Of a stretch of DNA of 64,000 nucleotides, positions 1 through 64,000 are shown one piece after another (position 1 is the first letter of the stretch; each line of letters begins with the position of its first letter). Made by a program: the position numbers and the translations under genes. This DNA is from Thioalkalivibrio paradoxus ARh 1 (GTDB lineage: Bacteria; Pseudomonadota; Gammaproteobacteria; Ectothiorhodospirales; Ectothiorhodospiraceae): NCBI RefSeq assembly GCF_000227685.2, contig NZ_CP007029.1:1028501-1092500 (forward strand), written 5' to 3'. Under the pieces are notes generated by a model. That model searched no databases. It was not told where the DNA came from and saw nothing but the letters and a program-made list of their open reading frames with translations.

Positions 1-1169
1 TCTCGCTGTCCGAGATCGTGCGTTCGACACTGTTCGAGAATGCCAAGTCGCCGCTGACCCTCTCGCTCGGCAAGGACATCGGCGGCGCCCCGGTCATCGC
101 CGACCTCGCGCGCATGCCGCACCTGCTCGTCGCGGGAACCACCGGTTCGGGGAAGTCGGTCGGCGTGAACGCGATGCTGATCTCGATGCTGTACAAGTCG
201 ACCGCCGAGGACGTGCGGCTGATCCTGATCGACCCGAAAATGCTCGAGCTGTCGGTGTACGAGGGCATTCCGCATCTGCTGGCGCCGGTCGTGACCGACA
301 TGAAGGACGCATCGAACGCGCTGCGCTGGGCGGTCGCGGAGATGGAGCGGCGCTACAAGCTGATGTCGCTGCTCGGGGTGCGCAATATCGCCGGGTACAA
401 CAAGAAGGTGCGCGACGCCGAGGCCGCCGGCACGCCGATCGCCGACCCGACCTTCGACCCGGAACAGCAGGTCGCCGAGAGCGAACCGCCGGTGCTGGGC
501 CGGATGCCGTTCATCGTGGTCGTGGTCGACGAGTTCGCGGACATGATCATGGTCGTCGGCAAGAAGGTCGAGGAACTGATCGCGCGGCTCGCGCAGAAGG
601 CCCGGGCCGCGGGTATCCACCTGATTCTGGCGACCCAGCGGCCGTCGGTGGACGTGATCACCGGCCTGATCAAGGCCAACATCCCGACCCGCATCGCGTT
701 CCAGGTGTCCTCGCGCGTCGATTCGCGGACCATTCTCGACCAGATGGGGGCCGAGCATCTGTTGGGGCACGGGGACATGCTTTACCTCGCGCCCGGCAAG
801 GCGCTGCCCGAACGCGTGCACGGGGCGTTCGTCGCCGACCACGAGGTGCACAAGGTCGTCGAGTACCTGAAGACCACCGGCGAACCCGACTACGAACACT
901 CGATCCTCGAAGAGCCCGAGGCCGGCGCGCCGGCGATCCCGGGGCTGGAGGCGCCGCAGACCGACGCCGAAGGCGACCCGCTGTACGACCAGGCGGTGCA
1001 GATCGTGATCGAGTCGCGCAAGGCATCGATTTCCTACGTGCAGCGGCGCCTGAAGATCGGGTACAACCGGGCCGCGCGCATGGTCGAGGACATGGAGGCG
1101 GCGGGCCTGGTCAGCCCGGTGCAATCGAATGGCAATCGCGAGGTGCTGGTGCCGGGCGGGAACGAATGA
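1..1169 (+). CDS. ftsK: DNA translocase FtsK, C-terminal part (cut by window edge)
   Basis: Motor and DNA-reading end of FtsK, the septal ATPase that pumps chromosome termini towards dif during division. The frame is already open at base 3, so the N-terminal membrane and linker parts lie outside. Visible are Walker [13 protein letters not shown] near the start, the acidic Walker B strand [12 protein letters not shown] in the middle, and the motif [21 protein letters not shown]. The last 60-65 residues form the winged-helix gamma domain ([20 protein letters not shown]) that in known FtsK reads KOPS and contacts XerD. The following lolA and rarA genes are its usual gammaproteobacterial neighbours. 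Identity is clear. Confidence 0.97.
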
Positions 1170-1272
1170 ACCGGCGCGGCGGTCCAGTGCCCGTGGCGGC
1201 GGTCGCGATTCAGGATCGGTTCAATGCACCCGGCGATACTGGCGTCCGTATCCATTGCCCCCAGGTGAAACC

Positions 1273-1908
1273 ATGACGTCGATCTTCGCAAGGATTCTCT
1301 TCGCCCTGCTGGCGCTGGCGCTGCTCGTGCCCGGCTCCGCGGCGGCATCGGGTGAGGCACGGCAGGCCCTGGAACGTTTTCTTTCGGGTCTGGACACCTA
1401 TAGCGCCGAGTTCACGCAGACGCTGACCGACGAGACCGGCTTCCTGTTACAGGAGGCGGACGGGCGACTGTCGCTGGCGCTCCCGGACCGGCTGCGCTGG
1501 GAACTCGATGGCCCGTTCGAACAGTGGGTGATCGCCGACGGCGAGTACCTGTGGCTGTACGATCCCGACCTGCGCCAAGCCACGGTACGGCCGCTGGACG
1601 ATTCTCTGGAGGCGACACCGCTGGCGCTGCTGACGCAACCGCACCGCCTCGACGAGCGATTCGAGGTCGCCGAGGAGACGGTACCGGACGGCCTGCGGCT
1701 GGTATTGTCGCCCCGTGCCCGGGAAGCCGATTTCACGCAGCTGGAACTCGACCTGACCCGCGACGGCGAACTGCAGGCCCTGGCATTCCTCGATGTGTTC
1801 GGCCAGCGCACCGAAATGCGGCTGCGCGAGGCGCGTCGCAACCCGGCGCTGGCGCCAGCCGAGTTCCAGTTCACCGCGCCGCCGGGAACCGACATCTACC
1901 GGCCGTGA
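1273..1908 (+). CDS. lolA: Outer-membrane lipoprotein carrier protein LolA
   Basis: Periplasmic chaperone that takes lipoproteins from LolCDE and hands them to LolB. 211 residues. I place the start at the ATG at 1273, preceded by AGGTG, because it begins directly with a signal peptide (charged tip, then a Leu/Ala-rich core ending SAAAS); the frame is open further upstream but that part is not signal-like. The family pattern is visible: YSAEFTQTL, then RFSLALPDRLRW-like and QWVIADGEYLWLYDPDL segments. It lies 100 bases after ftsK, and its TGA overlaps the GTG of rarA, so the two are probably translationally coupled. Confidence 0.95.
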   Translation: MTSIFARILFALLALALLVPGSAAASGEARQALERFLSGLDTYSAEFTQTLTDETGFLLQEADGRLSLALPDRLRWELDGPFEQWVIADGEYLWLYDPDLRQATVRPLDDSLEATPLALLTQPHRLDERFEVAEETVPDGLRLVLSPRAREADFTQLELDLTRDGELQALAFLDVFGQRTEMRLREARRNPALAPAEFQFTAPPGTDIYRP

Positions 1909-3308
1909 CTCCCGGGCCCGCCAGCGACGACCTCTTCGGCGACCCGGTCCCGACCGGTAGCGGCGAAGGGCGCGGCACACCGGGTCCGAGCGGAACTCCC
2001 GACGACACCGTACCGCTGGCCGAGCGCATGCGGCCGCGCAGCCTGGACGAGGTGCTGGGCCAGGAACATCTGCTGGGGCCGCAGGCGCCGCTGCGTCAGG
2101 CCATCGAACGGGGGCAGCCGCCGTCGATGATCCTCTGGGGGCCGCCCGGCTGCGGCAAGACGACGCTGGCTCGGCTGGCCGCCGACACCGGGGCGCTAAC
2201 GTTCGCCACGCTGTCGGCGGTGCTGGCCGGGGTCAAGGACGTGCGCGCGGTCGTCGACCAGGCGCGCGTACGCCGGTCGGGATCGGGGCAGGGCACCCTG
2301 CTGTTCATCGACGAGATCCACCGCTTCAACAAGGCGCAGCAGGATGCGCTGTTGCCGCACATCGAGGACGGCACGATCCGTTTCATCGGCGCAACGACCG
2401 AGAACCCGTCGTTCGCGCTGAACAACGCGCTACTGTCCCGACTGCGCGTGTACCGCCTGCAGGCCGTCGGCGCCGGCGCGATCGCCGCCCTGCTGCGTGC
2501 GGCGCTGCAGGATCGGGAACGGGGGCTCGGCGGGCGCGGGCTGCGGCTCGCCGACGAGTGGATCGAACGCCTCGCAGCCGCCGCGGACGGGGATGCACGC
2601 CGGGCACTGAACTGGCTGGAGACGGCGGCCGACCTGGCCGACGGCGGCGAGATCAGCGCCGAGGCGCTGCGCGCGGTGATGGGTGCGCAGGCGCTTCAGT
2701 TCGACCGCCAGGGCGACGCCTTCTACGACCAGATCTCGGCGCTGCACAAATCGGTGCGCGGCTCGGACCCGGATGCTGCGGCGTACTGGCTGGTGCGCAT
2801 GCTGGATGCCGGCTGCGATCCCGACTACCTTGGCCGGCGCCTGCTGCGCATGGCCTGGGAGGACATCGGCCTGGCTGCGGTGGGGATCGCCGGTCGGGTG
2901 CTCGCGGCCTGGGAGACGGTCGAGCGGTTGGGGCGCCCGGAGGGCGACCTCGCGCTGGTGCAGGCCGCGATCGAACTCGCCTGCGCCCCCAAGAGCAACT
3001 CTGCCTACGCCGCGCTCGGTGCGATTCGGGCGGCCATCGCGGACACCGGCAGCCTGCCGGTGCCGCTGCACCTGCGCAATGCACCGACCGCACTGATGAA
3101 GCAACAGGGTTTCGGCGCGGGGTACCGCTACGACCACGACGAGCCCGACGGCCTCGCACGCGGGCAGACCTACCTTCCGGAGGAGATCCTGGACCGGTCC
3201 TTCTACCAGCCGGGCGATCAGGGGACCGAGCGGATCCTGGACGAACGGCTGCGCGCACTGGGCCGCCGACGGCGAGCCCAGGGTGACACCGGCGAGAAGA
3301 ACCCGTGA
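1905..3308 (+). CDS. rarA: Replication-associated recombination protein A (RarA/MgsA AAA+ ATPase)
   Basis: Clamp-loader-like AAA+ ATPase acting at stalled replication forks. The GTG at 1905 overlaps the lolA stop (GTGA); about 30 Gly/Pro-rich residues precede the conserved start PLAERMRPRSLDEVLGQEHL. Walker A GPPGCGKT is at residues 79-86 and Walker B LLFIDEIHRF around 132-141; FIGATTENPSFALNNALLSR is the sensor region. The C-terminal tetramerisation/MgsA domain (ALHKSVRGSDPDAAAYWL, later LPLHLRNAPT-like) is complete. The 467-residue length fits the family. The stop overlaps the next start. Confidence 0.97.
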   Translation: MTPGPASDDLFGDPVPTGSGEGRGTPGPSGTPDDTVPLAERMRPRSLDEVLGQEHLLGPQAPLRQAIERGQPPSMILWGPPGCGKTTLARLAADTGALTFATLSAVLAGVKDVRAVVDQARVRRSGSGQGTLLFIDEIHRFNKAQQDALLPHIEDGTIRFIGATTENPSFALNNALLSRLRVYRLQAVGAGAIAALLRAALQDRERGLGGRGLRLADEWIERLAAAADGDARRALNWLETAADLADGGEISAEALRAVMGAQALQFDRQGDAFYDQISALHKSVRGSDPDAAAYWLVRMLDAGCDPDYLGRRLLRMAWEDIGLAAVGIAGRVLAAWETVERLGRPEGDLALVQAAIELACAPKSNSAYAALGAIRAAIADTGSLPVPLHLRNAPTALMKQQGFGAGYRYDHDEPDGLARGQTYLPEEILDRSFYQPGDQGTERILDERLRALGRRRRAQGDTGEKNP

Positions 3309-3970
3309 GTCCCTGGATCTGGGGGACGATCCTGCTGTTGGTGGCAGGAATCGTGATCTACCTGTTCGGCTGGATCCCGATCGAGGAGATCGACTTCGCC
3401 CTGCTCGAGGCCAGGTTCCATCGCTTCGGGGTCTGGTCCTACCTGCTCTTCGTGGTGGGGTTCGTCGTGTTGGCCATGTTCCCGATCCCGTCCACGATCT
3501 GGGTGCTGCTGGGCGGAAGCCTGTTCGGACCGGCTCTGGGGACGGTGCTGAGCGTCGGTAGCGCGACCATCGCCGCGGTGCTGGCATTCGTCACCGGGCG
3601 CTACCTGGCCCGGGATTACGTGCGCGCGCACGCCGGCCCCCGAACCTGCCGGGTGATTCGCGGCGTCGAGGCGGAGGGCTGGCGCTTCGTCGCGATGACG
3701 CGGCTGATTCCGGTTTTCCCGTTCGCGCCGACCAACTACGCGCTTGGCCTTACTGGCATCCGTCTGCGCACCTATACGGTGACCACGGCCATCGCACTGA
3801 TTCCGAACCTGGCCGCCTACACCTGGCTGGGTCACGCGACCCGACAGGCGATCAGCGGCGCCGAGAACCTGATCCAGTTCCTGCTGCTGGTCCTCGCGCT
3901 CATCGCGATGCTGCTGTTTCTGCCCGGTTTCATTCGCCGGTTGGCGAACCACTCGACCGATCCCTGCTGA
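3305..3970 (+). CDS. TVP38/TMEM64 (SNARE-associated, VTT domain) membrane protein
   Basis: Inner-membrane protein of 221 residues with five to six hydrophobic segments. The VTT/DedA-like signature is present: a FPIPSTIWVLLGGSLFGPALG re-entrant stretch around residues 59-80, and a VAMTRLIPVFPFAPTNYALG stretch around 125-145 with the conserved Arg and Pro. Members are thought to act in lipid or membrane homeostasis; the substrate cannot be told from sequence. The GTG start overlaps the rarA TGA (GTGA), making it the last gene of the ftsK-lolA-rarA run. Confidence 0.9.
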   Translation: MSPWIWGTILLLVAGIVIYLFGWIPIEEIDFALLEARFHRFGVWSYLLFVVGFVVLAMFPIPSTIWVLLGGSLFGPALGTVLSVGSATIAAVLAFVTGRYLARDYVRAHAGPRTCRVIRGVEAEGWRFVAMTRLIPVFPFAPTNYALGLTGIRLRTYTVTTAIALIPNLAAYTWLGHATRQAISGAENLIQFLLLVLALIAMLLFLPGFIRRLANHSTDPC

Positions 3971-4052
3971 GCGGCCGCGGCCAAGCCGGGGCGCGCCCAG
4001 GCGTCGCGGGTACGCGGGCCGCCGCGCCTGAATCTGGCCCGAGGCGCCGGCG

Positions 4053-4985
4053 TCAGCGCGGGGACGGTGCCCCGCCAGCGGTGAGCGTAGCGGTACGCTG
4101 GCGTTCGTAATCCTGCGCAGCGCCGGCCACCGCGCCGCCGGTACCGGTTTCGATCCAGCGCCGGATCCGCCCGGCGTCGCCGAGTGGCGTGCGCGTGCCG
4201 AGCGAGTCCAGCAGCACCATGACCCGCGGCTGGCCGGCCACCTCCGCGACCATCACCAGGCAGCGTCCCGCCTCCTTCAGATAGCCGGTCTTGCTCAATG
4301 CCACATTCCAGCGCGCCGAGCTGACTAGCGAATTGGTGTTGCCGTAGTCGAGGCTGTAGCGCGGATTCCGGAAGTGCACGCGATACCGGGACGTGGTCGA
4401 CATCTCGCGGATCGCGGGATACCGGTACGCGGCTTCGACCATCTTCACCAGGTCGCTGGCGCTCGCGTGGTTTTCGGGCCACAGCCCCGAGGGATCGACG
4501 AACCGCGCCTGTTCCATTCCCAGCGCGCGCGCCTTCGCGTTCATGTCCGCGACGAAAGCCTCCATGCCTCCAGGATGGTTGCGTCCGAGCACATAGGCCG
4601 CGAGGTTCTCCGACGACATCAGTGTGATCCGCAGCAGATCCTCGCGGGTCGCCTGGGACCCGATGCGAATGCGTGAATAGGCGTTCTTCGGCGGGTCGTC
4701 CGAGCGCTGGGTGATCTCCAGCCACTCGTCCAGCGGCTGCCCCGAGTCGAGCACCACCATCGCGGTCATCAGCTTGGTGATCGAGGCAATCGGGACCGCA
4801 CGGTCCGCGAACTTGCTATAGAGCGGGTCGCCGGTTTCCAGGTCGACCACCGCTGCATGCACCGAGCCCAGCTGCAGCGCGGAGGCGTTGTGCCCGGCAG
4901 GGATTCCGGAAGCCGAGGCCGTGATCGGCCACAGCACGAGCATGAGTGTACCCGCCAGCACGGCGGCCCAGAGCGTGTTCTTCAT
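4053..4985 (-). CDS. Penicillin-binding serine peptidase, PbpG/DacA type (S11)
   Basis: Periplasmic D-alanyl-D-alanine carboxypeptidase/endopeptidase trimming peptidoglycan. I start it at the ATG at 4985, which begins a signal peptide (MKNTLWAAVLAG to ITASAS); the 47 in-frame codons upstream are arginine-rich and not signal-like. Catalytic motifs: SITK at residues 68-71, SEN at 125-127, and KTG in SKTGYLKEAG. At 310 residues without a clear C-terminal anchor domain it resembles PbpG (PBP7) more than DacA. It is transcribed away from the rarA group and stands alone. Confidence 0.92.
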   Translation of the reverse strand: MKNTLWAAVLAGTLMLVLWPITASASGIPAGHNASALQLGSVHAAVVDLETGDPLYSKFADRAVPIASITKLMTAMVVLDSGQPLDEWLEITQRSDDPPKNAYSRIRIGSQATREDLLRITLMSSENLAAYVLGRNHPGGMEAFVADMNAKARALGMEQARFVDPSGLWPENHASASDLVKMVEAAYRYPAIREMSTTSRYRVHFRNPRYSLDYGNTNSLVSSARWNVALSKTGYLKEAGRCLVMVAEVAGQPRVMVLLDSLGTRTPLGDAGRIRRWIETGTGGAVAGAAQDYERQRTATLTAGGAPSPR

Positions 4986-5211
4986 CGCTGGTTCCAGTCT
5001 CCCGGGGTTGGTGAGCCGTTCGGGTCGGCGTGGTTGTGCCCCGCGCTGCCGCCACCGTTTCCTTCCGGAGCGGAGGCCGCGCACTCGCTGGCCGGAAAGC
5101 TTAACGAAATCGACCTGCCGCGGCATCCGGGCCAGGTCGAATCAAGGCATCCGTCTGGTCCCGGCCTTTGCGTCGCTGGTTGGTGCGGGGCGGCAGGATC
5201 TGTGAACCCGA

Positions 5212-6852
5212 TCAGAGCGACTGCTCGGAATCGTCGCCGGGGCTGTCGATGCCCCGGTGCAGCAGCAGCGTGCCGCTCTGCAGCAGCAGCTCGGTGCTGG
5301 CCTGGCGGAACCGGACCGTGGCCTCGCGCAGGCTCAGCTCGCTTTCGAGCACGTCGCGCTGCGCCTGGGCGACCGCGAGGGCGGTGCCGGTGCCGACCCG
5401 AAAGCGGATCTCCTCGACCCGGAGCAGTTCCCGCTGCAGCGCGACCGTTTCCTCGCGCGCGCGCACCTGCGCCCGGGCGCGGTCGGCCTCCAGCCAGCTG
5501 GCGCGGATGTCCTGGATCGCGAGGCGCTCGAGGCTGTCCAGTGCGGCGCGCGTCTGCTCCCGGGTCAGGCGGGCGCGGCTGAACGCGGCGTCGGCCGCGC
5601 GGTTGCCCAACGGCAGCTCGAAGCGCAGCCCGCCAACGAGATCGTAGCCGTTGCCCTGGTCGCCGCGCAGCGACGCGCTGAAGCTCTCGGCGTAGCCCGA
5701 AGCCCCGAGCGTCAGGAAGAAGTCCAGCCGCGGCAGCAGGCCGTTGCGCGTTTGCACGATCTCGAGATCCCCGCGCTGGATCCGCAGCCGGGTCTCGTTG
5801 AGGTCGGGGCGGTACAGCAACCCCAGCGCGATGTAATCCGCGACCGGTTCGAGCACGTATTCCTGCGGTGCCGGCGGGCTGGTCAGATCGAAACGCTGCT
5901 CCCAGTCTGCGGTTTCCGCGCGGATCAGCCGTGCCAGGCGGTCCTGCGCGCGGGCGAGCGCGGTGCGGGCGTCGATCAGACCCTGGCGCCGTAGCGCGGC
6001 CTCTGCGCGGGCGCCGATCTCCTCGGTTTCCGGCCGGTCGCCGGCGCGGATGCGCGCCTGGGTCTCGCGCAGCTGCCGCTCGGCGACGTCGAGGGCTTCC
6101 TCGTAGATCGCGATATCCTCGGCGGCGAGCACTGTGTCCCAGTACGCGGCCTCGACGTCGGCGACCAGCCGTTCGACGAACCCGCGCAGCTCGTACTCGG
6201 ATGCAGTGACGTCCAGCGCCGCCTGGCGCAGCCGGACCAGGTTCGACTCGATCCGCCCGCCGCGGAGCAACGCCTGCGTCAGGCTGATCCCGGCGCGGCC
6301 GGTGTACTGCTCGCGCGCCCGGGAGCTCTCGGTGCGCGTGTTGCGCAGCGACAGCGTCAGTTCGGTGCCGGTCGGCAACGTCTGCCGCAGGCCGGCCTCG
6401 GCCCGCTCGCGTTCCGAGCGGAACGCCTCCTGCACCTGGATTTCCTGGAACTGCCGGATACTGCGGTCGCGCGCCAGCTCGACCTCGGCGAACAGCACCG
6501 GGTCGAACACCGCGCGCTCCTGGGCCTCGAACGTGCCCTGGATCAGCGGCCCCAACCGTTCCGCGCGCAGGCCCGGCGCGTTCTGCAACGCCATTGCGAC
6601 TGCATCCTCCAGCGACAGCGCGGCCGCCGGATCCGGGGTGACCGCCGTCTCCGTCGCGACACGGTCGTTCGGCGGAATCTCGAGGCGCAGTTCCTGGGCG
6701 TTCGCGGCGGAGACGGCCAGCACCGCCGTACAGAAGAGCAGGGCGCCCGCGCCGATACGAAGCCAACCGGGAACCGGGCACGCGCGCCACGGCGGATCGG
6801 CCTTGGCGAGCCAGTTCAAGGCGACGGACTTCGGCGACAGCGTAGCGGGCAT
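5212..6852 (-). CDS. TolC-family outer-membrane efflux channel
   Basis: Outer-membrane factor of a tripartite exporter. The ATG at 6852 is preceded by GGAG; in-frame starts at 6888 and 6903 are alternatives. The N-terminus carries a basic stretch, then a hydrophobic signal (LLFCTAVLAVSAANAQE). Two repeated OEP domains follow: LSLEDAVAMALQNAPGLRAER and a C-terminal half with long Ala/Arg/Glu-rich helices (REATVRFRQASTELLLQSG at the end). It is the third gene of the pump cluster but is separated from the RND gene by 342 bases containing a palindromic repeat, so it may have its own promoter. Confidence 0.9.
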   Translation of the reverse strand: MPATLSPKSVALNWLAKADPPWRACPVPGWLRIGAGALLFCTAVLAVSAANAQELRLEIPPNDRVATETAVTPDPAAALSLEDAVAMALQNAPGLRAERLGPLIQGTFEAQERAVFDPVLFAEVELARDRSIRQFQEIQVQEAFRSERERAEAGLRQTLPTGTELTLSLRNTRTESSRAREQYTGRAGISLTQALLRGGRIESNLVRLRQAALDVTASEYELRGFVERLVADVEAAYWDTVLAAEDIAIYEEALDVAERQLRETQARIRAGDRPETEEIGARAEAALRRQGLIDARTALARAQDRLARLIRAETADWEQRFDLTSPPAPQEYVLEPVADYIALGLLYRPDLNETRLRIQRGDLEIVQTRNGLLPRLDFFLTLGASGYAESFSASLRGDQGNGYDLVGGLRFELPLGNRAADAAFSRARLTREQTRAALDSLERLAIQDIRASWLEADRARAQVRAREETVALQRELLRVEEIRFRVGTGTALAVAQAQRDVLESELSLREATVRFRQASTELLLQSGTLLLHRGIDSPGDDSEQSL

Positions 6853-7015
6853 GGTCAGGAATCTCCGTTCAAAAGCGCTGGCAGTCATGGCGCCGGCCAC
6901 CACGCCCGATGATAGAAGTCTCGCTCCCCGGTTGCGGGCAAGGGTTGGAGAGGGGTGCAGCGTGCAACTTTCACGTTACCCTCCATGGTGCCCAGCCACC
7001 ACCCGCGACAATGAA

Positions 7016-7112
7016 CAGGGCGGAAAAGGCCGAAGGCCGTCATCCGCCGACCCCACGCCAAGGTTGCCGTGGGCGCCGGGGCGTACCGAACGCCGCACGG
7101 CGGAGCTGCCCT
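7016..7112. repeat. Palindromic interspersed repeat, copy 1 (degenerate right end)
   Basis: Begins GGGCGGAAAAGGCCGAAGG and continues to GTCATCCGCC (7016-7048), matching the left arms of the copies at 12583 and 33695. The right arm near 7100-7112 (GGCGGAGCTGCCC) is only a poor match. It sits between the RND pump and outer-membrane channel genes. Confidence 0.75.
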
Positions 7113-7194
7113 GATCGTCAGCTTCTTTCCTGGTCGGGGTTGGCCCGCGCCATGATCGTTGGCACCCGGCCCGCGCTGTCCAGAAACGTCGGGT

Positions 7195-10100
7195 TCAGGC
7201 CGTTCCTGGCGATGGCGGAACGGCTGCCGTCGCGGAGCGGTGAACGATCAGGTACAGCGACGGGATCAGGAGCAACGTGATCAGCGTCGAGGAGAGCAGC
7301 CCGCCGATGACCACGCGGGCCATCGGCGCCTGCGCTTCGCCGCCCTCGCCGAGGCCGAGGGACAGCGGCACCAGCGCGAGGATCGTCGTCAGCGTCGTCA
7401 TCAGGATCGGGCGCAGCCGCTGCCTTGCGGCGAGCAGCACCGCGTCGCGCACCGCGCGGCCCTCGCCGCGCTGCAGCCGCGCCATCCGGTCGACCAGCAG
7501 GATCGCGTTGTTCACCACGATGCCGACCAGCAGCATCACCCCGATCAGCGACTGCACGTTCAGCGTGGTTCCGGTCAGGCGCAGCGCCAGCACCACGCCG
7601 ATCGCCGCCAGCGGCACCGAGAACATCACGATCAGCGGGTCGCGCAAGGACTCGTACAGGCTGGCCATCACCATGTAGACGAGCAGGATCGCCAGCACCG
7701 TGCCAAGGAACAGTTCCGAGAACGCCGCCTCCTGCTCCTCGATGTCGCCGCTGACCTGGTAGTCCACCTCGTCCGGCAGCGGGAGCTGGGCGAGTGCCGC
7801 GCGCACGTCGGCCGCGATGTCGCCCAGCGGGCGCTCCGCCACATTTACGAACAGCGTCGCGATGCGCGCCTGCTCGCGGCGCTGGATGCTCGAAGGCCCG
7901 ATCACCGGGTCGAACTGCACCAGGCTGCGCAGCGGGATGCGATCGCCGCCGGCGCCGGCGATGGTCAGGTTCAGCAGCTCGTCGAGCCGCCGGTGCTCCG
8001 CGTCCTGCACCTGCACCCAGATGCGCGTCTCGGTGCCCCCGGTCCGCAGCTGCCCGGCGCGCGAGCCACCGATCGCGGTCTCGATCGCCTGTGCGATGCT
8101 GCGCACGTCGACGCCGAGGTCGGCAGCCCGCGCGCGGTCGATCCGGGTCAGGAACTCCGGCCGCCCGCCGTCGTCGCCGACGCGCACGTCGGTGACGCCG
8201 GGGATGTCCTCGACCGCCTCGCCGAAGGCCAGCGCAACCGCGTTCATCGCGACGCGGTCGAACCCCCGCACCTCGATCGACAGACTCTCGGTATCGTCGC
8301 CCCGCCCGAAGCCGCGCATGAAAATCCCGCCGGTAGCGCGCACGCGCACGGTCACCCCGGGCGGCTGGCCGATCGCCTGGCGCAGCGCCGCCGCGATCTC
8401 GTCGCTGGAGCGATCGCGGGCATCGCGCGGGCCGACGTTCAGGCGCAGGTTCGACGCGCTCGGCGACCCGAAGCCGAACGCCGAAGCACCGATGCTGGTG
8501 ACCACGTGCTGCGCCTCGGGAACCCGCTCGCGTACCGTCGCCTCGACGTCGCGGGTCACCGCGTCGAGCACCTCCAGCCGCGTGCCGGGTTCCATCGACA
8601 GGTTGATCCGGATGTCGCCCTCGTCGGTGGCCGGCAGGAACTCGGTGCCGACGCCGCGGAAGCCCTGCAGGGCGAACAGCAGCAGTGCGATACTCGCGAG
8701 CACCACCCACCAAGGGTGCCTTAGCGCCGGTTCCAGCAGCCGCAGGTACGTACGTTCCAGTCCGTGCGGGGGCGCGGTCGCCGCGCTCGCCGCATGCAGC
8801 ATCCGCCGCGCCATCAGCATCGGCACCAGTGTCAGCGACGCGACCAGCGACACCGCCAGCGCAAATGCGACCACCGCCGCCAGTGGCTTGAAAAGCTGCC
8901 CGGCGAGTTCCTCGGCGAAGAACAGCGGCAGGAAGATCGCGAGCGTCGTCAGGGTGCTCGCGACGATCGCCGCGGAAACCTGTCCGGTGCCCTGGATCGC
9001 GGCCTCGGGGATGCCGAGGCCCGGGTTCTCCTCGCGGTTGCGCGCGATGCTCTCGATCACGACGATCGCGTTGTCGACCATCAGGCCGACGCCGAGCGCG
9101 ATCCCGCCGAGCGTCATCAGGTTCAGTGTCAGGCCGCCGAAATAAACCAGCCCGAAGGTCGCGATCACCGAGATCGGGATCGCGGTCGCGGCCACCAGCG
9201 TGAAGCGCAGGTTGCGCAGGAACGCCAGCAGCACCAGCACGGCCAGCGCCGACCCGTACAGGATTGCCTGCCCGAGGTTCGCGATCGAGCGCGAGATGAA
9301 GCGCGAGCCGTCCGAGGGGATCTGAATCGCGACCTGCGGGAAGTCGCGCTCGATCCGGCGGACCTCCGCGCGCACCGCCGCCGCGACCTCGACCGTGTTC
9401 GCGTCGGCGAGCTTGCGGATCGCGAGCACCATCCCGTCGGCGCCGTCGACCCGGAACGTCCGCGTCGGGCGCTGGTGGGTGTCGCGGATGTCGGCGATCT
9501 GGAACAGGCGCACCGGCCCGGTCTCGTCGCGGCGCACCACCGTGTTCGCGATTTCTTCGAGATCCCGGAACTGCGCCTCGGTGCGCAGCCGGAACTCACG
9601 GCGGCCTTCGACCACCGGTCCCCCGGGGGACACGACGCTGGCCTCCTGCAGCGCACTGCGCACGGTGTCCAGCCCGATGCCCAGCGCCTGCAGGCGCTCG
9701 GGATGCACCTCGATGCGGATCTCTCGCTCGAGACCGCCGCGGACGTCCACCGCGGCGACCCCCGGCAGGCGCTCGAACCGGGGCGCGATGCGGTTGTCGA
9801 TCAGCGCGCGCAGCTGGATCGGGTCGAGCGCGCTGCCGACGCCGAGCTGCATGATCGGCGAAGCCTGCGTGTCGAACTGCCGGACCAGCGGCCGCTCCGC
9901 ACCCTCCGGCAACTGGCTTGCGATCCGGGCCAGCCGGTCGCGCAGATCGTCCACCGCCTCGCGCAGGTCGGTGCCCCAGCCGAACTGCACGCGGACGTTG
10001 CTGTTGCCCTCGCTCGATGTCGAGCGAATCTCCCGCGCGCCGGTGATCGCGGCGGCCGCCTGCTCGATCGGGCGGGTCACCAGCTGCTCGACTTCCTCGG

Positions 10101-10269
10101 GCCCGGCGTTGGGGTAGGCGGTGGTTACGGTCAGCACCGGGTAGGTGATGTCCGGGAGCAGGTCCACCGGCAGGCGGGTCAACGCGGCAAGGCCGAGCAG
10201 GATCACGATCAGGGTCGCCATGCCGGTCATCACCGGCCGGTCCACGGTGAGCCGGGCGGGGTTGATCAT
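7195..10269 (-). CDS. RND efflux pump permease, HAE1/AcrB-like
   Basis: Proton-driven inner-membrane pump subunit of 1024 residues. It starts MINPARLTVDRPVMTGMATL, the usual cytoplasmic tip plus TM1. The large periplasmic loop (PDITYPVLTVTTAYPNAGPEEVEQLVTRPIE), a central TM block with ALGVGLMVDNAIVVIES (proton-relay Asp region), the second periplasmic loop and the terminal TM block (LIGVMLLVGIVVNNAILLVD) are all present. Its start overlaps the adaptor gene's stop by four bases, so the two are co-translated. The closest general type is the MdtBC/hydrophobe-amphiphile exporters; the substrate is unknown. Confidence 0.95.
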   Translation of the reverse strand: MINPARLTVDRPVMTGMATLIVILLGLAALTRLPVDLLPDITYPVLTVTTAYPNAGPEEVEQLVTRPIEQAAAAITGAREIRSTSSEGNSNVRVQFGWGTDLREAVDDLRDRLARIASQLPEGAERPLVRQFDTQASPIMQLGVGSALDPIQLRALIDNRIAPRFERLPGVAAVDVRGGLEREIRIEVHPERLQALGIGLDTVRSALQEASVVSPGGPVVEGRREFRLRTEAQFRDLEEIANTVVRRDETGPVRLFQIADIRDTHQRPTRTFRVDGADGMVLAIRKLADANTVEVAAAVRAEVRRIERDFPQVAIQIPSDGSRFISRSIANLGQAILYGSALAVLVLLAFLRNLRFTLVAATAIPISVIATFGLVYFGGLTLNLMTLGGIALGVGLMVDNAIVVIESIARNREENPGLGIPEAAIQGTGQVSAAIVASTLTTLAIFLPLFFAEELAGQLFKPLAAVVAFALAVSLVASLTLVPMLMARRMLHAASAATAPPHGLERTYLRLLEPALRHPWWVVLASIALLLFALQGFRGVGTEFLPATDEGDIRINLSMEPGTRLEVLDAVTRDVEATVRERVPEAQHVVTSIGASAFGFGSPSASNLRLNVGPRDARDRSSDEIAAALRQAIGQPPGVTVRVRATGGIFMRGFGRGDDTESLSIEVRGFDRVAMNAVALAFGEAVEDIPGVTDVRVGDDGGRPEFLTRIDRARAADLGVDVRSIAQAIETAIGGSRAGQLRTGGTETRIWVQVQDAEHRRLDELLNLTIAGAGGDRIPLRSLVQFDPVIGPSSIQRREQARIATLFVNVAERPLGDIAADVRAALAQLPLPDEVDYQVSGDIEEQEAAFSELFLGTVLAILLVYMVMASLYESLRDPLIVMFSVPLAAIGVVLALRLTGTTLNVQSLIGVMLLVGIVVNNAILLVDRMARLQRGEGRAVRDAVLLAARQRLRPILMTTLTTILALVPLSLGLGEGGEAQAPMARVVIGGLLSSTLITLLLIPSLYLIVHRSATAAVPPSPGTA

Positions 10270-11471
10270 GGCCCGGGCGCCGCGTCGGCTTCGCCGCGCG
10301 ATGGCATCCCGCCGGCCTCCTGCAGACGTACCGGGGTGTCCTCGGAAAGCAGGTGCTGGCCGAGTGTGACCACCGCGCCGGAAAGCTCCGGCTCGACGAT
10401 CTCGACCCAGTCGCCGTCGCGGATGCCCGGCGTCACCCGGTGCCTGCGCGCCTGTGGCGGGTCGGCGGCGGCGTCCACCGTGAACAGCACGAAGCCCTCG
10501 TCGCGCTGCAGCAGCGCGTCGCGGGGAACGGACTGCGCACCGGGCCGGTGCTCGAGCTCGACCGCGATCTCGGCGAACATGCCGGGCCGCAGCTGCAGTT
10601 CCGGGTTCGGCACCTCGATCTCGACCCGCGCCTGCCGGGACGCCTCGCGGAATTCGGGCGCGATGCGGGTCACGCGGCCGGTGAACGTGTCGCCGGGCCA
10701 GGCGGCGGTGCGCAGCCGCACCGGCTGTCCCGCGCGCAGCCGGCCGTAGTCCGCCTCGGTGACGAAGACGACGGCGCGCAGCGGATCCAGCGCGACCAGC
10801 GTCAGCACCGGCGTGTTCGCCGCCACCACCGCCCCGGGGTCGGCCATGCGTTCGGCGACATGCCGGGGCAGGCCGTTCTTCCAGTCGGCGCGTACCTGGG
10901 CGAACTCCGCGCGGATCTGCGCATTGCGCCGCGCGGCCTCGCGGCTGCGCAGCTGCGACTGTGCCAGCTCGACGCGCGTCTGCTGCAGCGCGACCTGTGT
11001 CTCGGCCGCCTCGAGCTCCGCGGCCGAAGCGATCCCCTGGCCGCGCAACTCGCGCACCCGGGTCAGCTCGCGGCGCGCCGCGTTCAGGCTCTCGCGCGCC
11101 TCGCCCAGGCTTGCCTGCGCGACCGCGAATTCCGCCTCGGCCTGCAGCAGGTCCTGCTGGAACTCCTCGGGATCGAGCTGCAGCAGCAGGTCGCCGGGAA
11201 CGACGCTGTCACCGATTTCGACCGGGATCCGCTCGATTCGGCCGCCGACGCGCGGCATTACTTCGATGCGCCGCGAGGCTTCCAGCGATCCGGTCAGGAA
11301 CAGTTCGCGGACCAGATCGCGCGTCTGCACCGGCACGGTTTCGACAGCGACCGGCCGGGCCGCGGCGGCGGGACGAGCCCCGGCAGGATCGGGCTCGCGT
11401 TCCAGCCACCAGAAAATCCCCGCCCCGGCCAGCGCGGCGAGCGTCACGAAAGCGAGGAGCAGGCGGGTCAT
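10266..11471 (-). CDS. RND efflux periplasmic adaptor (membrane fusion protein)
   Basis: Adaptor linking the RND pump to the outer-membrane channel, 401 residues. One N-terminal membrane anchor (LLLAFVTLAALAGAGIFWWL), then a lipoyl half-motif (VMPRVGGRIERIPVEIGDSV), a long Ala/Glu/Arg/Gln-rich alpha-hairpin at roughly residues 105-195, and a beta-barrel domain (LRAVVFVTEADYGRLRAGQPV; FTGRVTRIAPEFREASRQ). It is the first gene of the cluster adaptor-pump-(repeat)-channel. No adjacent regulator is seen. Confidence 0.94.
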   Translation of the reverse strand: MTRLLLAFVTLAALAGAGIFWWLEREPDPAGARPAAAARPVAVETVPVQTRDLVRELFLTGSLEASRRIEVMPRVGGRIERIPVEIGDSVVPGDLLLQLDPEEFQQDLLQAEAEFAVAQASLGEARESLNAARRELTRVRELRGQGIASAAELEAAETQVALQQTRVELAQSQLRSREAARRNAQIRAEFAQVRADWKNGLPRHVAERMADPGAVVAANTPVLTLVALDPLRAVVFVTEADYGRLRAGQPVRLRTAAWPGDTFTGRVTRIAPEFREASRQARVEIEVPNPELQLRPGMFAEIAVELEHRPGAQSVPRDALLQRDEGFVLFTVDAAADPPQARRHRVTPGIRDGDWVEIVEPELSGAVVTLGQHLLSEDTPVRLQEAGGMPSRGEADAAPGP

Positions 11472-11736
11472 CGGCGCAGCCGGAACAGGATCTCGGGAGA
11501 AGCGGACATCGGTCGGTGCATCGCGTCGTCAGGGAGCGGTCATCGCCATTGTGCAGCATGGACCTGAACCCGGCGTGAAAGTGCAACCGGTCGTCCCGGT
11601 TCCCCGCCCTGTAGGAGGCCAGCCCCTGGCCGATCCGGCACTGGCCGAAGCCCCGGTCGCCGGAGGTGTCCCCGGCCTCCAATCGGCGAGCGGGCTTGCC
11701 TCCCACAGGGACCATGCCTGATCGCGGCCTTGCCAG

Positions 11737-12093
11737 CTATCCGCCTTCCAGTCGCCCCTCGTCTTCGAGCACCTGCCGGATCTGCGCCCGCAGGCCCGGA
11801 ACCTTGGTCGCGAGAACGTCCCAGACGATCTCGTAGTCGACACCGAAATAGTGATGAATCATCTTGTCGCGCATCGCGGTCAGCGCTCGCCAGGGAACCT
11901 CCGGATGGCGAGCGCGCAGATCCTCGGAAAGCTGTTTCGCCGCTTCCCCGACGATCTCGAGGCTGCGTACCACTGCACGTTTGGCACGGGCGTCGGTTTG
12001 AAGCTGCCGAAGGTCGAGAATTTGCGCCTCTGCCGACAAGTACTCCAGCTCGTCGAGGATGTGTCGCAGAAACTCAAGCGACGAGCGGGACAT
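11737..12093 (-). CDS. hepT: HepT-like HEPN ribonuclease toxin (type VII TA)
   Basis: 118-residue all-alpha HEPN protein (DUF86). The RNase signature Rx4HxY is seen as RDKMIHHY in the middle of the chain. The ATG at 12093, with GGAG close upstream, lies inside the 3' end of the nucleotidyltransferase gene (20-base overlap), so the pair is coupled. In characterised HepT/MntA pairs the MntA enzyme neutralises HepT by attaching AMP groups to the tyrosine next to the HEPN motif; that Tyr is present. An upstream in-frame start at 12126 is less likely. Confidence 0.88.
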   Translation of the reverse strand: MSRSSLEFLRHILDELEYLSAEAQILDLRQLQTDARAKRAVVRSLEIVGEAAKQLSEDLRARHPEVPWRALTAMRDKMIHHYFGVDYEIVWDVLATKVPGLRAQIRQVLEDEGRLEGG

Positions 12094-12391
12094 ACTCCAC
12101 TTCCCTGAGGATGTGCGGACCGACATGGGGGCTCAGCGCCTCCGGCGTGACCAGATCCACTGGCCGCTGCATCGCCTCCTCGAGCAGGCCGGAAAGTGCC
12201 AGGAAGTGGTCGAAGGTCTTCTCGCCCGGTTCGAACTCGACCAGCAGATCGACGTCGCTGGCAGACTGGGCGTCGCCGCGCCGGAACGAGCCGAAGAGGC
12301 CCACCCGCCGCACCCCCAGTGCGCGCAGCTCATCCCTGGACTGCTTCAGGATGCGGATCACATCGTCCCGGGTATCACATCGTGCGGTCAC
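12074..12391 (-). CDS. mntA: MntA-type minimal nucleotidyltransferase antitoxin
   Basis: 105-residue MNT-fold protein, GTG start at 12391. The nucleotidyltransferase motif GSFRRGDAQSASDVDLLVEF (GS, ten residues, then DxD) is intact around residues 33-52, with a C-terminal PVDLVTPEAL segment. It is located immediately before and overlapping hepT, the standard antitoxin-toxin order of type VII modules. It sits between core-like genes and shows no obvious mobile boundary. Confidence 0.88.
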   Translation of the reverse strand: MTARCDTRDDVIRILKQSRDELRALGVRRVGLFGSFRRGDAQSASDVDLLVEFEPGEKTFDHFLALSGLLEEAMQRPVDLVTPEALSPHVGPHILREVEYVPLVA

Positions 12392-12947
12392 GGCACATAT
12401 CTCGCAGCCTCAGCTTGTTAACACTCTACTCACCAGGTCGTATCCGGGCAAACGACACATAGCGGCAACAAATTTGATCATCGCAAGAGCTCCGCGCGAG
12501 CTGCTCGCGTGTGGCAGGCGGTATGCGTTCCCCCCCTGCCGGACTGTCATGGCGGGGTCGGCCCCCCGATGATGAAAAAGCAGTAGGGCGGAAGAGGCCG
12601 AAGGCCGTCATCCGCCATCCGGCGCCAGGGTGGCCGCAGCCCCCCGGGACGGCGCGTACGCTGTGTGGCGGATGACGCTGCGCTCTACCGCCCTACGGGT
12701 TACCCGGGACGCGCGCCACGTTCTGTCACGTCAATCCTCGTGGCCCCTCTCTCCCCCAGAGGGGGAGGGGGACTGAACGGATACGGGAGGCTAGCCCTCT
12801 CGCGGATCTGGCGCTTCGACGGGGCGATTCTCCTGACGGTCGAGCTGCCCTGCCTCCTGCGGGGAACGCCGGGGCGGTACCATATCGGTTCGGGTCGAAA
12901 TGTCGCAGCCGGGTGGTCCGGGCAACGCGACGACAGGGGGGAATCCG
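12392..12947. other. Non-coding interval between mntA and tspO
   Basis: 556 bases. It contains repeat copy 2 (12583-12696) and a C-rich/G-rich imperfect hairpin near 12748-12776 (CCCCTCTCTCCCCC then AGGGGGAGGGGG). I see no credible gene; open frames here are arginine-rich shadows. Confidence 0.6.
12583..12696. repeat. Palindromic interspersed repeat, copy 2 (complete)
   Basis: 114 bases with terminal inverted arms: left GTAGGGCGGAAGAGGCC running into GTCATCCGCC, right GGCGGATGACGCTGCGCTC running into CGCCCTAC. The right end read backwards (GTAGGGCGG, GTCATCCGCC) matches the left arm apart from a short internal difference. Further copies lie at 7016 and 33695. Confidence 0.85.
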
Positions 12948-13439
12948 ATGAACCGAGGCGATGCGCTGTCCTGGCGGGAGTTGCGCGGGCTGGTCTTGTG
13001 GCTGGCGCTGGTGCTGGTGGTCGCGATCATCGGCGGCCTGGTCACGCGAACCTCGGTCGCCGACTGGTACCCGCAGCTGCTGCGGCCGGAGTTCGCGCCG
13101 CCGAACGCCGTGTTCGGACCGGTGTGGACGGCCCTTTACGTGATGATGGCCTACGCGGCCTGGCGGATCTGGCGCGCGCACGGTTTCCGGCGCGCGCCCT
13201 GGGCGCTCGGTCTGTTCATGGTGCAGCTGGCGCTGAACCTGCTTTGGTCGTTCCTCTTTTTCGGCTTCCAGCAGATCGGACTCGCGCTGTTCGAGATCGT
13301 CGTGCTGTGGTTCGCGATCCTCGCTACGCTGGTGCTGTTTTGGCGCCTCGACCGGCTGGCAGGGGCGCTGCTGCTGCCGTACCTGGCCTGGGTTGGCTTC
13401 GCGGCTTTCCTGAACCACGCATTCTGGGTGTTGAACTGA
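12948..13439 (+). CDS. tspO: TspO/MBR (peripheral benzodiazepine receptor-like) protein
   Basis: Five-TM tetrapyrrole/stress-related membrane protein. I use the ATG at 12948 because GGGGGGAA lies just upstream and it gives the usual length (163 residues); an in-frame ATG at 12900 adds 16 Gly-rich residues. Family marks: WYPQLLRPEFAPPNAVFGPVW after TM1, WRIWRAHG, then LNLLWSFLFFG and a final WVGFAAFLNHAFWVLN. In photosynthetic or alkaliphilic proteobacteria TspO is linked to porphyrin handling and stress; the role here is inferred. Confidence 0.93.
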   Translation: MNRGDALSWRELRGLVLWLALVLVVAIIGGLVTRTSVADWYPQLLRPEFAPPNAVFGPVWTALYVMMAYAAWRIWRAHGFRRAPWALGLFMVQLALNLLWSFLFFGFQQIGLALFEIVVLWFAILATLVLFWRLDRLAGALLLPYLAWVGFAAFLNHAFWVLN

Positions 13440-13599
13440 TGAACCTTGCCGCACGCCGTGCCCGGACCCGAAGGCGGTGGACGCAGCCCGGGCGCGCTCG
13501 AGCCCTCCGTGGGCGCTCGACGGCGGCCATCCGTGGCCGCCGACGGCCCGGGCTGCATCCACCCCCTCCGGGCCCTCGGAGCGCGTTGGCTGATCCGCG

Positions 13600-14814
13600 A
13601 TGAACCCTGCGAGCCTCGGCCTCGCCGCCTACGCGCGGATCACCGCGAACTACTGGGCGTTCACGATCACCGACGGCGCGATCCGGATGCTGGTGGTGCT
13701 GTACTTCCACCAGCTCGGCTACAGCCCGCTGGAGATCGCGCTGCTGTTCCTGTTCTACGAGTTCTTCGGCATCGTGACCAACCTCGCCGGCGGCTGGCTG
13801 GCGGCAAGGCTGGGGCTGAACACGACACTGATTTCGGGAACGCTGCTGCAGATTGCGGCATTGCTGATGCTCACGGTGCCCGAGGCCTGGCTCACGGTCG
13901 CCTACGTGATGTTCGCCCAGGCGCTCTCGGGCATCGCGAAAGACCTGAACAAGATGAGCGCGAAGTCCGGCGTGAAGCTGGTCGCCGGCGACGTGCAGGG
14001 GCGGCTGTTCCGCTGGGTCGCCTGGCTGACGGGTTCGAAGAATGCGCTGAAGGGCCTCGGTTTTTTCGTCGGCGCGGTGTTGCTGTACACGGTGGGATTT
14101 CGCGGCGCGCTGGTCGCATTGGCCGCGCTGCTGGTGGCCAGCCTGACGCTGGCGGCGCTGCGTCTGCCCCGCGGGCTCGGACGCGTCGGCGGCAAGCCCA
14201 GGTTCACCCAGATGTTCGCGAACAGCCCGGCGATCAACGTGCTTTCAGCGGCGCGGTTTTTCCTGTTCGGCGCCCGCGACGTCTGGTTCGTGGTCGCGCT
14301 GCCGGTATTTCTTTCGGCGACGCTGGGCTGGAACCACCTGCAGGTGGGCGCGTTCCTGGCGTTGTGGGTCATCGGCTACGGCCTCGTGCAGGCGGCGGTG
14401 CCGACGCTGATTGCGCGCCGTGGTCTGGATCCGACCGGCCTGACCGCGCGCTTCTGGGCAATGGTGCTGATGCTGATTCCGATCGGCATCGTGATCGCGC
14501 TGGAGGCGGGGCTGCACCCAGGCGCGGTGCTGATCATCGGACTCGGTGTCTTCGGCGTCGTGTTCGCGATCAATTCGGCGGTGCACTCGTTCCTGATCCT
14601 CGACTACGCGGACTCCGACCGCGTCGCGATGAAGGTCGGCTTTTACTACATGGCCAACGCCGGCGGGCGGCTCGTGGGCACCGTGCTGTCGGGCTGGATC
14701 TTCATGACCCACGGTCTGATCGGTTGCCTGATCGCGTCGACCGCCTTCGTGTTTGCCGCCTGGATGCTCTCCGCGTTCTTACCTCGTGCCCATCCTGCCG
14801 GCACGGCGCCCTGA
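13600..14814 (+). CDS. arsJ: ArsJ-like organoarsenical MFS exporter
   Basis: 404-residue major-facilitator protein. The N-terminal block NYWAFTITDGAIRMLVVLYF, FLFYEFFGIVTNLAGGWLAA and AQALSGIAKDLNKMSAKSGV, and the central RFFLFGARDVWFVVALPVF, are the pattern I know from ArsJ, which exports 1-arseno-3-phosphoglycerate. ArsJ normally works with a dedicated GAPDH encoded beside it; no GAPDH gene is adjacent here, so the substrate may come from another locus or differ. It lies 160 bases after tspO on the same strand. Weak ribosome site; the ATG at 13600 is chosen from the conserved N-terminus. Confidence 0.82.
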   Translation: MNPASLGLAAYARITANYWAFTITDGAIRMLVVLYFHQLGYSPLEIALLFLFYEFFGIVTNLAGGWLAARLGLNTTLISGTLLQIAALLMLTVPEAWLTVAYVMFAQALSGIAKDLNKMSAKSGVKLVAGDVQGRLFRWVAWLTGSKNALKGLGFFVGAVLLYTVGFRGALVALAALLVASLTLAALRLPRGLGRVGGKPRFTQMFANSPAINVLSAARFFLFGARDVWFVVALPVFLSATLGWNHLQVGAFLALWVIGYGLVQAAVPTLIARRGLDPTGLTARFWAMVLMLIPIGIVIALEAGLHPGAVLIIGLGVFGVVFAINSAVHSFLILDYADSDRVAMKVGFYYMANAGGRLVGTVLSGWIFMTHGLIGCLIASTAFVFAAWMLSAFLPRAHPAGTAP

Positions 14815-15347
14815 ATCCTCCCGTGGCGTTTGGTATAGCGCCTGCGGCATCGCTCAACGAGGTTCCGCTGGCAGAAATAGATCTGTTGATCTAGGTTGCG
14901 CAGGCACTACTCTGCACATCGGCGCGAGAAAAATATCCTAATTTACTGATTTATCTCGTGCACGATCCGATCTGAAAGCGCGTGCCAAAGGATCTCGTCC
15001 TGTGCCCGCCCAGTACGAGACGTCAGTCGTATGTTTATCCTTTATCAAATGTATATGGCGCATAGCCGATACCAATAGATCGCAAAGCAAATAGCGTTCC
15101 GGCTCAGGTCTCATACACTTTAAGTGAGGGAAAGTGCAGGCCGGGCGGACTTCACCGCCCATACCCGATGCCTGAATCAAAGGGGCGGGCCCGCGGCAAC
15201 AGGGCGCCGACCGGCGGAACGGAGAATTGACCGATCCGCAAGGTATCCGAACAGCCTGACGATCAACTTTTGGCACTAACCCTGAACAGGGCGGGGCCGC
15301 CGTACGGCGGTTCCAGTGAATCGAATCTGAGTGCAGGAGTAATGGAC
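14815..15347. other. Non-coding interval with AT-rich core before secreted-protein gene
   Basis: 533 bases. The 14930-15125 part is clearly AT-richer than its surroundings and probably holds the promoter of the gene at 15348. I find no tRNA, no riboswitch pattern that I recognise and no believable gene. Confidence 0.55.
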
Positions 15348-16430
15348 ATGAAAACCAAGCAATTTTCAACGCTGACGGCCGCGGTGGCGTTGGCACTGGG
15401 GCTGGGCGCAACCGCGTGGGCCGATGACCCCGTACCGCCACCGCTAGTCGATGGCGCCAACGTCCAGAGTGAGCCGGTGTCGGGCGAGGGCGTCACACCC
15501 TACATTATCTACAGCGACCGCACTGGACGCGCCAACCAGGGGGGTAACCGCAGCTGCGCCGATGTGGCCTCGGCCTGGGGTGTCGAGCCGTTCCAGTGTG
15601 TTTCCAATCGGAATGACTACATTGAGGGCTTGGCCGAGTTCGAAGGCGAGTTCGAGTTGGATGAGGACGCCTCGATTCCGGATCCGAATGCGGAAGAAGG
15701 CGACGACGCCTTTGCAGCGTGTCGGGATGTCAGCTTCGACGTCGAGACGGATGGCACCTACCTGTCGTTCGATGCCAGCACCAACATCGGCGCGGTGATC
15801 GTGAAGGGAAGCGCCGCTGCCAACGTGTACTACTACAACCCGCAGTTGGCTTCCGACCTGGGGTTGGCAGCGCCCATTAACGCGAGTGGTGGGTCGGCTG
15901 GCCTCAGCAATCTCACGTTCTGCTGGAACCCGGATCCGGATCCGCCGCAGGAGATCGGCTGCTGGGGTGGCAAAGAGACGGCCTGGGGTGCCGGTGATCC
16001 CTACGTTGAACAACAAGGGAACTGGGCGATGTACACCAGCTACGAAGCCTGCTACGTGGGTGCCGACCTGATGGCCGGGCAGCATTATGTGGCAGGAGAG
16101 GTGAAATGTGATCCGATGGTGGACGGGACGGTGGATCTGAAAATCACCATGAACGAGGGCTGGCGGTTTGCGCCGCAATGGCCTGAGCACCTCGACGCGT
16201 GTGTGGCGGATGAGCACGGTAAGTGCCTCCCGGCGGGTGAGAACGTCAAGGTCCAGGACTATGAGGATCGGCCCACCGGCAACCCGAATCCGGGTGGATT
16301 CGAACACAAGACCACGGCGGAGGTCGACGCGCCTTCGGTCACGCTGAATGTTCCGTATAACAACTTCTACGGGATCCACGTCGACGTGCGCCGGTTCGGG
16401 GAGGAGTACTGCGAGGTCGAACTCGACTGA
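15348..16430 (+). CDS. Secreted protein of unknown function
   Basis: 360 residues, exported: MKTKQFSTLTAAVALALGLGATAWA is a clean signal peptide. AGGAG at 15335-15339 fits the ATG at 15348 better than the ATG at 15342. The mature protein is acidic and rich in Asp, Asn and Tyr, with several Cys (SCADV, PFQCVS, FAACRDV, LTFCWN, IGCWGG, EACYVG) that could form disulfides. A segment around SFDASTNIGAVIVKGSAAAN and GLSNLTFCWNPDPDPP resembles beta-sandwich repeats seen in extracellular adhesin-like proteins, but I cannot name a family. It is followed by a terminator-like hairpin and then the convergent secreted protease, so both neighbours are extracellular. Confidence 0.8.
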   Translation: MKTKQFSTLTAAVALALGLGATAWADDPVPPPLVDGANVQSEPVSGEGVTPYIIYSDRTGRANQGGNRSCADVASAWGVEPFQCVSNRNDYIEGLAEFEGEFELDEDASIPDPNAEEGDDAFAACRDVSFDVETDGTYLSFDASTNIGAVIVKGSAAANVYYYNPQLASDLGLAAPINASGGSAGLSNLTFCWNPDPDPPQEIGCWGGKETAWGAGDPYVEQQGNWAMYTSYEACYVGADLMAGQHYVAGEVKCDPMVDGTVDLKITMNEGWRFAPQWPEHLDACVADEHGKCLPAGENVKVQDYEDRPTGNPNPGGFEHKTTAEVDAPSVTLNVPYNNFYGIHVDVRRFGEEYCEVELD

Positions 16431-16479
16431 CGCCGGGCCGATCCGTGCAGTAGAGCTGAACGGCTCTGTTGGGTAGTTG

Positions 16480-16508
16480 ACCGGGTCCGGTGTCCTACCG
16501 GACCCGGT
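16480..16508 (+). terminator. Hairpin terminator after the secreted-protein gene
   Basis: Perfect 12-base stem ACCGGGTCCGGT / ACCGGACCCGGT with a five-base loop, 50 bases after the stop at 16430. The following tract (TGTCT) is only weakly T-rich. Confidence 0.7.
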
Positions 16509-16561
16509 TGTCTAGTCGAAGACGGTTCAGCGTTGCCCCAGGGCGCTGAAGATGGAGCATG

Positions 16562-16590
16562 AAAAAAAGACCGGCCCGAAGGCCGGCGAA
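16562..16590 (-). terminator. Rho-independent terminator of the subtilisin gene
   Basis: Read on the minus strand: GCCGGCC, loop TTCG, GGCCGGT, then seven T. This is a textbook terminator about 60 bases after the protease stop. Confidence 0.9.
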
Positions 16591-16650
16591 GGCGGGGAGG
16601 AACCCCGCAGCGGACGGGCCGGCGTCCCTGCCGGCCCCGTCGAGACAGGG

Positions 16651-18558
16651 TTAGCGGTTCCAGCCTCTTCCGGGGGGCGGGCCACCGCCGCCACCTTCGT
16701 CGTCTCCGCCTGAATCATCGCCATCGCCATCGCCATCGCCATCGCCATCGGGCAATGGGCCGATGTACACAGTGATGCTGGTGCTGCCGATGTTGCCGGC
16801 GGCGTCCATTGCGTGGGCGGCGATCGTGTAGGCGCCGTTTGGCAGCCGGCGGGTGTTCCAGTTGCACTGCACCGAGTCCGAGTTGCTCGCGCACTGCACC
16901 GACCCGTTCACCGAGAGCTCGATGCGGGTCACGCCGACGTTGTCGGTCGCGGAGGCGGACAGGCGCGTGGTGCCGCTGACCTGCGTGCCGTCGGTTGGGC
17001 TGGTGATCGTTGCGACTGGAGCCTCGTCGTCGACCGGGGGCGGTTCCTCGGCCGGGTGCTGCACCGTCACGTCGATTTCGTGGACACCCACGTTGCCCGC
17101 CGCGTCGCGTGCCTCGGCACGCAGTCGCACCGTGCCCTCGGGTTCCTGCTCGGTATCCCAGAGGAACTCATACGGGGCGACGGTTTCGGAGCCCAGCAGG
17201 CGCCCGCCGACGTACAGGTCGACCCGCGACACCCCGACGTCATCGGTGGCCGCGACTTTTACCAGCACGTCGGATTCCACCACCGCGCCATCGGCGGGGG
17301 AGGCGATCGCGACCTCGGGTGCCACCCGGTCGACCTCACCGGACCAGGCCATCATCACTGCTGCGCCGGCGTCCACGCGTCCCCAGCCGTAATAGGGATC
17401 CCAGCCGGCGGCGCCGAGGTCGACCGCGCTGTCGAACAGGATCTGCTCGATCTGGGCGGGTGCCAGCTGGTCGTTCGCGGCCATCACCAGCGCGCCGACG
17501 GCGGCCGTGATCGGGCTCGAGAAGGACGTGCCGCTGACGGATGCATAGCCGCTCCCGACGCTGGTTGTGACGATGCTGCTGCCCGGCGCGGCCATGTCGA
17601 CGTAGTCGCCAAAATTGGACCAGCTTGTCCGGCTGTCGTTACTGGCCGTGGCCGCGACCACAACGACATAGGGAGTGGGGCTGGCGCCGGCATCCGTGCC
17701 GCCGTTGCCCGCTGCACCGAACACCACGCCGCCGTGGTTGCGCACGTGCTGCGCGGCACTCTGCACTGTGGAATGCTGCCACGACATGTAGCTCATGTTG
17801 GCCACGTGGGCACCGTTGTCGGCCGCCCAGGTCAGGCCGCGGGCCATGTCGCTGGAATAGGCGGCACCGTCCGTCCGGTTGCTGACACGGATGGGCATGA
17901 CCATCGCGTTCCAGCCAACCGCGGCAACGCCAATGGCGTTGTCCGTTGCCGCACCCACCGTTCCGGCCACTCGCGTTCCATGGCCATGGATGTCGCTGAT
18001 GTCATCATTCTGGCTGACCGCGTTCCAGCCGGTGACCAGTTTTCCAGCGAAATCGGGGTGTTCGGCCTCGATGCCGGTGTCGAGCACTGCAACGACGATC
18101 CCATCGCCCTTGGACACGGTCCAGGCCGTGGGGGCTTCGATCTTCGGCAGGTGCCAGGCGTTGTCGTAGTGCGGGTCGTTCGGCATGGTCTGGCTCAGTT
18201 CGACCAGGTAGTCCGGTTCGGCGAACTTGATCGCCGGGTTGCGCGAGAGTGCATGCGCCACGGCCTGGACCGCCTGCGGGGCGACCTGGATCTCGCGCAC
18301 GTTGATCGCATCGATCCGGCCGACGGCCTGGCCACCCTGTGCGGCGATGATCTGCTGCAGCCGGGCTTCGGACACGCCCGGCTTCGGCTGCACGAGTACG
18401 CGGCCGGGCTTCCACGGCTCGGTCGGGCTCGCGCCCGCGGAGCCCGGGACCAGCAGGCCCGTGGACAACACGACGATCAGGAAGGTGATCAGAGTGAGGG
18501 CGCCGGACAAGCCGAACAACACGGCAGCCGGTCGGCGAAGCGTGGTCACGAGTTTCAT
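16651..18558 (-). CDS. Secreted subtilisin-like serine peptidase (S8) with C-terminal Ig-like domains
   Basis: 635 residues. Signal/anchor segment at about residues 11-43, an inhibitor-like propeptide (VLVQPKPGVSEARLQQIIAA to about residue 120), then the S8 domain with catalytic Asp160 (VVAVLDTGI), His193 (HGHGTRVAGT) and Ser345 (SGTSFSSP). Two bacterial Ig-like repeats follow (each with ASPADGA/SPTDGT, then ATDDVGVSRVDLYV/ATDNVGVTRIELSV), then a Gly-Asp repeat and a Gly/Pro-rich tail. GGAGGA precedes the ATG at 18558. The long leader contains a cyclic-di-GMP riboswitch, so the enzyme is probably tied to the biofilm/motility switch, perhaps cutting surface adhesins (inference). Confidence 0.93.
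   Translation of the reverse strand: MKLVTTLRRPAAVLFGLSGALTLITFLIVVLSTGLLVPGSAGASPTEPWKPGRVLVQPKPGVSEARLQQIIAAQGGQAVGRIDAINVREIQVAPQAVQAVAHALSRNPAIKFAEPDYLVELSQTMPNDPHYDNAWHLPKIEAPTAWTVSKGDGIVVAVLDTGIEAEHPDFAGKLVTGWNAVSQNDDISDIHGHGTRVAGTVGAATDNAIGVAAVGWNAMVMPIRVSNRTDGAAYSSDMARGLTWAADNGAHVANMSYMSWQHSTVQSAAQHVRNHGGVVFGAAGNGGTDAGASPTPYVVVVAATASNDSRTSWSNFGDYVDMAAPGSSIVTTSVGSGYASVSGTSFSSPITAAVGALVMAANDQLAPAQIEQILFDSAVDLGAAGWDPYYGWGRVDAGAAVMMAWSGEVDRVAPEVAIASPADGAVVESDVLVKVAATDDVGVSRVDLYVGGRLLGSETVAPYEFLWDTEQEPEGTVRLRAEARDAAGNVGVHEIDVTVQHPAEEPPPVDDEAPVATITSPTDGTQVSGTTRLSASATDNVGVTRIELSVNGSVQCASNSDSVQCNWNTRRLPNGAYTIAAHAMDAAGNIGSTSITVYIGPLPDGDGDGDGDGDDSGGDDEGGGGGPPPGRGWNR
16717..16750. repeat. Hexanucleotide tandem repeat (ATCGCC)n in the protease gene
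   Basis: ATCGCC repeated nearly six times. On the coding strand it encodes alternating Gly-Asp near the C-terminus; unit loss or gain keeps frame (6 bases) and would only change tail length. Confidence 0.85.
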
Positions 18559-18641
18559 GTTCTATGTCCTCCGAACAGTGCGCGCCCGCCACATCGGGCG
18601 CGGATGCATCCCTGCGCGTATCGGAGACTTGGTTTCCTGCA

Positions 18642-18665
18642 GCAACCGGTGCAGGCACCGGTTGC
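18642..18665 (-). promoter_or_regulatory. Strong leader hairpin between riboswitch and protease start
   Basis: Perfect 11-base stem GCAACCGGTGC / GCACCGGTTGC with a two-base loop in the protease leader, 83 bases before the start codon. No T-run follows, so it is not a classic terminator; it may be part of the expression platform or an mRNA stabiliser. Confidence 0.6.
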
Positions 18666-18715
18666 GAAGGTTCCGGCGGCTCTGTGGCCACTTGGACCCC
18701 GGGGCATCATGCCCC

Positions 18716-18806
18716 GTCAGCGGCAGCCCCGCTGTCCCCCATTGTCGTTCTTGAATCCGGGGACCGGCGGCTTTGTGTCCCCGCCTTGCGACGGGTTTAC
18801 CTTTGT
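18716..18806 (-). promoter_or_regulatory. Cyclic-di-GMP-I (GEMM) riboswitch aptamer
   Basis: Minus strand, in the leader of the subtilisin gene. In order it shows GGTAAACCC, a GCAA tetraloop hairpin (CCGTC-GCAA-GGCGG), the near-invariant core GGGGACACAAAGCC, a second stem starting CGGTCCCC, and the 3' block GGACAGCGGGGCTGCCG. These match the spacing and core of known GEMM-I aptamers such as Vc2 (AAACC, GGACGCAAAGCC, GGTAGCGGGGTTACC). About 157 bases separate it from the start codon, including two strong hairpins (18642-18665 and GGGGCAT/ATGCCCC near 18700). Whether ligand turns expression on or off cannot be read directly. Confidence 0.88.
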
Positions 18807-18974
18807 CTCGACGAAAAGTGCTAGTCCTTAGCAACTAGAAGTATAGAACAAAAGGTGGGATTCTTGTTGGTAAAAATATAGGACTAAAGATATAAATTTA
18901 CATGATGCTCCGACGTGGTGTCCGCCGGAGAGCTGGAAATCGTGTCGGGTTCTAGCAGCCTGTCGGACAGGCTG

Positions 18975-21662
18975 CTAGAGCGGGCGGCTGACCTGCACGA
19001 CGCCCTCGTCGTCGCGATTGGGTCGGATCGAGAAGCCGAGGCGGCGCATCAGTCCCAGCATGGTGTTGTTGCCGGCGATCACTTCGCCTTCCATCAGGTC
19101 GATTCCGCGCGACTTTGCCGCCTGCATCAGCGACTGCATCAGGTGGGTGCCGATGCCGCGTCCCTGCCATTCGTCGGCGACCACGATTGCGAACTCGCAG
19201 CTGCGCTGGTCGGGGTTCGCGGTATAGCGTGCGACCGCGACCTGCTTTTCCTCGCCCGCTTCGCCCTCGACGACCGCGATCAGCCCCAGCTCGCGGTCGT
19301 AGTCGATCTGGGTGAAGCGCACCAGCATCTCCTGGGTGAGTTCGTGCACTGCCTGCATGAACCGGAAGTAGCGGGATTCGTCCGACAGCCCGCGCACGAA
19401 GGCCTGCTCGATCTGGGCATCTTCCGGGCGGATCGGACGGATGGTCAAGGTGATCCCGTCCGGCATCGGCCAGGTCTCGACCAGATGCCCGGGGTAGGGA
19501 TGGATCGCCATGTGCGCATAGCGGTCGGCGGAGCTTGGGCGGAAGTCGACGACGATCCGGGCGTCGACTGCGGCAAGCCCGTTTTCGTCGACGATCAGCG
19601 GGTTGATGTCGACCTCGTGGATCTCGGGCAGCTCGCAGGCCATCTCGGAAATGCGCAGCAGCACCTGTTCCAGCGCGAGCTTGTCCACCGGCGGCATGTG
19701 CCGGAAACGCTGCAGCAGCCGCGCGACGCGGGTGCGGCCGATCATCCCGCGGATGATTGTCTCGTTCAGCGGCGGCAGCGCGACCGCCCGGTCATGCAGC
19801 ACCTCGACCGAGGTGCCGCCAGACCCGAAGCTGATCACCGGTCCGAACACCGGGTCGCGCAGCACGCCGACCATCAGTTCGCGCCCGTAATGGCTGCGGT
19901 ACATGCGCTCCAGCGTCACGCCCTCGAGACGCGCGTCGGGTCGCGCCTCGCGTGCTTCCTGCATGGTGTTCAGAAACCCCTTGCGTACCGCCTCGGCAGT
20001 GGTGATGTTCAGGCGCACGCCGCCGACATCGGACTTGTGCGTGATGTCGGGGGAGGCGATCTTCATCGCCAGCGGGTAGCCCAAGGTGCTGGCGGCGACC
20101 AGCGCTTCGCTGGCGGTGTGCGCCTGCACGGTCTGCGTGACCGGAATCCGGAACGCGGCCAGCACGGCCTTGGATTCCATCGTGCCGAGCACCTTGCGGC
20201 CCTCGTCGAGCGCCCCTTCGATGATCATGCGCGCGCCTTCCACGTCGGCGGGGCTGCGGTCGCTGAGCGGTCCGGGCACCTGCAGCAGCAGTCGCTGGTT
20301 GCGCTGGTGTGTGGTCAGGTAGGCGAACGCCTCCACCGAGGCCTCGGGGGTGATGAAATGAGGCAGGCCTTCGGTGCAGAAGCGATCGCGCGCCTTTTCC
20401 ACCTGCTTGCCGCCCATCCAGCAGGTGAGCACCGGCTTGCCCTGCGCGACGCGCTGTGCCGCGCGAATCACGGTTTCCGCGGACTCGTCGGAGTCGGTCA
20501 TCGCCTGGGGGGTCAGCATCGCCAGCAGGCCATCGACGCCGGGGTCTTCCAGGCAGGCGGCCAGGGCCGCGTCGTAGCGGGCAGGGTCGGCGTCGCCGAG
20601 CAGATCCACCGGGTTCGAATGCGACCAGTGCGGCGGCAGCGCGGCATCGAGTCGCTTCATGGTGGTGGCGCCGAACTCGGCCATGGCCACGTCCAGCTCC
20701 ACCGCGCGGTCGGTGGCCATCACGCCGGGGCCGCCGGCGTTGGTCACGATGGCCAGGCGGTTGCCGCGGACCCGCGCGCCGCTGGACAGGATGCTCGCGG
20801 CCGAGAACATCTGCTGCACGGTCTGGGCGCGTACCGCGCCCGCACGTTCCAACGCGGCATCGAATACGTCGTCGGCGCCGACCAGCGCCCCGGTGTGGGA
20901 CATCGCGGCGCGCGAGCCTTCCGCGTACCGGCCCGACTTGATCACGATCACCGGCTTCATCCGCGCCGCGGCGCGCAGGCCGCTGATGAACCGCCGCGAA
21001 TGGCGGATTCCTTCGACGTACAGCAGGATGCTGCGGGTTTCGGGATCGAGTGCCAGGAAGTCGAGCAGGTCGCCGAAGTCGATGTCCGCCGCGTCGCCGA
21101 GCGAAGCCACCAGCGAAAACCCGATGTGCTGATCCTCGGCCCAATCCAGGATCGCGGTGCAGATCGCACCCGATTGCGAGACCAGCGCCAGGTGTCCGGG
21201 CAGCGCATGGTTGCGACTGAAGGTCGCGTTGATCCGGTGACGCGGTCGCATGATTCCCAGGCAGTTCGGGCCAATCACGCGCAGGCCGGTCTGGCGCGCG
21301 GCTTCGAGCATCGCCTCCTGCAGGCGGATCCCCTTCGGTCCTTCCTCGACGAACCCGGCCGAGATCACGATCGCACCCTGCACGTCGGCCTCGCCACACT
21401 CGCGGATGATGGTGGGAACCGCAGAGGCCGGTGTTGCGATCACGGCCAGATCCAGGTTGCGGCCGATCGCGCCGACGTTCGGATAGCTCTTGCGGCCGTG
21501 CACCTTCCGGTATTTCGGGTTGACCGCGTAGAGATCGCCCTGGTAGCCCATCGACAGCATGTTGCGGAAGATCAGCGAGCCCACCGAGTCGGGGCGGTTG
21601 CTCGCGCCGATCACAGCGATGGCGCGCGCCGAGAGGATGCGGTGGAGATAATGGGGACCCAT
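18975..21662 (-). CDS. pat: Pat-type protein lysine acetyltransferase (ADP-forming acyl-CoA synthetase-like plus GNAT)
   Basis: 895 residues. The first ~700 form the NDP-forming acyl-CoA synthetase architecture: CoA-binding fold (AIAVIGASNRPDSVGSLIF), succinyl-CoA-ligase-like domain (GPNCLGIM, SQSGAICTAILDW), a SHTGAL motif around residue 255, and an ATP-grasp domain (GYPLAMKIASPDITHKSDVGGV). The last ~170 residues are a GNAT acetyltransferase (RPIRPEDA, then ADEWQGRGIGTHLM binding acetyl-CoA). This is the YfiQ/Pat layout that acetylates acetyl-CoA synthetase and other proteins. The histidine of the SHTG motif is retained; I recall it being replaced in Salmonella Pat, so residual synthetase chemistry is conceivable. 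Divergent from the deacetylase-family gene. Confidence 0.92.
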   Translation of the reverse strand: MGPHYLHRILSARAIAVIGASNRPDSVGSLIFRNMLSMGYQGDLYAVNPKYRKVHGRKSYPNVGAIGRNLDLAVIATPASAVPTIIRECGEADVQGAIVISAGFVEEGPKGIRLQEAMLEAARQTGLRVIGPNCLGIMRPRHRINATFSRNHALPGHLALVSQSGAICTAILDWAEDQHIGFSLVASLGDAADIDFGDLLDFLALDPETRSILLYVEGIRHSRRFISGLRAAARMKPVIVIKSGRYAEGSRAAMSHTGALVGADDVFDAALERAGAVRAQTVQQMFSAASILSSGARVRGNRLAIVTNAGGPGVMATDRAVELDVAMAEFGATTMKRLDAALPPHWSHSNPVDLLGDADPARYDAALAACLEDPGVDGLLAMLTPQAMTDSDESAETVIRAAQRVAQGKPVLTCWMGGKQVEKARDRFCTEGLPHFITPEASVEAFAYLTTHQRNQRLLLQVPGPLSDRSPADVEGARMIIEGALDEGRKVLGTMESKAVLAAFRIPVTQTVQAHTASEALVAASTLGYPLAMKIASPDITHKSDVGGVRLNITTAEAVRKGFLNTMQEAREARPDARLEGVTLERMYRSHYGRELMVGVLRDPVFGPVISFGSGGTSVEVLHDRAVALPPLNETIIRGMIGRTRVARLLQRFRHMPPVDKLALEQVLLRISEMACELPEIHEVDINPLIVDENGLAAVDARIVVDFRPSSADRYAHMAIHPYPGHLVETWPMPDGITLTIRPIRPEDAQIEQAFVRGLSDESRYFRFMQAVHELTQEMLVRFTQIDYDRELGLIAVVEGEAGEEKQVAVARYTANPDQRSCEFAIVVADEWQGRGIGTHLMQSLMQAAKSRGIDLMEGEVIAGNNTMLGLMRRLGFSIRPNRDDEGVVQVSRPL

Positions 21663-21807
21663 GGTCTGTCCTGCGCGGGGGAGTGGGTTTGTTGCACTGC
21701 AATAAGACTTGTGTATCGGCTCCTGCTCTAATAGTCAACACAGCGGCCCGTCTCCAGTCGTGTGCCGCGCCTGGGGGCCAGTGTCCGCGCTTGATGGGGC
21801 ACGTGCA

Positions 21808-22737
21808 ATGAAACTCTTTTTCATTTCCCACCCGGATTGTCCCCGGCACCGGGGACCCGGCTACCACCCCGAAAGCCCCGAACGGCTGGCTGCGATCGAC
21901 GACCAGCTGATCGCGTCCGGCATCGAGCCCTGGCTGCGTCACCGCGAGGCGCCGTATGCCACCCGCGAGCAGCTATTGCGAGTGCATTCGGCCGAATACC
22001 TCGATGCGCTGGCCGGCGCGGTGCCGGGACCGGGCGAGTGGACGACACTGGACGGCGGGGATACCTACTTCGGCGAGCACAGCCTCGATGCGGCGCATCG
22101 TGCCGCCGGAGCGGTCGTGCTCGCGGTGGACCTGGTGCTGGCCAACTCGACGCACACCGCGTTCTGCAGCGTGCGCCCGCCGGGGCATCATGCCGGTGCC
22201 GACTACGGTATGGGATTCTGCGTGTTCAACAACGTGGCGGTCGGTGCGGCCCATGCCATGGAAGGTCACGGCCTGTCGCGGGTCGCAATCGTGGACTTCG
22301 ACGTGCATCACGGCAACGGCACCGAGGACATCTTCCGGGACGAGCCGCGCGTGCTCTTCTGTTCCAGTTTCCAGCATCCGTTCTATCCGCATCGCGGGGC
22401 CGACACGGTCAGCGACCATATCCTGAATCTGCCGCTGCCTGCCGGCACCGATGGCGCGGCGCTGCGGGCGGCGGTGGAACAGCACTGGCTGCCGGCACTG
22501 GACGCGTTCCGGCCGGAGCTGATCCTGGTGTCGGCCGGTTTCGACGGCCACCTCGAAGACGACATGGCCAGTTTCCGGCTGGTCGAGTCGGATTACGCGT
22601 GGCTCACCGGGGCGCTGTACGACCTTGCGAAACGGCACTGCGACGGGCGCCTGGTCTCGGTGCTCGAGGGTGGCTACAACCTCTCGGCGCTGAGCCGCAG
22701 CGTCGCGGCCCACCTCAAGGTGTTGTCGGAAGCCTGA
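21808..22737 (+). CDS. Histone deacetylase family (class II-like) amidohydrolase
   Basis: 309-residue zinc hydrolase of the arginase/deacetylase superfamily. Start ATG at 21808 begins MKLFFISHPDCPRHRGPGYH, the usual N-terminus; frame is open upstream. Active-site marks: SVRPPGHHAG (paired His), IVDFDVHHGNGTEDIF (zinc Asp and His), and VSAGFDGHLED (second zinc Asp). Likely substrates are acetyl-lysine or acetylpolyamines. Its start lies 145 bases from the divergent pat start, so the two may share control and oppose each other. Confidence 0.93.
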   Translation: MKLFFISHPDCPRHRGPGYHPESPERLAAIDDQLIASGIEPWLRHREAPYATREQLLRVHSAEYLDALAGAVPGPGEWTTLDGGDTYFGEHSLDAAHRAAGAVVLAVDLVLANSTHTAFCSVRPPGHHAGADYGMGFCVFNNVAVGAAHAMEGHGLSRVAIVDFDVHHGNGTEDIFRDEPRVLFCSSFQHPFYPHRGADTVSDHILNLPLPAGTDGAALRAAVEQHWLPALDAFRPELILVSAGFDGHLEDDMASFRLVESDYAWLTGALYDLAKRHCDGRLVSVLEGGYNLSALSRSVAAHLKVLSEA

Positions 22738-22839
22738 CCGCGGGCGACGCGCGTCCCGCCGGGACGCCGCGAACGCCTCGCGCTGGGTGACGCTGCGTCC
22801 TTTCGGCCCGCCTGCCTGCCAGCCGGTCCGGCGTCGGCG

Positions 22840-23688
22840 TCAGGGGCCCTGCCGTTTTTCCAGCAGCGCCTGCATGCGTACCAGGCGTTCCTGCAACGCC
22901 TCGGTCTGTTCGCGCAGCACTGCCAGCTCGGCATGCAGGCTGGCGTTTTCCTCGTGCACCACGGTCGTGATGGTCTGCTCTTCCACCGCCACCTGGTGTT
23001 CGTGCATCCGCTGCATCGCGTCGACGATGATCGCGATGAACAGGTTCAGCACGGTGAAGGTCGCGACCAGAATGAACGGAACGAAGAAGGCCCAGGCCCA
23101 GGGGTGTTCCTCCATCACCGGGCGCGAGATGCCCATCGACCAGCTCTCCAGCGTCATCACCTGGAACAGCGTGTACATCGACGCACCGAGGGTTCCGAAC
23201 CATTCGGGGTGGCTTTCCCGGAACAGGCCGGTCGCGATGATCGCGAACACGTAGAACACCAGCACCAGCAGGCCCAGGATCGACGCGATTCCGGGGATCG
23301 CGCGCAACAGCGCCTCGACGATGAAGCGCAGCTTCGGCACCATCGAGACCAGGCGCAGCAGACGCAGCACACGCAGCACCGAGAACGGCCCAGTGCCCGG
23401 AATCAGCGCGATTCCGACCACGAAGAAGTCGAACACGTGCCAGGGGTTGCGCCAGAAACGCAGTCCGTACGCGACCATCTTGGCCAGCACCTCGATGGTG
23501 AAGATCGTCAGGATCAGCTTGTCTGCGACGTTGATCACCGGGCCGATCACCGCCATCACGGTGCTCGAGGTTTCGAGCCCGAGCGTGACCGCGTTGAGCA
23601 GGATCAGCGCGATGATCAGCCGCTGGGTCAGGTGTGCCTCGACCACGCGGGTGAGGCGCGCGCGCACGAGAGTCGTGATTTCATTCAT
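22840..23688 (-). CDS. Bacterial voltage-gated sodium channel (NaVAe1/NaChBac type)
   Basis: 282 residues, single 6-TM repeat. S4 carries regularly spaced Arg (VLRVLRLLRL, residues 104-113), the pore helix and filter read VMTLESWSMG (filter TLESWS at 179-184), and S6 ends in a cytoplasmic neck with a C-terminal coiled coil (about residues 245-280, heptads of Leu with Glu/Arg). The filter matches the channels I know from Alkalilimnicola and Silicibacter, which are sodium-selective. Start: ATG at 23688; a TTG at 23727 is the alternative. It may serve sodium-dependent pH or motility control, as in alkaliphilic Bacillus. Confidence 0.93.
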   Translation of the reverse strand: MNEITTLVRARLTRVVEAHLTQRLIIALILLNAVTLGLETSSTVMAVIGPVINVADKLILTIFTIEVLAKMVAYGLRFWRNPWHVFDFFVVGIALIPGTGPFSVLRVLRLLRLVSMVPKLRFIVEALLRAIPGIASILGLLVLVFYVFAIIATGLFRESHPEWFGTLGASMYTLFQVMTLESWSMGISRPVMEEHPWAWAFFVPFILVATFTVLNLFIAIIVDAMQRMHEHQVAVEEQTITTVVHEENASLHAELAVLREQTEALQERLVRMQALLEKRQGP

Positions 23689-24023
23689 TTCGATTGGGAA
23701 TATCAGAAGATGCTGGAGCGCGCGCAAATGTAGGGCAAAGCGGGCGCAGGGGCAATGGAACCCCTCCGCCTCGTGGCTCTCGTGACCACTGGAGGGCTTG
23801 CGCCCGTCACGGCGAGCCCCTTGGAGGCCCGGCCGTCCAGGCGCCGGGTGGACGGCCGCGGGCTGTGGACTCGCGATGAAGGTGGAGCGGCGCGCGGCGT
23901 GTGGCGGGCCGAGCGGTCCCGGCCAGCCGCGACACGGTGGCTGCGGGGGGTGCCTGCAACCGGTACCCTACTGGCCCCCGACGGTGGTCGGGTCGCAGCG
24001 GGATTCATGACCGGAGGTGAAGG
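23689..24023. other. Non-coding interval
   Basis: 335 bases between the divergent sodium-channel and methyltransferase genes. Very GC-rich; frames are open but have no ribosome site or protein-like pattern. It must hold promoters for both genes; I see no clear -35/-10 pair. Confidence 0.5.
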
Positions 24024-24629
24024 GTGATCTGGGACCAGCGGTACGGGACGGACGAGTATGTCTACGGCACCGAGCCAAACGAATTCCTGCGCGAGGTTAT
24101 CGCTGAGGTGATTGCTGACCTGCCCCGCCAGGGCCGGGCGCTATGCCTGGCCGAAGGGGAAGGGCGCAACGCGGTGTACCTCGCAGAACAGGGATTCGAA
24201 GTGCATGCGGTGGATGCCTCGCCTGTCGGCCTCGCGAAGGCCGTGCGGCTTGCGGCGCAGCGCGGCGTGCATATCGAAACCGAGGTCGCCGACCTCGACG
24301 GCTACCGGATCGAGCCAAGTGCCTGGGATGTGATCGTCTCCGTCTTCTGCCACCTGCCTGCGAAGGTTCGCCAGGACCTTCACCGGCAGGTGGTTCAAGG
24401 CCTGCGCCCGGGCGGGCGCCTGATTCTCGAGGCCTATACCCCGGCGCAGCTTGCGCTGGGAACCGGAGGTCCGCCCGACATCAGCCTGATGATGACCCTG
24501 GACGAACTGCGCAGCGAGTTGGCCGGGCTGGAATTCGAGCACGCGCGCGAATGCGAGCGCGAGGTCCATGAAGGCCGCCTGCACACTGGGCGCGGGGCGG
24601 TCGTGCAGCTGGTCGCCATTCGGCGCTGA
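24024..24629 (+). CDS. Class I SAM-dependent methyltransferase (TehB-like)
   Basis: 201 residues. GTG start at 24024 preceded by GGAGG with ideal spacing. Begins MIWDQRYGTDEYVYGTEPNEFL, followed by the SAM-binding loop ALCLAEGEGRNAVYLAEQG and the acidic residue VHAVDASPVGLAKA. This group (tellurite/thiopurine-like methyltransferases) acts on small molecules; the target is not predictable. The convergent gene at 24646 is a different methyltransferase, only 16 bases away end to end. Confidence 0.85.
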   Translation: MIWDQRYGTDEYVYGTEPNEFLREVIAEVIADLPRQGRALCLAEGEGRNAVYLAEQGFEVHAVDASPVGLAKAVRLAAQRGVHIETEVADLDGYRIEPSAWDVIVSVFCHLPAKVRQDLHRQVVQGLRPGGRLILEAYTPAQLALGTGGPPDISLMMTLDELRSELAGLEFEHARECEREVHEGRLHTGRGAVVQLVAIRR

Positions 24630-24645
24630 ACCCCGGGGAATCCGA

Positions 24646-25257
24646 TCAGCCGCGCGGACCGAGCTTCGAGCTGGCTCGTGCGGAGAAGCGCCGCATCACG
24701 CCCCGCGCCACGCGGTCGACGGGATCGATCGCGAATCCCGCACGCGCGACGGTCGCCTCGGTATCGCGGTTCGGGTGGCAGCCGCCGGTGACCCAGGTCC
24801 AGGCCGGCTGGATGCCGTCCTGCAGCCGGGCAAGGGATGGACGGTGATGGCGTACGTGCTCGAGCATGCGCAGTTCCCCGTCCGGAGCCAGCACCCGCCG
24901 GATCTCGGCCAGTCCCCGGTCCGGGTGTTGCACGCTGCAGAAAACGAGGCCGCTGACCACGGTTTCGAAGCGGTCGCTCCGGAACGGCAGCGCTTCGGCG
25001 CGCGCCGCCACCAGGAGCGTGCCGGGTGCGCGCCGGCGCGCGCGGCGCAGTGCCGCGAGGTCCGGGTCCAGAGCCACCAGGTCCGTGTTCTCCGGGTAGT
25101 GGGGCAGGTTGCGGCCGGTGCCGCAGCCCAGCTCCAGTGTCGCACCGCGCGCCTCGGCGACCAGTTTGCGCCGCCAGCGCGACAAGCCGGTGGCATCCAT
25201 CACGCTCATCAACGCATCGTACAGCCAGGGTATGTGTTCGATCCCGCGCACCACCAT
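24646..25257 (-). CDS. Class I SAM-dependent methyltransferase (UbiE/Methyltransf_11 type)
   Basis: 203 residues from the ATG at 25257 (GGGAACG just upstream); the longer open frame is arginine/serine-rich and not protein-like. SAM motif I is TLELGCGTGRNLPHYP, motif II VALDPDLAAL, motif IV VVSGLVFCSVQHPDRGLAEI, then VLAPDGELRMLEHVRHH. It resembles phospholipid or small-molecule methyltransferases; specificity unknown. Confidence 0.85.
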   Translation of the reverse strand: MVVRGIEHIPWLYDALMSVMDATGLSRWRRKLVAEARGATLELGCGTGRNLPHYPENTDLVALDPDLAALRRARRRAPGTLLVAARAEALPFRSDRFETVVSGLVFCSVQHPDRGLAEIRRVLAPDGELRMLEHVRHHRPSLARLQDGIQPAWTWVTGGCHPNRDTEATVARAGFAIDPVDRVARGVMRRFSARASSKLGPRG

Positions 25258-25420
25258 CGTTCCCGTGCTCGCCTGAATGGACGGTAGACCGCGTTCGCGC
25301 CGCGAGGTTGCCGAGGCGGGAGCGACCGCATTCCGGCCGCAGCCTAGCGACAGTCGGTTGACGGGTCTGGCCGGGCGCCCCGATGATGCGTACTGGGCAG
25401 GGCACTGGCCGGGGGCATCG

Positions 25421-26026
25421 ATGCGCCGCTTCGTTCTGGATACCAGCGTTTTCACCAATCCCCACGTGTTCGGGCAGTTCGGCGAGGATCCAGGGGATGG
25501 TTTGCGCACCTTCCTGCGCGTCGCCCGGCGCTGCCCGGCCGAGTTCTACATGCCGCTGTCGGTGTACGACGAGTTCCGGACGATGCGCGATCTGGCCGAA
25601 CTGGCACCCGACTTCGAGACGGTGGTCTGGGTGCGCTCGCCTCGGCGCTTCACGCTGACGATCCCCAGCGACATCCTCTACGAGTTCATCGACGAAGTCC
25701 GCACCCGCATCGATCGCGGGCTGCGGATCGCCGAGGAACATACCAAGCGTGCCGGTGCGGCCGCGGACATGCCGCCGGAGCTCATCACCCAGTTGCGTGA
25801 GCGCTACCGCGAGGCGATGCGCAAGGGTCTGGTCGATTCCCGGGAAGACGTGGACGCGGTGCTGCTGGCGCTGGAGCTGGATGCGGAACTGGCCAGCGCG
25901 GACCAGGGCATGCGCAAACTCGGCAACCGCATGGGTATCAAGCTGGTCACCGCCGACTACCTGCGCCGGGTGATGGAGAACCTAGCGGAATCTCAGGGCG
26001 GAGGGGTTCCCAAGACGTCCGGCTGA
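25421..26026 (+). CDS. RNA ligase partner protein (PIN-domain, MJ_0950 type)
   Basis: 201 residues. Starts MRRFVLDTSVFTNPHVFGQFG with the PIN acidic residue in LDTS; other acidic clusters are SVYDEFRTM, DSREDVDAVLLALELDAELASAD (PIN core) and GIKLVTADYLRR. This matches the TIGR family called RNA ligase partner protein, which always travels with the Pab1020-type ligase. The ligase gene is the next gene, convergent, 20 bases away. The PIN fold implies nuclease activity, so the pair may cut and rejoin RNA (inference). Confidence 0.9.
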   Translation: MRRFVLDTSVFTNPHVFGQFGEDPGDGLRTFLRVARRCPAEFYMPLSVYDEFRTMRDLAELAPDFETVVWVRSPRRFTLTIPSDILYEFIDEVRTRIDRGLRIAEEHTKRAGAAADMPPELITQLRERYREAMRKGLVDSREDVDAVLLALELDAELASADQGMRKLGNRMGIKLVTADYLRRVMENLAESQGGGVPKTSG

Positions 26027-26045
26027 CCGGACCGTCCGGCGCCGG

Positions 26046-27143
26046 TCAGTCGTACTGCACGGCACCGGAAAGGGCGGTGGCCAGGGTGCCGGTCATCCGG
26101 TCGAACACGCGCTCGAACTCCAGGATCCAGTAGCCGTCCTGCTGCACCGGCATGCCCGGGGCCATTCGGACCCGATGCCCGCCGGTGGCCGCCATGTGGT
26201 CCATGAAGTGCAGCGCGTTGCGGCGTTCCCGAAACCGGCAGCGGTAGCGGTGATCGACCCGGCCGCGCGCCCGGCTGCGCTCCACGGCCCGGTCCAGCCC
26301 CGACAGGAACGCGTGGCCAAGGCTGCGCTCGAGTTCGCGATCGCCCTGCCGGCCGTGCTCGGTCACGAACACCGCGAGCCGCGTCAGCCGGTTGATGAAA
26401 TACTCGGGCGGCAGGTCGAGCAATTGCTCGCTGCAGACGCGGATGTCGGTCACGTTGGAGCATCCGGTCACATACTTTGCCCGCGTTCCGCCCGATTCAC
26501 CTTTCAGCACCAGCCCTTCCGCGCCTTCCGCGTCGAGTTGCAGGATCAGATCCCGCAGTCGGTCGACGTCCCGGGGTCCGAACCGGCCGAAGACGCGCGC
26601 CGGGGGCAGGCCATGGGATGCGATCAGCTGCATCTTGGCCTGCTGCCCGAGGAAACCGCCCCGGCCCTGGCGCATCAGGTCGAACACATACAGCGCGATG
26701 TCCTCGGTCACGAACGGGGGCGAGCCCTCGAGATACGGGTTTTCCGGCCCGGCGATCTCGGCGCACAGCACCAGATCGGGTTCGGCTTCGAACAATGCCG
26801 GGTCGATGAAGTCCGGCAGCCGGTCGGTGCTGAACGGGCAGACGAAACCGCCGCGGCTGAAGGCCAGCAGCAAATCTTCGTGGCGCAGGATCCGGACATT
26901 GAACCCGTCGATTTTCTCCTCGGCCCAGAACGGCCCGTCGAACTGCTCCCTTAGTCCGGCAGACAGCGAGTGCACCCGCCCGATCGACGGGTAGCCGGGG
27001 ATCACCACGCCGCCGGGCAACACCACGCTGCCCCGCGGATAGCCGGCAACCGTCTCGGTGAGCCGGGCGTACTCCAACTCTTCGAAACGTAGCCGCTCGG
27101 CTCGTCCCGCGTCGATCGCATCAGCTAGCGTCGCAGTGTCCAT
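26046..27143 (-). CDS. ATP-dependent RNA ligase, Pab1020/MthRnl (Rnl3) type
   Basis: 365 residues. Nucleotidyl-transfer motif I is EEKIDGFNVR (Lys77 would be adenylated). Further motifs: AFSRGGFVCPFSTDR, DLVLCAEIAGPENPY (motif III/IIIa), EGLVLKGESGGTRAKYVTG (motif IV/V with conserved Lys). A C-terminal helical dimerisation domain follows. The family was defined in archaea (Pyrococcus, Methanothermobacter) and is unusual in bacteria. ATG at 27143; longer frame to 27287 overlaps the divergent regulator's promoter and is less likely. Convergent with its PIN partner. Confidence 0.9.
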   Translation of the reverse strand: MDTATLADAIDAGRAERLRFEELEYARLTETVAGYPRGSVVLPGGVVIPGYPSIGRVHSLSAGLREQFDGPFWAEEKIDGFNVRILRHEDLLLAFSRGGFVCPFSTDRLPDFIDPALFEAEPDLVLCAEIAGPENPYLEGSPPFVTEDIALYVFDLMRQGRGGFLGQQAKMQLIASHGLPPARVFGRFGPRDVDRLRDLILQLDAEGAEGLVLKGESGGTRAKYVTGCSNVTDIRVCSEQLLDLPPEYFINRLTRLAVFVTEHGRQGDRELERSLGHAFLSGLDRAVERSRARGRVDHRYRCRFRERRNALHFMDHMAATGGHRVRMAPGMPVQQDGYWILEFERVFDRMTGTLATALSGAVQYD

Positions 27144-27203
27144 ACGCTCAGTGTAATGCGCGCGCGCTGCCGGTGGCAGGTTCGAGCCTGTTATGCTGCT
27201 TCT

Positions 27204-27235
27204 TGTCAGAATTGGCAGGTAGCCTGACATGACAG
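27204..27235. promoter_or_regulatory. TGNCAG-type operator candidate at the regulator start
   Basis: TGTCAG (27204), TGGCAG (27213) and CTGACA (27224) fall within 26 bases ending on the regulator's ATG; TGTCAG and CTGACA form an inverted repeat. The same hexamer (as CTGCCA/TGGCAG) is clustered downstream of the gene at 28685-28741, suggesting autoregulation. Confidence 0.5.
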
Positions 27236-28578
27236 CAAACGACACCGCCGCCCCCGAGATTCCCGCGGAAACGCTGGCGCTGCTCAACGCCTACCAGGAT
27301 CCCGCGGTGCTGCTGGATCTCGACTACTTCATTCTGGCCGCCAATCCGCCCTACCTGCAGGCGTTCGGCGATGCCGCGCTGAGCGCGCGTCGCCGCTGCT
27401 ACGAGGTTTCGCACGGCTATGCGGTGCCCTGCGACCAGGCCGGTGAGAGCTGCCCGCTGCACGCGAGCCTCGTGTCGAACGACGTGAGCCGGGTGATGCA
27501 CATCCACCACACGCCGCGCGGCGCCGAGCACGTCGACGTGGAAACCCACCCGGTTCCCGGCGCCGATGGCAGCATCCACTACGTGCTGGAAATCATGCGC
27601 CAGACGCGGGTCGCAAGCGCAACGCCGAGTACCTCGCGGATGGTCGGCCGGTCGCCGGCCTTTCGGAAGATGCTGGGCATGATCCAGCGGGCGGCGCCGA
27701 GCGAGGTGGCAGTGCTGCTGCTCGGGGAGACCGGCACGGGCAAGGAGATGGTGGCCCGGGCGATCCACGAGTCCAGCGCGCGTCGGGATGGACCATTCGT
27801 GCCAGTGGAGTGCGCCGGGCTCACCGAGACCTTGTTCGAGAGCGAATTGTTCGGTCACGAAAAGGGTGCGTTCACCGGCGCGACCAGCCTCAAGACCGGA
27901 CTGGTCGAGGCGGCGCGGGGTGGCACGCTTTTCCTCGACGAGGTTGGCGACATTCCGCTGTCGATGCAGGTCAAGCTGCTCCGGCTGCTGGAGACGGGAT
28001 GCTTTCGACGCGTGGGCAGCACGGTGCCCCAGGAGGCCGATTTCCGGCTGGTCTGCGCGACGCACCGGGATCTGAAGGCGCTTGTGGGCGCCGGGCAGTT
28101 CCGCCTCGATCTGTATTTCCGGATCGGCGTGTTTCCGATCCTGCTGCCGCCCCTGCGGCAGCGGCGCGAGGATCTGCCGCTGCTGGTCGAGGCGCTGATG
28201 AGCCGGGTGCGCTCGGCGCGGGGCAAGCATCTGACCCCGGCGGCATTCAGGGCCCTGGAGCGGATGAGCTTCCCGGGCAACATTCGGGAACTGCGCAACG
28301 TGCTCGAGCGTGCGGCCCTGCTGGCGGACGGCGATTCGATCCAGCCCGCCGACCTGATCGTGGACCTGGAATTCCAGCCGGCCGGCGAGGCGGTGCCGCC
28401 TGTCGACACGGTGATCCCGCTGGATGAACTGGAACGGCAGTACCTGGCGCGTGTCGTGGCGCAGTACCCGGGCGACCGCCAGCACCTGGCGCGGCTGCTG
28501 GGCATATCGGAACGGACGCTGTATCGCAAACTGCAGCGGCTGGAAGCCGGTACCTCAGAGCACGAAGGGTCGGATTGA
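27229..28578 (+). CDS. PAS-containing sigma-54-dependent activator (Fis-type HTH)
   Basis: 449 residues. N-terminal PAS-like sensor (about 15-125) with three Cys in [19 protein letters not shown] (57, 68, 75), possibly binding metal or sensing redox. AAA+ domain from about 138: Walker A GETGTGKE (166-173), sigma-54 contact loop GAFTGA (213-218), Walker [12 protein letters not shown], and a [20 protein letters not shown] arginine-finger region. The Fis helix-turn-helix is at the C-terminus ([21 protein letters not shown]). No receiver domain, so it should respond to a ligand or redox state rather than phosphorylation. The next stretch contains matching enhancer-like repeats and a sigma-54 promoter. 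Confidence 0.94.
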
Positions 28579-28684
28579 CGTCGGGCCGCCGTGCGGAAAC
28601 GCAGGCGAGCGGATCGCCGTGGCCGAAACGGCCCCTGCAATCGACCTGCATCGTTCGGGTGCCGTGATGGCCGTTGCCCATCCT

Positions 28685-28741
28685 CTGCCACGCTCTGCCA
28701 GTGTCTGCCAGGGCGACTGCCATCGCTGCCAGTTGTGGCAG
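28685..28741 (+). promoter_or_regulatory. Clustered CTGCCA repeats, probable enhancer (UAS)
   Basis: CTGCCA at 28685, 28695, 28705, 28717 and 28726, and the inverse TGGCAG at 28736. The first three are exactly one helical turn apart. The cluster ends about 120 bases upstream of the sigma-54 promoter, the distance expected for enhancer-binding proteins. The same hexamer occurs in the regulator's own promoter. Confidence 0.7.
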
Positions 28742-28863
28742 CCGTCCTCCCGGTTGGGGCGCGGCTGCAGCCGCTGCTGCGCCCTGGTATGTGTTTCCTA
28801 AGGTTCTCAAAAACAGCAATTAGAAGGGTTTTCGGCTTTGTTTCGAGCGGTCTTCATTGCATG

Positions 28864-28879
28864 TGGCATAGATAATGCT
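28864..28879 (+). promoter_or_regulatory. Sigma-54 promoter
   Basis: TGGCATAGATAATGCT: GG of the -24 element and GC of the -12 element with exactly ten bases between, in good agreement with TGGCACG-N4-TTGCW. Predicted start near 28890. Confidence 0.78.
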
Positions 28880-28889
28880 TATGTTCTGA

Positions 28890-28997
28890 TGAGTTGTCGC
28901 TTGGCGGGTGCGGAGGCACCCGGCTCTGGACGGAACTTGCGCGTGCGCGACTCTCCTCCATCGCGCCTTTGCCGCCCCCCCGGGGGCGGTTTTTTTT
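28890..28997 (+). ncRNA. Candidate sigma-54-dependent small RNA (or attenuated leader)
   Basis: About 108 bases from the predicted start to the end of a strong terminator. Hairpin 1 (28905-28922) has stem CGGGTGC/GCACCCG with a GGAG loop. A linker contains GGACGGAAC. Hairpin 2 (28945-28966) has stem GCGCGA/TCGCGC and exposes the pyrimidine loop CTCTCCTCCA, an anti-Shine-Dalgarno-like sequence. Hairpin 3 is the terminator. No open frame of note. It could act in trans on ribosome sites, bind CsrA-type proteins through the GGA motifs, or be a premature-termination leader for the gene at 29130. Confidence 0.6.
28972..28997 (+). terminator. Rho-independent terminator between sigma-54 promoter and next gene
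   Basis: Stem CCGCCCCC / GGGGGCGG with a minimal loop followed by eight T. It lies 130 bases before the start of the reductase gene, not after a gene. Confidence 0.9.
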
Positions 28998-29129
28998 GGG
29001 CGGCTGCACTGCGGGATCGCCGCTCAGCTGCTAGGCTTCGATTCGGTTCCCCGGCAGGTGTCGGGCCCGGGTCCGTTTCCGGGTACCCGGCCAGAAGGCC
29101 ACGGCCCTGATCGAGGATCGGGAGGACGC

Positions 29130-30626
29130 ATGGACAAACAGTTGTCGGTGATCCGCGCGGCACGATTGGCGGGGGTCACGCGGGGTGAATTGCAGACGCG
29201 CATCAAATGCGGTGACCTGCCCAGTTTCGACGGCACGGTGCGCGTCGATGACCTGCTCGAGTTGTACCCCGGAACCCGTCTGGAAGACGACCGAACGCTC
29301 GAGCGCGTCGACCGGATCAAGGCCGCCGCGCTGGGACGGGATATCGCCGGCCGCAGCCTGCCGGAGCCGCAGGTGCTGGCCGAAAGGCTGGCGATCCTCG
29401 GCCACAAGTTGACGCGCGCCCGCTGGCAGGCCGAGCATTACGCGGCCGTGTTCGAGGCATTGGAATCCCGTCTGCGGGAACTGGAGAAACGTCGTGACGG
29501 ACCCACGCGCGCAGTCGCGCAGGACATCAAGCTCTGGATGCAGAGCGCGTTGCACCAAGGGCTGGCGGAGTCGGATTTGGCTGGCAGCGCCCTCGCGGAC
29601 CGGAGTCACTGGATGAGCGTGATGGCACCGCAGGTGCGGCTGCTGCCCGACCACCAGGAGTTCCTGGTGGAAGGCTCGGACACGGTGCTCGATGCCGCGC
29701 TGAGAGCCGGGTTGTCGATCAGCTATGGCTGCAGCAACGGCAACTGCGGAGAGTGCAAGGCACGGGTCGTGTCCGGGGAGGTCCGGGCAGTGCGGCCGCA
29801 CGATTACGTGATCCCCGAGAGCGAGCGCGATCAGGGATATGCGCTGATGTGCGCGGTGGCCCCGGTCACCGACCTGGTGGTCGAGGTCGGGGTCGCGCGC
29901 AGCCCCGACCAGATCCCGTTGCAGACGATCGAGGCGATGGTGCGCGACGTCGAACAGCCGGGTCCCCATCTGCGGGTGGTCCGGGTGCAGACGCCGCGGA
30001 CCCGGCGCCTGCGTTTCCTCGGCGGGCAGTACGTTCGCGTGCGCCTGGACGAGGGCCGGGTAGAGGGTCGGCTGCCGCTGGCCAACTGCCCCTGCGATGA
30101 CCGGAATCTGGTGCTGCACGTGGCCGAGGATCGAGACGATGCGTTTGCGGTGTATTGCTTCGAACGCCTGGCCAAGGGCGAGCGCGTCGAAATCGAGGGG
30201 CCCTACGGGGACTTCGTGATCGGGGACGAGGTCGAGCGGCCGCTCGTCTTCCTCGCCTGCGATACCGGATTCGCCCCGATCAAGAGCCTGATCGAGCATG
30301 TGATTGCGCTGGACATCGCCGACGCGATGGATCTGGTGTGGCTGGCGACCGGCGCGATCGGCCACTACGAGGACAATCTCTGCCGTTCCTGGGGCGACGC
30401 GCTCGACAACTTCCGCTACAAACCCGTGCGGGTCGGCGCGGCGAGCGACCGGGAAGCCTGGCCTGCGCTGATCGCGGGCAGTCTGTCCCGCGTGCAAGAA
30501 CCGGCGGGCCGCGATTACTACGTCGCGGGTCCCGGCCGCTTCATCGAGGCCGCCGCCACGGTGCTCGACCGGCTGGGTGTGCCGCCCGAGCGCCGCTTCC
30601 TGCAGGGGATTCCCCCGGCGGCCTAG
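29130..30626 (+). CDS. 2Fe-2S ferredoxin-NAD(P)H reductase-like protein with unusual N-terminal domain
   Basis: 498 residues; GGAGG precedes the ATG at 29130. Residues 1-150 form an uncharacterised, mostly helical region beginning with an HTH-like segment (LSVIRAARLAGVTRGELQTRIKCGDLP). Next is a plant-type ferredoxin domain with cluster ligands in SYGCSNGNCGECKARV and a later Cys in GYALMCAV. The rest is an FAD/NAD reductase fold (GGQYVRVRL; FLACDTGFAPIKSLIEH; DYYVAGPGRFIEA). The reductase half resembles phenol-hydroxylase or CDP-glucoseen reductases. No oxygenase is adjacent, so the electron acceptor is unknown. It lies downstream of the sigma-54 promoter and terminator. Confidence 0.85.
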   Translation: MDKQLSVIRAARLAGVTRGELQTRIKCGDLPSFDGTVRVDDLLELYPGTRLEDDRTLERVDRIKAAALGRDIAGRSLPEPQVLAERLAILGHKLTRARWQAEHYAAVFEALESRLRELEKRRDGPTRAVAQDIKLWMQSALHQGLAESDLAGSALADRSHWMSVMAPQVRLLPDHQEFLVEGSDTVLDAALRAGLSISYGCSNGNCGECKARVVSGEVRAVRPHDYVIPESERDQGYALMCAVAPVTDLVVEVGVARSPDQIPLQTIEAMVRDVEQPGPHLRVVRVQTPRTRRLRFLGGQYVRVRLDEGRVEGRLPLANCPCDDRNLVLHVAEDRDDAFAVYCFERLAKGERVEIEGPYGDFVIGDEVERPLVFLACDTGFAPIKSLIEHVIALDIADAMDLVWLATGAIGHYEDNLCRSWGDALDNFRYKPVRVGAASDREAWPALIAGSLSRVQEPAGRDYYVAGPGRFIEAAATVLDRLGVPPERRFLQGIPPAA

Positions 30627-30631
30627 CGCCC

Positions 30632-31327
30632 ATGGCGCCCTCTGCACCGCCGGCCCGTCTGTCGGTGATCGTGCCCGTACTGAACGAGGCGGCCCGCCTG
30701 CCGCGGTTGCTCGGCGACCTTGCCGCGCTGCGAACCCTGGGGCACGAGGTGATCGTGGTCGACGGCGGCAGCACGGACCGGACCCGAGAGATCGCCTGCA
30801 GCGCCTGCGACCGGGTACTGGCCAGCGCGCCGGGACGCGCCCGGCAGATGAACGCGGGTGCGCTCGAGGCACAGGGCGAGGTGCTCTGGTTCCTGCACGC
30901 CGATACGCGGGTTCCGCCCGAGGCGGCGCATGCTGTCCTGCAGTCGCTCCGCGGGCCGAAATGCTGGGGCCGCTGCCGGGTTCGCCTGTCGGGGCGGGCC
31001 CTGGTCTACCGGCTGATCGCCGCGTTGATGAACCTGCGTTCCTGTCTGACCGGGATCGCAACCGGCGACCAGGGCGTGTACGTGACGCGCGCGGCTTTTG
31101 TTGCGGCCGGCGGTTTTCCCGCGATCCCGCTGATGGAGGACATCGCGCTGTCGCGGGCGCTCAAGCGCGCCTGCGGTCGGCCCGTGTGCCTGCCCGTCCG
31201 GCTGGAAACGTCGAGCCGGCGCTGGGAGGAACACGGCGTGCTGCGAACCGTTTTGCTGATGTGGGCGCTGCGCCTGGCCTACTGGCGCGGAGCCGATCCG
31301 GCGGACCTGGCCCGGCGCTATCGATGA
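30632..31327 (+). CDS. Family 2 glycosyltransferase, TIGR04283 type
   Basis: 231 residues, GT-A fold. LSVIVPVLNEAARLPRLLGDL at the start, VIVVDGGSTDRTREIA (nucleotide-binding), and VLWFLHADTRVPPEA containing the DxD-like site, then GDQGVYVTRAAFVAAGGFPAIPLMED. This family occurs next to TIGR04282 proteins, as here: the stop overlaps the following ATG (ATGA). The sugar and acceptor are unknown. Confidence 0.88.
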   Translation: MAPSAPPARLSVIVPVLNEAARLPRLLGDLAALRTLGHEVIVVDGGSTDRTREIACSACDRVLASAPGRARQMNAGALEAQGEVLWFLHADTRVPPEAAHAVLQSLRGPKCWGRCRVRLSGRALVYRLIAALMNLRSCLTGIATGDQGVYVTRAAFVAAGGFPAIPLMEDIALSRALKRACGRPVCLPVRLETSSRRWEEHGVLRTVLLMWALRLAYWRGADPADLARRYR

Positions 31328-31914
31328 GGCTGCTGGTATTTGCCAAGGCTCCGCAGCCCGGTCAGGTCAAGACACGCCTGATTCCGGCACTGGGTGCCGA
31401 GGGCGCCGCGCGACTGCACCGCAGGCTGGTGCGCCGCGTTCTTGCAGCGGCACGCGCGAGCGCGGTCGGCCCGGTCGAACTTTGGGGAGCGCCGGATACA
31501 CGGCATTCCTTCTTCGCGCAGTGCCAGCGCGAGTTCGGCTGCGCGCTGCGGGCGCAGCCAGCCGGGGATCTCGGGCAACGCATGTCGGCGGCATTGCATG
31601 CGGGACTGCCCGCGCTGCTGGTCGGCTCCGATGCGCCCGGGCTCGATGCGGCACGGCTGCAGGACGCAGCCGCCGCGCTGGCCGAGGGCAGCGAGGTGGT
31701 GTTGATTCCGGCGCTGGACGGGGGCTATGTCGGGATCGGCCTGGCCGTACCCGCGCCCGGACTGTTCACGGCGATTCCCTGGGGCAGCGCGGACGTGCTG
31801 CGGCAGACGCTGGACCGGTGCCGCGAACAGGGTTTGCGCTGGTCCCGGCGGGCGCCGTGTCCGGATGTCGACCGGCCCGGCGACTTGATCCACTGTATCC
31901 CCGACCTGCTGTAA
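31324..31914 (+). CDS. TIGR04282/DUF2064 nucleotidyltransferase-like (glycosyltransferase A) protein
   Basis: 196 residues. MRLLVFAKAPQPGQVKTRLIPALG is the hallmark N-terminus (sugar-nucleotidyltransferase-like loop with Lys and Arg); LLVGSDAPGLDAARLQDA and LIPALDGGYVGIGL are further family blocks. It overlaps the TIGR04283 gene by four bases, a conserved pairing. Function is unproven; probably works with its partner on a glycoconjugate. Confidence 0.88.
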   Translation: MRLLVFAKAPQPGQVKTRLIPALGAEGAARLHRRLVRRVLAAARASAVGPVELWGAPDTRHSFFAQCQREFGCALRAQPAGDLGQRMSAALHAGLPALLVGSDAPGLDAARLQDAAAALAEGSEVVLIPALDGGYVGIGLAVPAPGLFTAIPWGSADVLRQTLDRCREQGLRWSRRAPCPDVDRPGDLIHCIPDLL

Positions 31915-31955
31915 GGTGCTGTAGCGCTGAAATAAAAGCAGGTTAGAATATACGG

Positions 31956-32213
31956 ATGAATAAGTTCATCGCCTGGATCGACCGCACGCCCACCTGGCTG
32001 TTCGTCGTGCTCGTTGCCACGCTGGGCCTGTCCCCCTGGGTGCCCGAGCCGCATATCGTCGAGAAGCTGCGCTGGCTGTTTCACGGCGAGCTGACCCGAC
32101 CGCTGGATATCTTCGATCTCCTGTTCCACGCCGTGCCCTGGCTGTTGCTGGCCACCAAGCTGGGCCGGGAGACCTGGCGGGACTACGGGCCGGGGCGGCC
32201 GGGCCGCCAGTAG
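31956..32213 (+). CDS. Small membrane protein, unknown
   Basis: 85 residues with two hydrophobic segments (PTWLFVVLVATLGLSPW and LLFHAVPWLLLATKLG) separated by an amphipathic loop with PEPHIVEKLRWL. ATG at 31956 after an AT-rich stretch. Similar short proteins are found in other gammaproteobacteria, sometimes labelled RND transporter without good reason. No function can be assigned. Confidence 0.7.
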   Translation: MNKFIAWIDRTPTWLFVVLVATLGLSPWVPEPHIVEKLRWLFHGELTRPLDIFDLLFHAVPWLLLATKLGRETWRDYGPGRPGRQ

Positions 32214-32231
32214 GGCGCCCGGCCGTGTAGG

Positions 32232-33434
32232 TCAGGCCGCCTCCCGCTGCGGCTGCCCGGTGTAAACGGCGCGCGCGGCTGGCACCGCCTTGCCCGGTAC
32301 CGCGGCACCGGTCTCGGCCAGGATCGCCTCGAGTGCGCCGAGGCAGACCAGCACGTTGCGTTCGTTCGCGGCGTGCCCCATCAGGCCGATCCGCCAGATG
32401 CGGCCGGCGTAAGGCCCGAGACCGGCCCCGATCTCCAGGCCGTAGCGCTCGAGCAGGGCGGCCCGTACCCCCGCTTCGTCCACGCCCTCCGGTACCAGCA
32501 CCGCGTTCAGCTGGGGCAGCCGGTGGGCCTCGTCGACCAGGAAATGCAGGCCCATGGCCTCGAGACCCGCCCGGAGCGCTTCGTGATGGCGCCGGTGTCG
32601 GGCCCAGCTGGCCTCCAGCCCCTCCTCGTGCAGGATCACCAGTGCTTCATGCAGCGCGTACAGCGCGTTGATCGGGGCCGTGTGGTGGTAGGCGCGCTTG
32701 CCGTCGCTGCCAATCCAGTAGCCCATCACCAGGTTCAGATCGAGAAACCAGCTCTGCACGCGGCTGCGCCGGGAGCGGATGCGTTCCACAGCGCGTTCGC
32801 TGAAGCTGACCGGCGAGAGCCCCGGCGTGCAGGACAGGCATTTCTGGCTGCCCGAGTAGATCGCATCCACTCCCCAGTCATCGACATGGAGCGGGCTGCC
32901 GCCGAGCGAGGTCACCGCATCGACCAGCGCCAGGCAGTCGTGGCGGTGTGCCAGCTCGCACAGGGCGCGCACGTCGGATTCCGCACCGGTGGAGGTTTCC
33001 GCGTGCACGAACGCGAGCACCCGGGCGTCGGGATGGGCCTTCAGGGCGTCCTCGACCTTATCCAGACTGACCGGATTCCCCCAGTCGTCGTCGACCGTCA
33101 CCGCCGTGCCGCCGCAGCGTTCGACGTTTTCCTTCATGCGCCCGCCGAATACGCCGTTGATGCAGACGATGACCTTGTCGCCCGGTTCGACGAGGTTGGC
33201 GAAGCAGGTTTCCATGCCTGCGGAACCCGGAGCGGACACCGGCAGCGTCAGCGCGTTCCGAGTCTTGAACGCCGACTGCAGCATGGTCCGCACCTCCTCC
33301 ATCATCGCGATGAACGCCGGGTCCAGGTGCCCGATGATCGGACGGCTCATTGCGGCCAGCACGCGCGGATTCACGTCAGAGGGGCCGGGACCCATCAGGG
33401 TGCGGGCAGGAGGGGAAAAAGGGGTGAACGTCAT
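32232..33434 (-). CDS. Class V aminotransferase (alanine-glyoxylate / serine-pyruvate type)
   Basis: 400-residue PLP enzyme. LMGPGPSDVNPRVLAAM at the start, SGSAGMETCF-like cofactor-phosphate loop (SAPGSAGMETCFANLVEPGD), FVHAETSTGAESDVRAL, LVDAVTSLGG (Asp contacting the PLP nitrogen) and SGSQKCLSCTPGL with the Schiff-base Lys198. It likely converts glyoxylate to glycine. Together with glyA further right this fits glycine/serine one-carbon metabolism, but the two are not in an operon. Confidence 0.92.
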   Translation of the reverse strand: MTFTPFSPPARTLMGPGPSDVNPRVLAAMSRPIIGHLDPAFIAMMEEVRTMLQSAFKTRNALTLPVSAPGSAGMETCFANLVEPGDKVIVCINGVFGGRMKENVERCGGTAVTVDDDWGNPVSLDKVEDALKAHPDARVLAFVHAETSTGAESDVRALCELAHRHDCLALVDAVTSLGGSPLHVDDWGVDAIYSGSQKCLSCTPGLSPVSFSERAVERIRSRRSRVQSWFLDLNLVMGYWIGSDGKRAYHHTAPINALYALHEALVILHEEGLEASWARHRRHHEALRAGLEAMGLHFLVDEAHRLPQLNAVLVPEGVDEAGVRAALLERYGLEIGAGLGPYAGRIWRIGLMGHAANERNVLVCLGALEAILAETGAAVPGKAVPAARAVYTGQPQREAA

Positions 33435-33864
33435 GGTGTGGTACCTGTATCGAAAGAGGATGAAACAACGGGGGTGGCGCGTTCCTCACAGCACATTGCG
33501 GCCGCGCCATCGGGTATAGCCTGGTAACAGCCGAAGCCTGGCCCGCGGTGGGAATGCAGTGGGCAAGCCAGTCGGCGCGTGCGCGGTCTACAGCCTGTGC
33601 AGCGAACGCCCCCGTCAGCGATCGCGGCGGGGTCGCCCGTTTCCCGTTTCCTGAGGGGCATGAGGGTCACCACCCCGATCAAGAAAGGAGAAGCGTAGGG
33701 CGGAAGAGGCCAAAGGCCGTCATCCGCCAGCCGGCGCTGGCGCGGGCCGGACACCGAACCGCGGATGACGCTGTGCTCCTCCGCCCTGCGCGCCAGCAAC
33801 CGCCGCGGAACCCGGTCGGGTGGGCCTGCGAGGTGCTTGCGACCGCGGGGCGATCCGATCCGGG
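33435..33864. other. Non-coding interval with repeat copy 3
   Basis: 430 bases. Holds the promoter of the aminotransferase gene (near 33435-33540) and the palindromic repeat at 33695-33788. No gene seen. Confidence 0.6.
33695..33788. repeat. Palindromic interspersed repeat, copy 3
   Basis: Left arm GTAGGGCGGAAGAGGCCAAA then GTCATCCGCC; right arm GCGGATGACGCTGTGCTCC then CCGCCCTGC. Same organisation as copy 2 with a shorter middle. Confidence 0.82.
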
Positions 33865-34260
33865 TCAGGCGCGGCCCATCACGCTGAAGCTCTTGATGAA
33901 CGGCCCCGCCATGCGCGGATCCTTCAGCATGCCCTTGTAGTCGCCGACCACGAATTTGATCTTGCCGGTGGTGAATGCTGCGCCAAGCCCCATCATGCCG
34001 GGCGGTTTGGACATCCACTTGGTCCACTGCTCCTCGGTGGCCCGCAGGTCCCAGTTCATCTTTTCGCCGTTGTAGGCGCCGGCAGCCGTGGCCTTGCCGT
34101 TCTCGATGGTGATGACGCCGCGCGGCGTGTCCTCTCCCGGGAAACCGTAGCCGATCACGCTGTTGAAGTTGATCTGCGCAAGGGCGTCGGAAAGCTCGGG
34201 CTCGGAGTTCCAGTGCTCCTTGAAGCTCTGCATCCATTCTTCACTGAACAGGTCGGCCAT
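33865..34260 (-). CDS. SCP2 sterol-transfer-like domain protein
   Basis: 131 residues from the ATG at 34260 (GAGGAGA upstream). The sequence GVITIENGKATAAGAYNGEKMNWDLRATEEQWTKWM and FTTGKIKFVVGDYKGMLKDP is the SCP2 pattern with a hydrophobic lipid pocket. Bacterial single-domain SCP2 proteins bind fatty-acyl or polyketide-like ligands; the partner is unknown. Monocistronic by spacing. Confidence 0.82.
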   Translation of the reverse strand: MADLFSEEWMQSFKEHWNSEPELSDALAQINFNSVIGYGFPGEDTPRGVITIENGKATAAGAYNGEKMNWDLRATEEQWTKWMSKPPGMMGLGAAFTTGKIKFVVGDYKGMLKDPRMAGPFIKSFSVMGRA

Positions 34261-34474
34261 CTGTGTCTCCTCGTGTCGTCTTGTCGTTGTGGTACCCGCG
34301 GCGAGCTTGCAGGTCGCCGGCATGATAGAAGAAACCGCGGTGCCACCCAACATGGCCATCGGCGGGCGAGCGATTCACAGTGTCCTCCGGCGAATCCTGG
34401 CCTGCCCGTTCGCTATGCCGGCGCGGTCGGGGTAGGACCCGTGGCTTCGTGCCGCCTTGCCGCTGCAAGCCCGG

Positions 34475-34867
34475 TCAAACGGAGGTCAGCAGGTCGCGCA
34501 CCCGTTCCAGGCGCGAGCGCACCTCGTTCGCCAGACCGGCGACGCCTTCCTGCTCGACCAGACCGAGAACGGCGACCGGATCCATGAACCCGACCGTCAC
34601 TTCGCCGTTCGCTTCCTCGCGCACGACCACGTTGCAGGGCAGCAGCAGGCCGATGTCGGGATCGGCGTCCAGCGCCTGAGCCGCCAGCTTGGGGTTGCAG
34701 GCGCCCAGGATGTGATACGGGCGGCGTTCCAGGTCGAGCTTCTTCTTCAGAGTGCCGGCGACGTCGATCTCGGTGAGCACGCCGAAGCCCTCGGTGGCCA
34801 GCGCGTTGGTGACGCGCTCGATGGCTTCCGGGACCGTGGCCTTCAGGGTGACGTTGAATCCGTACAT
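34475..34867 (-). CDS. DUF302 family protein
   Basis: 130 residues. Family pattern: [36 protein letters not shown], then [32 protein letters not shown] with the conserved Cys pair and PCNVVV motif, and a C-terminal helical part. Often encoded near thiol or sulfur metabolism genes in sulfur-oxidising bacteria; function unknown. The upstream frame to 34918 is not protein-like. Confidence 0.88.
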
Positions 34868-35060
34868 GGGTTTAGCCTCGTCGATGGTTCGGTGGGTGGG
34901 TAAGGGGCCTGCGGGCATGTGCTGCTGTCGCGGCCAGTGCCAGCCCTCGCGCAGTCATCAGGGTCTGCCGGCGGACCGGATTGTGACGCACTACACTCAC
35001 TGGGGCCAAGCCGGCCGGCAGCCATTCCCGATAGTGTTTCACAGCGACCAGGAGACGATG

Positions 35061-35270
35061 ATGTCCGATCATGTGTACAAGATGCTGGAATTGACCGGGT
35101 CCTCGAGCCAGAGCAGCGACGACGCGGTGCGCAACGCGATCGCCCGCGCCGCGAAGACCGTCCGCCACATGGACTGGTTCGAGGTGGTCGAGACCCGCGG
35201 CCACATCGTCGATGGCGGCGTCGCGCATTGGCAGGTCACGGTCAAGATCGGCTTCCGCCTCGAAGACTAG
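35061..35270 (+). CDS. Dodecin flavin-binding protein
   Basis: 69 residues, the usual dodecin size. [47 protein letters not shown] shows the beta-alpha-beta-beta fold; the conserved Trp in MDWFEV and Gln in [10 protein letters not shown] are the flavin-stacking and binding residues. AGGAG upstream favours the second ATG at 35061. It stores or buffers flavin; the riboflavin genes lie 6 kb to the right. Confidence 0.9.
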
Positions 35271-35321
35271 GGGGCCCTGCGGTGGAGATCGATCCAGCGT
35301 CGCGCATTGCGCCGGCACCAC

Positions 35322-38054
35322 CTACCGCAGCGCCGGGGCGCGTTGGCGCTGGGCCCAGGCGACCATGGCCAGAAGCAGCAGCGCGGGCAGGAAGAACCAC
35401 TCCGGGGCCGGACGGTCGGCGGGAACGAACACTGCGGTGATGCGCGCGCCGGATTCCACCCCGAGCCGTTCCGCCGCGGAACCGAAACGGACGAAACTCA
35501 CGTTTACCTGATCGCCGAACACCATCAGCCCGAGGCCGGCGGCGGTCAGTCGCTCCGAGCCTGGGCCGGGATCCCCCAGTGGCAGCATCACGCGCCGCGT
35601 GACTTCCTCGCCGTCGAGGTCGTAGTCGGACACTTCCAGCCGCAGATGACCCTGGGCGGGTGCGGCCTCGGCCGCCGCCTCTACCTCGGCCGCGGGCAGA
35701 GTGCTCAGCGGGGGATGCAGGCGGTCCATCCAGACTCCGGGCACCAGCAGCGTCAGCGCCACCAGCAGCAGCAGAGCCGTTTCCCAGACCCGGTTGCGCA
35801 CCAGCAGGTAGTGCTGCGTGGCCGCGACGAACACCAGGATGCCGGCCAGCGAACCGAAGAACGTCAGCGTGAGCTGCCACAGGTTGTCGACGCCGATCAG
35901 CAGCAACTGGGTGTTGAATACGAACACGAACGGCAGCGTGACGGTCCGCAGGCTGTACCAGAAGGCCTGGATGCCGGTGCGGATCGGGTCCGCCCGCGCC
36001 ACCGCTGCGGCGGCGAACGAGGCGAGGCCGACCGGGGGTGTGACGTCGGCCATGATGCCGAAATAGAACACGAACAGATGCGCCGCGATCAGCGGGATCA
36101 GCAAGTCGTTCTGGGCCGCGAGATCGACGATCACCGGCGCCATCAATGTGGCGACGATGATGTAGTTCGCGGTGGTCGGCAGCCCCAGGCCCAGGACCAG
36201 GCAGATCACCGCGGTCAGCAACAGCATCAATAGCAGGTGCCCCCCGGACAGCCACTCGACCAGGTCGGTCATCACCAGGCCGATACCGGTCATCGCCACG
36301 GTGCCGACGATGATCCCGGCGGCGGCCGTGGCCACGCCGATCCCGATCATGTTGCGTGCTCCCTGCACCAGCCCCTGCCCGAGGTCGTGAACGCCCGCCA
36401 TTGCGGCCTGCAGATGTCCGCGCCGGCCGCGGAAGAACAGCATCAGCGGGCGCTGTGTCAGCAGGATCCCGATCAGAAACAGCACCGCCCAGAACGCCGA
36501 CAGCCCCGGCGACAGCCGTTCCACCACCAGCGCCCAGATCAGCACGACCACCGGCAGCAGGTAATGCAGCCCGCCCTGGATCGTCGGGCCGGGGGCGGGC
36601 AATTCGCGGATCTCGGGGTCCAATTCCGCCTGCGACTCGGGCACGCGGCAGGCGAGCCAGAGCAGCCCCAGGTACGCGATTGCGACGAGTGCGCCGATCA
36701 CGTAGAACGAGTGATCGCCCGCGAGCGTCTTGATCCAGCCAAGGCCAAAGTAGACCAGCCCGGCCAGCACCAGCAGGCCGCTGACCGAAAGTCCCAGCGC
36801 CAGCCCGGTGCGCAGCACGGTGCTGCTGCCGCGCCGCGGCAGCCCCTCGAGCCCGGACTTGCAGGCCTCGAGATGCACGATGTAGAGCAGCGCGAGGTAG
36901 GCGATCAGCGCCGGCAGAAACGCATGCTTGATCACCTCGACGTAGGGGATGCCGACGTATTCGACCATCAGGAACGCCGCGGCCCCCATCACCGGCGGCA
37001 TCAGCTGTCCGTTCACCGAACTCGCGACCTCGACCGCGCCCGCCTTCGCTGCGGGGAATCCGGTGCGTTTCATCAGCGGCACGGTGAAGGTGCCGGTAGT
37101 CACCACGTTCGCGATCGACGACCCGGACACGACCCCGGTCAGCCCCGACGCGACCACGGCCGCCTTCGCCGGGCCACCGCGCAGGTGCCCGAGCAGCGCG
37201 AACGCCACACGGATGAAATAGCCGCCGGCGCCGGCCCGCTCGAGCAATGCGCCGAACAGCACGAACAGGAACACGAAGCTGGTCGAGACCCCCAGCGCGA
37301 TGCCGAATACGCCCTCGTTCGACAGCCATTGCTGCGACATCGCGCGCCCGAACGACGCGCCGCGGTGCGCCAGCACATCCGGCATCCACGGGCCGGCGAA
37401 GGTGTACAGCAGGAAGACGCCGGCGATCACCATCAGCGCCGGGCCCAGCACGCGGCGCGTGGCCTCGAGCAGCAGCAGCATTCCCAGGCCGGCCGCGATC
37501 ATGTCCGCCAGGATCGGGCGCCCGGGCCGCTGGGCGAGCTCCTGGTGGAACAGGAACAGGTAGCCGGCGGTGAGCGCCGCGGCGAACGCCAGCAGCCAGT
37601 CGATCCAGGGAATGCGTTCCAGCGGTGCCGGTCGCCAGGCCGGCCAGGCCAGCGCGAGCGCCACGCCGCCGATCAGCAGGTAGACCGGCACCCAGGGTTG
37701 TTCCGCCTGGTGCTGCTGCCAGGCCAACAGCCACAGACCCAGCGCCAGCAGCAGGTAGAATCCGGCCGCGATGTGCGGGCCGTGGCGCGACGGCAGGCGC
37801 GCGGGAAACAGCAGGAACGCCAGAAAGACCGCGAAGGCCAGATGGATCGAGCGGGCCTGGGTCTCGGGGATCACCCCGAACCCCAGGCTGTACGGTAGCG
37901 GCGAGACGATCCAGAGCTGGAACAGCGACCAGGCCAGCGCGGTGGCCGCGACCACGAAGCCGACGACCCGGCCGGGGCGCCGGGCCCCGGTTTCCATATG
38001 CTCGGCCAGGACCGCCGCTCCGGTCTGGCCGGCCTCGACGCGGCTTCCGCTCAT
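35322..38054 (-). CDS. TRAP transporter fused DctQ-DctM permease (TAXI type) with DUF3394 tail
   Basis: 910 residues. About four N-terminal TM segments form the small-subunit part (DctQ-like), fused to the large permease: AGVFLLYTFAGPWMPDVLAHRG, GSSIANVVTTGTFTVPLMKRTGFPAAKAGAVEVASS (the hallmark of TRAP large subunits), GLGLPTTANYIIVATLMAPV and PPVGLASFAAAAVA. The C-terminal soluble-plus-TM piece (LRLEVSDYDLDGEEVTRRVMLPLG) is the DUF3394 extension. Transcribed after, and 19 bases from, its TAXI binding protein. Sodium-driven uptake of an organic acid is expected. Confidence 0.92.
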   Translation of the reverse strand: MSGSRVEAGQTGAAVLAEHMETGARRPGRVVGFVVAATALAWSLFQLWIVSPLPYSLGFGVIPETQARSIHLAFAVFLAFLLFPARLPSRHGPHIAAGFYLLLALGLWLLAWQQHQAEQPWVPVYLLIGGVALALAWPAWRPAPLERIPWIDWLLAFAAALTAGYLFLFHQELAQRPGRPILADMIAAGLGMLLLLEATRRVLGPALMVIAGVFLLYTFAGPWMPDVLAHRGASFGRAMSQQWLSNEGVFGIALGVSTSFVFLFVLFGALLERAGAGGYFIRVAFALLGHLRGGPAKAAVVASGLTGVVSGSSIANVVTTGTFTVPLMKRTGFPAAKAGAVEVASSVNGQLMPPVMGAAAFLMVEYVGIPYVEVIKHAFLPALIAYLALLYIVHLEACKSGLEGLPRRGSSTVLRTGLALGLSVSGLLVLAGLVYFGLGWIKTLAGDHSFYVIGALVAIAYLGLLWLACRVPESQAELDPEIRELPAPGPTIQGGLHYLLPVVVLIWALVVERLSPGLSAFWAVLFLIGILLTQRPLMLFFRGRRGHLQAAMAGVHDLGQGLVQGARNMIGIGVATAAAGIIVGTVAMTGIGLVMTDLVEWLSGGHLLLMLLLTAVICLVLGLGLPTTANYIIVATLMAPVIVDLAAQNDLLIPLIAAHLFVFYFGIMADVTPPVGLASFAAAAVARADPIRTGIQAFWYSLRTVTLPFVFVFNTQLLLIGVDNLWQLTLTFFGSLAGILVFVAATQHYLLVRNRVWETALLLLVALTLLVPGVWMDRLHPPLSTLPAAEVEAAAEAAPAQGHLRLEVSDYDLDGEEVTRRVMLPLGDPGPGSERLTAAGLGLMVFGDQVNVSFVRFGSAAERLGVESGARITAVFVPADRPAPEWFFLPALLLLAMVAWAQRQRAPALR

Positions 38055-38073
38055 GCTGCGTTGCCGTGCAGCG

Positions 38074-39060
38074 TCAATCCTGGATCAGGTCCGACTCGCG
38101 ATAGTAGCGCAGCGCACCGTCGTGCAACGGCGCCGACAGCCCCTGATGGACCATGACCTCCGGGTCCAGCACCCCGAAGGCCGGATGCATCGCGCGGAAG
38201 GAATCGAAATTCTCGAATACCGCACGGGTGAGGTGGTAGACGGCGTTGTCGGTGGTCTGCGTCGAGCTCACCAGCGTCGCGCCGACACCGAAGGTGGCGA
38301 TGTCCTCCGCCTGGTTCGGATACATCCCGGCCGGAATCGTGGCGGGGAAATAGTAGGGGGTTTCCTCCACCAGCGTGTCGACGACCGCCCCGGCCACCGG
38401 GATCAGGCGCGCGTCGCAGGTCGCGATCGGCTCCTGGATCGCGGCCGAGGGATGGCCCACGGTAAACAGGATCACGTCGATGCGGTTATCGCACAGCGCC
38501 TGCCCCTGTTCGCGCGAAGGCAGCTCGGAGGCGAGGGCGAAGTCGCTCATGCTCCAGCCGTACTCGGCCATCAGGCGTTCCACGGTGCCGCGCTGCCCGG
38601 AGCCCGGGTTGCCCACGTTCACGCGCTTGCCGACGATGTCGTCGAACGACTCGATATCGCTTTCGGCGCGAACCAGCACGGTGAACGGCTCCGGGTGCAG
38701 CGAGAATACCGCGCGGAGTTCGTCGTTTTCGCCCTGATCGGCGAAACGGTCGGTGCCATGGTAGGCATGGTGCTGCCAGTCCGATTGCACGACGCCGAAA
38801 TCCATCTCCCCGGCCGCGATCGAATTCAGGTTGAACACCGAACCCCCGGTGCTCTCGGCATTGCAGCGCATGCCGTGAACCGATCGATCGCGGTTCACCA
38901 GCCGGCAGATGCTCTGCCCGGTGGGGTAGTACACGCCGGTGACGCCTCCGGTGCCGATGGTGATGAAGCGCTGATCGGCGCTCGCGGCGGCGCTCAGCCC
39001 GAGGGCCAGCGCGATGCCGGCCACCAGAGGAATGCCGGGTCCGAGTAGGGTCTTCTGCAT
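38074..39060 (-). CDS. TAXI-family TRAP solute-binding protein
   Basis: 328 residues with a signal peptide ending LALGLSAAASA. Then FITIGTGGVTGVYYPTGQSICRLVN and AESTGGSVFNLNSIAAGEMDFGVVQSDW, the diagnostic TAXI blocks, plus NVGNPGSGQRGTVERLM. ATG at 39060. First gene of the binding protein-permease pair. TAXI ligands known are glutamate and similar dicarboxylates; not decidable here. Confidence 0.93.
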   Translation of the reverse strand: MQKTLLGPGIPLVAGIALALGLSAAASADQRFITIGTGGVTGVYYPTGQSICRLVNRDRSVHGMRCNAESTGGSVFNLNSIAAGEMDFGVVQSDWQHHAYHGTDRFADQGENDELRAVFSLHPEPFTVLVRAESDIESFDDIVGKRVNVGNPGSGQRGTVERLMAEYGWSMSDFALASELPSREQGQALCDNRIDVILFTVGHPSAAIQEPIATCDARLIPVAGAVVDTLVEETPYYFPATIPAGMYPNQAEDIATFGVGATLVSSTQTTDNAVYHLTRAVFENFDSFRAMHPAFGVLDPEVMVHQGLSAPLHDGALRYYRESDLIQD

Positions 39061-39224
39061 GCGGTCTCTCCGTCTGAAAAACGGTTCGGAAGCGCGATTC
39101 AAACCCCATTCGGGTGCCGGAGGCAAACCCCATGGCCGCAAGCGGGTCTGCCAGCGGAGCCGGAATACAGTATATTCGTGCCCCTCGTTTTTCCCTTCAC
39201 CCTCCGATTCCGGGAGTGCATCGC

Positions 39225-40484
39225 ATGTTTTCCATCCATATGAGCATCAATGGCTACGATCCTGAACTTTGGTCCGCAATCGAAGGCGAGGCCCGGCGCC
39301 AGGAAGAGCACATCGAGCTGATTGCGTCGGAGAACTATGCCAGCCCCCGGGTACTGGAAGCGCAGGGCTCGGTGCTCACCAACAAATACGCCGAGGGCTA
39401 CCCGGGCAAGCGCTACTACGGCGGCTGCGAATACGTCGACATCGCCGAAACCCTGGCGATCGATCGGGTGAAGCAGCTGTTCGAAGCCGATTACGCGAAC
39501 GTGCAGCCGCATTCCGGCTCGCAGGCGAATGCCGCGGTGTACATGGCGCTGCTCGAGCCGGGCGACACGGTGCTCGGCATGAGCCTGGCGCACGGCGGGC
39601 ACCTGACGCACGGGGCCCGGGTCAACTTCTCCGGCAAGATCTACCATGCGGTGCAGTACGGCATCGACGACCAGGGGCTGCTCGACTACGACGAGATCGA
39701 ACGCCTGGCGCTGGAGCACCGGCCGAAGATGATCGTCGCCGGCTTCTCGGCCTACTCGCGGGTGATGGACTGGGCCCGTTTCCGCGCGATCGCCGACCAG
39801 GTGGGCGCGTACCTGATGGTCGACATGGCCCACGTCTCGGGGCTGATCGCCGCGGGCGCATATCCCAACCCGGTGCCGCACGCGCATGTGGTGACCTCGA
39901 CTACACACAAGACGCTGCGCGGCCCCCGTGGCGGCATCATCCTCGCGAAGTCGAATCCGGAACTCGAGAAGAAGTTCCAGTCGCTGGTGTTCCCCGGCAC
40001 GCAGGGCGGCCCGGCGATGCACGTGATCGCGGCGAAGGCCGTCGCGTTCAAGGAGGCGCTGGAGCCCGGCTTCCGCGACTACCAGCAACAGGTGGTCGCG
40101 AATGCCCGCACGATGGCCGGAACGCTGATGGAACGCGGCTACAGCGTCGTCTCGGGCGGCACCGACAACCACCTGTTCCTGCTCAGCCTGATCGACAAGG
40201 GCATGACCGGTAAGGCGGCCGACGCGGCGCTGGGCGCGGCGAACATCACCGTGAACAAGAACGCGGTGCCGAACGACCCGCAGTCGCCGTTCGTGACCAG
40301 CGGCATCCGCATCGGCACCCCGGCGGTGACCACGCGCGGCTTCGGCGAGACCGAGTGCCGGGATCTCGCGAACTGGATCGCCGACGTGCTCGACGATCAC
40401 GAGAATCCGGCGGTGATCGACGCGGTGCGTGCGAAGGTGCTCGATGTCTGCGCCCGGTTCCCGGTCTACGGCCAGGGCGAATAG
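39225..40484 (+). CDS. glyA: Serine hydroxymethyltransferase
   Basis: 419-residue PLP enzyme interconverting serine and glycine with tetrahydrofolate. [43 protein letters not shown] and [15 protein letters not shown] (Schiff-base Lys) are present, as is the C-terminal [21 protein letters not shown] at 39225 after GGGAG; ATG at 39240 is also in frame. It starts the conserved glyA-nrdR-ribD-ribE-ribBA group, ten bases before nrdR. Confidence 0.97.
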
Positions 40485-40493
40485 GCCCAGGCG

Positions 40494-41027
40494 ATGCGCT
40501 GCCCGGCCTGCGGCGCCGACGACACGCGCGTCGTGGACTCGCGCGTGGCCGGATCCGAACAGGATCAGATCCGCCGGCGCCGCCAGTGCCAGGTCTGCGG
40601 CGCCCGTTTCACCACCTTCGAGCGTGCCGAATTCAGCATGCCGCGCGTGGTCAAACGCAGCGGCGAGCGGGCCGCGTTCGACGAGGGCAAGCTCCGTGCC
40701 GGTCTGACGCTGGCGCTGCACAAGCGGCCGGTGCACACTGACGAGGTCGAGGCCGCGGTCGAGCGGATCAAGCGCCGGCTCGCCGCCTACGGGGCCCGCG
40801 AGATCCGTTCCGACCGCATCGGTGAATGGGTGATGGACGAGTTGCGCTCCCTGGATCAGGTGGCCTACATCCGCTTTGCGTCGGTGTATCTGAGCTTCGC
40901 GAACGTGCAATCCTTCCGCGAAGCGGTCGAGCGTCTGGAACAGGACCTGACCCCGGAGATGCGCCGCTCGCAGCTGCGCCTGATCGATGAGGGCACGGAA
41001 CCTCCGGGGTCGGAGCCCGAGCCTTGA
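40494..41027 (+). CDS. nrdR: Transcriptional repressor NrdR
   Basis: 177 residues. N-terminal zinc ribbon MRCPACGADDTRVVDSRV with the second pair in CQVCGARFTTFER, then an ATP-cone domain (VVKRSGERAAFDEGKLRAGL to YIRFASVYLSF). It represses ribonucleotide reductase genes in response to (d)ATP. The C-terminal 20 residues are a Pro/Glu-rich extension. Ten bases after glyA, ten bases before ribD. Confidence 0.97.
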   Translation: MRCPACGADDTRVVDSRVAGSEQDQIRRRRQCQVCGARFTTFERAEFSMPRVVKRSGERAAFDEGKLRAGLTLALHKRPVHTDEVEAAVERIKRRLAAYGAREIRSDRIGEWVMDELRSLDQVAYIRFASVYLSFANVQSFREAVERLEQDLTPEMRRSQLRLIDEGTEPPGSEPEP

Positions 41028-41037
41028 AGGCACCCGC

Positions 41038-42192
41038 ATGAGCGACGAACGGTTCATGGCGCGCGCGCTGCAGTTGGCACGCGTTGGCCTTTACACCACC
41101 GACCCGAACCCCAGGGTCGGGAGCGTCGTGGTGCGCGCGGGCGAAATCATCGGCGAGGGCACCCACTGGCGCGCTGGGGAGCCGCACGCGGAGATCCACG
41201 CCTTGCATGCCGCCGGCGAGCGGGCGCGGGGCGCCACCGTGTACGTCACGCTCGAACCCTGTTCTCACCATGGCCGGACCCCGCCCTGCGCCGATGCGCT
41301 GATTGCGGCCGGGGTGGCACGGGTCGTGATCGCGATGCAGGATCCGAACCCCCGCGTCGCCGGGCGTGGCATCGAGCGCCTTCGGAATGCCGGTATCGAA
41401 GTGCGCCCCGGGGTTCTCGAGTTCGAGGCTCGCCAGCTGAATCCGGGGTTCGTCCGGCGCATGCAGAGCGGGCGGCCCTGGGTCCGGGTCAAGCTTGCGT
41501 CCAGCCTGGACGGGCGTACCGCAATGGCCTCTGGCGAGTCCCGCTGGATCACCGGCCCGGCTGCGCGCCGCGACGTGCAGCACTGGCGCGCCCGGGCCGG
41601 GGCAATCCTGACGGGCAGCGGCACCGTGCTTGCCGACGACCCGCGTCTGACCGTGCGCCTGACGCCGGCCGAGCTGCTGGCCGATGATGGCCATGCCCCA
41701 AACCAAACCCCCGAGCTCGCGGATGTCGCCCCGCGGCACCCGCCGCGGGTGGTGGTCGATTCCAGGCTGCAGACCCCGCGTTCCGCACGCCTGCTCGACG
41801 GCGAAGGTTCGGTACTCGTGTTGACCACCGCCGAGCGCGCGGCGTCGGACAAGGCCCGGGATCTGCGCCTGCGGGGAGCGGAGGTCGAGGCGGCACCGGA
41901 ACGGGAAGACGGGCAGCTCGATCTGGGCGCCGTGCTGGAGCGGCTCGGCGAACGCGAGGTCAACGAACTGCATGTGGAAGCCGGCGCGGGCCTTGCCGGG
42001 GCGCTGGCCCGTTGCGGGCTGGTCGATGAGTGGCTGCTCTACCTTGCACCCTGCCTGATGGGCTCCGGAGCGCGCCCGCTGCTCGACTGGCCGTTGCAGC
42101 ACATGGCCGAGCGCGCCGAACTCGACCTGTTCGCCTGCGACCGGGTCGGCGACGCCCTGCGCCTGCGGGCCTGGCCGCTGCCGCCCGTGTAG
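41038..42192 (+). CDS. ribD: Bifunctional riboflavin biosynthesis protein RibD
   Basis: 384 residues: deaminase domain (residues 1-~145) with zinc motif HAEIHAL and VTLEPCSHHGRTPPCADALI, then the reductase domain (WVRVKLASSLDGRTAMASGESRWITG; NELHVEAGAGLAGAL). Carries out steps two and three of riboflavin synthesis from GTP. ATG at 41038 after AAGG. About 200 non-coding bases follow before the riboflavin synthase gene. Confidence 0.96.
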   Translation: MSDERFMARALQLARVGLYTTDPNPRVGSVVVRAGEIIGEGTHWRAGEPHAEIHALHAAGERARGATVYVTLEPCSHHGRTPPCADALIAAGVARVVIAMQDPNPRVAGRGIERLRNAGIEVRPGVLEFEARQLNPGFVRRMQSGRPWVRVKLASSLDGRTAMASGESRWITGPAARRDVQHWRARAGAILTGSGTVLADDPRLTVRLTPAELLADDGHAPNQTPELADVAPRHPPRVVVDSRLQTPRSARLLDGEGSVLVLTTAERAASDKARDLRLRGAEVEAAPEREDGQLDLGAVLERLGEREVNELHVEAGAGLAGALARCGLVDEWLLYLAPCLMGSGARPLLDWPLQHMAERAELDLFACDRVGDALRLRAWPLPPV

Positions 42193-42389
42193 GGCTTCGT
42201 CCCGTGCTCGATGGCGGCGCCTCCCGCGCCGGTACTCCCGGATGCGGCGGCCCGGAGCGGATCCAGGCGCTGCACAACGTCAGGCGCTTCAACCCCGGTT
42301 TCCGCATGGTCCCACGCACGGCTGCCCGGTATGATTTAGTGTTTCCCGGTTTTTCCATCCCCCCATCGCTGGGCAGGCGGCACCACTAG

Positions 42390-43070
42390 ATGTTCACTGG
42401 AATCATCGAGACCCTGGGCAGCATCGCGGCACTGGAGCCGCGTGGCGGCGACCTGCGCCTGAAGGTGCGGGCTCCGGGAATGGACCTTTCCGATACGCAA
42501 CTCGGCGACTCGATCTCGGTCAACGGCGTTTGCCTGACCGTCACTGCGCTCGAGGGCGGGCAATTCGCGGCCGACGTGAGCCGCGAGAGCCTGGGCGTCA
42601 CCACACTGGGCGACCTCGCGATCGGCGACCGGGTGAATCTGGAGCGGGCGCTGACGCTGAATACGCGTCTCGGCGGGCACCTCGTCTCGGGTCATGTCGA
42701 CGGCGTGGGCGAGCTGGTCTCGATGCAGCCGGACGCGCGTTCGACCCGGGTGCGTTTCCGCGCACCGGATCCGCTGGCGCGCTATATCGCCGCGAAGGGC
42801 TCGATCACCATCGACGGCACCAGCCTCACCGTGAACGCGGTCGACGGCGCCAGCTTCGACGTCAATATCATCCCCCACACCTGGAGCCTGACCCGTTTCT
42901 CGGTGTACCGGGTCGGCACCCGGGTGAATCTCGAGGTCGACCTGATCGCCCGCTACCTCGAACGCCTGATGCTCGGCGAGCGTGCCGCGCAGCCGGGCGG
43001 TGCCGGGGAGCTGTCCGAGTCCTGGCTAGCGGAGCAGGGTTTTGCCAACCATTCCGGCCCGCGCGACTGA
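42390..43070 (+). CDS. ribE: Riboflavin synthase alpha chain
   Basis: 226 residues made of two similar lumazine-binding repeats: MFTGIIETLGSIAAL with NGVCLTVTAL, and LGGHLVSGHVDGVGELVS with IDGTSLTVNAV. It dismutates 6,7-dimethyl-8-ribityllumazine to riboflavin. The C-terminal 25 residues are a Gly/Glu extension. I see no FMN riboswitch in the 197 bases upstream. 29 bases before the next gene. Confidence 0.96.
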   Translation: MFTGIIETLGSIAALEPRGGDLRLKVRAPGMDLSDTQLGDSISVNGVCLTVTALEGGQFAADVSRESLGVTTLGDLAIGDRVNLERALTLNTRLGGHLVSGHVDGVGELVSMQPDARSTRVRFRAPDPLARYIAAKGSITIDGTSLTVNAVDGASFDVNIIPHTWSLTRFSVYRVGTRVNLEVDLIARYLERLMLGERAAQPGGAGELSESWLAEQGFANHSGPRD

Positions 43071-43099
43071 CTGCGGCGGGCCGCCGACGGAACCGACAC

Positions 43100-44209
<1,110 letters not shown>

Positions 44210-44363
44210 GCCCCGCCCGCGGCGCTGGCCATGGCGTCGCGATGCGAAGCCGGCGTTCGTTGCTGCCGCCCGGCGAACCGCCCCGCCGGTCGATCGAGAT
44301 GCCCGCGAACGGCGGCGCCTTCCCGGGTGCGGTGCCGCGGCCGCCCGCCGGACCCTCGGGCAC

Positions 44364-45641
44364 TCACGGCCGGACCGCGTCGTCCCGGTGCCCGTAGCGG
44401 CGCTCGATGTAGGCCTCGACCCGCGCCTGGAATTCCTCGGCGATGCGCTCGCCCTTCAGCGTCACGGTCTTCTCGCCGTCCTCGTACACCGGCGCCACCG
44501 GCACCTCGCCGGTCCCGGGCAGGCTGATGCCGATGTTCGCGTGCTTGCTCTCGCCGGGACCGTTCACCACGCAGCCCATCACCGCCACGGTCATCTCCTC
44601 GACGCCCGGGTAGCGCTTCTTCCAGTCCGGCATCTGGTGCCGGATGAAACCCTGGATGTCCTGCGCGAGGCGCTGGAAATAGTCGCTGGAGGTCCGCCCG
44701 CAGCCCGGGCAGGCGATCACCGACGGCAGGAAGCTGCGCAGACCGAGGCTCTGCAGAATCTCCTGCGCGACGATCACCTCCTGGGTGCGATCGCCGCCGG
44801 GTTCCGGGGTCAGCGAGATCCGGATGGTGTCGCCGATGCCCTGCTGCAGCAGCACCGCGAGCGCCGCGGTCGACGCGACGATCCCCTTCACGCCCATGCC
44901 CGCCTCGGTCAGCCCGAGATGCAGCGGATAATCGCAGCGCGCGGCGAGATCGCGGTACACGCGAATCAGCGGCTGCACGCCGCTGACCTTGGCCGACAGG
45001 ACGATCCGGTCGTGCGGCAGCCCGAGGGCCTCGGCCTGCGCCGCGCTCTCGAGCGCCGACGCGATCAATGCCTCGCGGGTCACATCCTCCAGCGGCATCG
45101 GCTCGGGGCGCGCGGCGTTCTCGTCCAGCAGCCGCGCGAGCACCGCCTGGTCCAGGCTGCCCCAGTTCACGCCGATGCGCACCGGCTTGTCGTAGCGGCA
45201 GGCCACCTCGATCATCGCCTCGAACTGGCGGTCGCGCTTCGACCCGCGCCCGACGTTCCCCGGATTGATGCGCAGCTTGGCCAGCGCCTCGGCGCAGGCC
45301 GGGTATTTCCCCAGCAGCTTGTGGCCATTGAAATGGAAATCGCCGACCAGCGGCACGTCCAGACCCATCTGCGCCAGGCGCTCGCGGATCTCCGGCACCG
45401 CCGCAGCCGCTGCCTCGGTATTCACCGTGATGCGCACCAGTTCCGAGCCCGCGCGGGCCAGCTCCGCGACCTGGATGGCGGTGCGCACCGCATCGGCGGT
45501 GTCGGTGTTGGTCATCGACTGCACGACGATCGGCGCGTCGCTGCCGACGGTCACGGGGCCGACCCGAACGGGCGTGGTGGAATGCCGGGTAATGGAGGAG
45601 TTCACAGGGGTGCCGTGGTCCAAGGGATGCGTGCCCACCAT
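44364..45641 (-). CDS. ispG: 4-hydroxy-3-methylbut-2-en-1-yl diphosphate synthase IspG (GcpE)
   Basis: About 425 residues. TIM-barrel part with [18 protein letters not shown] and RINPGNVG, then the 4Fe-4S domain with Cys in [15 protein letters not shown] and [10 protein letters not shown]. Penultimate step of the non-mevalonate isoprenoid pathway. Start uncertain: ATG at 45641 or 45659; a GTG near 45600 would begin closer to the family start. Convergent with the riboflavin genes; it is the last core gene before the cassette array. Confidence 0.95.
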
Positions 45642-45908
45642 TGTCGCCGCAGTTTCCATCGGCCGCAAAAAGCCATCACGACACCCGCCCTGATGGCCCC
45701 GTCGAGCGCACCATCGAATACCACGCCCCCTGCTACAAACCCGATCGCGAAGAGAATGACCGCACCGCATGGGCTATATTCCAGCAATGGGGCAGCGACG
45801 GAGGCTCAGAGTGAGCACGACGGCCGAGCCACAGGGGTTGGTGGCGAATGTGGACGGGCAGAGGCGATCGTGCGGTCGCTACGACAAAGGAACCGCTAAT
45901 CATGTTAT

Positions 45909-45944
45909 ACAGAATCTGCATATCACGAATATCCCAGATTCTGT
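45909..45944. repeat. Inverted repeat at the core/accessory boundary
   Basis: ACAGAATCTG and CAGATTCTGT are perfect inverted arms with 16 bases between. It sits in the AT-rich stretch where GC content drops and the cassette array begins. Could be a terminator/operator or a trace of an integration site. Confidence 0.55.
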
Positions 45945-46001
45945 CTATCATCAATATTCCAGTTTCTTCTGATTTATGCTGTTATATTTTATGAGGCAGT
46001 A

Positions 46002-46514
46002 ATGGAAATTGAGCGATCACTGGAGCCGTTAACCAAAAGCGATCTAAAAGAGCTGTATGAGGGTTGCGTAAAAAGGCTCCATGAATATTTCCTTGTAGGT
46101 CAAGGCCGAAAGTGGCTGGAGCTGTACGACATAAAACAGCCTCTTGCCGTCGCTCTATGTCAGGGCGCAGCAATGCACTACCACGACAAAACAAATGGTG
46201 TAAAAGACTTTGATGTATGGTTTTTCTACCCTTTCAATAAAAAGCATCTGCCTTACCGCACATACTGGAACTGGGATTATCAAAATCCCAAGTTCGGTCG
46301 CCACCCATCAATTCCTGGCTACATGGGCAGAAAGGTCGATGTCTTGGTGAGGTCAATAAAATCATATGCAGATAATGACCCTGTTAAAACAATTCATCAG
46401 TTTATGCGGCATGAAAATACCACTTCATCTAAAGAGCTTGCAAAAAAAGCCGTGGTAATGCTGGCACCAGAAAGGTTGCTGGGAAAAGTGGTGTGGTACA
46501 AGCAAAAAATATAA
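46002..46514 (+). CDS. Cassette gene, unknown (possible nucleotidyltransferase fold)
   Basis: 170 residues, AT-rich compared with the core genes. No family recognised. The segment LCQGAAMHYHDKTNGVKDFDVWFFY has the small-residue turn and DxD layout of minimal nucleotidyltransferases, which is suggestive only. C-terminus is basic (APERLLGKVVWYKQKI). It is followed directly by an attC site, so it is a mobile gene cassette. Confidence 0.75.
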   Translation: MEIERSLEPLTKSDLKELYEGCVKRLHEYFLVGQGRKWLELYDIKQPLAVALCQGAAMHYHDKTNGVKDFDVWFFYPFNKKHLPYRTYWNWDYQNPKFGRHPSIPGYMGRKVDVLVRSIKSYADNDPVKTIHQFMRHENTTSSKELAKKAVVMLAPERLLGKVVWYKQKI

Positions 46515-46572
46515 CAAGAGGGTCAAGAGCAACGCGCAATAAAACGCGCGCGTCTTACCCTGTTCGTTGGGC
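46509..46572 (+). repeat. attC site 1
   Basis: Ends in the consensus core GTTGGGC (46566-46572). Outer arms AACAAGAGGGT and ACCCTGTTCGTT pair with one extra base; inner arms AAGAGCAACGCGC and GCGCGCGTCTT pair around a short loop. Left 7-mer ATATAAC is a weak match to RYYYAAC. Confidence 0.75.
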
Positions 46573-46590
46573 GTCATAGGAGAGGTAACT

Positions 46591-47391
46591 GTGGTCCTCC
46601 CCGAATATCTGGCAGACATCGCTCGCGAGATGCGAGCCAAGTCTTCATCGATAAGGCGTGACTTTGCATCCCATCGCCTCTCTGCTGGGGAGAACAGGGA
46701 AGACCTGGTTGCTACCTTCCTTTCCGACCACTTGCCCAAGCGCTTTGGGGTGGGGTCGGGCATGGTCATCTCCCACGAAGGGTTGTTCTCAAACCAAGCA
46801 GACCTAGTTGTCGTTGATGCACTCAACAACTCCCCGCTCTACGGAACATCACGCAATCAGCTCTGGCCGGTTGAGGCCGTGTACTCGCTGCTTGAGGTCA
46901 AAACGACCCTCAGCCCGACCGAGCTAAAGGACTCAATTGCCAAGGGGCGACGGTTCAAGGCTCTGCAACGCCGCTACTGTGAAGCAGGCCAAGGCCAGCG
47001 GGTCTTCGACTCGTTGTTCGTGATATGGGGATTCGACTGCCCAGCCCCGGAAACCCTGAAGTCAAACGTGCTGGCCGAGCTTTCAGGCGTTCCGCTCAAC
47101 GAGCAGCCCGACTTCATCGTTGTCCCCGATCGAGTTCTGATCTCCTGCGGCTCTTACATGGAGCTTTCCCGGCTTGGGCAGCCAGGTAGTGCTTATCGCG
47201 CTCAGCTCCATGCACAGCACGGACCTGATTTGTCGGCACTGCTGCCCCCTGCACTGGTGATGGACCTGGGTGAGAACGCGCTGCTGGCCTGGTACGTCTG
47301 GTTCGACTCTTGGTTACGTCAAGCTGGCAGTCGTCTAGCCACGCCCTCCGCGTATCTGCCCGTTGATCAAATCTTCGGCAGAGCGGTATGA
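46591..47391 (+). CDS. DUF6602-like protein (PD-(D/E)XK nuclease-like)
   Basis: 266 residues from the GTG at 46591 (AGGAGAGG upstream). GENREDLVATFLSDHLPKRF, then SNQADLVVVDAL and WPVEAVYSLLEVKTTLS reproduce the E, D and ExK spacing of restriction-endonuclease-like folds and the order I know from DUF6602. Such proteins are frequent in defence islands and cassettes; role unproven. Flanked by attC sites 1 and 2. Confidence 0.75.
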   Translation: MVLPEYLADIAREMRAKSSSIRRDFASHRLSAGENREDLVATFLSDHLPKRFGVGSGMVISHEGLFSNQADLVVVDALNNSPLYGTSRNQLWPVEAVYSLLEVKTTLSPTELKDSIAKGRRFKALQRRYCEAGQGQRVFDSLFVIWGFDCPAPETLKSNVLAELSGVPLNEQPDFIVVPDRVLISCGSYMELSRLGQPGSAYRAQLHAQHGPDLSALLPPALVMDLGENALLAWYVWFDSWLRQAGSRLATPSAYLPVDQIFGRAV

Positions 47392-47392
47392 C

Positions 47393-47464
47393 GTCCAACC
47401 CCTCCATCGAGCGGACAGTCAACCGGCTGCGCCGATCGCCTGCCGCTCATGTCGAACGTTATGC
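47393..47464 (+). repeat. attC site 2
   Basis: Left 7-mer GTCCAAC fits RYYYAAC; right core GTTATGC. Inner arms GAGCGGACAG and CTGCCGCTC pair with one extrahelical A, typical for attC. Confidence 0.72.
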
Positions 47465-47518
47465 AGTGATCCCCAACTCTAGTTGACACGCGTCACGTGA
47501 CGCGCTACGCTATACTTC

Positions 47519-47800
47519 ATGATCAAAACATTCGCGGATAAACGAACTCAGGGGCTCTACTCCAAAGGTAAGTCAAAGAAATTTCCTGCGGATGTCGCGC
47601 CGAGAGCCGCCAGAAAGCTCGAATATGTCAACCTGGCTGAACGGTTGGAGGATTTGAAGGCGCCGCCCGGTAATCGCCTTCACGCGCTATCGGGAAACAG
47701 GCAGGGACAACACGCGATTTCAATAAACGATCAGTGGCGCATTTGCTTTCGATTTGAGGATGGTGATGCGTATGAGGTCGAAGTGTGTGACTACCACTGA
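47519..47800 (+). CDS. higB: HigB/RelE-type toxin
   Basis: 93 residues. MIKTFADKRTQGLYSKGKSKKFPADVAPRAARKL and GNRQGQHAISINDQWRICFRFEDGDAYEVEVCDYH are the HigB pattern (ribosome-dependent mRNA endonuclease, basic active-site residues). Antitoxin follows 14 bases later, toxin-first order as in other HigBA modules. Confidence 0.9.
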   Translation: MIKTFADKRTQGLYSKGKSKKFPADVAPRAARKLEYVNLAERLEDLKAPPGNRLHALSGNRQGQHAISINDQWRICFRFEDGDAYEVEVCDYH

Positions 47801-47814
47801 GTGAGGTGATGACA

Positions 47815-48129
47815 ATGGCTATACCTAATACATCGGGCATGCAGCGCAAGCCGACTCACCCTGGCGAAATGCTGAGAGAGGATTTCCTACCGGACTATGG
47901 CCTGACCGTTGCGGGGTTGGCAGAGTCTCTGGGTGTCTCTCGCCAGTCAGTCAATGAGTTGCTGCGCGAGCGCCGTGCTGTCAGTCCTGAAATGGCGCTC
48001 CGGCTTGCTCGCTTGTTTGGTAACTCTCCGGAGTTCTGGCTGAATGCACAGAGATCCGTTGATCTTTGGACGGCAGCCCAGTCGGTCAAGGAGGAAGTGG
48101 ATCGGATCAAGCCGCTAAATGCTGCATAA
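47815..48129 (+). CDS. higA: HigA-type antitoxin
   Basis: 104 residues. HTH_3/XRE domain: MQRKPTHPGEMLREDFLPDYGLTVAGLAESLGVSRQSVNELLRERRAVSPEMALRLARLF. GAGG precedes the ATG at 47815; in-frame starts at 47806 and 47809 exist. Neutralises HigB and probably represses the pair. Its stop lies inside attC site 3. Confidence 0.92.
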   Translation: MAIPNTSGMQRKPTHPGEMLREDFLPDYGLTVAGLAESLGVSRQSVNELLRERRAVSPEMALRLARLFGNSPEFWLNAQRSVDLWTAAQSVKEEVDRIKPLNAA

Positions 48130-48201
48130 CCAAGCCATGCACCGGATGCCAAACCCTCCGCTTCGCTGCGGATTTGCCACCGGTGATGGCAGGCGTTCGG
48201 C
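48124..48201 (+). repeat. attC site 3
   Basis: Left GCATAAC; right core GTTCGGC, one base off GTTRRRY. Arms GCCATGCACCGG and CCGGTGATGGC pair with an extra G. The inner hairpin CCGCTTCGCTGCGG is GC-rich. Confidence 0.72.
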
Positions 48202-48273
48202 AACTAGAAGGGTGGTCAGGTGCGAAGCCTGAAAAGCACTTAACCTATTGGAGCTCTCTGTGGAGTAGGTGCC

Positions 48274-48495
48274 ATGAAAACAGAAGACTTGTTGCGAGAA
48301 ATCGAATCACTCCCTGTGGAGGAGCGTGCGCGGGTAGCCGACTCGGTGCTTAAGAGCCTGAATCCACCGGAGTCGGAAATCGACAAGAAGTGGGCGGAAG
48401 CAGCCAAGCGACGGTTGGATGAGATCCGTTCAGGTACGATCAAGCCCGTACCGGGAGAGGAGGTCTTTGAAGAGGTCTGGAAGCGGTTCTCGTGA
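48274..48495 (+). CDS. Addiction-module antitoxin (TIGR02574 type)
   Basis: 73 residues. MKTEDLLREIESLPVEERARVADSVLKSL is the short helical antitoxin pattern, with the toxin-binding acidic tail PGEEVFEEVWKRF. Its TGA overlaps the toxin ATG (ATGA). Confidence 0.88.
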   Translation: MKTEDLLREIESLPVEERARVADSVLKSLNPPESEIDKKWAEAAKRRLDEIRSGTIKPVPGEEVFEEVWKRFS

Positions 48496-48791
48496 TGAGG
48501 TTCTCGTTCCATCCAGAGGCTCGGGAGGAGTTTCGACTCGCAATTGATTATTACGAGGAGCGAGAAACGACACTTGGGTACCAATTCGCGGCCGAGGTGT
48601 ATGCGGCGATAGAGCGAACCTCAGAACATCCCAGTATGTGGCCCTCTATTGAAGAAGGCCTTCGCCGGTGTCTTGTCCGGCGATTCCCGTATGGAGTCAT
48701 TTACCATCACGACGAAAGCGGCAACGAATTGGTTATCCTGGCGGTAATGCACCTCCATCGCGAGCCCCACTACTGGGCCCATCGGAATTAA
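48495..48791 (+). CDS. RelE/ParE family toxin
   Basis: 98 residues. MRFSFHPEAREEFRLAIDYYEERETTLGYQFAAEVYAAI then RRCLVRRFPYGVIYHHDESGNELVILAVMHLHREPHYW, the ParE/RelE fold with C-terminal Arg-rich strand. Pairs with the overlapping upstream antitoxin. In cassette arrays such modules stabilise the array. A GTG at 48492 is an alternative start. Confidence 0.9.
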   Translation: MRFSFHPEAREEFRLAIDYYEERETTLGYQFAAEVYAAIERTSEHPSMWPSIEEGLRRCLVRRFPYGVIYHHDESGNELVILAVMHLHREPHYWAHRN

Positions 48792-48792
48792 T

Positions 48793-48876
48793 GCCGAACA
48801 AGCCCATAACACGCAGCCAAGAGCTACGCTCCTTCGTCGCTCCGCTATTGGCTGTGTGTTATGGGCAGCGTTATGC
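48793..48876 (+). repeat. attC site 4
   Basis: Left GCCGAAC; right core GTTATGC. Long near-perfect arms GCCCATAACACGCAGCCAA and TTGGCTGTGTGTTATGGGC (one mismatch) flank a central loop. Confidence 0.85.
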
Positions 48877-48903
48877 CTTTGAGAACCAAAGGAGCTGACG
48901 TAC

Positions 48904-49137
48904 ATGCATTTTGAAATAATAGAAAAGATCAAAAATGCTGAGACGTTTGCGACTGGAAGTGGAATACGAGAACTAGGACGGCTTCAGAAGGCCTACGGTA
49001 AGGGGAGATGGCGAAAACGAAAGGGAATTGCGCAAATAAAGCTGCCGGATGGTTCCATTCGGTCGGCCGAACGACACTGGTGCGAGGCCACGGGAATTGG
49101 TAAGAAGGAGTTTAAGATCAAACGAGATCTGAGGTAA
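48904..49137 (+). CDS. Cassette gene, unknown small basic protein
   Basis: 77 residues, Lys/Arg-rich C-terminus (GKKEFKIKRDLR). The part GRLQKAYGKGRWRKRKGIAQIKLPDGSIRSAERHWCEATGIGKKE resembles short conserved cassette proteins of unknown role. Five bases before the next gene. Confidence 0.7.
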   Translation: MHFEIIEKIKNAETFATGSGIRELGRLQKAYGKGRWRKRKGIAQIKLPDGSIRSAERHWCEATGIGKKEFKIKRDLR

Positions 49138-49142
49138 AAGTT

Positions 49143-49373
49143 ATGACACATTCGAGCGAACACCGATTTGTGATCTGTATTCGAACTGATGACTATCCCG
49201 CCTCGCTGGAGAAGCGAAAAATATACGAAGATTTGCGTGACGCAGATGCCGAGAAACATCATCAATTAAGGGTAATAGACGAGTCCGGTGAGGACTATCT
49301 CTATCCGAAAGAGTATTTTGTTCCGGTAAAACTGCCGAAGGCAACGGAGCAGGTACTGGTTAACGTGGCATAG
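49143..49373 (+). CDS. Cassette gene, unknown small acidic protein
   Basis: 76 residues: HRFVICIRTDDYPASLEKRKIYEDLRDADAEKHHQLRVIDESGEDYLYPKEYFVPVKLP. Pattern of a small beta-rich protein with no recognised family. Probably translated with the preceding basic protein; opposite charge could mean an interacting pair. Its stop is inside attC site 5. Confidence 0.75.
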   Translation: MTHSSEHRFVICIRTDDYPASLEKRKIYEDLRDADAEKHHQLRVIDESGEDYLYPKEYFVPVKLPKATEQVLVNVA

Positions 49374-49426
49374 CAAGCCCATACAGCCGACGCCAAGAGC
49401 GGCGCGGCTGATGGGCAGCGTTGGGC
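49368..49426 (+). repeat. attC site 5 (59 bases)
   Basis: Left GCATAGC; right core GTTGGGC. Arms GCCCATACAGCCGACGCC and GGCGCGGCTGATGGGC pair with extra bases. The 59-base length is the classic attC size. Confidence 0.87.
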
Positions 49427-49457
49427 GTGAAATGATTGAAGGCATCGAGCGTGGACA

Positions 49458-49835
49458 ATGGAAACTAGAGTTGGTCGGTACTTGATCTACGGCCTCATAG
49501 ATCCTCGAGACCGATGTTTGCGTTATATAGGAAAAACGCATAAGAGAAAAGAATTGCGTTTAGCAGGTCATTTGGAGTCTGCTCAGGAGGGCTCATCCGC
49601 ACCCGTTCACAAATGGATCAGGGAGCTTCAATCTATTGGTAAAGAACCAGATATATTCGTCATAGCACGCATCCCGAAAGACGCAAGCTGGCAACAAGCC
49701 GAGCGGAAAGAGATCGCAAAGTGGCGAGCCTGGGCAGATACCGACTTACCCTACATCTATCCACCTCAAACGCCAAAGAGCGTGGAAACGGAGATTTTCA
49801 GTGTGTCCCTGTTAAATGTTAAAAACGGAAGCTGA
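49458..49835 (+). CDS. GIY-YIG domain protein
   Basis: 125 residues. RYLIYGLIDPRDRCLRYIGKTHKRKELRLAGHL gives the GLY/YIG strands and the following Arg/His region; KDASWQQAERKEIAKWR supplies the downstream Glu. Likely a small nuclease. Between attC sites 5 and 6. Confidence 0.82.
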   Translation: METRVGRYLIYGLIDPRDRCLRYIGKTHKRKELRLAGHLESAQEGSSAPVHKWIRELQSIGKEPDIFVIARIPKDASWQQAERKEIAKWRAWADTDLPYIYPPQTPKSVETEIFSVSLLNVKNGS

Positions 49836-49861
49836 AACAACTGCGCCTACTTAAGAACATG

Positions 49862-49945
49862 GCCCAACAAGGGCATACAGCCGTCCGCAAAAACCCTTTC
49901 GTTCCTCGGTATGCGTTTTGTGACGGCTTATGCTTGGTGTTCGAC
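49862..49945 (+). repeat. attC site 6
   Basis: Left GCCCAAC fits RYYYAAC; right core GTTCGAC (one base off). Arms GCATACAGCCGTC and GACGGCTTATGC pair with an extra C. Confidence 0.72.
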
Positions 49946-49984
49946 GTCAAATACCGCAAGTAGCTAAGGAGCTAGTACCGCAAC

Positions 49985-50307
49985 ATGGAATTGTGGCAGT
50001 TGATACGTGATCGAGCTTCACAGCGGCTGCGCTTCTTGCCGCATGCGGTGCGCTAGATGTCACGACCGGATCGAATGATTTCTACACAGCGGACGTTCGG
50101 AAGGTAATTGAGGAAGGGGAGGTCATAGAGAATTATCCTGAAGATACCAGAGGTCACAGTTTCCTGATGCTGGGGCGAGGAAACGATCGGCGCCCTATAA
50201 TACATATAGTTTGTGCACCTAAGGGTGGGTGTCTAGCCGTGATAACGGCGTATATTCCCGATGAGAATCAATGGTCCGAGGATTTCAGAACGAGGGCTAA
50301 GGCATGA
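49985..50307 (+). pseudogene. DUF4258 protein, broken by stop and frameshift
   Basis: The frame from ATG 49985 gives ...LRFLPHAVR, then TAG at 50054-50056, then MSRPDRMIST. Near 50087 the family sequence continues in another frame: ADVRKVIEEGEVIENYPEDTRGHSFLMLGRG and so on to ITAYIPDENQWSEDFRTRAKA, ending TGA 50305-50307. Together these rebuild a typical DUF4258 (RelE-like) protein. Two lesions mean it is dead. It precedes an MqsA-like antitoxin with ATGA overlap. Confidence 0.78.
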
Positions 50308-50564
50308 AATGTATGTATTGTCAGGGTGAAATGGCGCGTGGGCACGCCCCATTTTATATCGATCGCAAAGACGTTCATGTCAGCTTCGACAACGTTCCTG
50401 CATGGGTATGCCCGCAATGTGGAGGGGCATATTTCGAGGAAACGGCGGTTGATGTGTCCAGGACATCATTAGGGCCGTGGATGAGCAATCAGCCCAGTTG
50501 GAACGCACGGCATGAAGTCTACGCCGTGGCGGTGACCCTCGATCGGGTAAGGCCGGGTATCTAA
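50304..50564 (+). pseudogene. YgiT/MqsA-like zinc-finger antitoxin, probably frameshifted
   Basis: MKCMYCQGEMARGHAPFYIDR and VPAWVCPQCGGAYFEETAVDV show the CxxC zinc finger pair and normal family start. After about residue 51 the expected helix appears one frame over (QDIIRAVDEQSAQLERTA, stop at 50514-50516), so a one-base deletion near 50457 has replaced the natural C-terminus with 35 foreign residues. The zinc finger itself could still be made. Confidence 0.68.
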
Positions 50565-50694
50565 CCTCTGATCTTAAACGGCTCGAACTTTTGCAAGGAC
50601 TAACACTGGAGCTAGCGTGTCCGTTGCTGAACGTCGATCGTCGTATGAAGCAGGTGGCGAAAGAATTGGGGATCGGAGTATTGGAGTAAACCTA

Positions 50695-50913
50695 ATGAAG
50701 GTATTTACGTATTCTGAAGCTCGGCAGAACTTGTCGAAACTGCTGGCCTTGGCTCAGCGCGAAGAGGTGGAAATCAGGAGAAAGGACGGCAGCACATTTT
50801 CTCTCCGCGCGAAGCGTAAGGAGTCGAAGTCGCCGTTTGATGTGTCTGGAGTAAGCACGAGCGTCACAACGCGAGACATACTTAATGCGGTACGGGAGTC
50901 CCGGGAGCGCTAA
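50695..50913 (+). CDS. Phd/YefM-type antitoxin
   Basis: 72 residues. MKVFTYSEARQNLSKLLALAQREEVEIRRKDGSTFSLRAKR is the Phd/YefM N-terminal DNA-binding fold. GGAG precedes the ATG at 50695. No intact toxin follows; the preceding 120 bases contain an out-of-frame PIN-like tail (PLLNVDRRMKQVAKELGIGV), so it may be an orphan antitoxin. Confidence 0.78.
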   Translation: MKVFTYSEARQNLSKLLALAQREEVEIRRKDGSTFSLRAKRKESKSPFDVSGVSTSVTTRDILNAVRESRER

Positions 50914-50958
50914 GCAGGCTATCCAGCCGACGCTCGTAACTCGCGCTGGCTGTGGTGC
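50909..50958 (+). repeat. attC remnant (site 7), right core missing
   Basis: Starts GCTAAGC, with arms AGCCGACGC and GCGCTGGCT as in site 5, but no GTTRRRY follows. It marks the decayed end of the cassette array. Confidence 0.55.
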
Positions 50959-51125
50959 GGGACACTACGACACCCCCACTTTCTTGTCCTTCGGCGACCT
51001 GCGCCGGTCAGTCGGCACTTCAACCGGCACTGCAAGACACCCATTCAGTTGACGGAGGTCGCGACGCGCCGTAGCCTTTCTGCGTCGCCGTTCGCATGGA
51101 ATCGAACCGAGAAGGAGGCAGGGAG

Positions 51126-51287
51126 GTGCCGCAACCGCGTTCCATTCTGGTCAGCCGGAGCGATGATACCCCCTGGTACCATGTCGTCTCGCGCTGTGTG
51201 CGGCGGGCGTAGCTGTCTGGGGAGGATGCCCATTCCGGGCGCAGTTTCGAGCATCGGCGCGGGTGGATCCCCGTGTACTCCTTTCTC
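51126..51287 (+). pseudogene. REP-associated tyrosine transposase (RAYT) 5' fragment
   Basis: GTG at 51126 after GGAGG: PRSILVSRSDDTPWYHVVSRCVRRA, stop TAG, LSGEDAHSGRSFEHRRGWI. This is the conserved N-terminus of IS200/IS605-like RAYT proteins (WYHV.SRCVRRAFLCGED). It has an internal stop and breaks off after GWI, where a group II intron tail begins. Confidence 0.7.
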
Positions 51288-51288
51288 A

Positions 51289-51362
51289 TGAACCGCCCGG
51301 TGCGGACCCGCATGCCGTGTGGTGTGCGGAGGGCGGGTTAGAGACCGGCCCTTACCCGATTA
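51289..51362 (+). mobile_element. Group II intron 3' end remnant (domains V-VI)
   Basis: TGAACCGCCCGGTGCGGACC followed by CGCATGCCGTGTGGTGTG, then GGAGGGCGGGTTAGAGACC and CCCTTACCCGAT. This matches the domain V hairpin and 3' end shared by many bacterial group II introns (GAACCGCC...GGTGGTGTG...CTACTCGAT). No reverse transcriptase gene or upstream domains remain. Confidence 0.55.
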
Positions 51363-51673
51363 TGTGCTGCCTTCGAACCTTTCTGCGATATTCTCAAGTG
51401 ATCGTTTCCCATGTATCACTGCGACAATCATAATTCTTACGAATTCGACGCGACACACTAATCGATAGCTGCATAGAGTCGCTCTCGAATATGCTCATCA
51501 CCGATCTGTGGGACGATGCGGCCTATCAACGGAAACTCGCGGGTGCCACGTGAAACCGACAATATTTCTGTGACAACCGCCCGAGCGTAATACTCAGAAT
51601 CCCGTGCGATATATTCGGCGATGGCTTCGAGCTCCTCAATTGCCTCCGGCGACCACTTTACTTCGAGGTCCAT
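51360..51673 (-). pseudogene. RelE/ParE-type toxin, frameshifted
   Basis: The intact part (51458-51673) gives MDLEVKWSPEAIEELEAIAEYIARDSEYYARAVVTEILSVSR to HIRERLYAAID and stops. One frame over, the family continues SYRLVCRVEFVRIMIVAVIHGKRSLENI to TAA at 51360-51362. One lost or gained base near 51460-51470 thus removes the C-terminal catalytic strands. Overlaps its antitoxin by 16 bases. Confidence 0.8.
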
Positions 51674-51819
51674 TTGCCGAATTTCTTTTCGGCCTCGTCC
51701 TGGATAATGGGCGTCCCTTCCTTTTCGGCGCGCTCGATTCCCCGGTGGATCCCCTCCGCCACGTATAGGTGATACTGGACGTCTTCGGTGTTTGTCAACG
51801 TAGTTGTCCGCTTTTTCAT
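51658..51819 (-). pseudogene. Antitoxin gene, 3' part (split by IS3 element)
   Basis: As now read (ATG 51819) the first codons come from the IS end; native sequence resumes at EDVQYHLYVAEGIHRGIERAEKEGTPIIQDEAEKKFGKW. The missing N-terminal part lies on the far side of the IS at 53464-53535. A chimeric short protein could still be made. Confidence 0.8.
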
Positions 51820-52892
51820 GCCGCCTGAGCGACCATCAGGGCTGGCGTTTGGGCATGTTCCTTCGGTGGGTTGAGCCAGACGTGATCGATCGGTGTCCAG
51901 TTGCGCGTGTGCCGCGACCAGCGTGTCGGGTTGGCGCGTTGGGCGTCTTGGTACACCCGGTGCCGGTGCGCCAGGATCGCGATGTCCTCCCCGCGATGAC
52001 GCTGGCCGGGGGTGACGAAGCGGATCTTGCTGTGGCGATGTTCCTCGTTGTACCAGTGGACGAAGCGCGCGACCCAAGCGCGGGCGTCGGCGAGGCTGGC
52101 AAACGGCTGAGGCGGAAAGGCCGGCGTGTATTTCAAGGTCCGGAACAGGCTTTCCGCGTAGGGGTTGTCGTCGCTCACCGAGGGGCGACTGAAGGACGGG
52201 ACGACACCCAGGCGCTGCAAGGTGCTGAGCATGGTGGCACCCTTCATGGGGCTGCCATTATCCGAGTGCAGCACCAGGCCCGGGCGATGGACGCCCTCGG
52301 CGAGACAGGCGCGTTCGATCAGGCGACTGGCGTGTTCGGCGCTTTCCTCGGTGTGCACCTCCCAGCCGACGACCTTGCGGCTGAAGACGTCCTCGATCAG
52401 GTACAGGCGGTAGAACTGCCCCCGGATCGAAGAGGCCAGGAAGGTGATGTCCCACGCCCAGCAAACATTGGGCGCAGTCGCGCAGACCCCCTCCGGTTTG
52501 GGCACCTGCCGTGGGGCCGCCGCCCGGCCCCGGCGCTGTACCTGGTCATGGGCCCGCAGCACGCGGTAGAAGCTCGCCTCGGACGCGATGTACACGCCCT
52601 GGTCGGCCAGGCGCGGCACGATCTGGGTCGGTGGCAGGCTACGGTACTCCGGCGCGTTACAGACCGTCAGGATCGTCTCCTGCTCTTCGGCACTCAGGCG
52701 GTTGGCCGGCACCCGCGGGGTGCAGGTGCGCCGGTCCACCAGCCCGGTGTCGCTGCCGGCGAGGGCGCGCCAGCGGCGCAGCGTGCGCGGCGTCAGGCCG
52801 AGGACCGCACAGGCCGGGGTGAGCCGGGCACCGGCGGCGACCGCCTCGTCGATCAGGTCCAGCGCCAAGGCACGGGTCTCGGGCGTGATCAT
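51816..52892 (-). CDS. IS3 transposase OrfB (DDE integrase core)
   Basis: 358 residues. HTH_21-like start (MITPETRALALDLIDEAV... LGLTPRTLRRW), then the rve core with catalytic acids in CWAWDITFLASSIRG, LVLHSDNGSPMKG and NPYAESLFRTLKY. ATG at 52892 overlaps the orfA stop. A run of nine A (coding strand; 52925-52933) near the end of orfA is a likely -1 slip site that would fuse OrfA and OrfB. Looks intact. Confidence 0.93.
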   Translation of the reverse strand: MITPETRALALDLIDEAVAAGARLTPACAVLGLTPRTLRRWRALAGSDTGLVDRRTCTPRVPANRLSAEEQETILTVCNAPEYRSLPPTQIVPRLADQGVYIASEASFYRVLRAHDQVQRRGRAAAPRQVPKPEGVCATAPNVCWAWDITFLASSIRGQFYRLYLIEDVFSRKVVGWEVHTEESAEHASRLIERACLAEGVHRPGLVLHSDNGSPMKGATMLSTLQRLGVVPSFSRPSVSDDNPYAESLFRTLKYTPAFPPQPFASLADARAWVARFVHWYNEEHRHSKIRFVTPGQRHRGEDIAILAHRHRVYQDAQRANPTRWSRHTRNWTPIDHVWLNPPKEHAQTPALMVAQAA

Positions 52893-53386
52893 GCGTCCTC
52901 GTCGTCCCCCCAGATCGCCTGGGCTTTTTTTTTCAACACCAGCAAGGCGGCTGCCTCGGCCAGGGCTTTCTCTTTCCGGCGCAGCTCGCGCTCCAGGTCG
53001 CGCACGCGCTTCTTCTCCTGCTGCCAGGCGGCACGCTCGTCCCGGGTCAGCCGCTGGGGATCGGCGCTGCCGGCCATGGCCGCTTCCTTCCAGCGCTCGA
53101 TCTGCTCGGGATACAGACCCTTGCACCGGCAGTACTCCGAGAGCGCCTGCTCATTCAGCGCGGCGGTTTCGATCACCACCGCGAGCTTGTCCCGGCCACT
53201 CCAGGATTCCGGGTTCGCCGGATCCGCCGGCACCGCATGCCCCCGGTCCTGGAACTCCCGGCGCCAGGCATACAGGGTGGGTTCCGACACCCCCGTCTCC
53301 CGGTGCACGTCGGCCACCGCCCGGGCATTGGGCGGCATCATCTTCTCGACCACCTTGGCTTTGAACTCTTCGCTGTACCGTGGCAT
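52889..53386 (-). CDS. IS3 transposase OrfA
   Basis: 165 residues from ATG 53386. Helix-turn-helix MPRYSEEFKAKVVEKMM... ADVHRETGVSEPTLYAWRREF, then a second helix-turn region and a Lys/Arg/Glu leucine-zipper-like helix (KKRVRDLERELRRKEKALAEAAALLVLKKK). The AAAAAAAAA tract near its end probably drives frameshifting into OrfB. Confidence 0.92.
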   Translation of the reverse strand: MPRYSEEFKAKVVEKMMPPNARAVADVHRETGVSEPTLYAWRREFQDRGHAVPADPANPESWSGRDKLAVVIETAALNEQALSEYCRCKGLYPEQIERWKEAAMAGSADPQRLTRDERAAWQQEKKRVRDLERELRRKEKALAEAAALLVLKKKAQAIWGDDEDA

Positions 53387-53463
53387 TCCATCCGCTCTCT
53401 CCGCCCCCTCGAGGGTTAAGTTTACTGCGTCCAATCCAGCGGACTTCTATGCTGACAGAGGGG

Positions 53464-53535
53464 GTCTTCCAATGAACAATCGTCAGGGAGTTTATCCAGA
53501 AGTGCTTTTATCTCTTCTTTGGCAGTACTTATAAT
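53464..53535 (-). pseudogene. Antitoxin gene, 5' fragment
   Basis: Minus-strand frame reads STAKEEIKALLDKLPDDCSLED and then meets the IS. Joined with the 3' part at 51658 it makes a normal ~64-residue antitoxin. GGAGGTGATGT lies upstream; the expected start codon now reads ATT, so the start may also be mutated. Confidence 0.72.
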
Positions 53536-53689
53536 ACATCACCTCCGTTATTGAGCACATAATGGCTGGCATGAGGCGCGCGGCTGTATGAATGCTTGCG
53601 AAGGTACCCGCATATTAGGAACGACTCCAATGGTGCGCCACCTGGATGAAACCGCCCGAAAGCTGCGAGGACTTATGCAAGTCTCGATA

Positions 53690-54122
53690 GCCGCATCTGC
53701 GCCATGTCCTGCTTGATGCCGAAGCCTTTCCGGCCCACCAGTTCAAGGACCTGTAACAGCATCGCTGGGCGGTCGAGGAATCGTTCAAAGCGCTGAAGCC
53801 GGTGCTGCGCGTGGAACAATTCCTCACCCGGGGCGTGCTCGGCGTGTATCAGGAGGTCTACGCCCGCTTCCTGACGCTCACGCTGGCCAGCATCGCGCGG
53901 GTCCTGGCACAGCCCACGGTCGTGGCATGCACCGAGGGTCGCAAGCATCCTAATCAGGTCAACTTCCGCGCCACGCTGGCCAAGCTGCGCACGCGCTTCT
54001 TCCAGCTCTGGGAACCCGCGGACACGCACGGTTGCCTCGACCTGCCCGTGTGGATTGCGCGCGATGTGGAACCGATCCGGTCTCGCCGGTCCTATCCGCC
54101 CGCGGAAAACCTAGCGCATTAA
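53690..54122 (+). pseudogene. IS4-family transposase, C-terminal remnant
   Basis: LRHVLLDAEAFPAHQFKDL, stop TAA at 53754-53756, then QHRWAVEESFKALKPVLRVEQFLTRGVLGVYQEVYARFLTLTLASIARVLAQP. The WAVEESFK and LGVYQE segments are the IS4 C-terminal signature (catalytic Glu). The N-terminal DDE part is missing, so it is a relic between the IS3 element and the CRISPR locus. Confidence 0.72.
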
Positions 54123-54178
54123 ACCCTTGGCGTTCGCAGGGGTCGACAATTGACGACATTGGCCTCTGGGGTCACGAT

Positions 54179-55027
54179 TCAAGGATCCGGTGGGTTGTCT
54201 GGGATCCAGATATGGTAAAGCGACCCGGAGAAAAATCGGTATTGCAACGAGCGTTCCACGTATCGCCTCAAGGCGCGTCTGACGTCCGGTATGACCAGCG
54301 TGTCAAAGACTGTACGGTTTCGGTTCTCCTCGTGCTCCAGGCAAAGGGTCTTCCGGATGTTCTCCGGCAACTTGGGGTTCAGCTGAAACGTTAGCGTTAC
54401 CCGCTCGTTCCACTCCTTGTCTGCGTCCGGTCCAACATAGCGCGAGTGGTCGCTGTTGCCGAGCACGCGGTAGATCCGTGACGGCACCAGATCGACGTAG
54501 TACCCCGGCTGATTATCGCTCCACGATCCGTATCCACGGAAATGGATCCGGGCGACGTCACGCACGAGGGTATGCGGGCTGAACCAGATCGCGGCGGTCC
54601 GCCTCTTCGACACGTACTCGATCGGGATGGCGCGCCGTTGGACACAGGCCCGATGCAGCATGCGGAAGTACTGGTTATGCGGCTCCCGAAACCCGATCGC
54701 AGCCACGTCTTCAATCGGAATCCCGAACCGTGGCGATTCACCGACGGCTTCTGCGAAGCGCGCTTCGCCGCGCACGATATCGATCAGGGCACCGGGGGCA
54801 ACGGGAGCGAATTCCGGTTGAACATGGGGGCGATCCGTATCGGGATCGATTCTCTCGGCCAGCAACTCAAGTCGATCGCCAAACTCCCGCCGGTATGGCG
54901 CAAGGATCTGCCGCTGCACGTGCTCGCGCGTTCGCCCCAGCAACTGACCGAGCCGCGCTCCGGTAACGCGTCCTTCCCAGTACACCAGGTATTCGAGCAG
55001 TGCGTATTGAATCTTCCATTTTCTCAT
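54179..55027 (-). CDS. WYL-domain transcriptional regulator of the CRISPR-Cas locus
   Basis: 282 residues. N-terminal winged HTH (IQYALLEYLVYWEGRVTGARLGQLLGRTREHVQRQI), central WYL domain (RRAIPIEYVSKRRTAAIWFSPHTLVRDVARIHFRGY), and a C-terminal extension ending in a basic region. Divergent from cas6 with 84 bases between starts. A WYL protein (Sll7009) represses the type I-D locus of Synechocystis, which supports the same job here. The ATG at 55027 lies inside a perfect palindrome, pointing to autorepression. Confidence 0.87.
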   Translation of the reverse strand: MRKWKIQYALLEYLVYWEGRVTGARLGQLLGRTREHVQRQILAPYRREFGDRLELLAERIDPDTDRPHVQPEFAPVAPGALIDIVRGEARFAEAVGESPRFGIPIEDVAAIGFREPHNQYFRMLHRACVQRRAIPIEYVSKRRTAAIWFSPHTLVRDVARIHFRGYGSWSDNQPGYYVDLVPSRIYRVLGNSDHSRYVGPDADKEWNERVTLTFQLNPKLPENIRKTLCLEHEENRNRTVFDTLVIPDVRRALRRYVERSLQYRFFSGSLYHIWIPDNPPDP

Positions 55028-55039
55028 GTGTGAGAAAAT
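55018..55039. promoter_or_regulatory. Palindromic operator between the WYL gene and cas6
   Basis: ATTTTCTCA, four-base spacer TGTG, TGAGAAAAT: perfect nine-base arms. It overlaps the regulator's start codon and is 73 bases before cas6. Likely WYL binding site. Confidence 0.65.
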
Positions 55040-55111
55040 ATCACATATTGGTACTGGCACAATCAGCTTCTGATCCGCACACTGAACGCATTCCAATCGG
55101 GAGACCGCGGC

Positions 55112-55822
55112 ATGCGCATCAGAATCGATTTCGGAGGAGACCCTCAGTACGTCCAGTTCACGGACTCCATGAATGCCGCGCTCGTGGCGGCGTTCGTGGC
55201 AGCGGGTCTGTGTTCGGAAGAAGTCGTCGGAGAATCGGCCGAACCCTGGACCTTCGGCATGGAGGCGTATTCACATCCGGGCCGCAAGCGTCGGGTACGT
55301 TCGGTCGTCGTGTCATCACCCTCGTCCCGGTTTGACGCGATCGCCGCTCATCTCGATCCAGCGGCGATCGCGACCACTTCCTGCAACGGTGATGTTATCG
55401 ATGGCACGGGCGCCCGCGTTCTGCCTTGCGACGATCTGCCGGAGACGACCACCGAAGTGATGATCGGCTTCATCAGCCCGTTCCTGTTGCCGGTGAAAAA
55501 GAATGGTCGCGCAAAAACCCGTTTCCACGAGGAATTGCCGGTTAGCGAGGCACCTGCCGCGTTGAAGACAGGCCTGGAGCGTCGCGCCAGACGTTCACTG
55601 GATCTCGGCATCGCCATCGATCCGTTGAGTGCCGCCACCGACGGCCAGCGCAAGCACCTGATTCAACTGCGCAGGTTCTCCTCCGGCCGCCGAATGATCC
55701 TGCCAGGTTTCGCTGTCCCCATCACCCTCCGCGGGGCTCCCGAGGATATCCGCTTCGCCTACCTCGCCGGGTTCGGTGCCAAGACCCGAAACGGTAACGG
55801 CTGCCCCGCCCTGATGCAGTGA
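55112..55822 (+). CDS. cas6: CRISPR RNA endoribonuclease Cas6 (type I-D locus)
   Basis: 236 residues with two ferredoxin-like RAMP halves. N-terminal MRIRIDFGGDPQYVQFTDSM, middle ETTTEVMIGFISPFLLPVKKNG, and the Gly-rich C-terminal loop FAYLAGFGAKTRNGNGCPAL that is diagnostic for Cas6. It should cut pre-crRNA in the repeat. GGGAG precedes the ATG; first gene of the operon, seven bases before cas10d. The catalytic His cannot be assigned from sequence alone. In cyanobacterial I-D loci cas6 lies after csc1, so the order differs. Confidence 0.83.
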   Translation: MRIRIDFGGDPQYVQFTDSMNAALVAAFVAAGLCSEEVVGESAEPWTFGMEAYSHPGRKRRVRSVVVSSPSSRFDAIAAHLDPAAIATTSCNGDVIDGTGARVLPCDDLPETTTEVMIGFISPFLLPVKKNGRAKTRFHEELPVSEAPAALKTGLERRARRSLDLGIAIDPLSAATDGQRKHLIQLRRFSSGRRMILPGFAVPITLRGAPEDIRFAYLAGFGAKTRNGNGCPALMQ

Positions 55823-55829
55823 GGCCAAG

Positions 55830-58754
55830 ATGCTGACCCTCTCTCGTGAGTTGTTCCAGACCTTCATGCGCACCGCGGTCATTCGGGGTGCTTTCTCTGC
55901 CGAGGAGCGCACTCTCGGCACCGGTCCGCTCGCGGAGAAGACGGCCCGCGATATTGCAGCCGGCAGGCGCATTGATCATCGCGTTCCCTACCTCTGCCGG
56001 GTCTCTGGCAAGGGGGGGGTGAGTGCCGGGACGGATTCGATGCGCCGCCTGCGTTTTCGAAACGTAAGCCTCCTCGATCACATGGTTTCCGTCGCCCGTG
56101 GCGCGGCGGTCTTCGCCGAACTGGACCTGCGGGCTTGCGGGATTCCGGACGAACGCATACGCCCCCGGATCAGCCTGTTGATTGCCATCGGCTTCTTGCA
56201 TGATGCGGACAAGATCCTTGCGCGCAGTCGGGCCGAGGACCTGACGCCTGACGATGTCGCGGGGCTGCTCTCACGGTACCACGTGGACGCCTTTCTTCAG
56301 GATGCGGGCATCACCGTTTCGGCGGCCGACATCTGGTCAATGATCCAGGAGGTCGAGGTGAGCCGCGCCGGCTCGCTGCGTCCGGGGATGCGGCTGCTTT
56401 CAGCCGAGGAAACCGGGGATTGCCAGTACGTCCGTCTCGCCGATCGCCTGGATGGCATTTTTCTCAAGACGCAACCGGATCCTTCCCCGGCTCATATCCG
56501 GGAACATGGGCAGCGTCGCGAAAAGTGGGGCATCGAAGGTGTCGTGGAGGAGTTAGCAAGTTTCGGCGGCTTCCGCAGCCAGGTCTTCGCCGGAGGATGG
56601 CGTGCAGTGCGCGTTCGGTCCCCGCATACCCCATTTCTGCTCAATCAGTTGCAACGTGGCATGTCGGCGGCCGTACAGGACATGGCACAAATGCCGCCGC
56701 TGATCGAGATTCACCACGACGGCGAGTTCCTCGCCATCATCCCCGAGGAAATAGCGGATCCGGCGATAGCGGCGACGATCGAGCGCGCTACCCGGCGCCT
56801 TCGGTTGCCGATGCGGGTGATGACCAATCCCAAGGGCACCCGCGACATTCTGGATGGTGGAGCCGGGTCAGCGGATCTGCGGCATGTTCTTGAGAAGAAC
56901 CCGCGCGAAGCCTCGAAAGCACTATTCCTGCATGCAAGCCTCGTTACCGATGCTGCCGGCTTGCGCGAGCCGATTGACGCGCTGCTGGCGCCTCTGGGAT
57001 TCCCCCCGAATTACGGAGGACTCGAAACCTTCTCGGGGCAACATTTCCAGGCATGGCCGTCGCGCGACGACGACAGCCCCACCATGACCGCTATGCGCAG
57101 TGAGGCCGCGATGATCGCGATTGCCATGGGCTGTGCGGAACCGGAGGAACGATCCCTGGCAGCCAGGGTTCCGGATGCGGCAACGCGCGAAGCCGAGTTG
57201 GTGGCTGTGCTGGCCCAAAGCGCGCTGCCGCCGCCAGACTGGTTGCTTGGCATGACGCACAAGCTAAGTCGTCAGACACTCCTGGCAGCCCTCGCCGCGG
57301 GCGTTGCCGAACAGGACCCGGAATGCCGGGAGCGAATTCTCGGCGAAGAAGGCCTGCTGCGGCTCTGGCTTTGCGGCGACGAGGCTGAACGGCTCGGCCT
57401 GCTGGCGAAAATCCCGGATTCTGCAGTCCTCATGGATGCTGCGGCGGGTTGGCTTCGTGCAGCGATGACGCGGCGCTTTCTTGCCGGGGACGAGGGCGCG
57501 GAAGGCCGTTGTCATTTCACCAATCTGCCGGTCAGCCTTGCCGGCCGGATCGACACCAAATCGGGTCTCGATGGCGTGAACGTCAGTGCGTTTTCCGGCC
57601 GCGAGGGGCGACCGGAATCGTTCGAAAGCAGCAAGGCGCAGACTCTCGTTTCCGCTCCGGCCGCGGCCGAGCACCGCTTGCGCACATTGCTGGGCGAGGG
57701 CCGAAAAGGCGAAGTGCCCGCATACGTTTCCTCCCCCACGATGATGGGCCTGTTTGCCAGTCTGAACATGCGCGCCGACGACGATTCCCTTCAAATCAGT
57801 CCGTACGACCTGATGCGCCAGGAGAAGAAACCGGGAAGGAAAGTCTGGCCGGAGGCGGAGATCTATGGACAGCGCATCCTGTTTGCTCGGCATCTTTCGG
57901 TCCCGTCCAGGATGATGGAAGCCATTTCCCTGGTGCGAATGATGATGCAATCGGCGCTGCGGCTGTCACGGCCGGTTCACGTTTTTCAGGGTCTCCCTGT
58001 GCCCGAAAACGCCTACGTGCATTTCGACTTTCTGCCCGATGCGGTAAAGCGCGGGCTTGGCGGGCCATCGCTTCGGCTGGAACAAGTCCCGGATGCCGTT
58101 GACTTTCTCCATATCCTGGAGCAGTTGGGTGGCACGCCGAATCTCGGGCTTGAGGTTGCGCTGCGTTATGCCGACCCCGCCACCCGTTTTGGCGCCGCCT
58201 GTGAGGCGCTCGCCGTACTCAACCGGTTGCCCGAGGAGCAACAAAAGCGCCACGGCAACCTGCAATTCACTCTGCGCGACTTCACAAGGAGCCCCGACAT
58301 TCTCATGAACCAAAACGACAATGTTCTGATCGATTTTGCGCGAGCAATGACGCGCGTTCAGGCCGCGCCCGCGCGGGATGCAAGCAACGCCGAACGCATG
58401 CTCGGCTTGAAGGTTGCGCTGGCGGCGGTGGAAGGCTGTGCCGGTGCCATCCACCAGACAGGAACGGAAACCCTGATCGCGGCAATTGCCGGGGAGTTGG
58501 AGAACGAGTTCATGCGCTCCTCGCGTTTGACGTGGCGCGGCAAGGACAAGGAACTTCCATTCCCGCGCAGAGCAGCGCACGAGGCGGCCACCGTGTTTGT
58601 TGAGCATGTCTGGCCGATTGCGTTCCGCGGCCGCCCGCCGGCATCCAAGGCCCGCCGCATCGCCATGGCCGTCTATCAGGTTGCGTTCGAGACCGAGTCC
58701 TACCGGAAACGCAAGGAGACTGAAGAGACCGCCGCCGCCCCCGAAAAAACCTGA
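55830..58754 (+). CDS. cas10d: Cas10d/Csc3, large subunit of type I-D Cascade with HD nuclease
   Basis: 974 residues. N-terminal HD domain with His84 (SLLDHMVSVARG) and the His-Asp pair 124-125 (AIGFLHDADKIL): in type I-D the HD nuclease sits here rather than on Cas3. The central part has GVNVSAFSGREGRPESF, matching the Csc3 VSAFSGR motif, but the usual paired Cys of the zinc ribbon are lost (CHFTN and VSAPAAAE in place of CxxC). The C-terminal helical half has AYVHFDFLPDAVKRGL and LRLEQVP, as in Csc3. No GGDD cyclase motif, as normal for Cas10d. Confidence 0.9.
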   Translation: MLTLSRELFQTFMRTAVIRGAFSAEERTLGTGPLAEKTARDIAAGRRIDHRVPYLCRVSGKGGVSAGTDSMRRLRFRNVSLLDHMVSVARGAAVFAELDLRACGIPDERIRPRISLLIAIGFLHDADKILARSRAEDLTPDDVAGLLSRYHVDAFLQDAGITVSAADIWSMIQEVEVSRAGSLRPGMRLLSAEETGDCQYVRLADRLDGIFLKTQPDPSPAHIREHGQRREKWGIEGVVEELASFGGFRSQVFAGGWRAVRVRSPHTPFLLNQLQRGMSAAVQDMAQMPPLIEIHHDGEFLAIIPEEIADPAIAATIERATRRLRLPMRVMTNPKGTRDILDGGAGSADLRHVLEKNPREASKALFLHASLVTDAAGLREPIDALLAPLGFPPNYGGLETFSGQHFQAWPSRDDDSPTMTAMRSEAAMIAIAMGCAEPEERSLAARVPDAATREAELVAVLAQSALPPPDWLLGMTHKLSRQTLLAALAAGVAEQDPECRERILGEEGLLRLWLCGDEAERLGLLAKIPDSAVLMDAAAGWLRAAMTRRFLAGDEGAEGRCHFTNLPVSLAGRIDTKSGLDGVNVSAFSGREGRPESFESSKAQTLVSAPAAAEHRLRTLLGEGRKGEVPAYVSSPTMMGLFASLNMRADDDSLQISPYDLMRQEKKPGRKVWPEAEIYGQRILFARHLSVPSRMMEAISLVRMMMQSALRLSRPVHVFQGLPVPENAYVHFDFLPDAVKRGLGGPSLRLEQVPDAVDFLHILEQLGGTPNLGLEVALRYADPATRFGAACEALAVLNRLPEEQQKRHGNLQFTLRDFTRSPDILMNQNDNVLIDFARAMTRVQAAPARDASNAERMLGLKVALAAVEGCAGAIHQTGTETLIAAIAGELENEFMRSSRLTWRGKDKELPFPRRAAHEAATVFVEHVWPIAFRGRPPASKARRIAMAVYQVAFETESYRKRKETEETAAAPEKT

Positions 58755-58780
58755 CCGTTCCGGAACAAGGAGAACACACC

Positions 58781-59788
58781 ATGACCCTCGACACCCTCAA
58801 ACCCTACCTCGGCGATCTCAACTCCATGCTCGCCATCACGGAAGTCGATGCCAAGAAATCGTACGCCCAACCCGCGTTGAAAAACCTGGGCTCAGCAGTT
58901 CTTGTGGTCCTGCGCGAGGTGATCTCGCCGGCATCGTTTCGCAATGCGGAAGCCGAAATCACCGACATCGAAGTGAACGGTCGCCGGCATGTCCGCGCCG
59001 TGGCGAACAAGTTCAAGTTCGGCGAGCGCGCCCGCGGCCTGCAAGTTTTGCGCTATTTCGGTGCAGGCGGCAAGGCGGCGCAGAATAAGACGGCCTTCCA
59101 TGGCAAGGAGAAGCCTTCCGCAAAATTTGACCTTAACACCCTTGTCTTTGGCGACAGCGCCAACCATGGGTCCAAGGTGCTTCCGGTCAAGGCGAGCGCC
59201 CAGTATTCCGATGCCGTTTCGATTCAGGACTACTCGGAAGCGGTCGATCTGACTTTCCATAACCGCGCTTCTGAAGATGGCTCGCTGTGGGACGCCGAAG
59301 GCAAGAAGAACTCGAGCAACCTGTTCGAGCGCCATTTCGTGAAACCGGGAATGCTGTTGCTGCAAACCATCGCCTTCAATGGCAAGGTTGCCCCGGTCCA
59401 GGCCCTTGAACACCTGCTGCTGAGCCTGGGTCTTGCCGGCGCCTATGGCGGAGCAACGTCCATCTATGGCGTCAACGTCCGCAACCATATGGTTGGTCTT
59501 TTCGCGGGGCATCTGGAACGCGACCTTGCCAGCCCCTATGTCGCCATTGACCGGCTCCGTTCCGGCGCGCAGGTCGATGCATCCGACCCGGCTGCGATCC
59601 AGGAAGCGCTGTCCGCACTGTACCGGGCCGCCTGGCCGGTGGAAATCCCCGGTGCGACGGTTGCCGACTTGCAGCGCGATCTCATCGCCCGACTGGAAGC
59701 CGACGATGCAGGCTTGCGTGAGCGTTACACGACCACGGCCGCGCAGGTCGGGAAATACTTCGATGCCTGGTTCGAGGGGATCGGCTGA
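58781..59788 (+). CDS. csc2: Cas7d/Csc2 backbone subunit
   Basis: 335 residues. PYLGDLNSMLAITEVDAKKSYAQPALKNLGSAVLVVLREVISPASFRN is the Csc2 N-terminus; the Gly-rich LLLSLGLAGAYGGATSIYGVNVRNHMVGL segment is the RAMP/Cas7 palm feature. It forms the crRNA-binding filament. 26 bases after cas10d; AAGGAG precedes the ATG; TGA overlaps the csc1 ATG. Confidence 0.9.
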   Translation: MTLDTLKPYLGDLNSMLAITEVDAKKSYAQPALKNLGSAVLVVLREVISPASFRNAEAEITDIEVNGRRHVRAVANKFKFGERARGLQVLRYFGAGGKAAQNKTAFHGKEKPSAKFDLNTLVFGDSANHGSKVLPVKASAQYSDAVSIQDYSEAVDLTFHNRASEDGSLWDAEGKKNSSNLFERHFVKPGMLLLQTIAFNGKVAPVQALEHLLLSLGLAGAYGGATSIYGVNVRNHMVGLFAGHLERDLASPYVAIDRLRSGAQVDASDPAAIQEALSALYRAAWPVEIPGATVADLQRDLIARLEADDAGLRERYTTTAAQVGKYFDAWFEGIG

Positions 59789-60465
59789 TGCGCACCCCGG
59801 ACGTGACTCCGGTTCGGGCGGTCACCCTGACGCCCCTGCATTACCACAGTCTTGCCGTTCCTTCGGGAAGCGCCACGATTGCGGCCTTTCTCGCAGACCG
59901 GTCCATGGCCTATGCACTGGCCGGCGCGATGGGCGCGCTGGCCCCGTCCGCCGCGCTGCCACAGAAGGATTACCGGCGGGATCTCGAGGCCTTGCCGTGG
60001 CTTTGTTCGGCCTTCGAGGCGCGCAATCCGCGGCTACTTCCCGCCATCGGCAAGCGCCTGAACCTCGATACCGAGGGCGGGTACTCGAAAAAGATCATGG
60101 ACGCCACCGGAACGGGCAACCTCAAGACCTGGTTCTTTATCCAGGAAGTGCCCCCGGGCGTCGAATACGACGGGGCCATCTTCGGACCGGACCCGTTTCG
60201 CATGGCCTCGGTGGTCGAGGGGCGAGACGTCCGCGAGATCATCATCCGCACGGGCCGGCATCTGGCCGGCATCGTTTCCCTCACCCCTGCGGATGCGGAA
60301 ACCCCGATCCGGCTCAACGCCCACACGGCACATCTTTTTGGCACCGAACCGGAAGAAGATCCGGATATGGCCGTTGAGGTTTTCGCCTTGTACGACATCC
60401 AGCTGACCGCGCCGATGGAACCCGACAAGGCGCGCGAAATCGTGGGTCGTTGGCGCAACTTCTGA
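59788..60465 (+). CDS. csc1: Cas5d/Csc1 subunit
   Basis: 225 residues. RAVTLTPLHYHSLAVPSG at the start and YALAGAMGALAP, then KTWFFIQEVPPGVEYDGAIFGPDPFRM and IIRTGRHLAGIVSL follow the Csc1 (Cas5-type RAMP) layout; it caps the crRNA 5' handle. ATG overlaps the csc2 stop. 14 bases before cas3. Confidence 0.82.
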   Translation: MRTPDVTPVRAVTLTPLHYHSLAVPSGSATIAAFLADRSMAYALAGAMGALAPSAALPQKDYRRDLEALPWLCSAFEARNPRLLPAIGKRLNLDTEGGYSKKIMDATGTGNLKTWFFIQEVPPGVEYDGAIFGPDPFRMASVVEGRDVREIIIRTGRHLAGIVSLTPADAETPIRLNAHTAHLFGTEPEEDPDMAVEVFALYDIQLTAPMEPDKAREIVGRWRNF

Positions 60466-60479
60466 CCACGGAGATTCTC

Positions 60480-62477
60480 ATGCCCGAACACATGCGTTTC
60501 GTCATTCCGAGGCACGCGGTACCTGCGGATGCAGACACCGGCCTGTCGCCACTGCAACAGCGGATGCTCGATGATCGGACCCCGATCCGCATCTTTTCCG
60601 CACCGACCGGCGCAGGCAAGAGTTACGCGTTTCAGAAGGGCATGCGCGAGCGGGGCGATCGCGTGCTGTTCATCGTGCCCACGCGACGCTTGGCACAGAA
60701 CCTCGCGGAAGGATTGGTCGCAGACCTGATTCGCGATGGCGCCAGCGAGGAAAAGGCCTTGTCGAGAGTGTTTCTCTGGACGTCGGACGAGCGTCGGCGC
60801 CAGGAGCAAACCGACCCGGGTGTTCGCACGCGCGATCGACGCATCCGCCAGATCCGTTCCGACATGAGTGTAGATGGCGGCGGCTTCATGATCGTAGCCA
60901 CCCCGGAGAGTGTCGCCTGGTACCTGCTGAATCCACAGCTCCGCAGCGACGGCGTGGTTCCGGAGAATCTGCTCGACCTCCTGCAACTGAGCCACGTGGT
61001 GTTCGACGAGTTTCACACCATCGAGGCCCGGGGCATGGGCATGTCCTGTGCGCTGGCCACGTTCGCATGGCAGGCCGGGGGCACCGCGCGGATCACGTTT
61101 CTGTCGGCGACGCCGATCGACCTCAAGACCACATTGATCGGTTTCGGCATCCCCGAGGACCAGATCGCTGTCGCCCAGGAAACCGTCGTCACCGGCACGC
61201 GCGAGCAAACTGCGGGGATGCGCGCCGTTCATGGCGATGTCGAGGTAATTGTCGAACAGGGGACGGGACTGCTCCAGGCATTGGATGACCACCGAGCCGC
61301 GATTCTCGATACGCTGGCCCGACCGGATGATGGCCACCAGGTCGTGCTCGTCTACGACTCGGTTCGACAGTTGCTGGCGGACAAATCCGCGCTTGCCGGC
61401 TGGTTCGACAGCGTGGGTGTCAAACAGGGCGAGCGTCTGGCCGTGAACTCCTCCGACGACAGCGTGGATCGGGAAATGGATGGCTTCTTCACCATCGGCC
61501 GGCAGAACGATCCCCGGGATTTTCCGGTTCTGGTTGCGACTTCCAGCATCGAAATGGGGGTGACCTTCAAGGCCGGCCTGCTGTTGATGGAACCGGGTCA
61601 CGACGTCACTTCGTTCGTACAGCGCATCGGGCGAGTCGCGCGCGGAGATCTGCCGGGAACAGCGATCGTTCACCTGACGCAAACGGCACTGGATCGCCAC
61701 GCCTGGCTGAGGCAACTGCTGCGCGAGCTGCCGGCCGAGCATGGCAGCATCCCCATCGACCGCTTCACCAGCCACGTGCTCAAGGCGGTGCACGACCGCT
61801 TTCAAGTAACCGAGGAGGAACTGCGAATCGAGGATGGCATGTTCCGCCGCATGCCGCAGTCGGCCGTTTGGGCGGCCGGGGTGTTCTGGGTTGCGCTGGA
61901 GCGCGCGGCGAAATACCGGGGTTCGCGCGCGACGCTGCGCAGCTTCTCCCCACCGCAGGCCAAGGTAATCTTTGGCCCGGTCCATACCTTGGAAAACAGC
62001 GGCCTGAACGCCGCGCGGCAATGGGTACGCGCCTTTTTGCATGAAGCCAGGCGGCTGCGGGTGATCCTGCCCAAGGTGACATTGGTGGATCCCGGTGGTC
62101 GCAGAAAGTCGCTGCCCTGGATGCTGTATGCCGCCACCGAAGAACTGGTTCGAGCGCCTGTCACTCATGCCGATGACGGCTCTTTGGAGGTTCATGTTGC
62201 GCGCCCCATCGTGGAAGTAGAGCAGGCGCTGGGGGGTTCGCTTGCGCGACGTTTCGAGGAGGTGCTGTTTCCGCATTCTGGCCGCACACACACGCTGGAA
62301 CTCAGGGGGATACGGGACGCCTGGATTCGCGTGGCCGAGAACGAGTTGCAGGACCCAGGGCTTGAAGGCACACAGGAACGGGCGCTGCAGGCGGGGATCA
62401 GGCTGGTCCGCCTCACAGGCATCGTACCCATCGTGACCGAGGAGACAGCCGCCGATGATTCCAGCGTCATCGTCTGA
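60480..62477 (+). CDS. cas3: Cas3 helicase (HD-less, type I-D)
   Basis: 665 residues; ATG at 60480 after GGAG. Superfamily 2 helicase: Walker A SAPTGAGKS (40-48), DEAH-type box VVFDEFHTIE (176-179 as DEFH), motif III LSATPID (about 209), and motif VI VQRIGRVARGDLPG. There is no HD nuclease domain; in type I-D that activity is on Cas10d. The C-terminal 250 residues are locus-specific. Its 3' end overlaps cas4 by 23 bases. Confidence 0.9.
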   Translation: MPEHMRFVIPRHAVPADADTGLSPLQQRMLDDRTPIRIFSAPTGAGKSYAFQKGMRERGDRVLFIVPTRRLAQNLAEGLVADLIRDGASEEKALSRVFLWTSDERRRQEQTDPGVRTRDRRIRQIRSDMSVDGGGFMIVATPESVAWYLLNPQLRSDGVVPENLLDLLQLSHVVFDEFHTIEARGMGMSCALATFAWQAGGTARITFLSATPIDLKTTLIGFGIPEDQIAVAQETVVTGTREQTAGMRAVHGDVEVIVEQGTGLLQALDDHRAAILDTLARPDDGHQVVLVYDSVRQLLADKSALAGWFDSVGVKQGERLAVNSSDDSVDREMDGFFTIGRQNDPRDFPVLVATSSIEMGVTFKAGLLLMEPGHDVTSFVQRIGRVARGDLPGTAIVHLTQTALDRHAWLRQLLRELPAEHGSIPIDRFTSHVLKAVHDRFQVTEEELRIEDGMFRRMPQSAVWAAGVFWVALERAAKYRGSRATLRSFSPPQAKVIFGPVHTLENSGLNAARQWVRAFLHEARRLRVILPKVTLVDPGGRRKSLPWMLYAATEELVRAPVTHADDGSLEVHVARPIVEVEQALGGSLARRFEEVLFPHSGRTHTLELRGIRDAWIRVAENELQDPGLEGTQERALQAGIRLVRLTGIVPIVTEETAADDSSVIV

Positions 62478-63021
62478 ACTCGGCGACTGGGCCGCTCCGC
62501 TGGATCGTTTCCGCGATCTGTCCGAGCGGTTCCAGCTCCACGGGCTCTTGTTCCAGCATCTTGAACTGTGCGAGCGGCGTGCCTGGTTGCACATGAACCG
62601 GATCGACTACTCACACCTCGACGAGCGCATGCGGCTCGGTTCGGTAAACCATGCGATTCATCGGCCGCGAGATCATTCCGTCGAGGGTCTGATCGGCGTT
62701 TCACCTGACCGCATCGACTGGGATCGACGCGAAGTCATCGAAGCCAAGGGAAGCGCGGGTGCCCGCGAGGCCGTCTCCATGCAGACCCGTTTCTATGCCC
62801 TCTTGCTGATGGCGGCAACCGAAAAACGCTGGACGGCCACCAATGAAATCATCGGTGGCCGCAAGCGGTTGACGGTCGCGATCGAACGCGAACACCTTGA
62901 GACCATGCTCGCGATGGCCGAGCGGCTTGCCGAACTCAGCGGCCAGGAATGGCCCCCGCGGGTATCGCGCAAGTCCATCTGCGACGCCTGTTCCTACCGG
63001 TTTCTGTGTGGATTCGCGTGA
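62455..63021 (+). CDS. cas4: Cas4 iron-sulfur exonuclease
   Basis: 188 residues. Fe-S ligands Cys39 (LELCERRAWLH) and Cys176, 179, 185 (CDACSYRFLCGF). RecB-type nuclease motifs: RLGSVNHAIH, PDRIDWDRREVIEAKGS (Asp, ExK) and MQTRFYALLL (QxxxY). It trims prespacers and selects the PAM side during adaptation. Overlaps cas3 at the start and cas1 at the stop (TGATG). Confidence 0.93.
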   Translation: MIPASSSELGDWAAPLDRFRDLSERFQLHGLLFQHLELCERRAWLHMNRIDYSHLDERMRLGSVNHAIHRPRDHSVEGLIGVSPDRIDWDRREVIEAKGSAGAREAVSMQTRFYALLLMAATEKRWTATNEIIGGRKRLTVAIEREHLETMLAMAERLAELSGQEWPPRVSRKSICDACSYRFLCGFA

Positions 63022-63995
63022 TGGAGACGCTCTACCTCACCAAGGATGTCAAGATCGCGCGGGAGCATTCCACGCTGGTGGTCATACCCGCGGCCGGTCC
63101 CCGAAAGCGCGTGCCCATCGAGGGGCTGCGGCACGTCATCGTGGCCGGGGAAGCACAGCTCACGACAGCCGTCCTGGGCCTCTGCGGTCGTAACGAGGTT
63201 CGGGTCACGATCCTGGACTGGTACGGCAACGTGACCGGTGCATTCGAGCCGAAAGGTTCCCCAGCGGCAGGGCGGGTCCGCGTCAAACAGGCAGCGGCAT
63301 TTCTGAACCCGGTCCGCAGAATGCAGTTGGCTCGCATCTTCGTGCTCGGGGCGGCACGAAACATCCGGGCCAACCTGAAGTACCGGGCCTACCGCGGTAA
63401 CCGTTCCCTGGACTCCAGTCTCCTGGCCATTGACGCATTGATGGCGCAGATTCCAGCCGCTGCGAACGTCGAGGCCCTGATGGGGATCGAGGGCCAGATC
63501 CGGGCCTATTATTACGATGCCTGGCCACTGATCGACGCTCGCCTGCATCTTGGCGCCCGCCGCCGGCGCCCACCGGACAGTCCTTTGAACTGCCTGATCT
63601 CGTGGTTCAACGGGCTGGCCTATTCCCTGGTGCGCAACGAGCTCGCCAAGACACATCTCGATGACTGCATATCCTTCCTGCATGCGTCACGGGAAGCCCG
63701 TTCTTCGCTGGCATTGGACCTTTCCGAGAATTTCAAGCCCCCGATCTGCGATACCCTGATCTTCGAGGCCGTCATGCGCGGACAAATCAAGCCGACCTGG
63801 TTTCATCAGGAAGAAGGCGTTTGCCGGCTGGCCGAGAAAGGCCGGGCCGAGACCCTTCAGCTATGGGTGCGCAAGACGGAAGAACGTGTGCAGGGAGAGC
63901 ACTCCTTCCGGGAAATCGTGCGCCAGGAGGCCATCGCACTGGAGCGCGATCTTCTCGGAATTGCCGAGTATCGGCCCTGGCGCAGGAAAATCTGA
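63021..63995 (+). CDS. cas1: CRISPR integrase Cas1
   Basis: 324 residues. METLYLTKDVKIAREHSTLVVI start; metal-binding residues Glu157 (LMGIEGQIRAYYYDAW), His221 (SFLHASREARSSLALDLSENFKPP) and Asp233. The order of the I-B/I-D type Cas1 fits Cas4 association. ATG overlaps the cas4 stop, and the cas1 stop overlaps the next ATG. Confidence 0.96.
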   Translation: METLYLTKDVKIAREHSTLVVIPAAGPRKRVPIEGLRHVIVAGEAQLTTAVLGLCGRNEVRVTILDWYGNVTGAFEPKGSPAAGRVRVKQAAAFLNPVRRMQLARIFVLGAARNIRANLKYRAYRGNRSLDSSLLAIDALMAQIPAAANVEALMGIEGQIRAYYYDAWPLIDARLHLGARRRRPPDSPLNCLISWFNGLAYSLVRNELAKTHLDDCISFLHASREARSSLALDLSENFKPPICDTLIFEAVMRGQIKPTWFHQEEGVCRLAEKGRAETLQLWVRKTEERVQGEHSFREIVRQEAIALERDLLGIAEYRPWRRKI

Positions 63996-64000
63996 TGTTC
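63995..64000 (+). CDS. Start of the next gene, expected Cas2 (cut by window edge)
   Basis: Only ATGTTC is visible, overlapping the cas1 TGA as TGATG. Position after cas1 makes cas2 the natural expectation; the sequence itself cannot show it. Confidence 0.45.

Follow-up and report, generated by a model that had tools for sequence, protein, structure and literature searches.

A sigma-54-type promoter and a conserved anti-Shine-Dalgarno hairpin in Thioalkalivibrio: a candidate small RNA that may derive from a peptide mRNA

What does a sigma-54-type promoter drive when no gene follows it? The question is raised by Thioalkalivibrio paradoxus ARh 1 (genome a single contig of 3,756,729 bases), in which such a promoter, two hairpins and a terminator lie between the gene for a sigma-54 enhancer-binding protein (EBP) and a reductase-like gene. 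The original prediction, made from one 64,000-nucleotide stretch (here called the window; all positions refer to it), was of a regulatory RNA of three hairpins. The letters and positions claimed for its elements are confirmed in the window sequence (Table 1). The predicted 5' end is placed 12 nt past the C of the -12 element, and regulator, operator, promoter and RNA together span about 1.8 kb.

Table 1. Features of the locus, in window coordinates
Feature	Position	Strand	Basis and remarks
EBP gene, sigma-54 enhancer-binding protein	27229..28578	+	Pfam PF08448, PF00158, PF02954
Probable EBP operator	28686..28741	+	five TGCCA and one TGGCA, in steps of 9-12 bp
Terminal palindrome of the operator, CTGCCAGTTGTGGCAG	28726..28741	+	sequence
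Sigma-54 promoter, TGGCATAGATAATGCT	28864..28879	+	GG at 28865-28866, GC at 28877-28878; pattern match
Predicted transcript, about 108 nt	28890..28997	+	inferred from promoter geometry and terminator
Hairpin 1, GGGTGC-GGAG-GCACCC, loop GGAG	28906..28921	+	sequence; conserved only in one sister species (degenerate)
GGACGGA	28928..28934	+	sequence
Anti-Shine-Dalgarno hairpin, GCGCGA-CTCTCCTCCA-TCGCGC	28945..28966	+	conserved, 12 of 12 aligned copies
Anti-Shine-Dalgarno loop, CTCTCCTCCA	28951..28960	+	TCCTCCA part invariant
Intrinsic terminator	28971..28997	+	stem from 28971; T8 at 28990-28997
Extended -10-like element TGCTAGGCT, possible separate promoter of the downstream operon	29029..29037	+	TGCTAnnCT, 11 of 11 main loci, by eye
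2Fe-2S ferredoxin/flavin reductase-like gene	29130..30626	+	Pfam PF00111; NCBIfam below cut-offs; synteny

Conservation of the hairpin and terminator

From the window alone the feature does not exceed chance. By chance, 0.58 matches to the sigma-54 promoter pattern are expected in each window, and a 112-nt fold is no better than its shuffles (z = -0.73); the best and centroid structures of those 112 nt pair the anti-Shine-Dalgarno (anti-SD) loop with the upstream UGGACGGA, and hence hide it. The anti-SD stem has a probability of about 0.49 in the predicted 108-nt transcript and of 0.06-0.99 across the full-length predicted folds of all 12 copies, exceeding 0.5 in only seven. Short 3' fragments form the hairpin in five of the six copies tested (L009 folds otherwise), with z from -2.6 to -3.4 in five relatives, L009 included, and -1.0 in the window.

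Comparison with relatives confirms, at the level of sequence, that the feature lies beyond chance. A DNA similarity search of 30 genomes of the genus gives matches in 13, the window's own included, of which 11 have the full hairpin, one (G027) has a copy that a contig end truncates, and one (G022) has the terminator only. A covariance model of the 3' end, built from 12 copies with 13 base pairs and run on 47 genomes of the family (the order-level set consists of the same 47), scores hairpin plus terminator at 74-90 bits in 12 copies from 11 genomes, all in the window's genus; the next-best match reaches 33.8 bits. Among 17 weak matches inspected by eye (L042 and L054 left out) no such hairpin was seen and most are terminator-like, L040 being a loop-less look-alike. 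A pattern scan of the genome collection found at least 119 stretches, and among the 80 loci listed and scored the top seven, six at 82-90 bits and a partial copy at 38.1, are all Thioalkalivibrio, the next scoring 27.3.

Since these loci were initially found by similarity of the hairpin itself, the EBP protein was used as an independent starting point. It has close orthologues in 13 genomes (71-100% identical), and in all ten with DNA downstream of it on the same contig, the window's included, the hairpin follows (9 of 9 relatives). In the other three (G018, G022, G024) the contig ends 3-142 bases past the EBP gene, and G024 has a hairpin near the end of another contig. A second copy of the RNA in the genome G019 has other genes around it, as well as an ORF and a sigma-54 promoter of its own.

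The conserved core is the anti-SD loop on its GC stem, as the original prediction would have it, together with the strong terminator. In the 12 aligned copies UCCUCCA is invariant and the first three letters of the loop vary; of the six stem pairs only one varies, between A-U and G-U; six of the seven terminator pairs are invariant and the seventh is broken in one copy. These copies were excised by way of the core TCCTCCATCGCGC (leaving out L012, from the contig end in G027, and L013 and L015, which are terminator only), so selection accounts for part of the core's invariance in this alignment; the covariance model, which allows for changes, recovered these 12 strong copies and no further ones among the 47 family genomes. 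The stem is so nearly invariant that it offers no covariation evidence. Mean pairwise identity of the 22-nt hairpin is 0.936 over the 11 main loci, against 0.241 in the 93 nt upstream and 0.457 in the 93 nt downstream (gaps counted as differences). Compared with the window, nine loci are identical at 18-22 of the 22 hairpin positions; in eight of these nine, identity at third codon positions of conserved EBP residues is 0.44-0.54, and in the sister species (G002) 0.73. A sigma-54-type element, judged by pattern and by eye, precedes all 12 full copies, some of which deviate in the -24 part.

Other parts of the original prediction did not survive the comparison. A covariance search, as it proposed, recovers the anti-SD hairpin and the terminator. 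In the sequences upstream of the copies neither hairpin 1 nor GGACGGA is conserved: the former is confined to the window and, in degenerate form, one sister species, so that three hairpins as the unit are not supported, and the latter is not shared with relatives. Binding of CsrA/RsmA by GGA loops, and with it a sponge RNA for those proteins, loses its support, because the GGA loops in question are not conserved. A coding role for the hairpin region was considered and rejected: in one group of copies the absence of two bases just ahead of the stem shifts the frames, and ATG ORFs overlapping the hairpin in relatives do not share a common frame.

The peptide ORF of relatives and the shared operator

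That the promoter is followed not by a gene, as first claimed, holds for the window and fails as a description of the ancestral state. In 10 of the 12 copies a 24-codon ORF, typically MKILVASGMASLTIVGAMLLAYSI, lies between promoter and hairpin; the window and its sister have none. A peptide search of the 30 genus genomes yields 13 copies of the ORF in 10 genomes, three of them with no such hairpin within 400 bases behind. Among the 78 pairs of these 13 copies there are 612 synonymous codon differences and 289 that are not, and differences by codon position number 758 at the third, 203 at the first and 150 at the second (the pairs are non-independent), a pattern like that of a translated gene. 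The 24-residue peptide is hydrophobic and has no Pfam or NCBIfam match. Paralogous 24-codon ORFs occur at L217, L218, L214 and L026; L214 starts inside its promoter, and the other three have a sigma-54-type promoter and a palindrome GGTGC-N4-GCACC, possibly marking a second EBP regulon.

In an EBP tree of 23 of the 24 loci L058-L081 (L079, from G014, left out), the window and its sister branch within the group that has the ORF, though support is modest (82/84). Since they are nested among ORF-bearing loci, loss of the ORF is likelier than gain, and in the window's lineage it was probably lost rather than gained elsewhere.

The EBP has a PAS_4 domain, a sigma-54 AAA+ domain with GAFTGA and a Fis-type HTH; cysteines 57, 68 and 75 and the GAFTGA motif are present in all 23 orthologues aligned. 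(The EBP frame of G025 contains an internal TGA, and the RNA there is intact.) The original prediction of sigma-54 control, with an EBP gene directly upstream, gains support from a putative operator: CTGnCA-N4-TGGCR is found upstream in all 11 main loci, both ORF-less genomes included, 110-112 bp from the promoter in ten and 123 bp in the window. As sequence, then, the locus has the -24/-12 promoter and upstream operator that a sigma-54-dependent sRNA calls for. The pattern occurs four times in the window, against 0.46 expected: once at 6878, and at the locus as the palindrome on both strands plus one overlapping match. A scan of nine genomes gives 18 matches against 8 for a reversed control, so that single matches have to be judged by place; the main locus is matched in 7 of the 7 RNA-bearing genomes given, and there is one clear additional site, before a cytochrome operon in G002. 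A different palindrome, GGTGC-N4-GCACC, is present instead at the second G019 copy and at two ORF paralogues for which there is upstream DNA; these may thus answer to another EBP.

The cytochrome site recurs. In G043 and G044, from another genus, an operator of similar form, a sigma-54 promoter and a gene matching Cyt_bd_oxida_I lie behind the EBP gene. In the window's genome and in G002 (where a fragment matches Cyt_bd_oxida_I at 26.9 bits, cut-off 26.2) a bd-like cytochrome gene lies elsewhere, again with operator and sigma-54 promoter. The operator lies 113 bp before the promoter in G002 and, as CTGCCAATATTGGCG, 143 bp before it in the window's genome. The gene is found in only these four of the 20 genomes searched, and is absent from the nine ORF-and-RNA-bearing genomes, four of which are less than 80% complete. 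At G000:C1:3733243 onwards (L242) the bd-like cytochrome subunit, for which no PDB sequence match was found, is followed in frame by a segment with a haem-c type CSNCH, and here too there are a sigma-54 promoter and an operator of the EBP type. The similar operator and sigma-54 promoter before the cytochrome operon suggest that RNA and operon probably belong to one regulon, and the three invariant PAS cysteines, together with the cytochrome target, lead us to infer that the EBP may be a redox or electron-acceptor sensor. The genus also has nine EBP orthologues of lower identity (L073-L081, 55-59%), which precede other genes, for example for a secreted-looking protein in L073-L076 and, at L079, presumably for a peroxiredoxin; by the covariance model their genomes have no strong match to the RNA.

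Relation to known RNAs and competing explanations

The claim that no RNA of such sequence has been described stands, in that scores at the locus stay below the gathering score for every Rfam family. A permissive scan of 28850-29130 returns 12 matches, all far below gathering scores, the highest being anti-hemB (RF02837) at 21.8 bits against 49.5. The toxic double-hairpin RNA RF02278 scores 15.3 against 50; its architecture, an unpaired CU-rich stretch complementary to the ribosome-binding site and then a terminator hairpin, is present here in sequence, full-length folds being less clear.

CrcZ, Qrr and GlmY are stand-alone sigma-54 sRNAs, in which a sigma-54 promoter and an EBP drive a non-coding RNA; their sequences and mechanisms differ from those of the present RNA, which has no Rfam match at threshold. 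The sRNA from the glutamine synthetase 3'UTR is GlnZ, which is under NtrC/sigma-54 control and likewise comes from the 3' end of a sigma-54-driven mRNA, although its parent mRNA encodes an enzyme; we know of no anti-SD double hairpin in GlnZ. CcsR (cuckoo) RNAs have anti-SD character. Among published systems, the available text of PMC9731577 describes a 3'UTR sRNA of the glutamine synthetase mRNA, and that of PMC5688073 describes Burkholderia double-hairpin RNAs that, as here, consist of one hairpin with an unpaired CU-rich stretch complementary to ribosome sites, plus a terminator hairpin; what sets the present locus apart from the latter is its control by sigma-54 and an EBP and the peptide ORF that relatives have. 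The CIN1 locus, going by the available text of PMC10253847, encodes a DUF1127 protein and four CcsR RNAs behind an RpoHI/RpoHII promoter, and also joins a small ORF and hairpin sRNA in one transcript. In ten of our 12 copies, all but those of the window and its sister, a small ORF shares a predicted transcript with an anti-SD hairpin; none has a co-transcribed DUF1127 ORF, the relatives' ORF encoding 24 hydrophobic residues and the window having no ORF, and here there is sigma-54 control and a single hairpin. The alpha-r14 RNA NfeR1 also has anti-SD loops, which silence mRNAs at the ribosome site, and has three hairpins with CCUCCUCCC where the present RNA has one with UCUCCUCCA (available text of PMC10746234). 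A survey of novel RNAs that includes Thioalkalivibrio motifs names mgtE, aceE-II, ykoW and smtA motifs in the available text, none of them the present RNA (PMC11109978); the available text of literature on Thioalkalivibrio small RNAs and T. paradoxus RNA-seq contains no mention of the locus. The best reading is that of a sigma-54-dependent sRNA pairing with ribosome-binding sites, akin to the double-hairpin RNAs, CcsR and GlnZ and below the threshold of every known family.

We think it rather probable that the RNA is a sigma-54 sRNA which represses in trans and whose ancestor was a peptide mRNA. A short RNA would be transcribed from the sigma-54 promoter, activated by the adjacent redox-type EBP; its working part would be the 3' end, a GC-clamped hairpin displaying UCUCCUCCA, followed by terminator and U-tail. 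Most likely the UCCUCCA loop would pair in trans with Shine-Dalgarno (SD) regions of mRNAs (UGGAGGA), blocking their translation while the EBP is active. In most relatives that have it, this 3' end is the tail of the mRNA for the 24-residue peptide, so the RNA probably descends from a peptide mRNA whose 3' end was regulatory; T. paradoxus and its sister, the ORF gone, would retain the RNA alone.

No target stands out. Perfect 8-nt loop complements before ATG (TGGAGGAG-N2..11-ATG) were counted in two genomes and hardly exceed those of a reversed control: the window's genome has 15, with 11 for the control, and the sister has 28, with 28 for the control. Thiocyanate dehydrogenase (identified by way of PDB 5f75) is the most attractive candidate on physiological grounds. 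It was found in only three of the 30 genus genomes and in none of the other nine RNA-bearing genomes, and was set aside as its SD stretch is the same in G028, a genome that lacks the RNA and has only a weak terminator-like match. The reductase gene was likewise rejected: its SD region pairs over 6 nt in the window, and the stretch is not conserved in relatives. By eye, the loop shows no consistent pairing with the peptide ORF's own SD.

This lack of a trans target is one point for the explanation that competes most directly, namely that the hairpin is a cis element of the peptide mRNA, a 3'-end stabiliser or part of a bipartite terminator, and a relic in the window's lineage. Its position directly before the terminator in 12 of 12 copies, with the ORF ahead of it in ten, fits that role as well. 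A stabiliser, however, has no need for an unpaired UCCUCCA, which is among the most constant parts of the RNA; the hairpin persists where the ORF is absent, in two genomes far removed from the others; and three ORF paralogues have no such hairpin within the 400 bases behind them. We regard a cis element as unlikely. Quite unlikely, in our judgement, is that the loop is the site of an RNA-binding protein, or a sponge for some RNA carrying GGAGGA, instead of a seed for pairing with mRNAs: loop and stem letters do hardly vary, but the loop is a plain SD complement, the seed type of known anti-SD RNAs (available text of PMC10746234 and PMC5688073), and there is no conservation of the GGA loops suggested to bind CsrA.

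The original prediction itself named an attenuated leader of the reductase operon, with the terminator bypassed under some condition, as its alternative. The reductase gene is read in the same direction, its start codon lies about 130 bases past the end of the T-run, and a GTG frame from 28908 in the window is open through the terminator into the gene. A leader of this kind should have a constant downstream gene lacking a promoter of its own, yet the RNA is retained in two of the 11 main loci where no reductase follows, the second G019 copy does not precede a reductase gene, and the TGCTAnnCT element after the terminator in all 11 main loci (no -35 was identified) suggests that the reductase operon has its own promoter. 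In the sister the frame matching the GTG frame is a 29-codon ATG ORF that stops at the terminator; we take both frames to be by-products of similar DNA, and judge the leader very improbable. Least of all do we credit a chance, functionless fold in GC-rich DNA: non-significance of fold and promoter pattern in the window alone would allow it, and it is already contradicted, so far as comparison of sequences goes, by conservation far exceeding that of third codon positions, by synteny and by the operator.

If the sRNA reading is true, this is a sigma-54 small-RNA circuit in soda-lake sulfur bacteria. It may even represent a transition from mRNA to sRNA within one genus, a suggestion we offer tentatively and would not yet back over its opposite: the T. 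paradoxus lineage would have lost the ORF for a membrane peptide and have the bd-like cytochrome operon under a like operator instead, leaving a pure regulatory RNA with the EBP circuit unchanged. Versions with and without the ORF, along with ORF paralogues that lack the hairpin, make functions of peptide and RNA separable, and as natural variants they permit a direct test of how a stand-alone sRNA arises from the 3' end of an mRNA.

Neighbouring features

Adjoining the EBP gene are the gene for a PIN_5 protein (25322-26023, +), a HARP-type protein-only RNase P going by the available text of PMC12153264, and beside it an RNA ligase gene (26049-27143, -); nine of 12 context loci contain the PIN gene and seven the RNA ligase. 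Farther upstream, a c-di-GMP-I-GGC riboswitch (18718-18810, -, 69.6 bits) lies about 160 bases upstream of a gene at 16651-18558 (-), which we take to encode a secreted subtilisin-like protease. Behind that gene a double hairpin resembling the conserved one (16560-16609, -; 32.9 bits) has a short UUCCU loop ahead of a terminator. Downstream of the reductase gene, 30632-31914 (+) encodes two glycosyltransferases that match the arsenosugar-labelled models TIGR04283 and TIGR04282 above cut-off.
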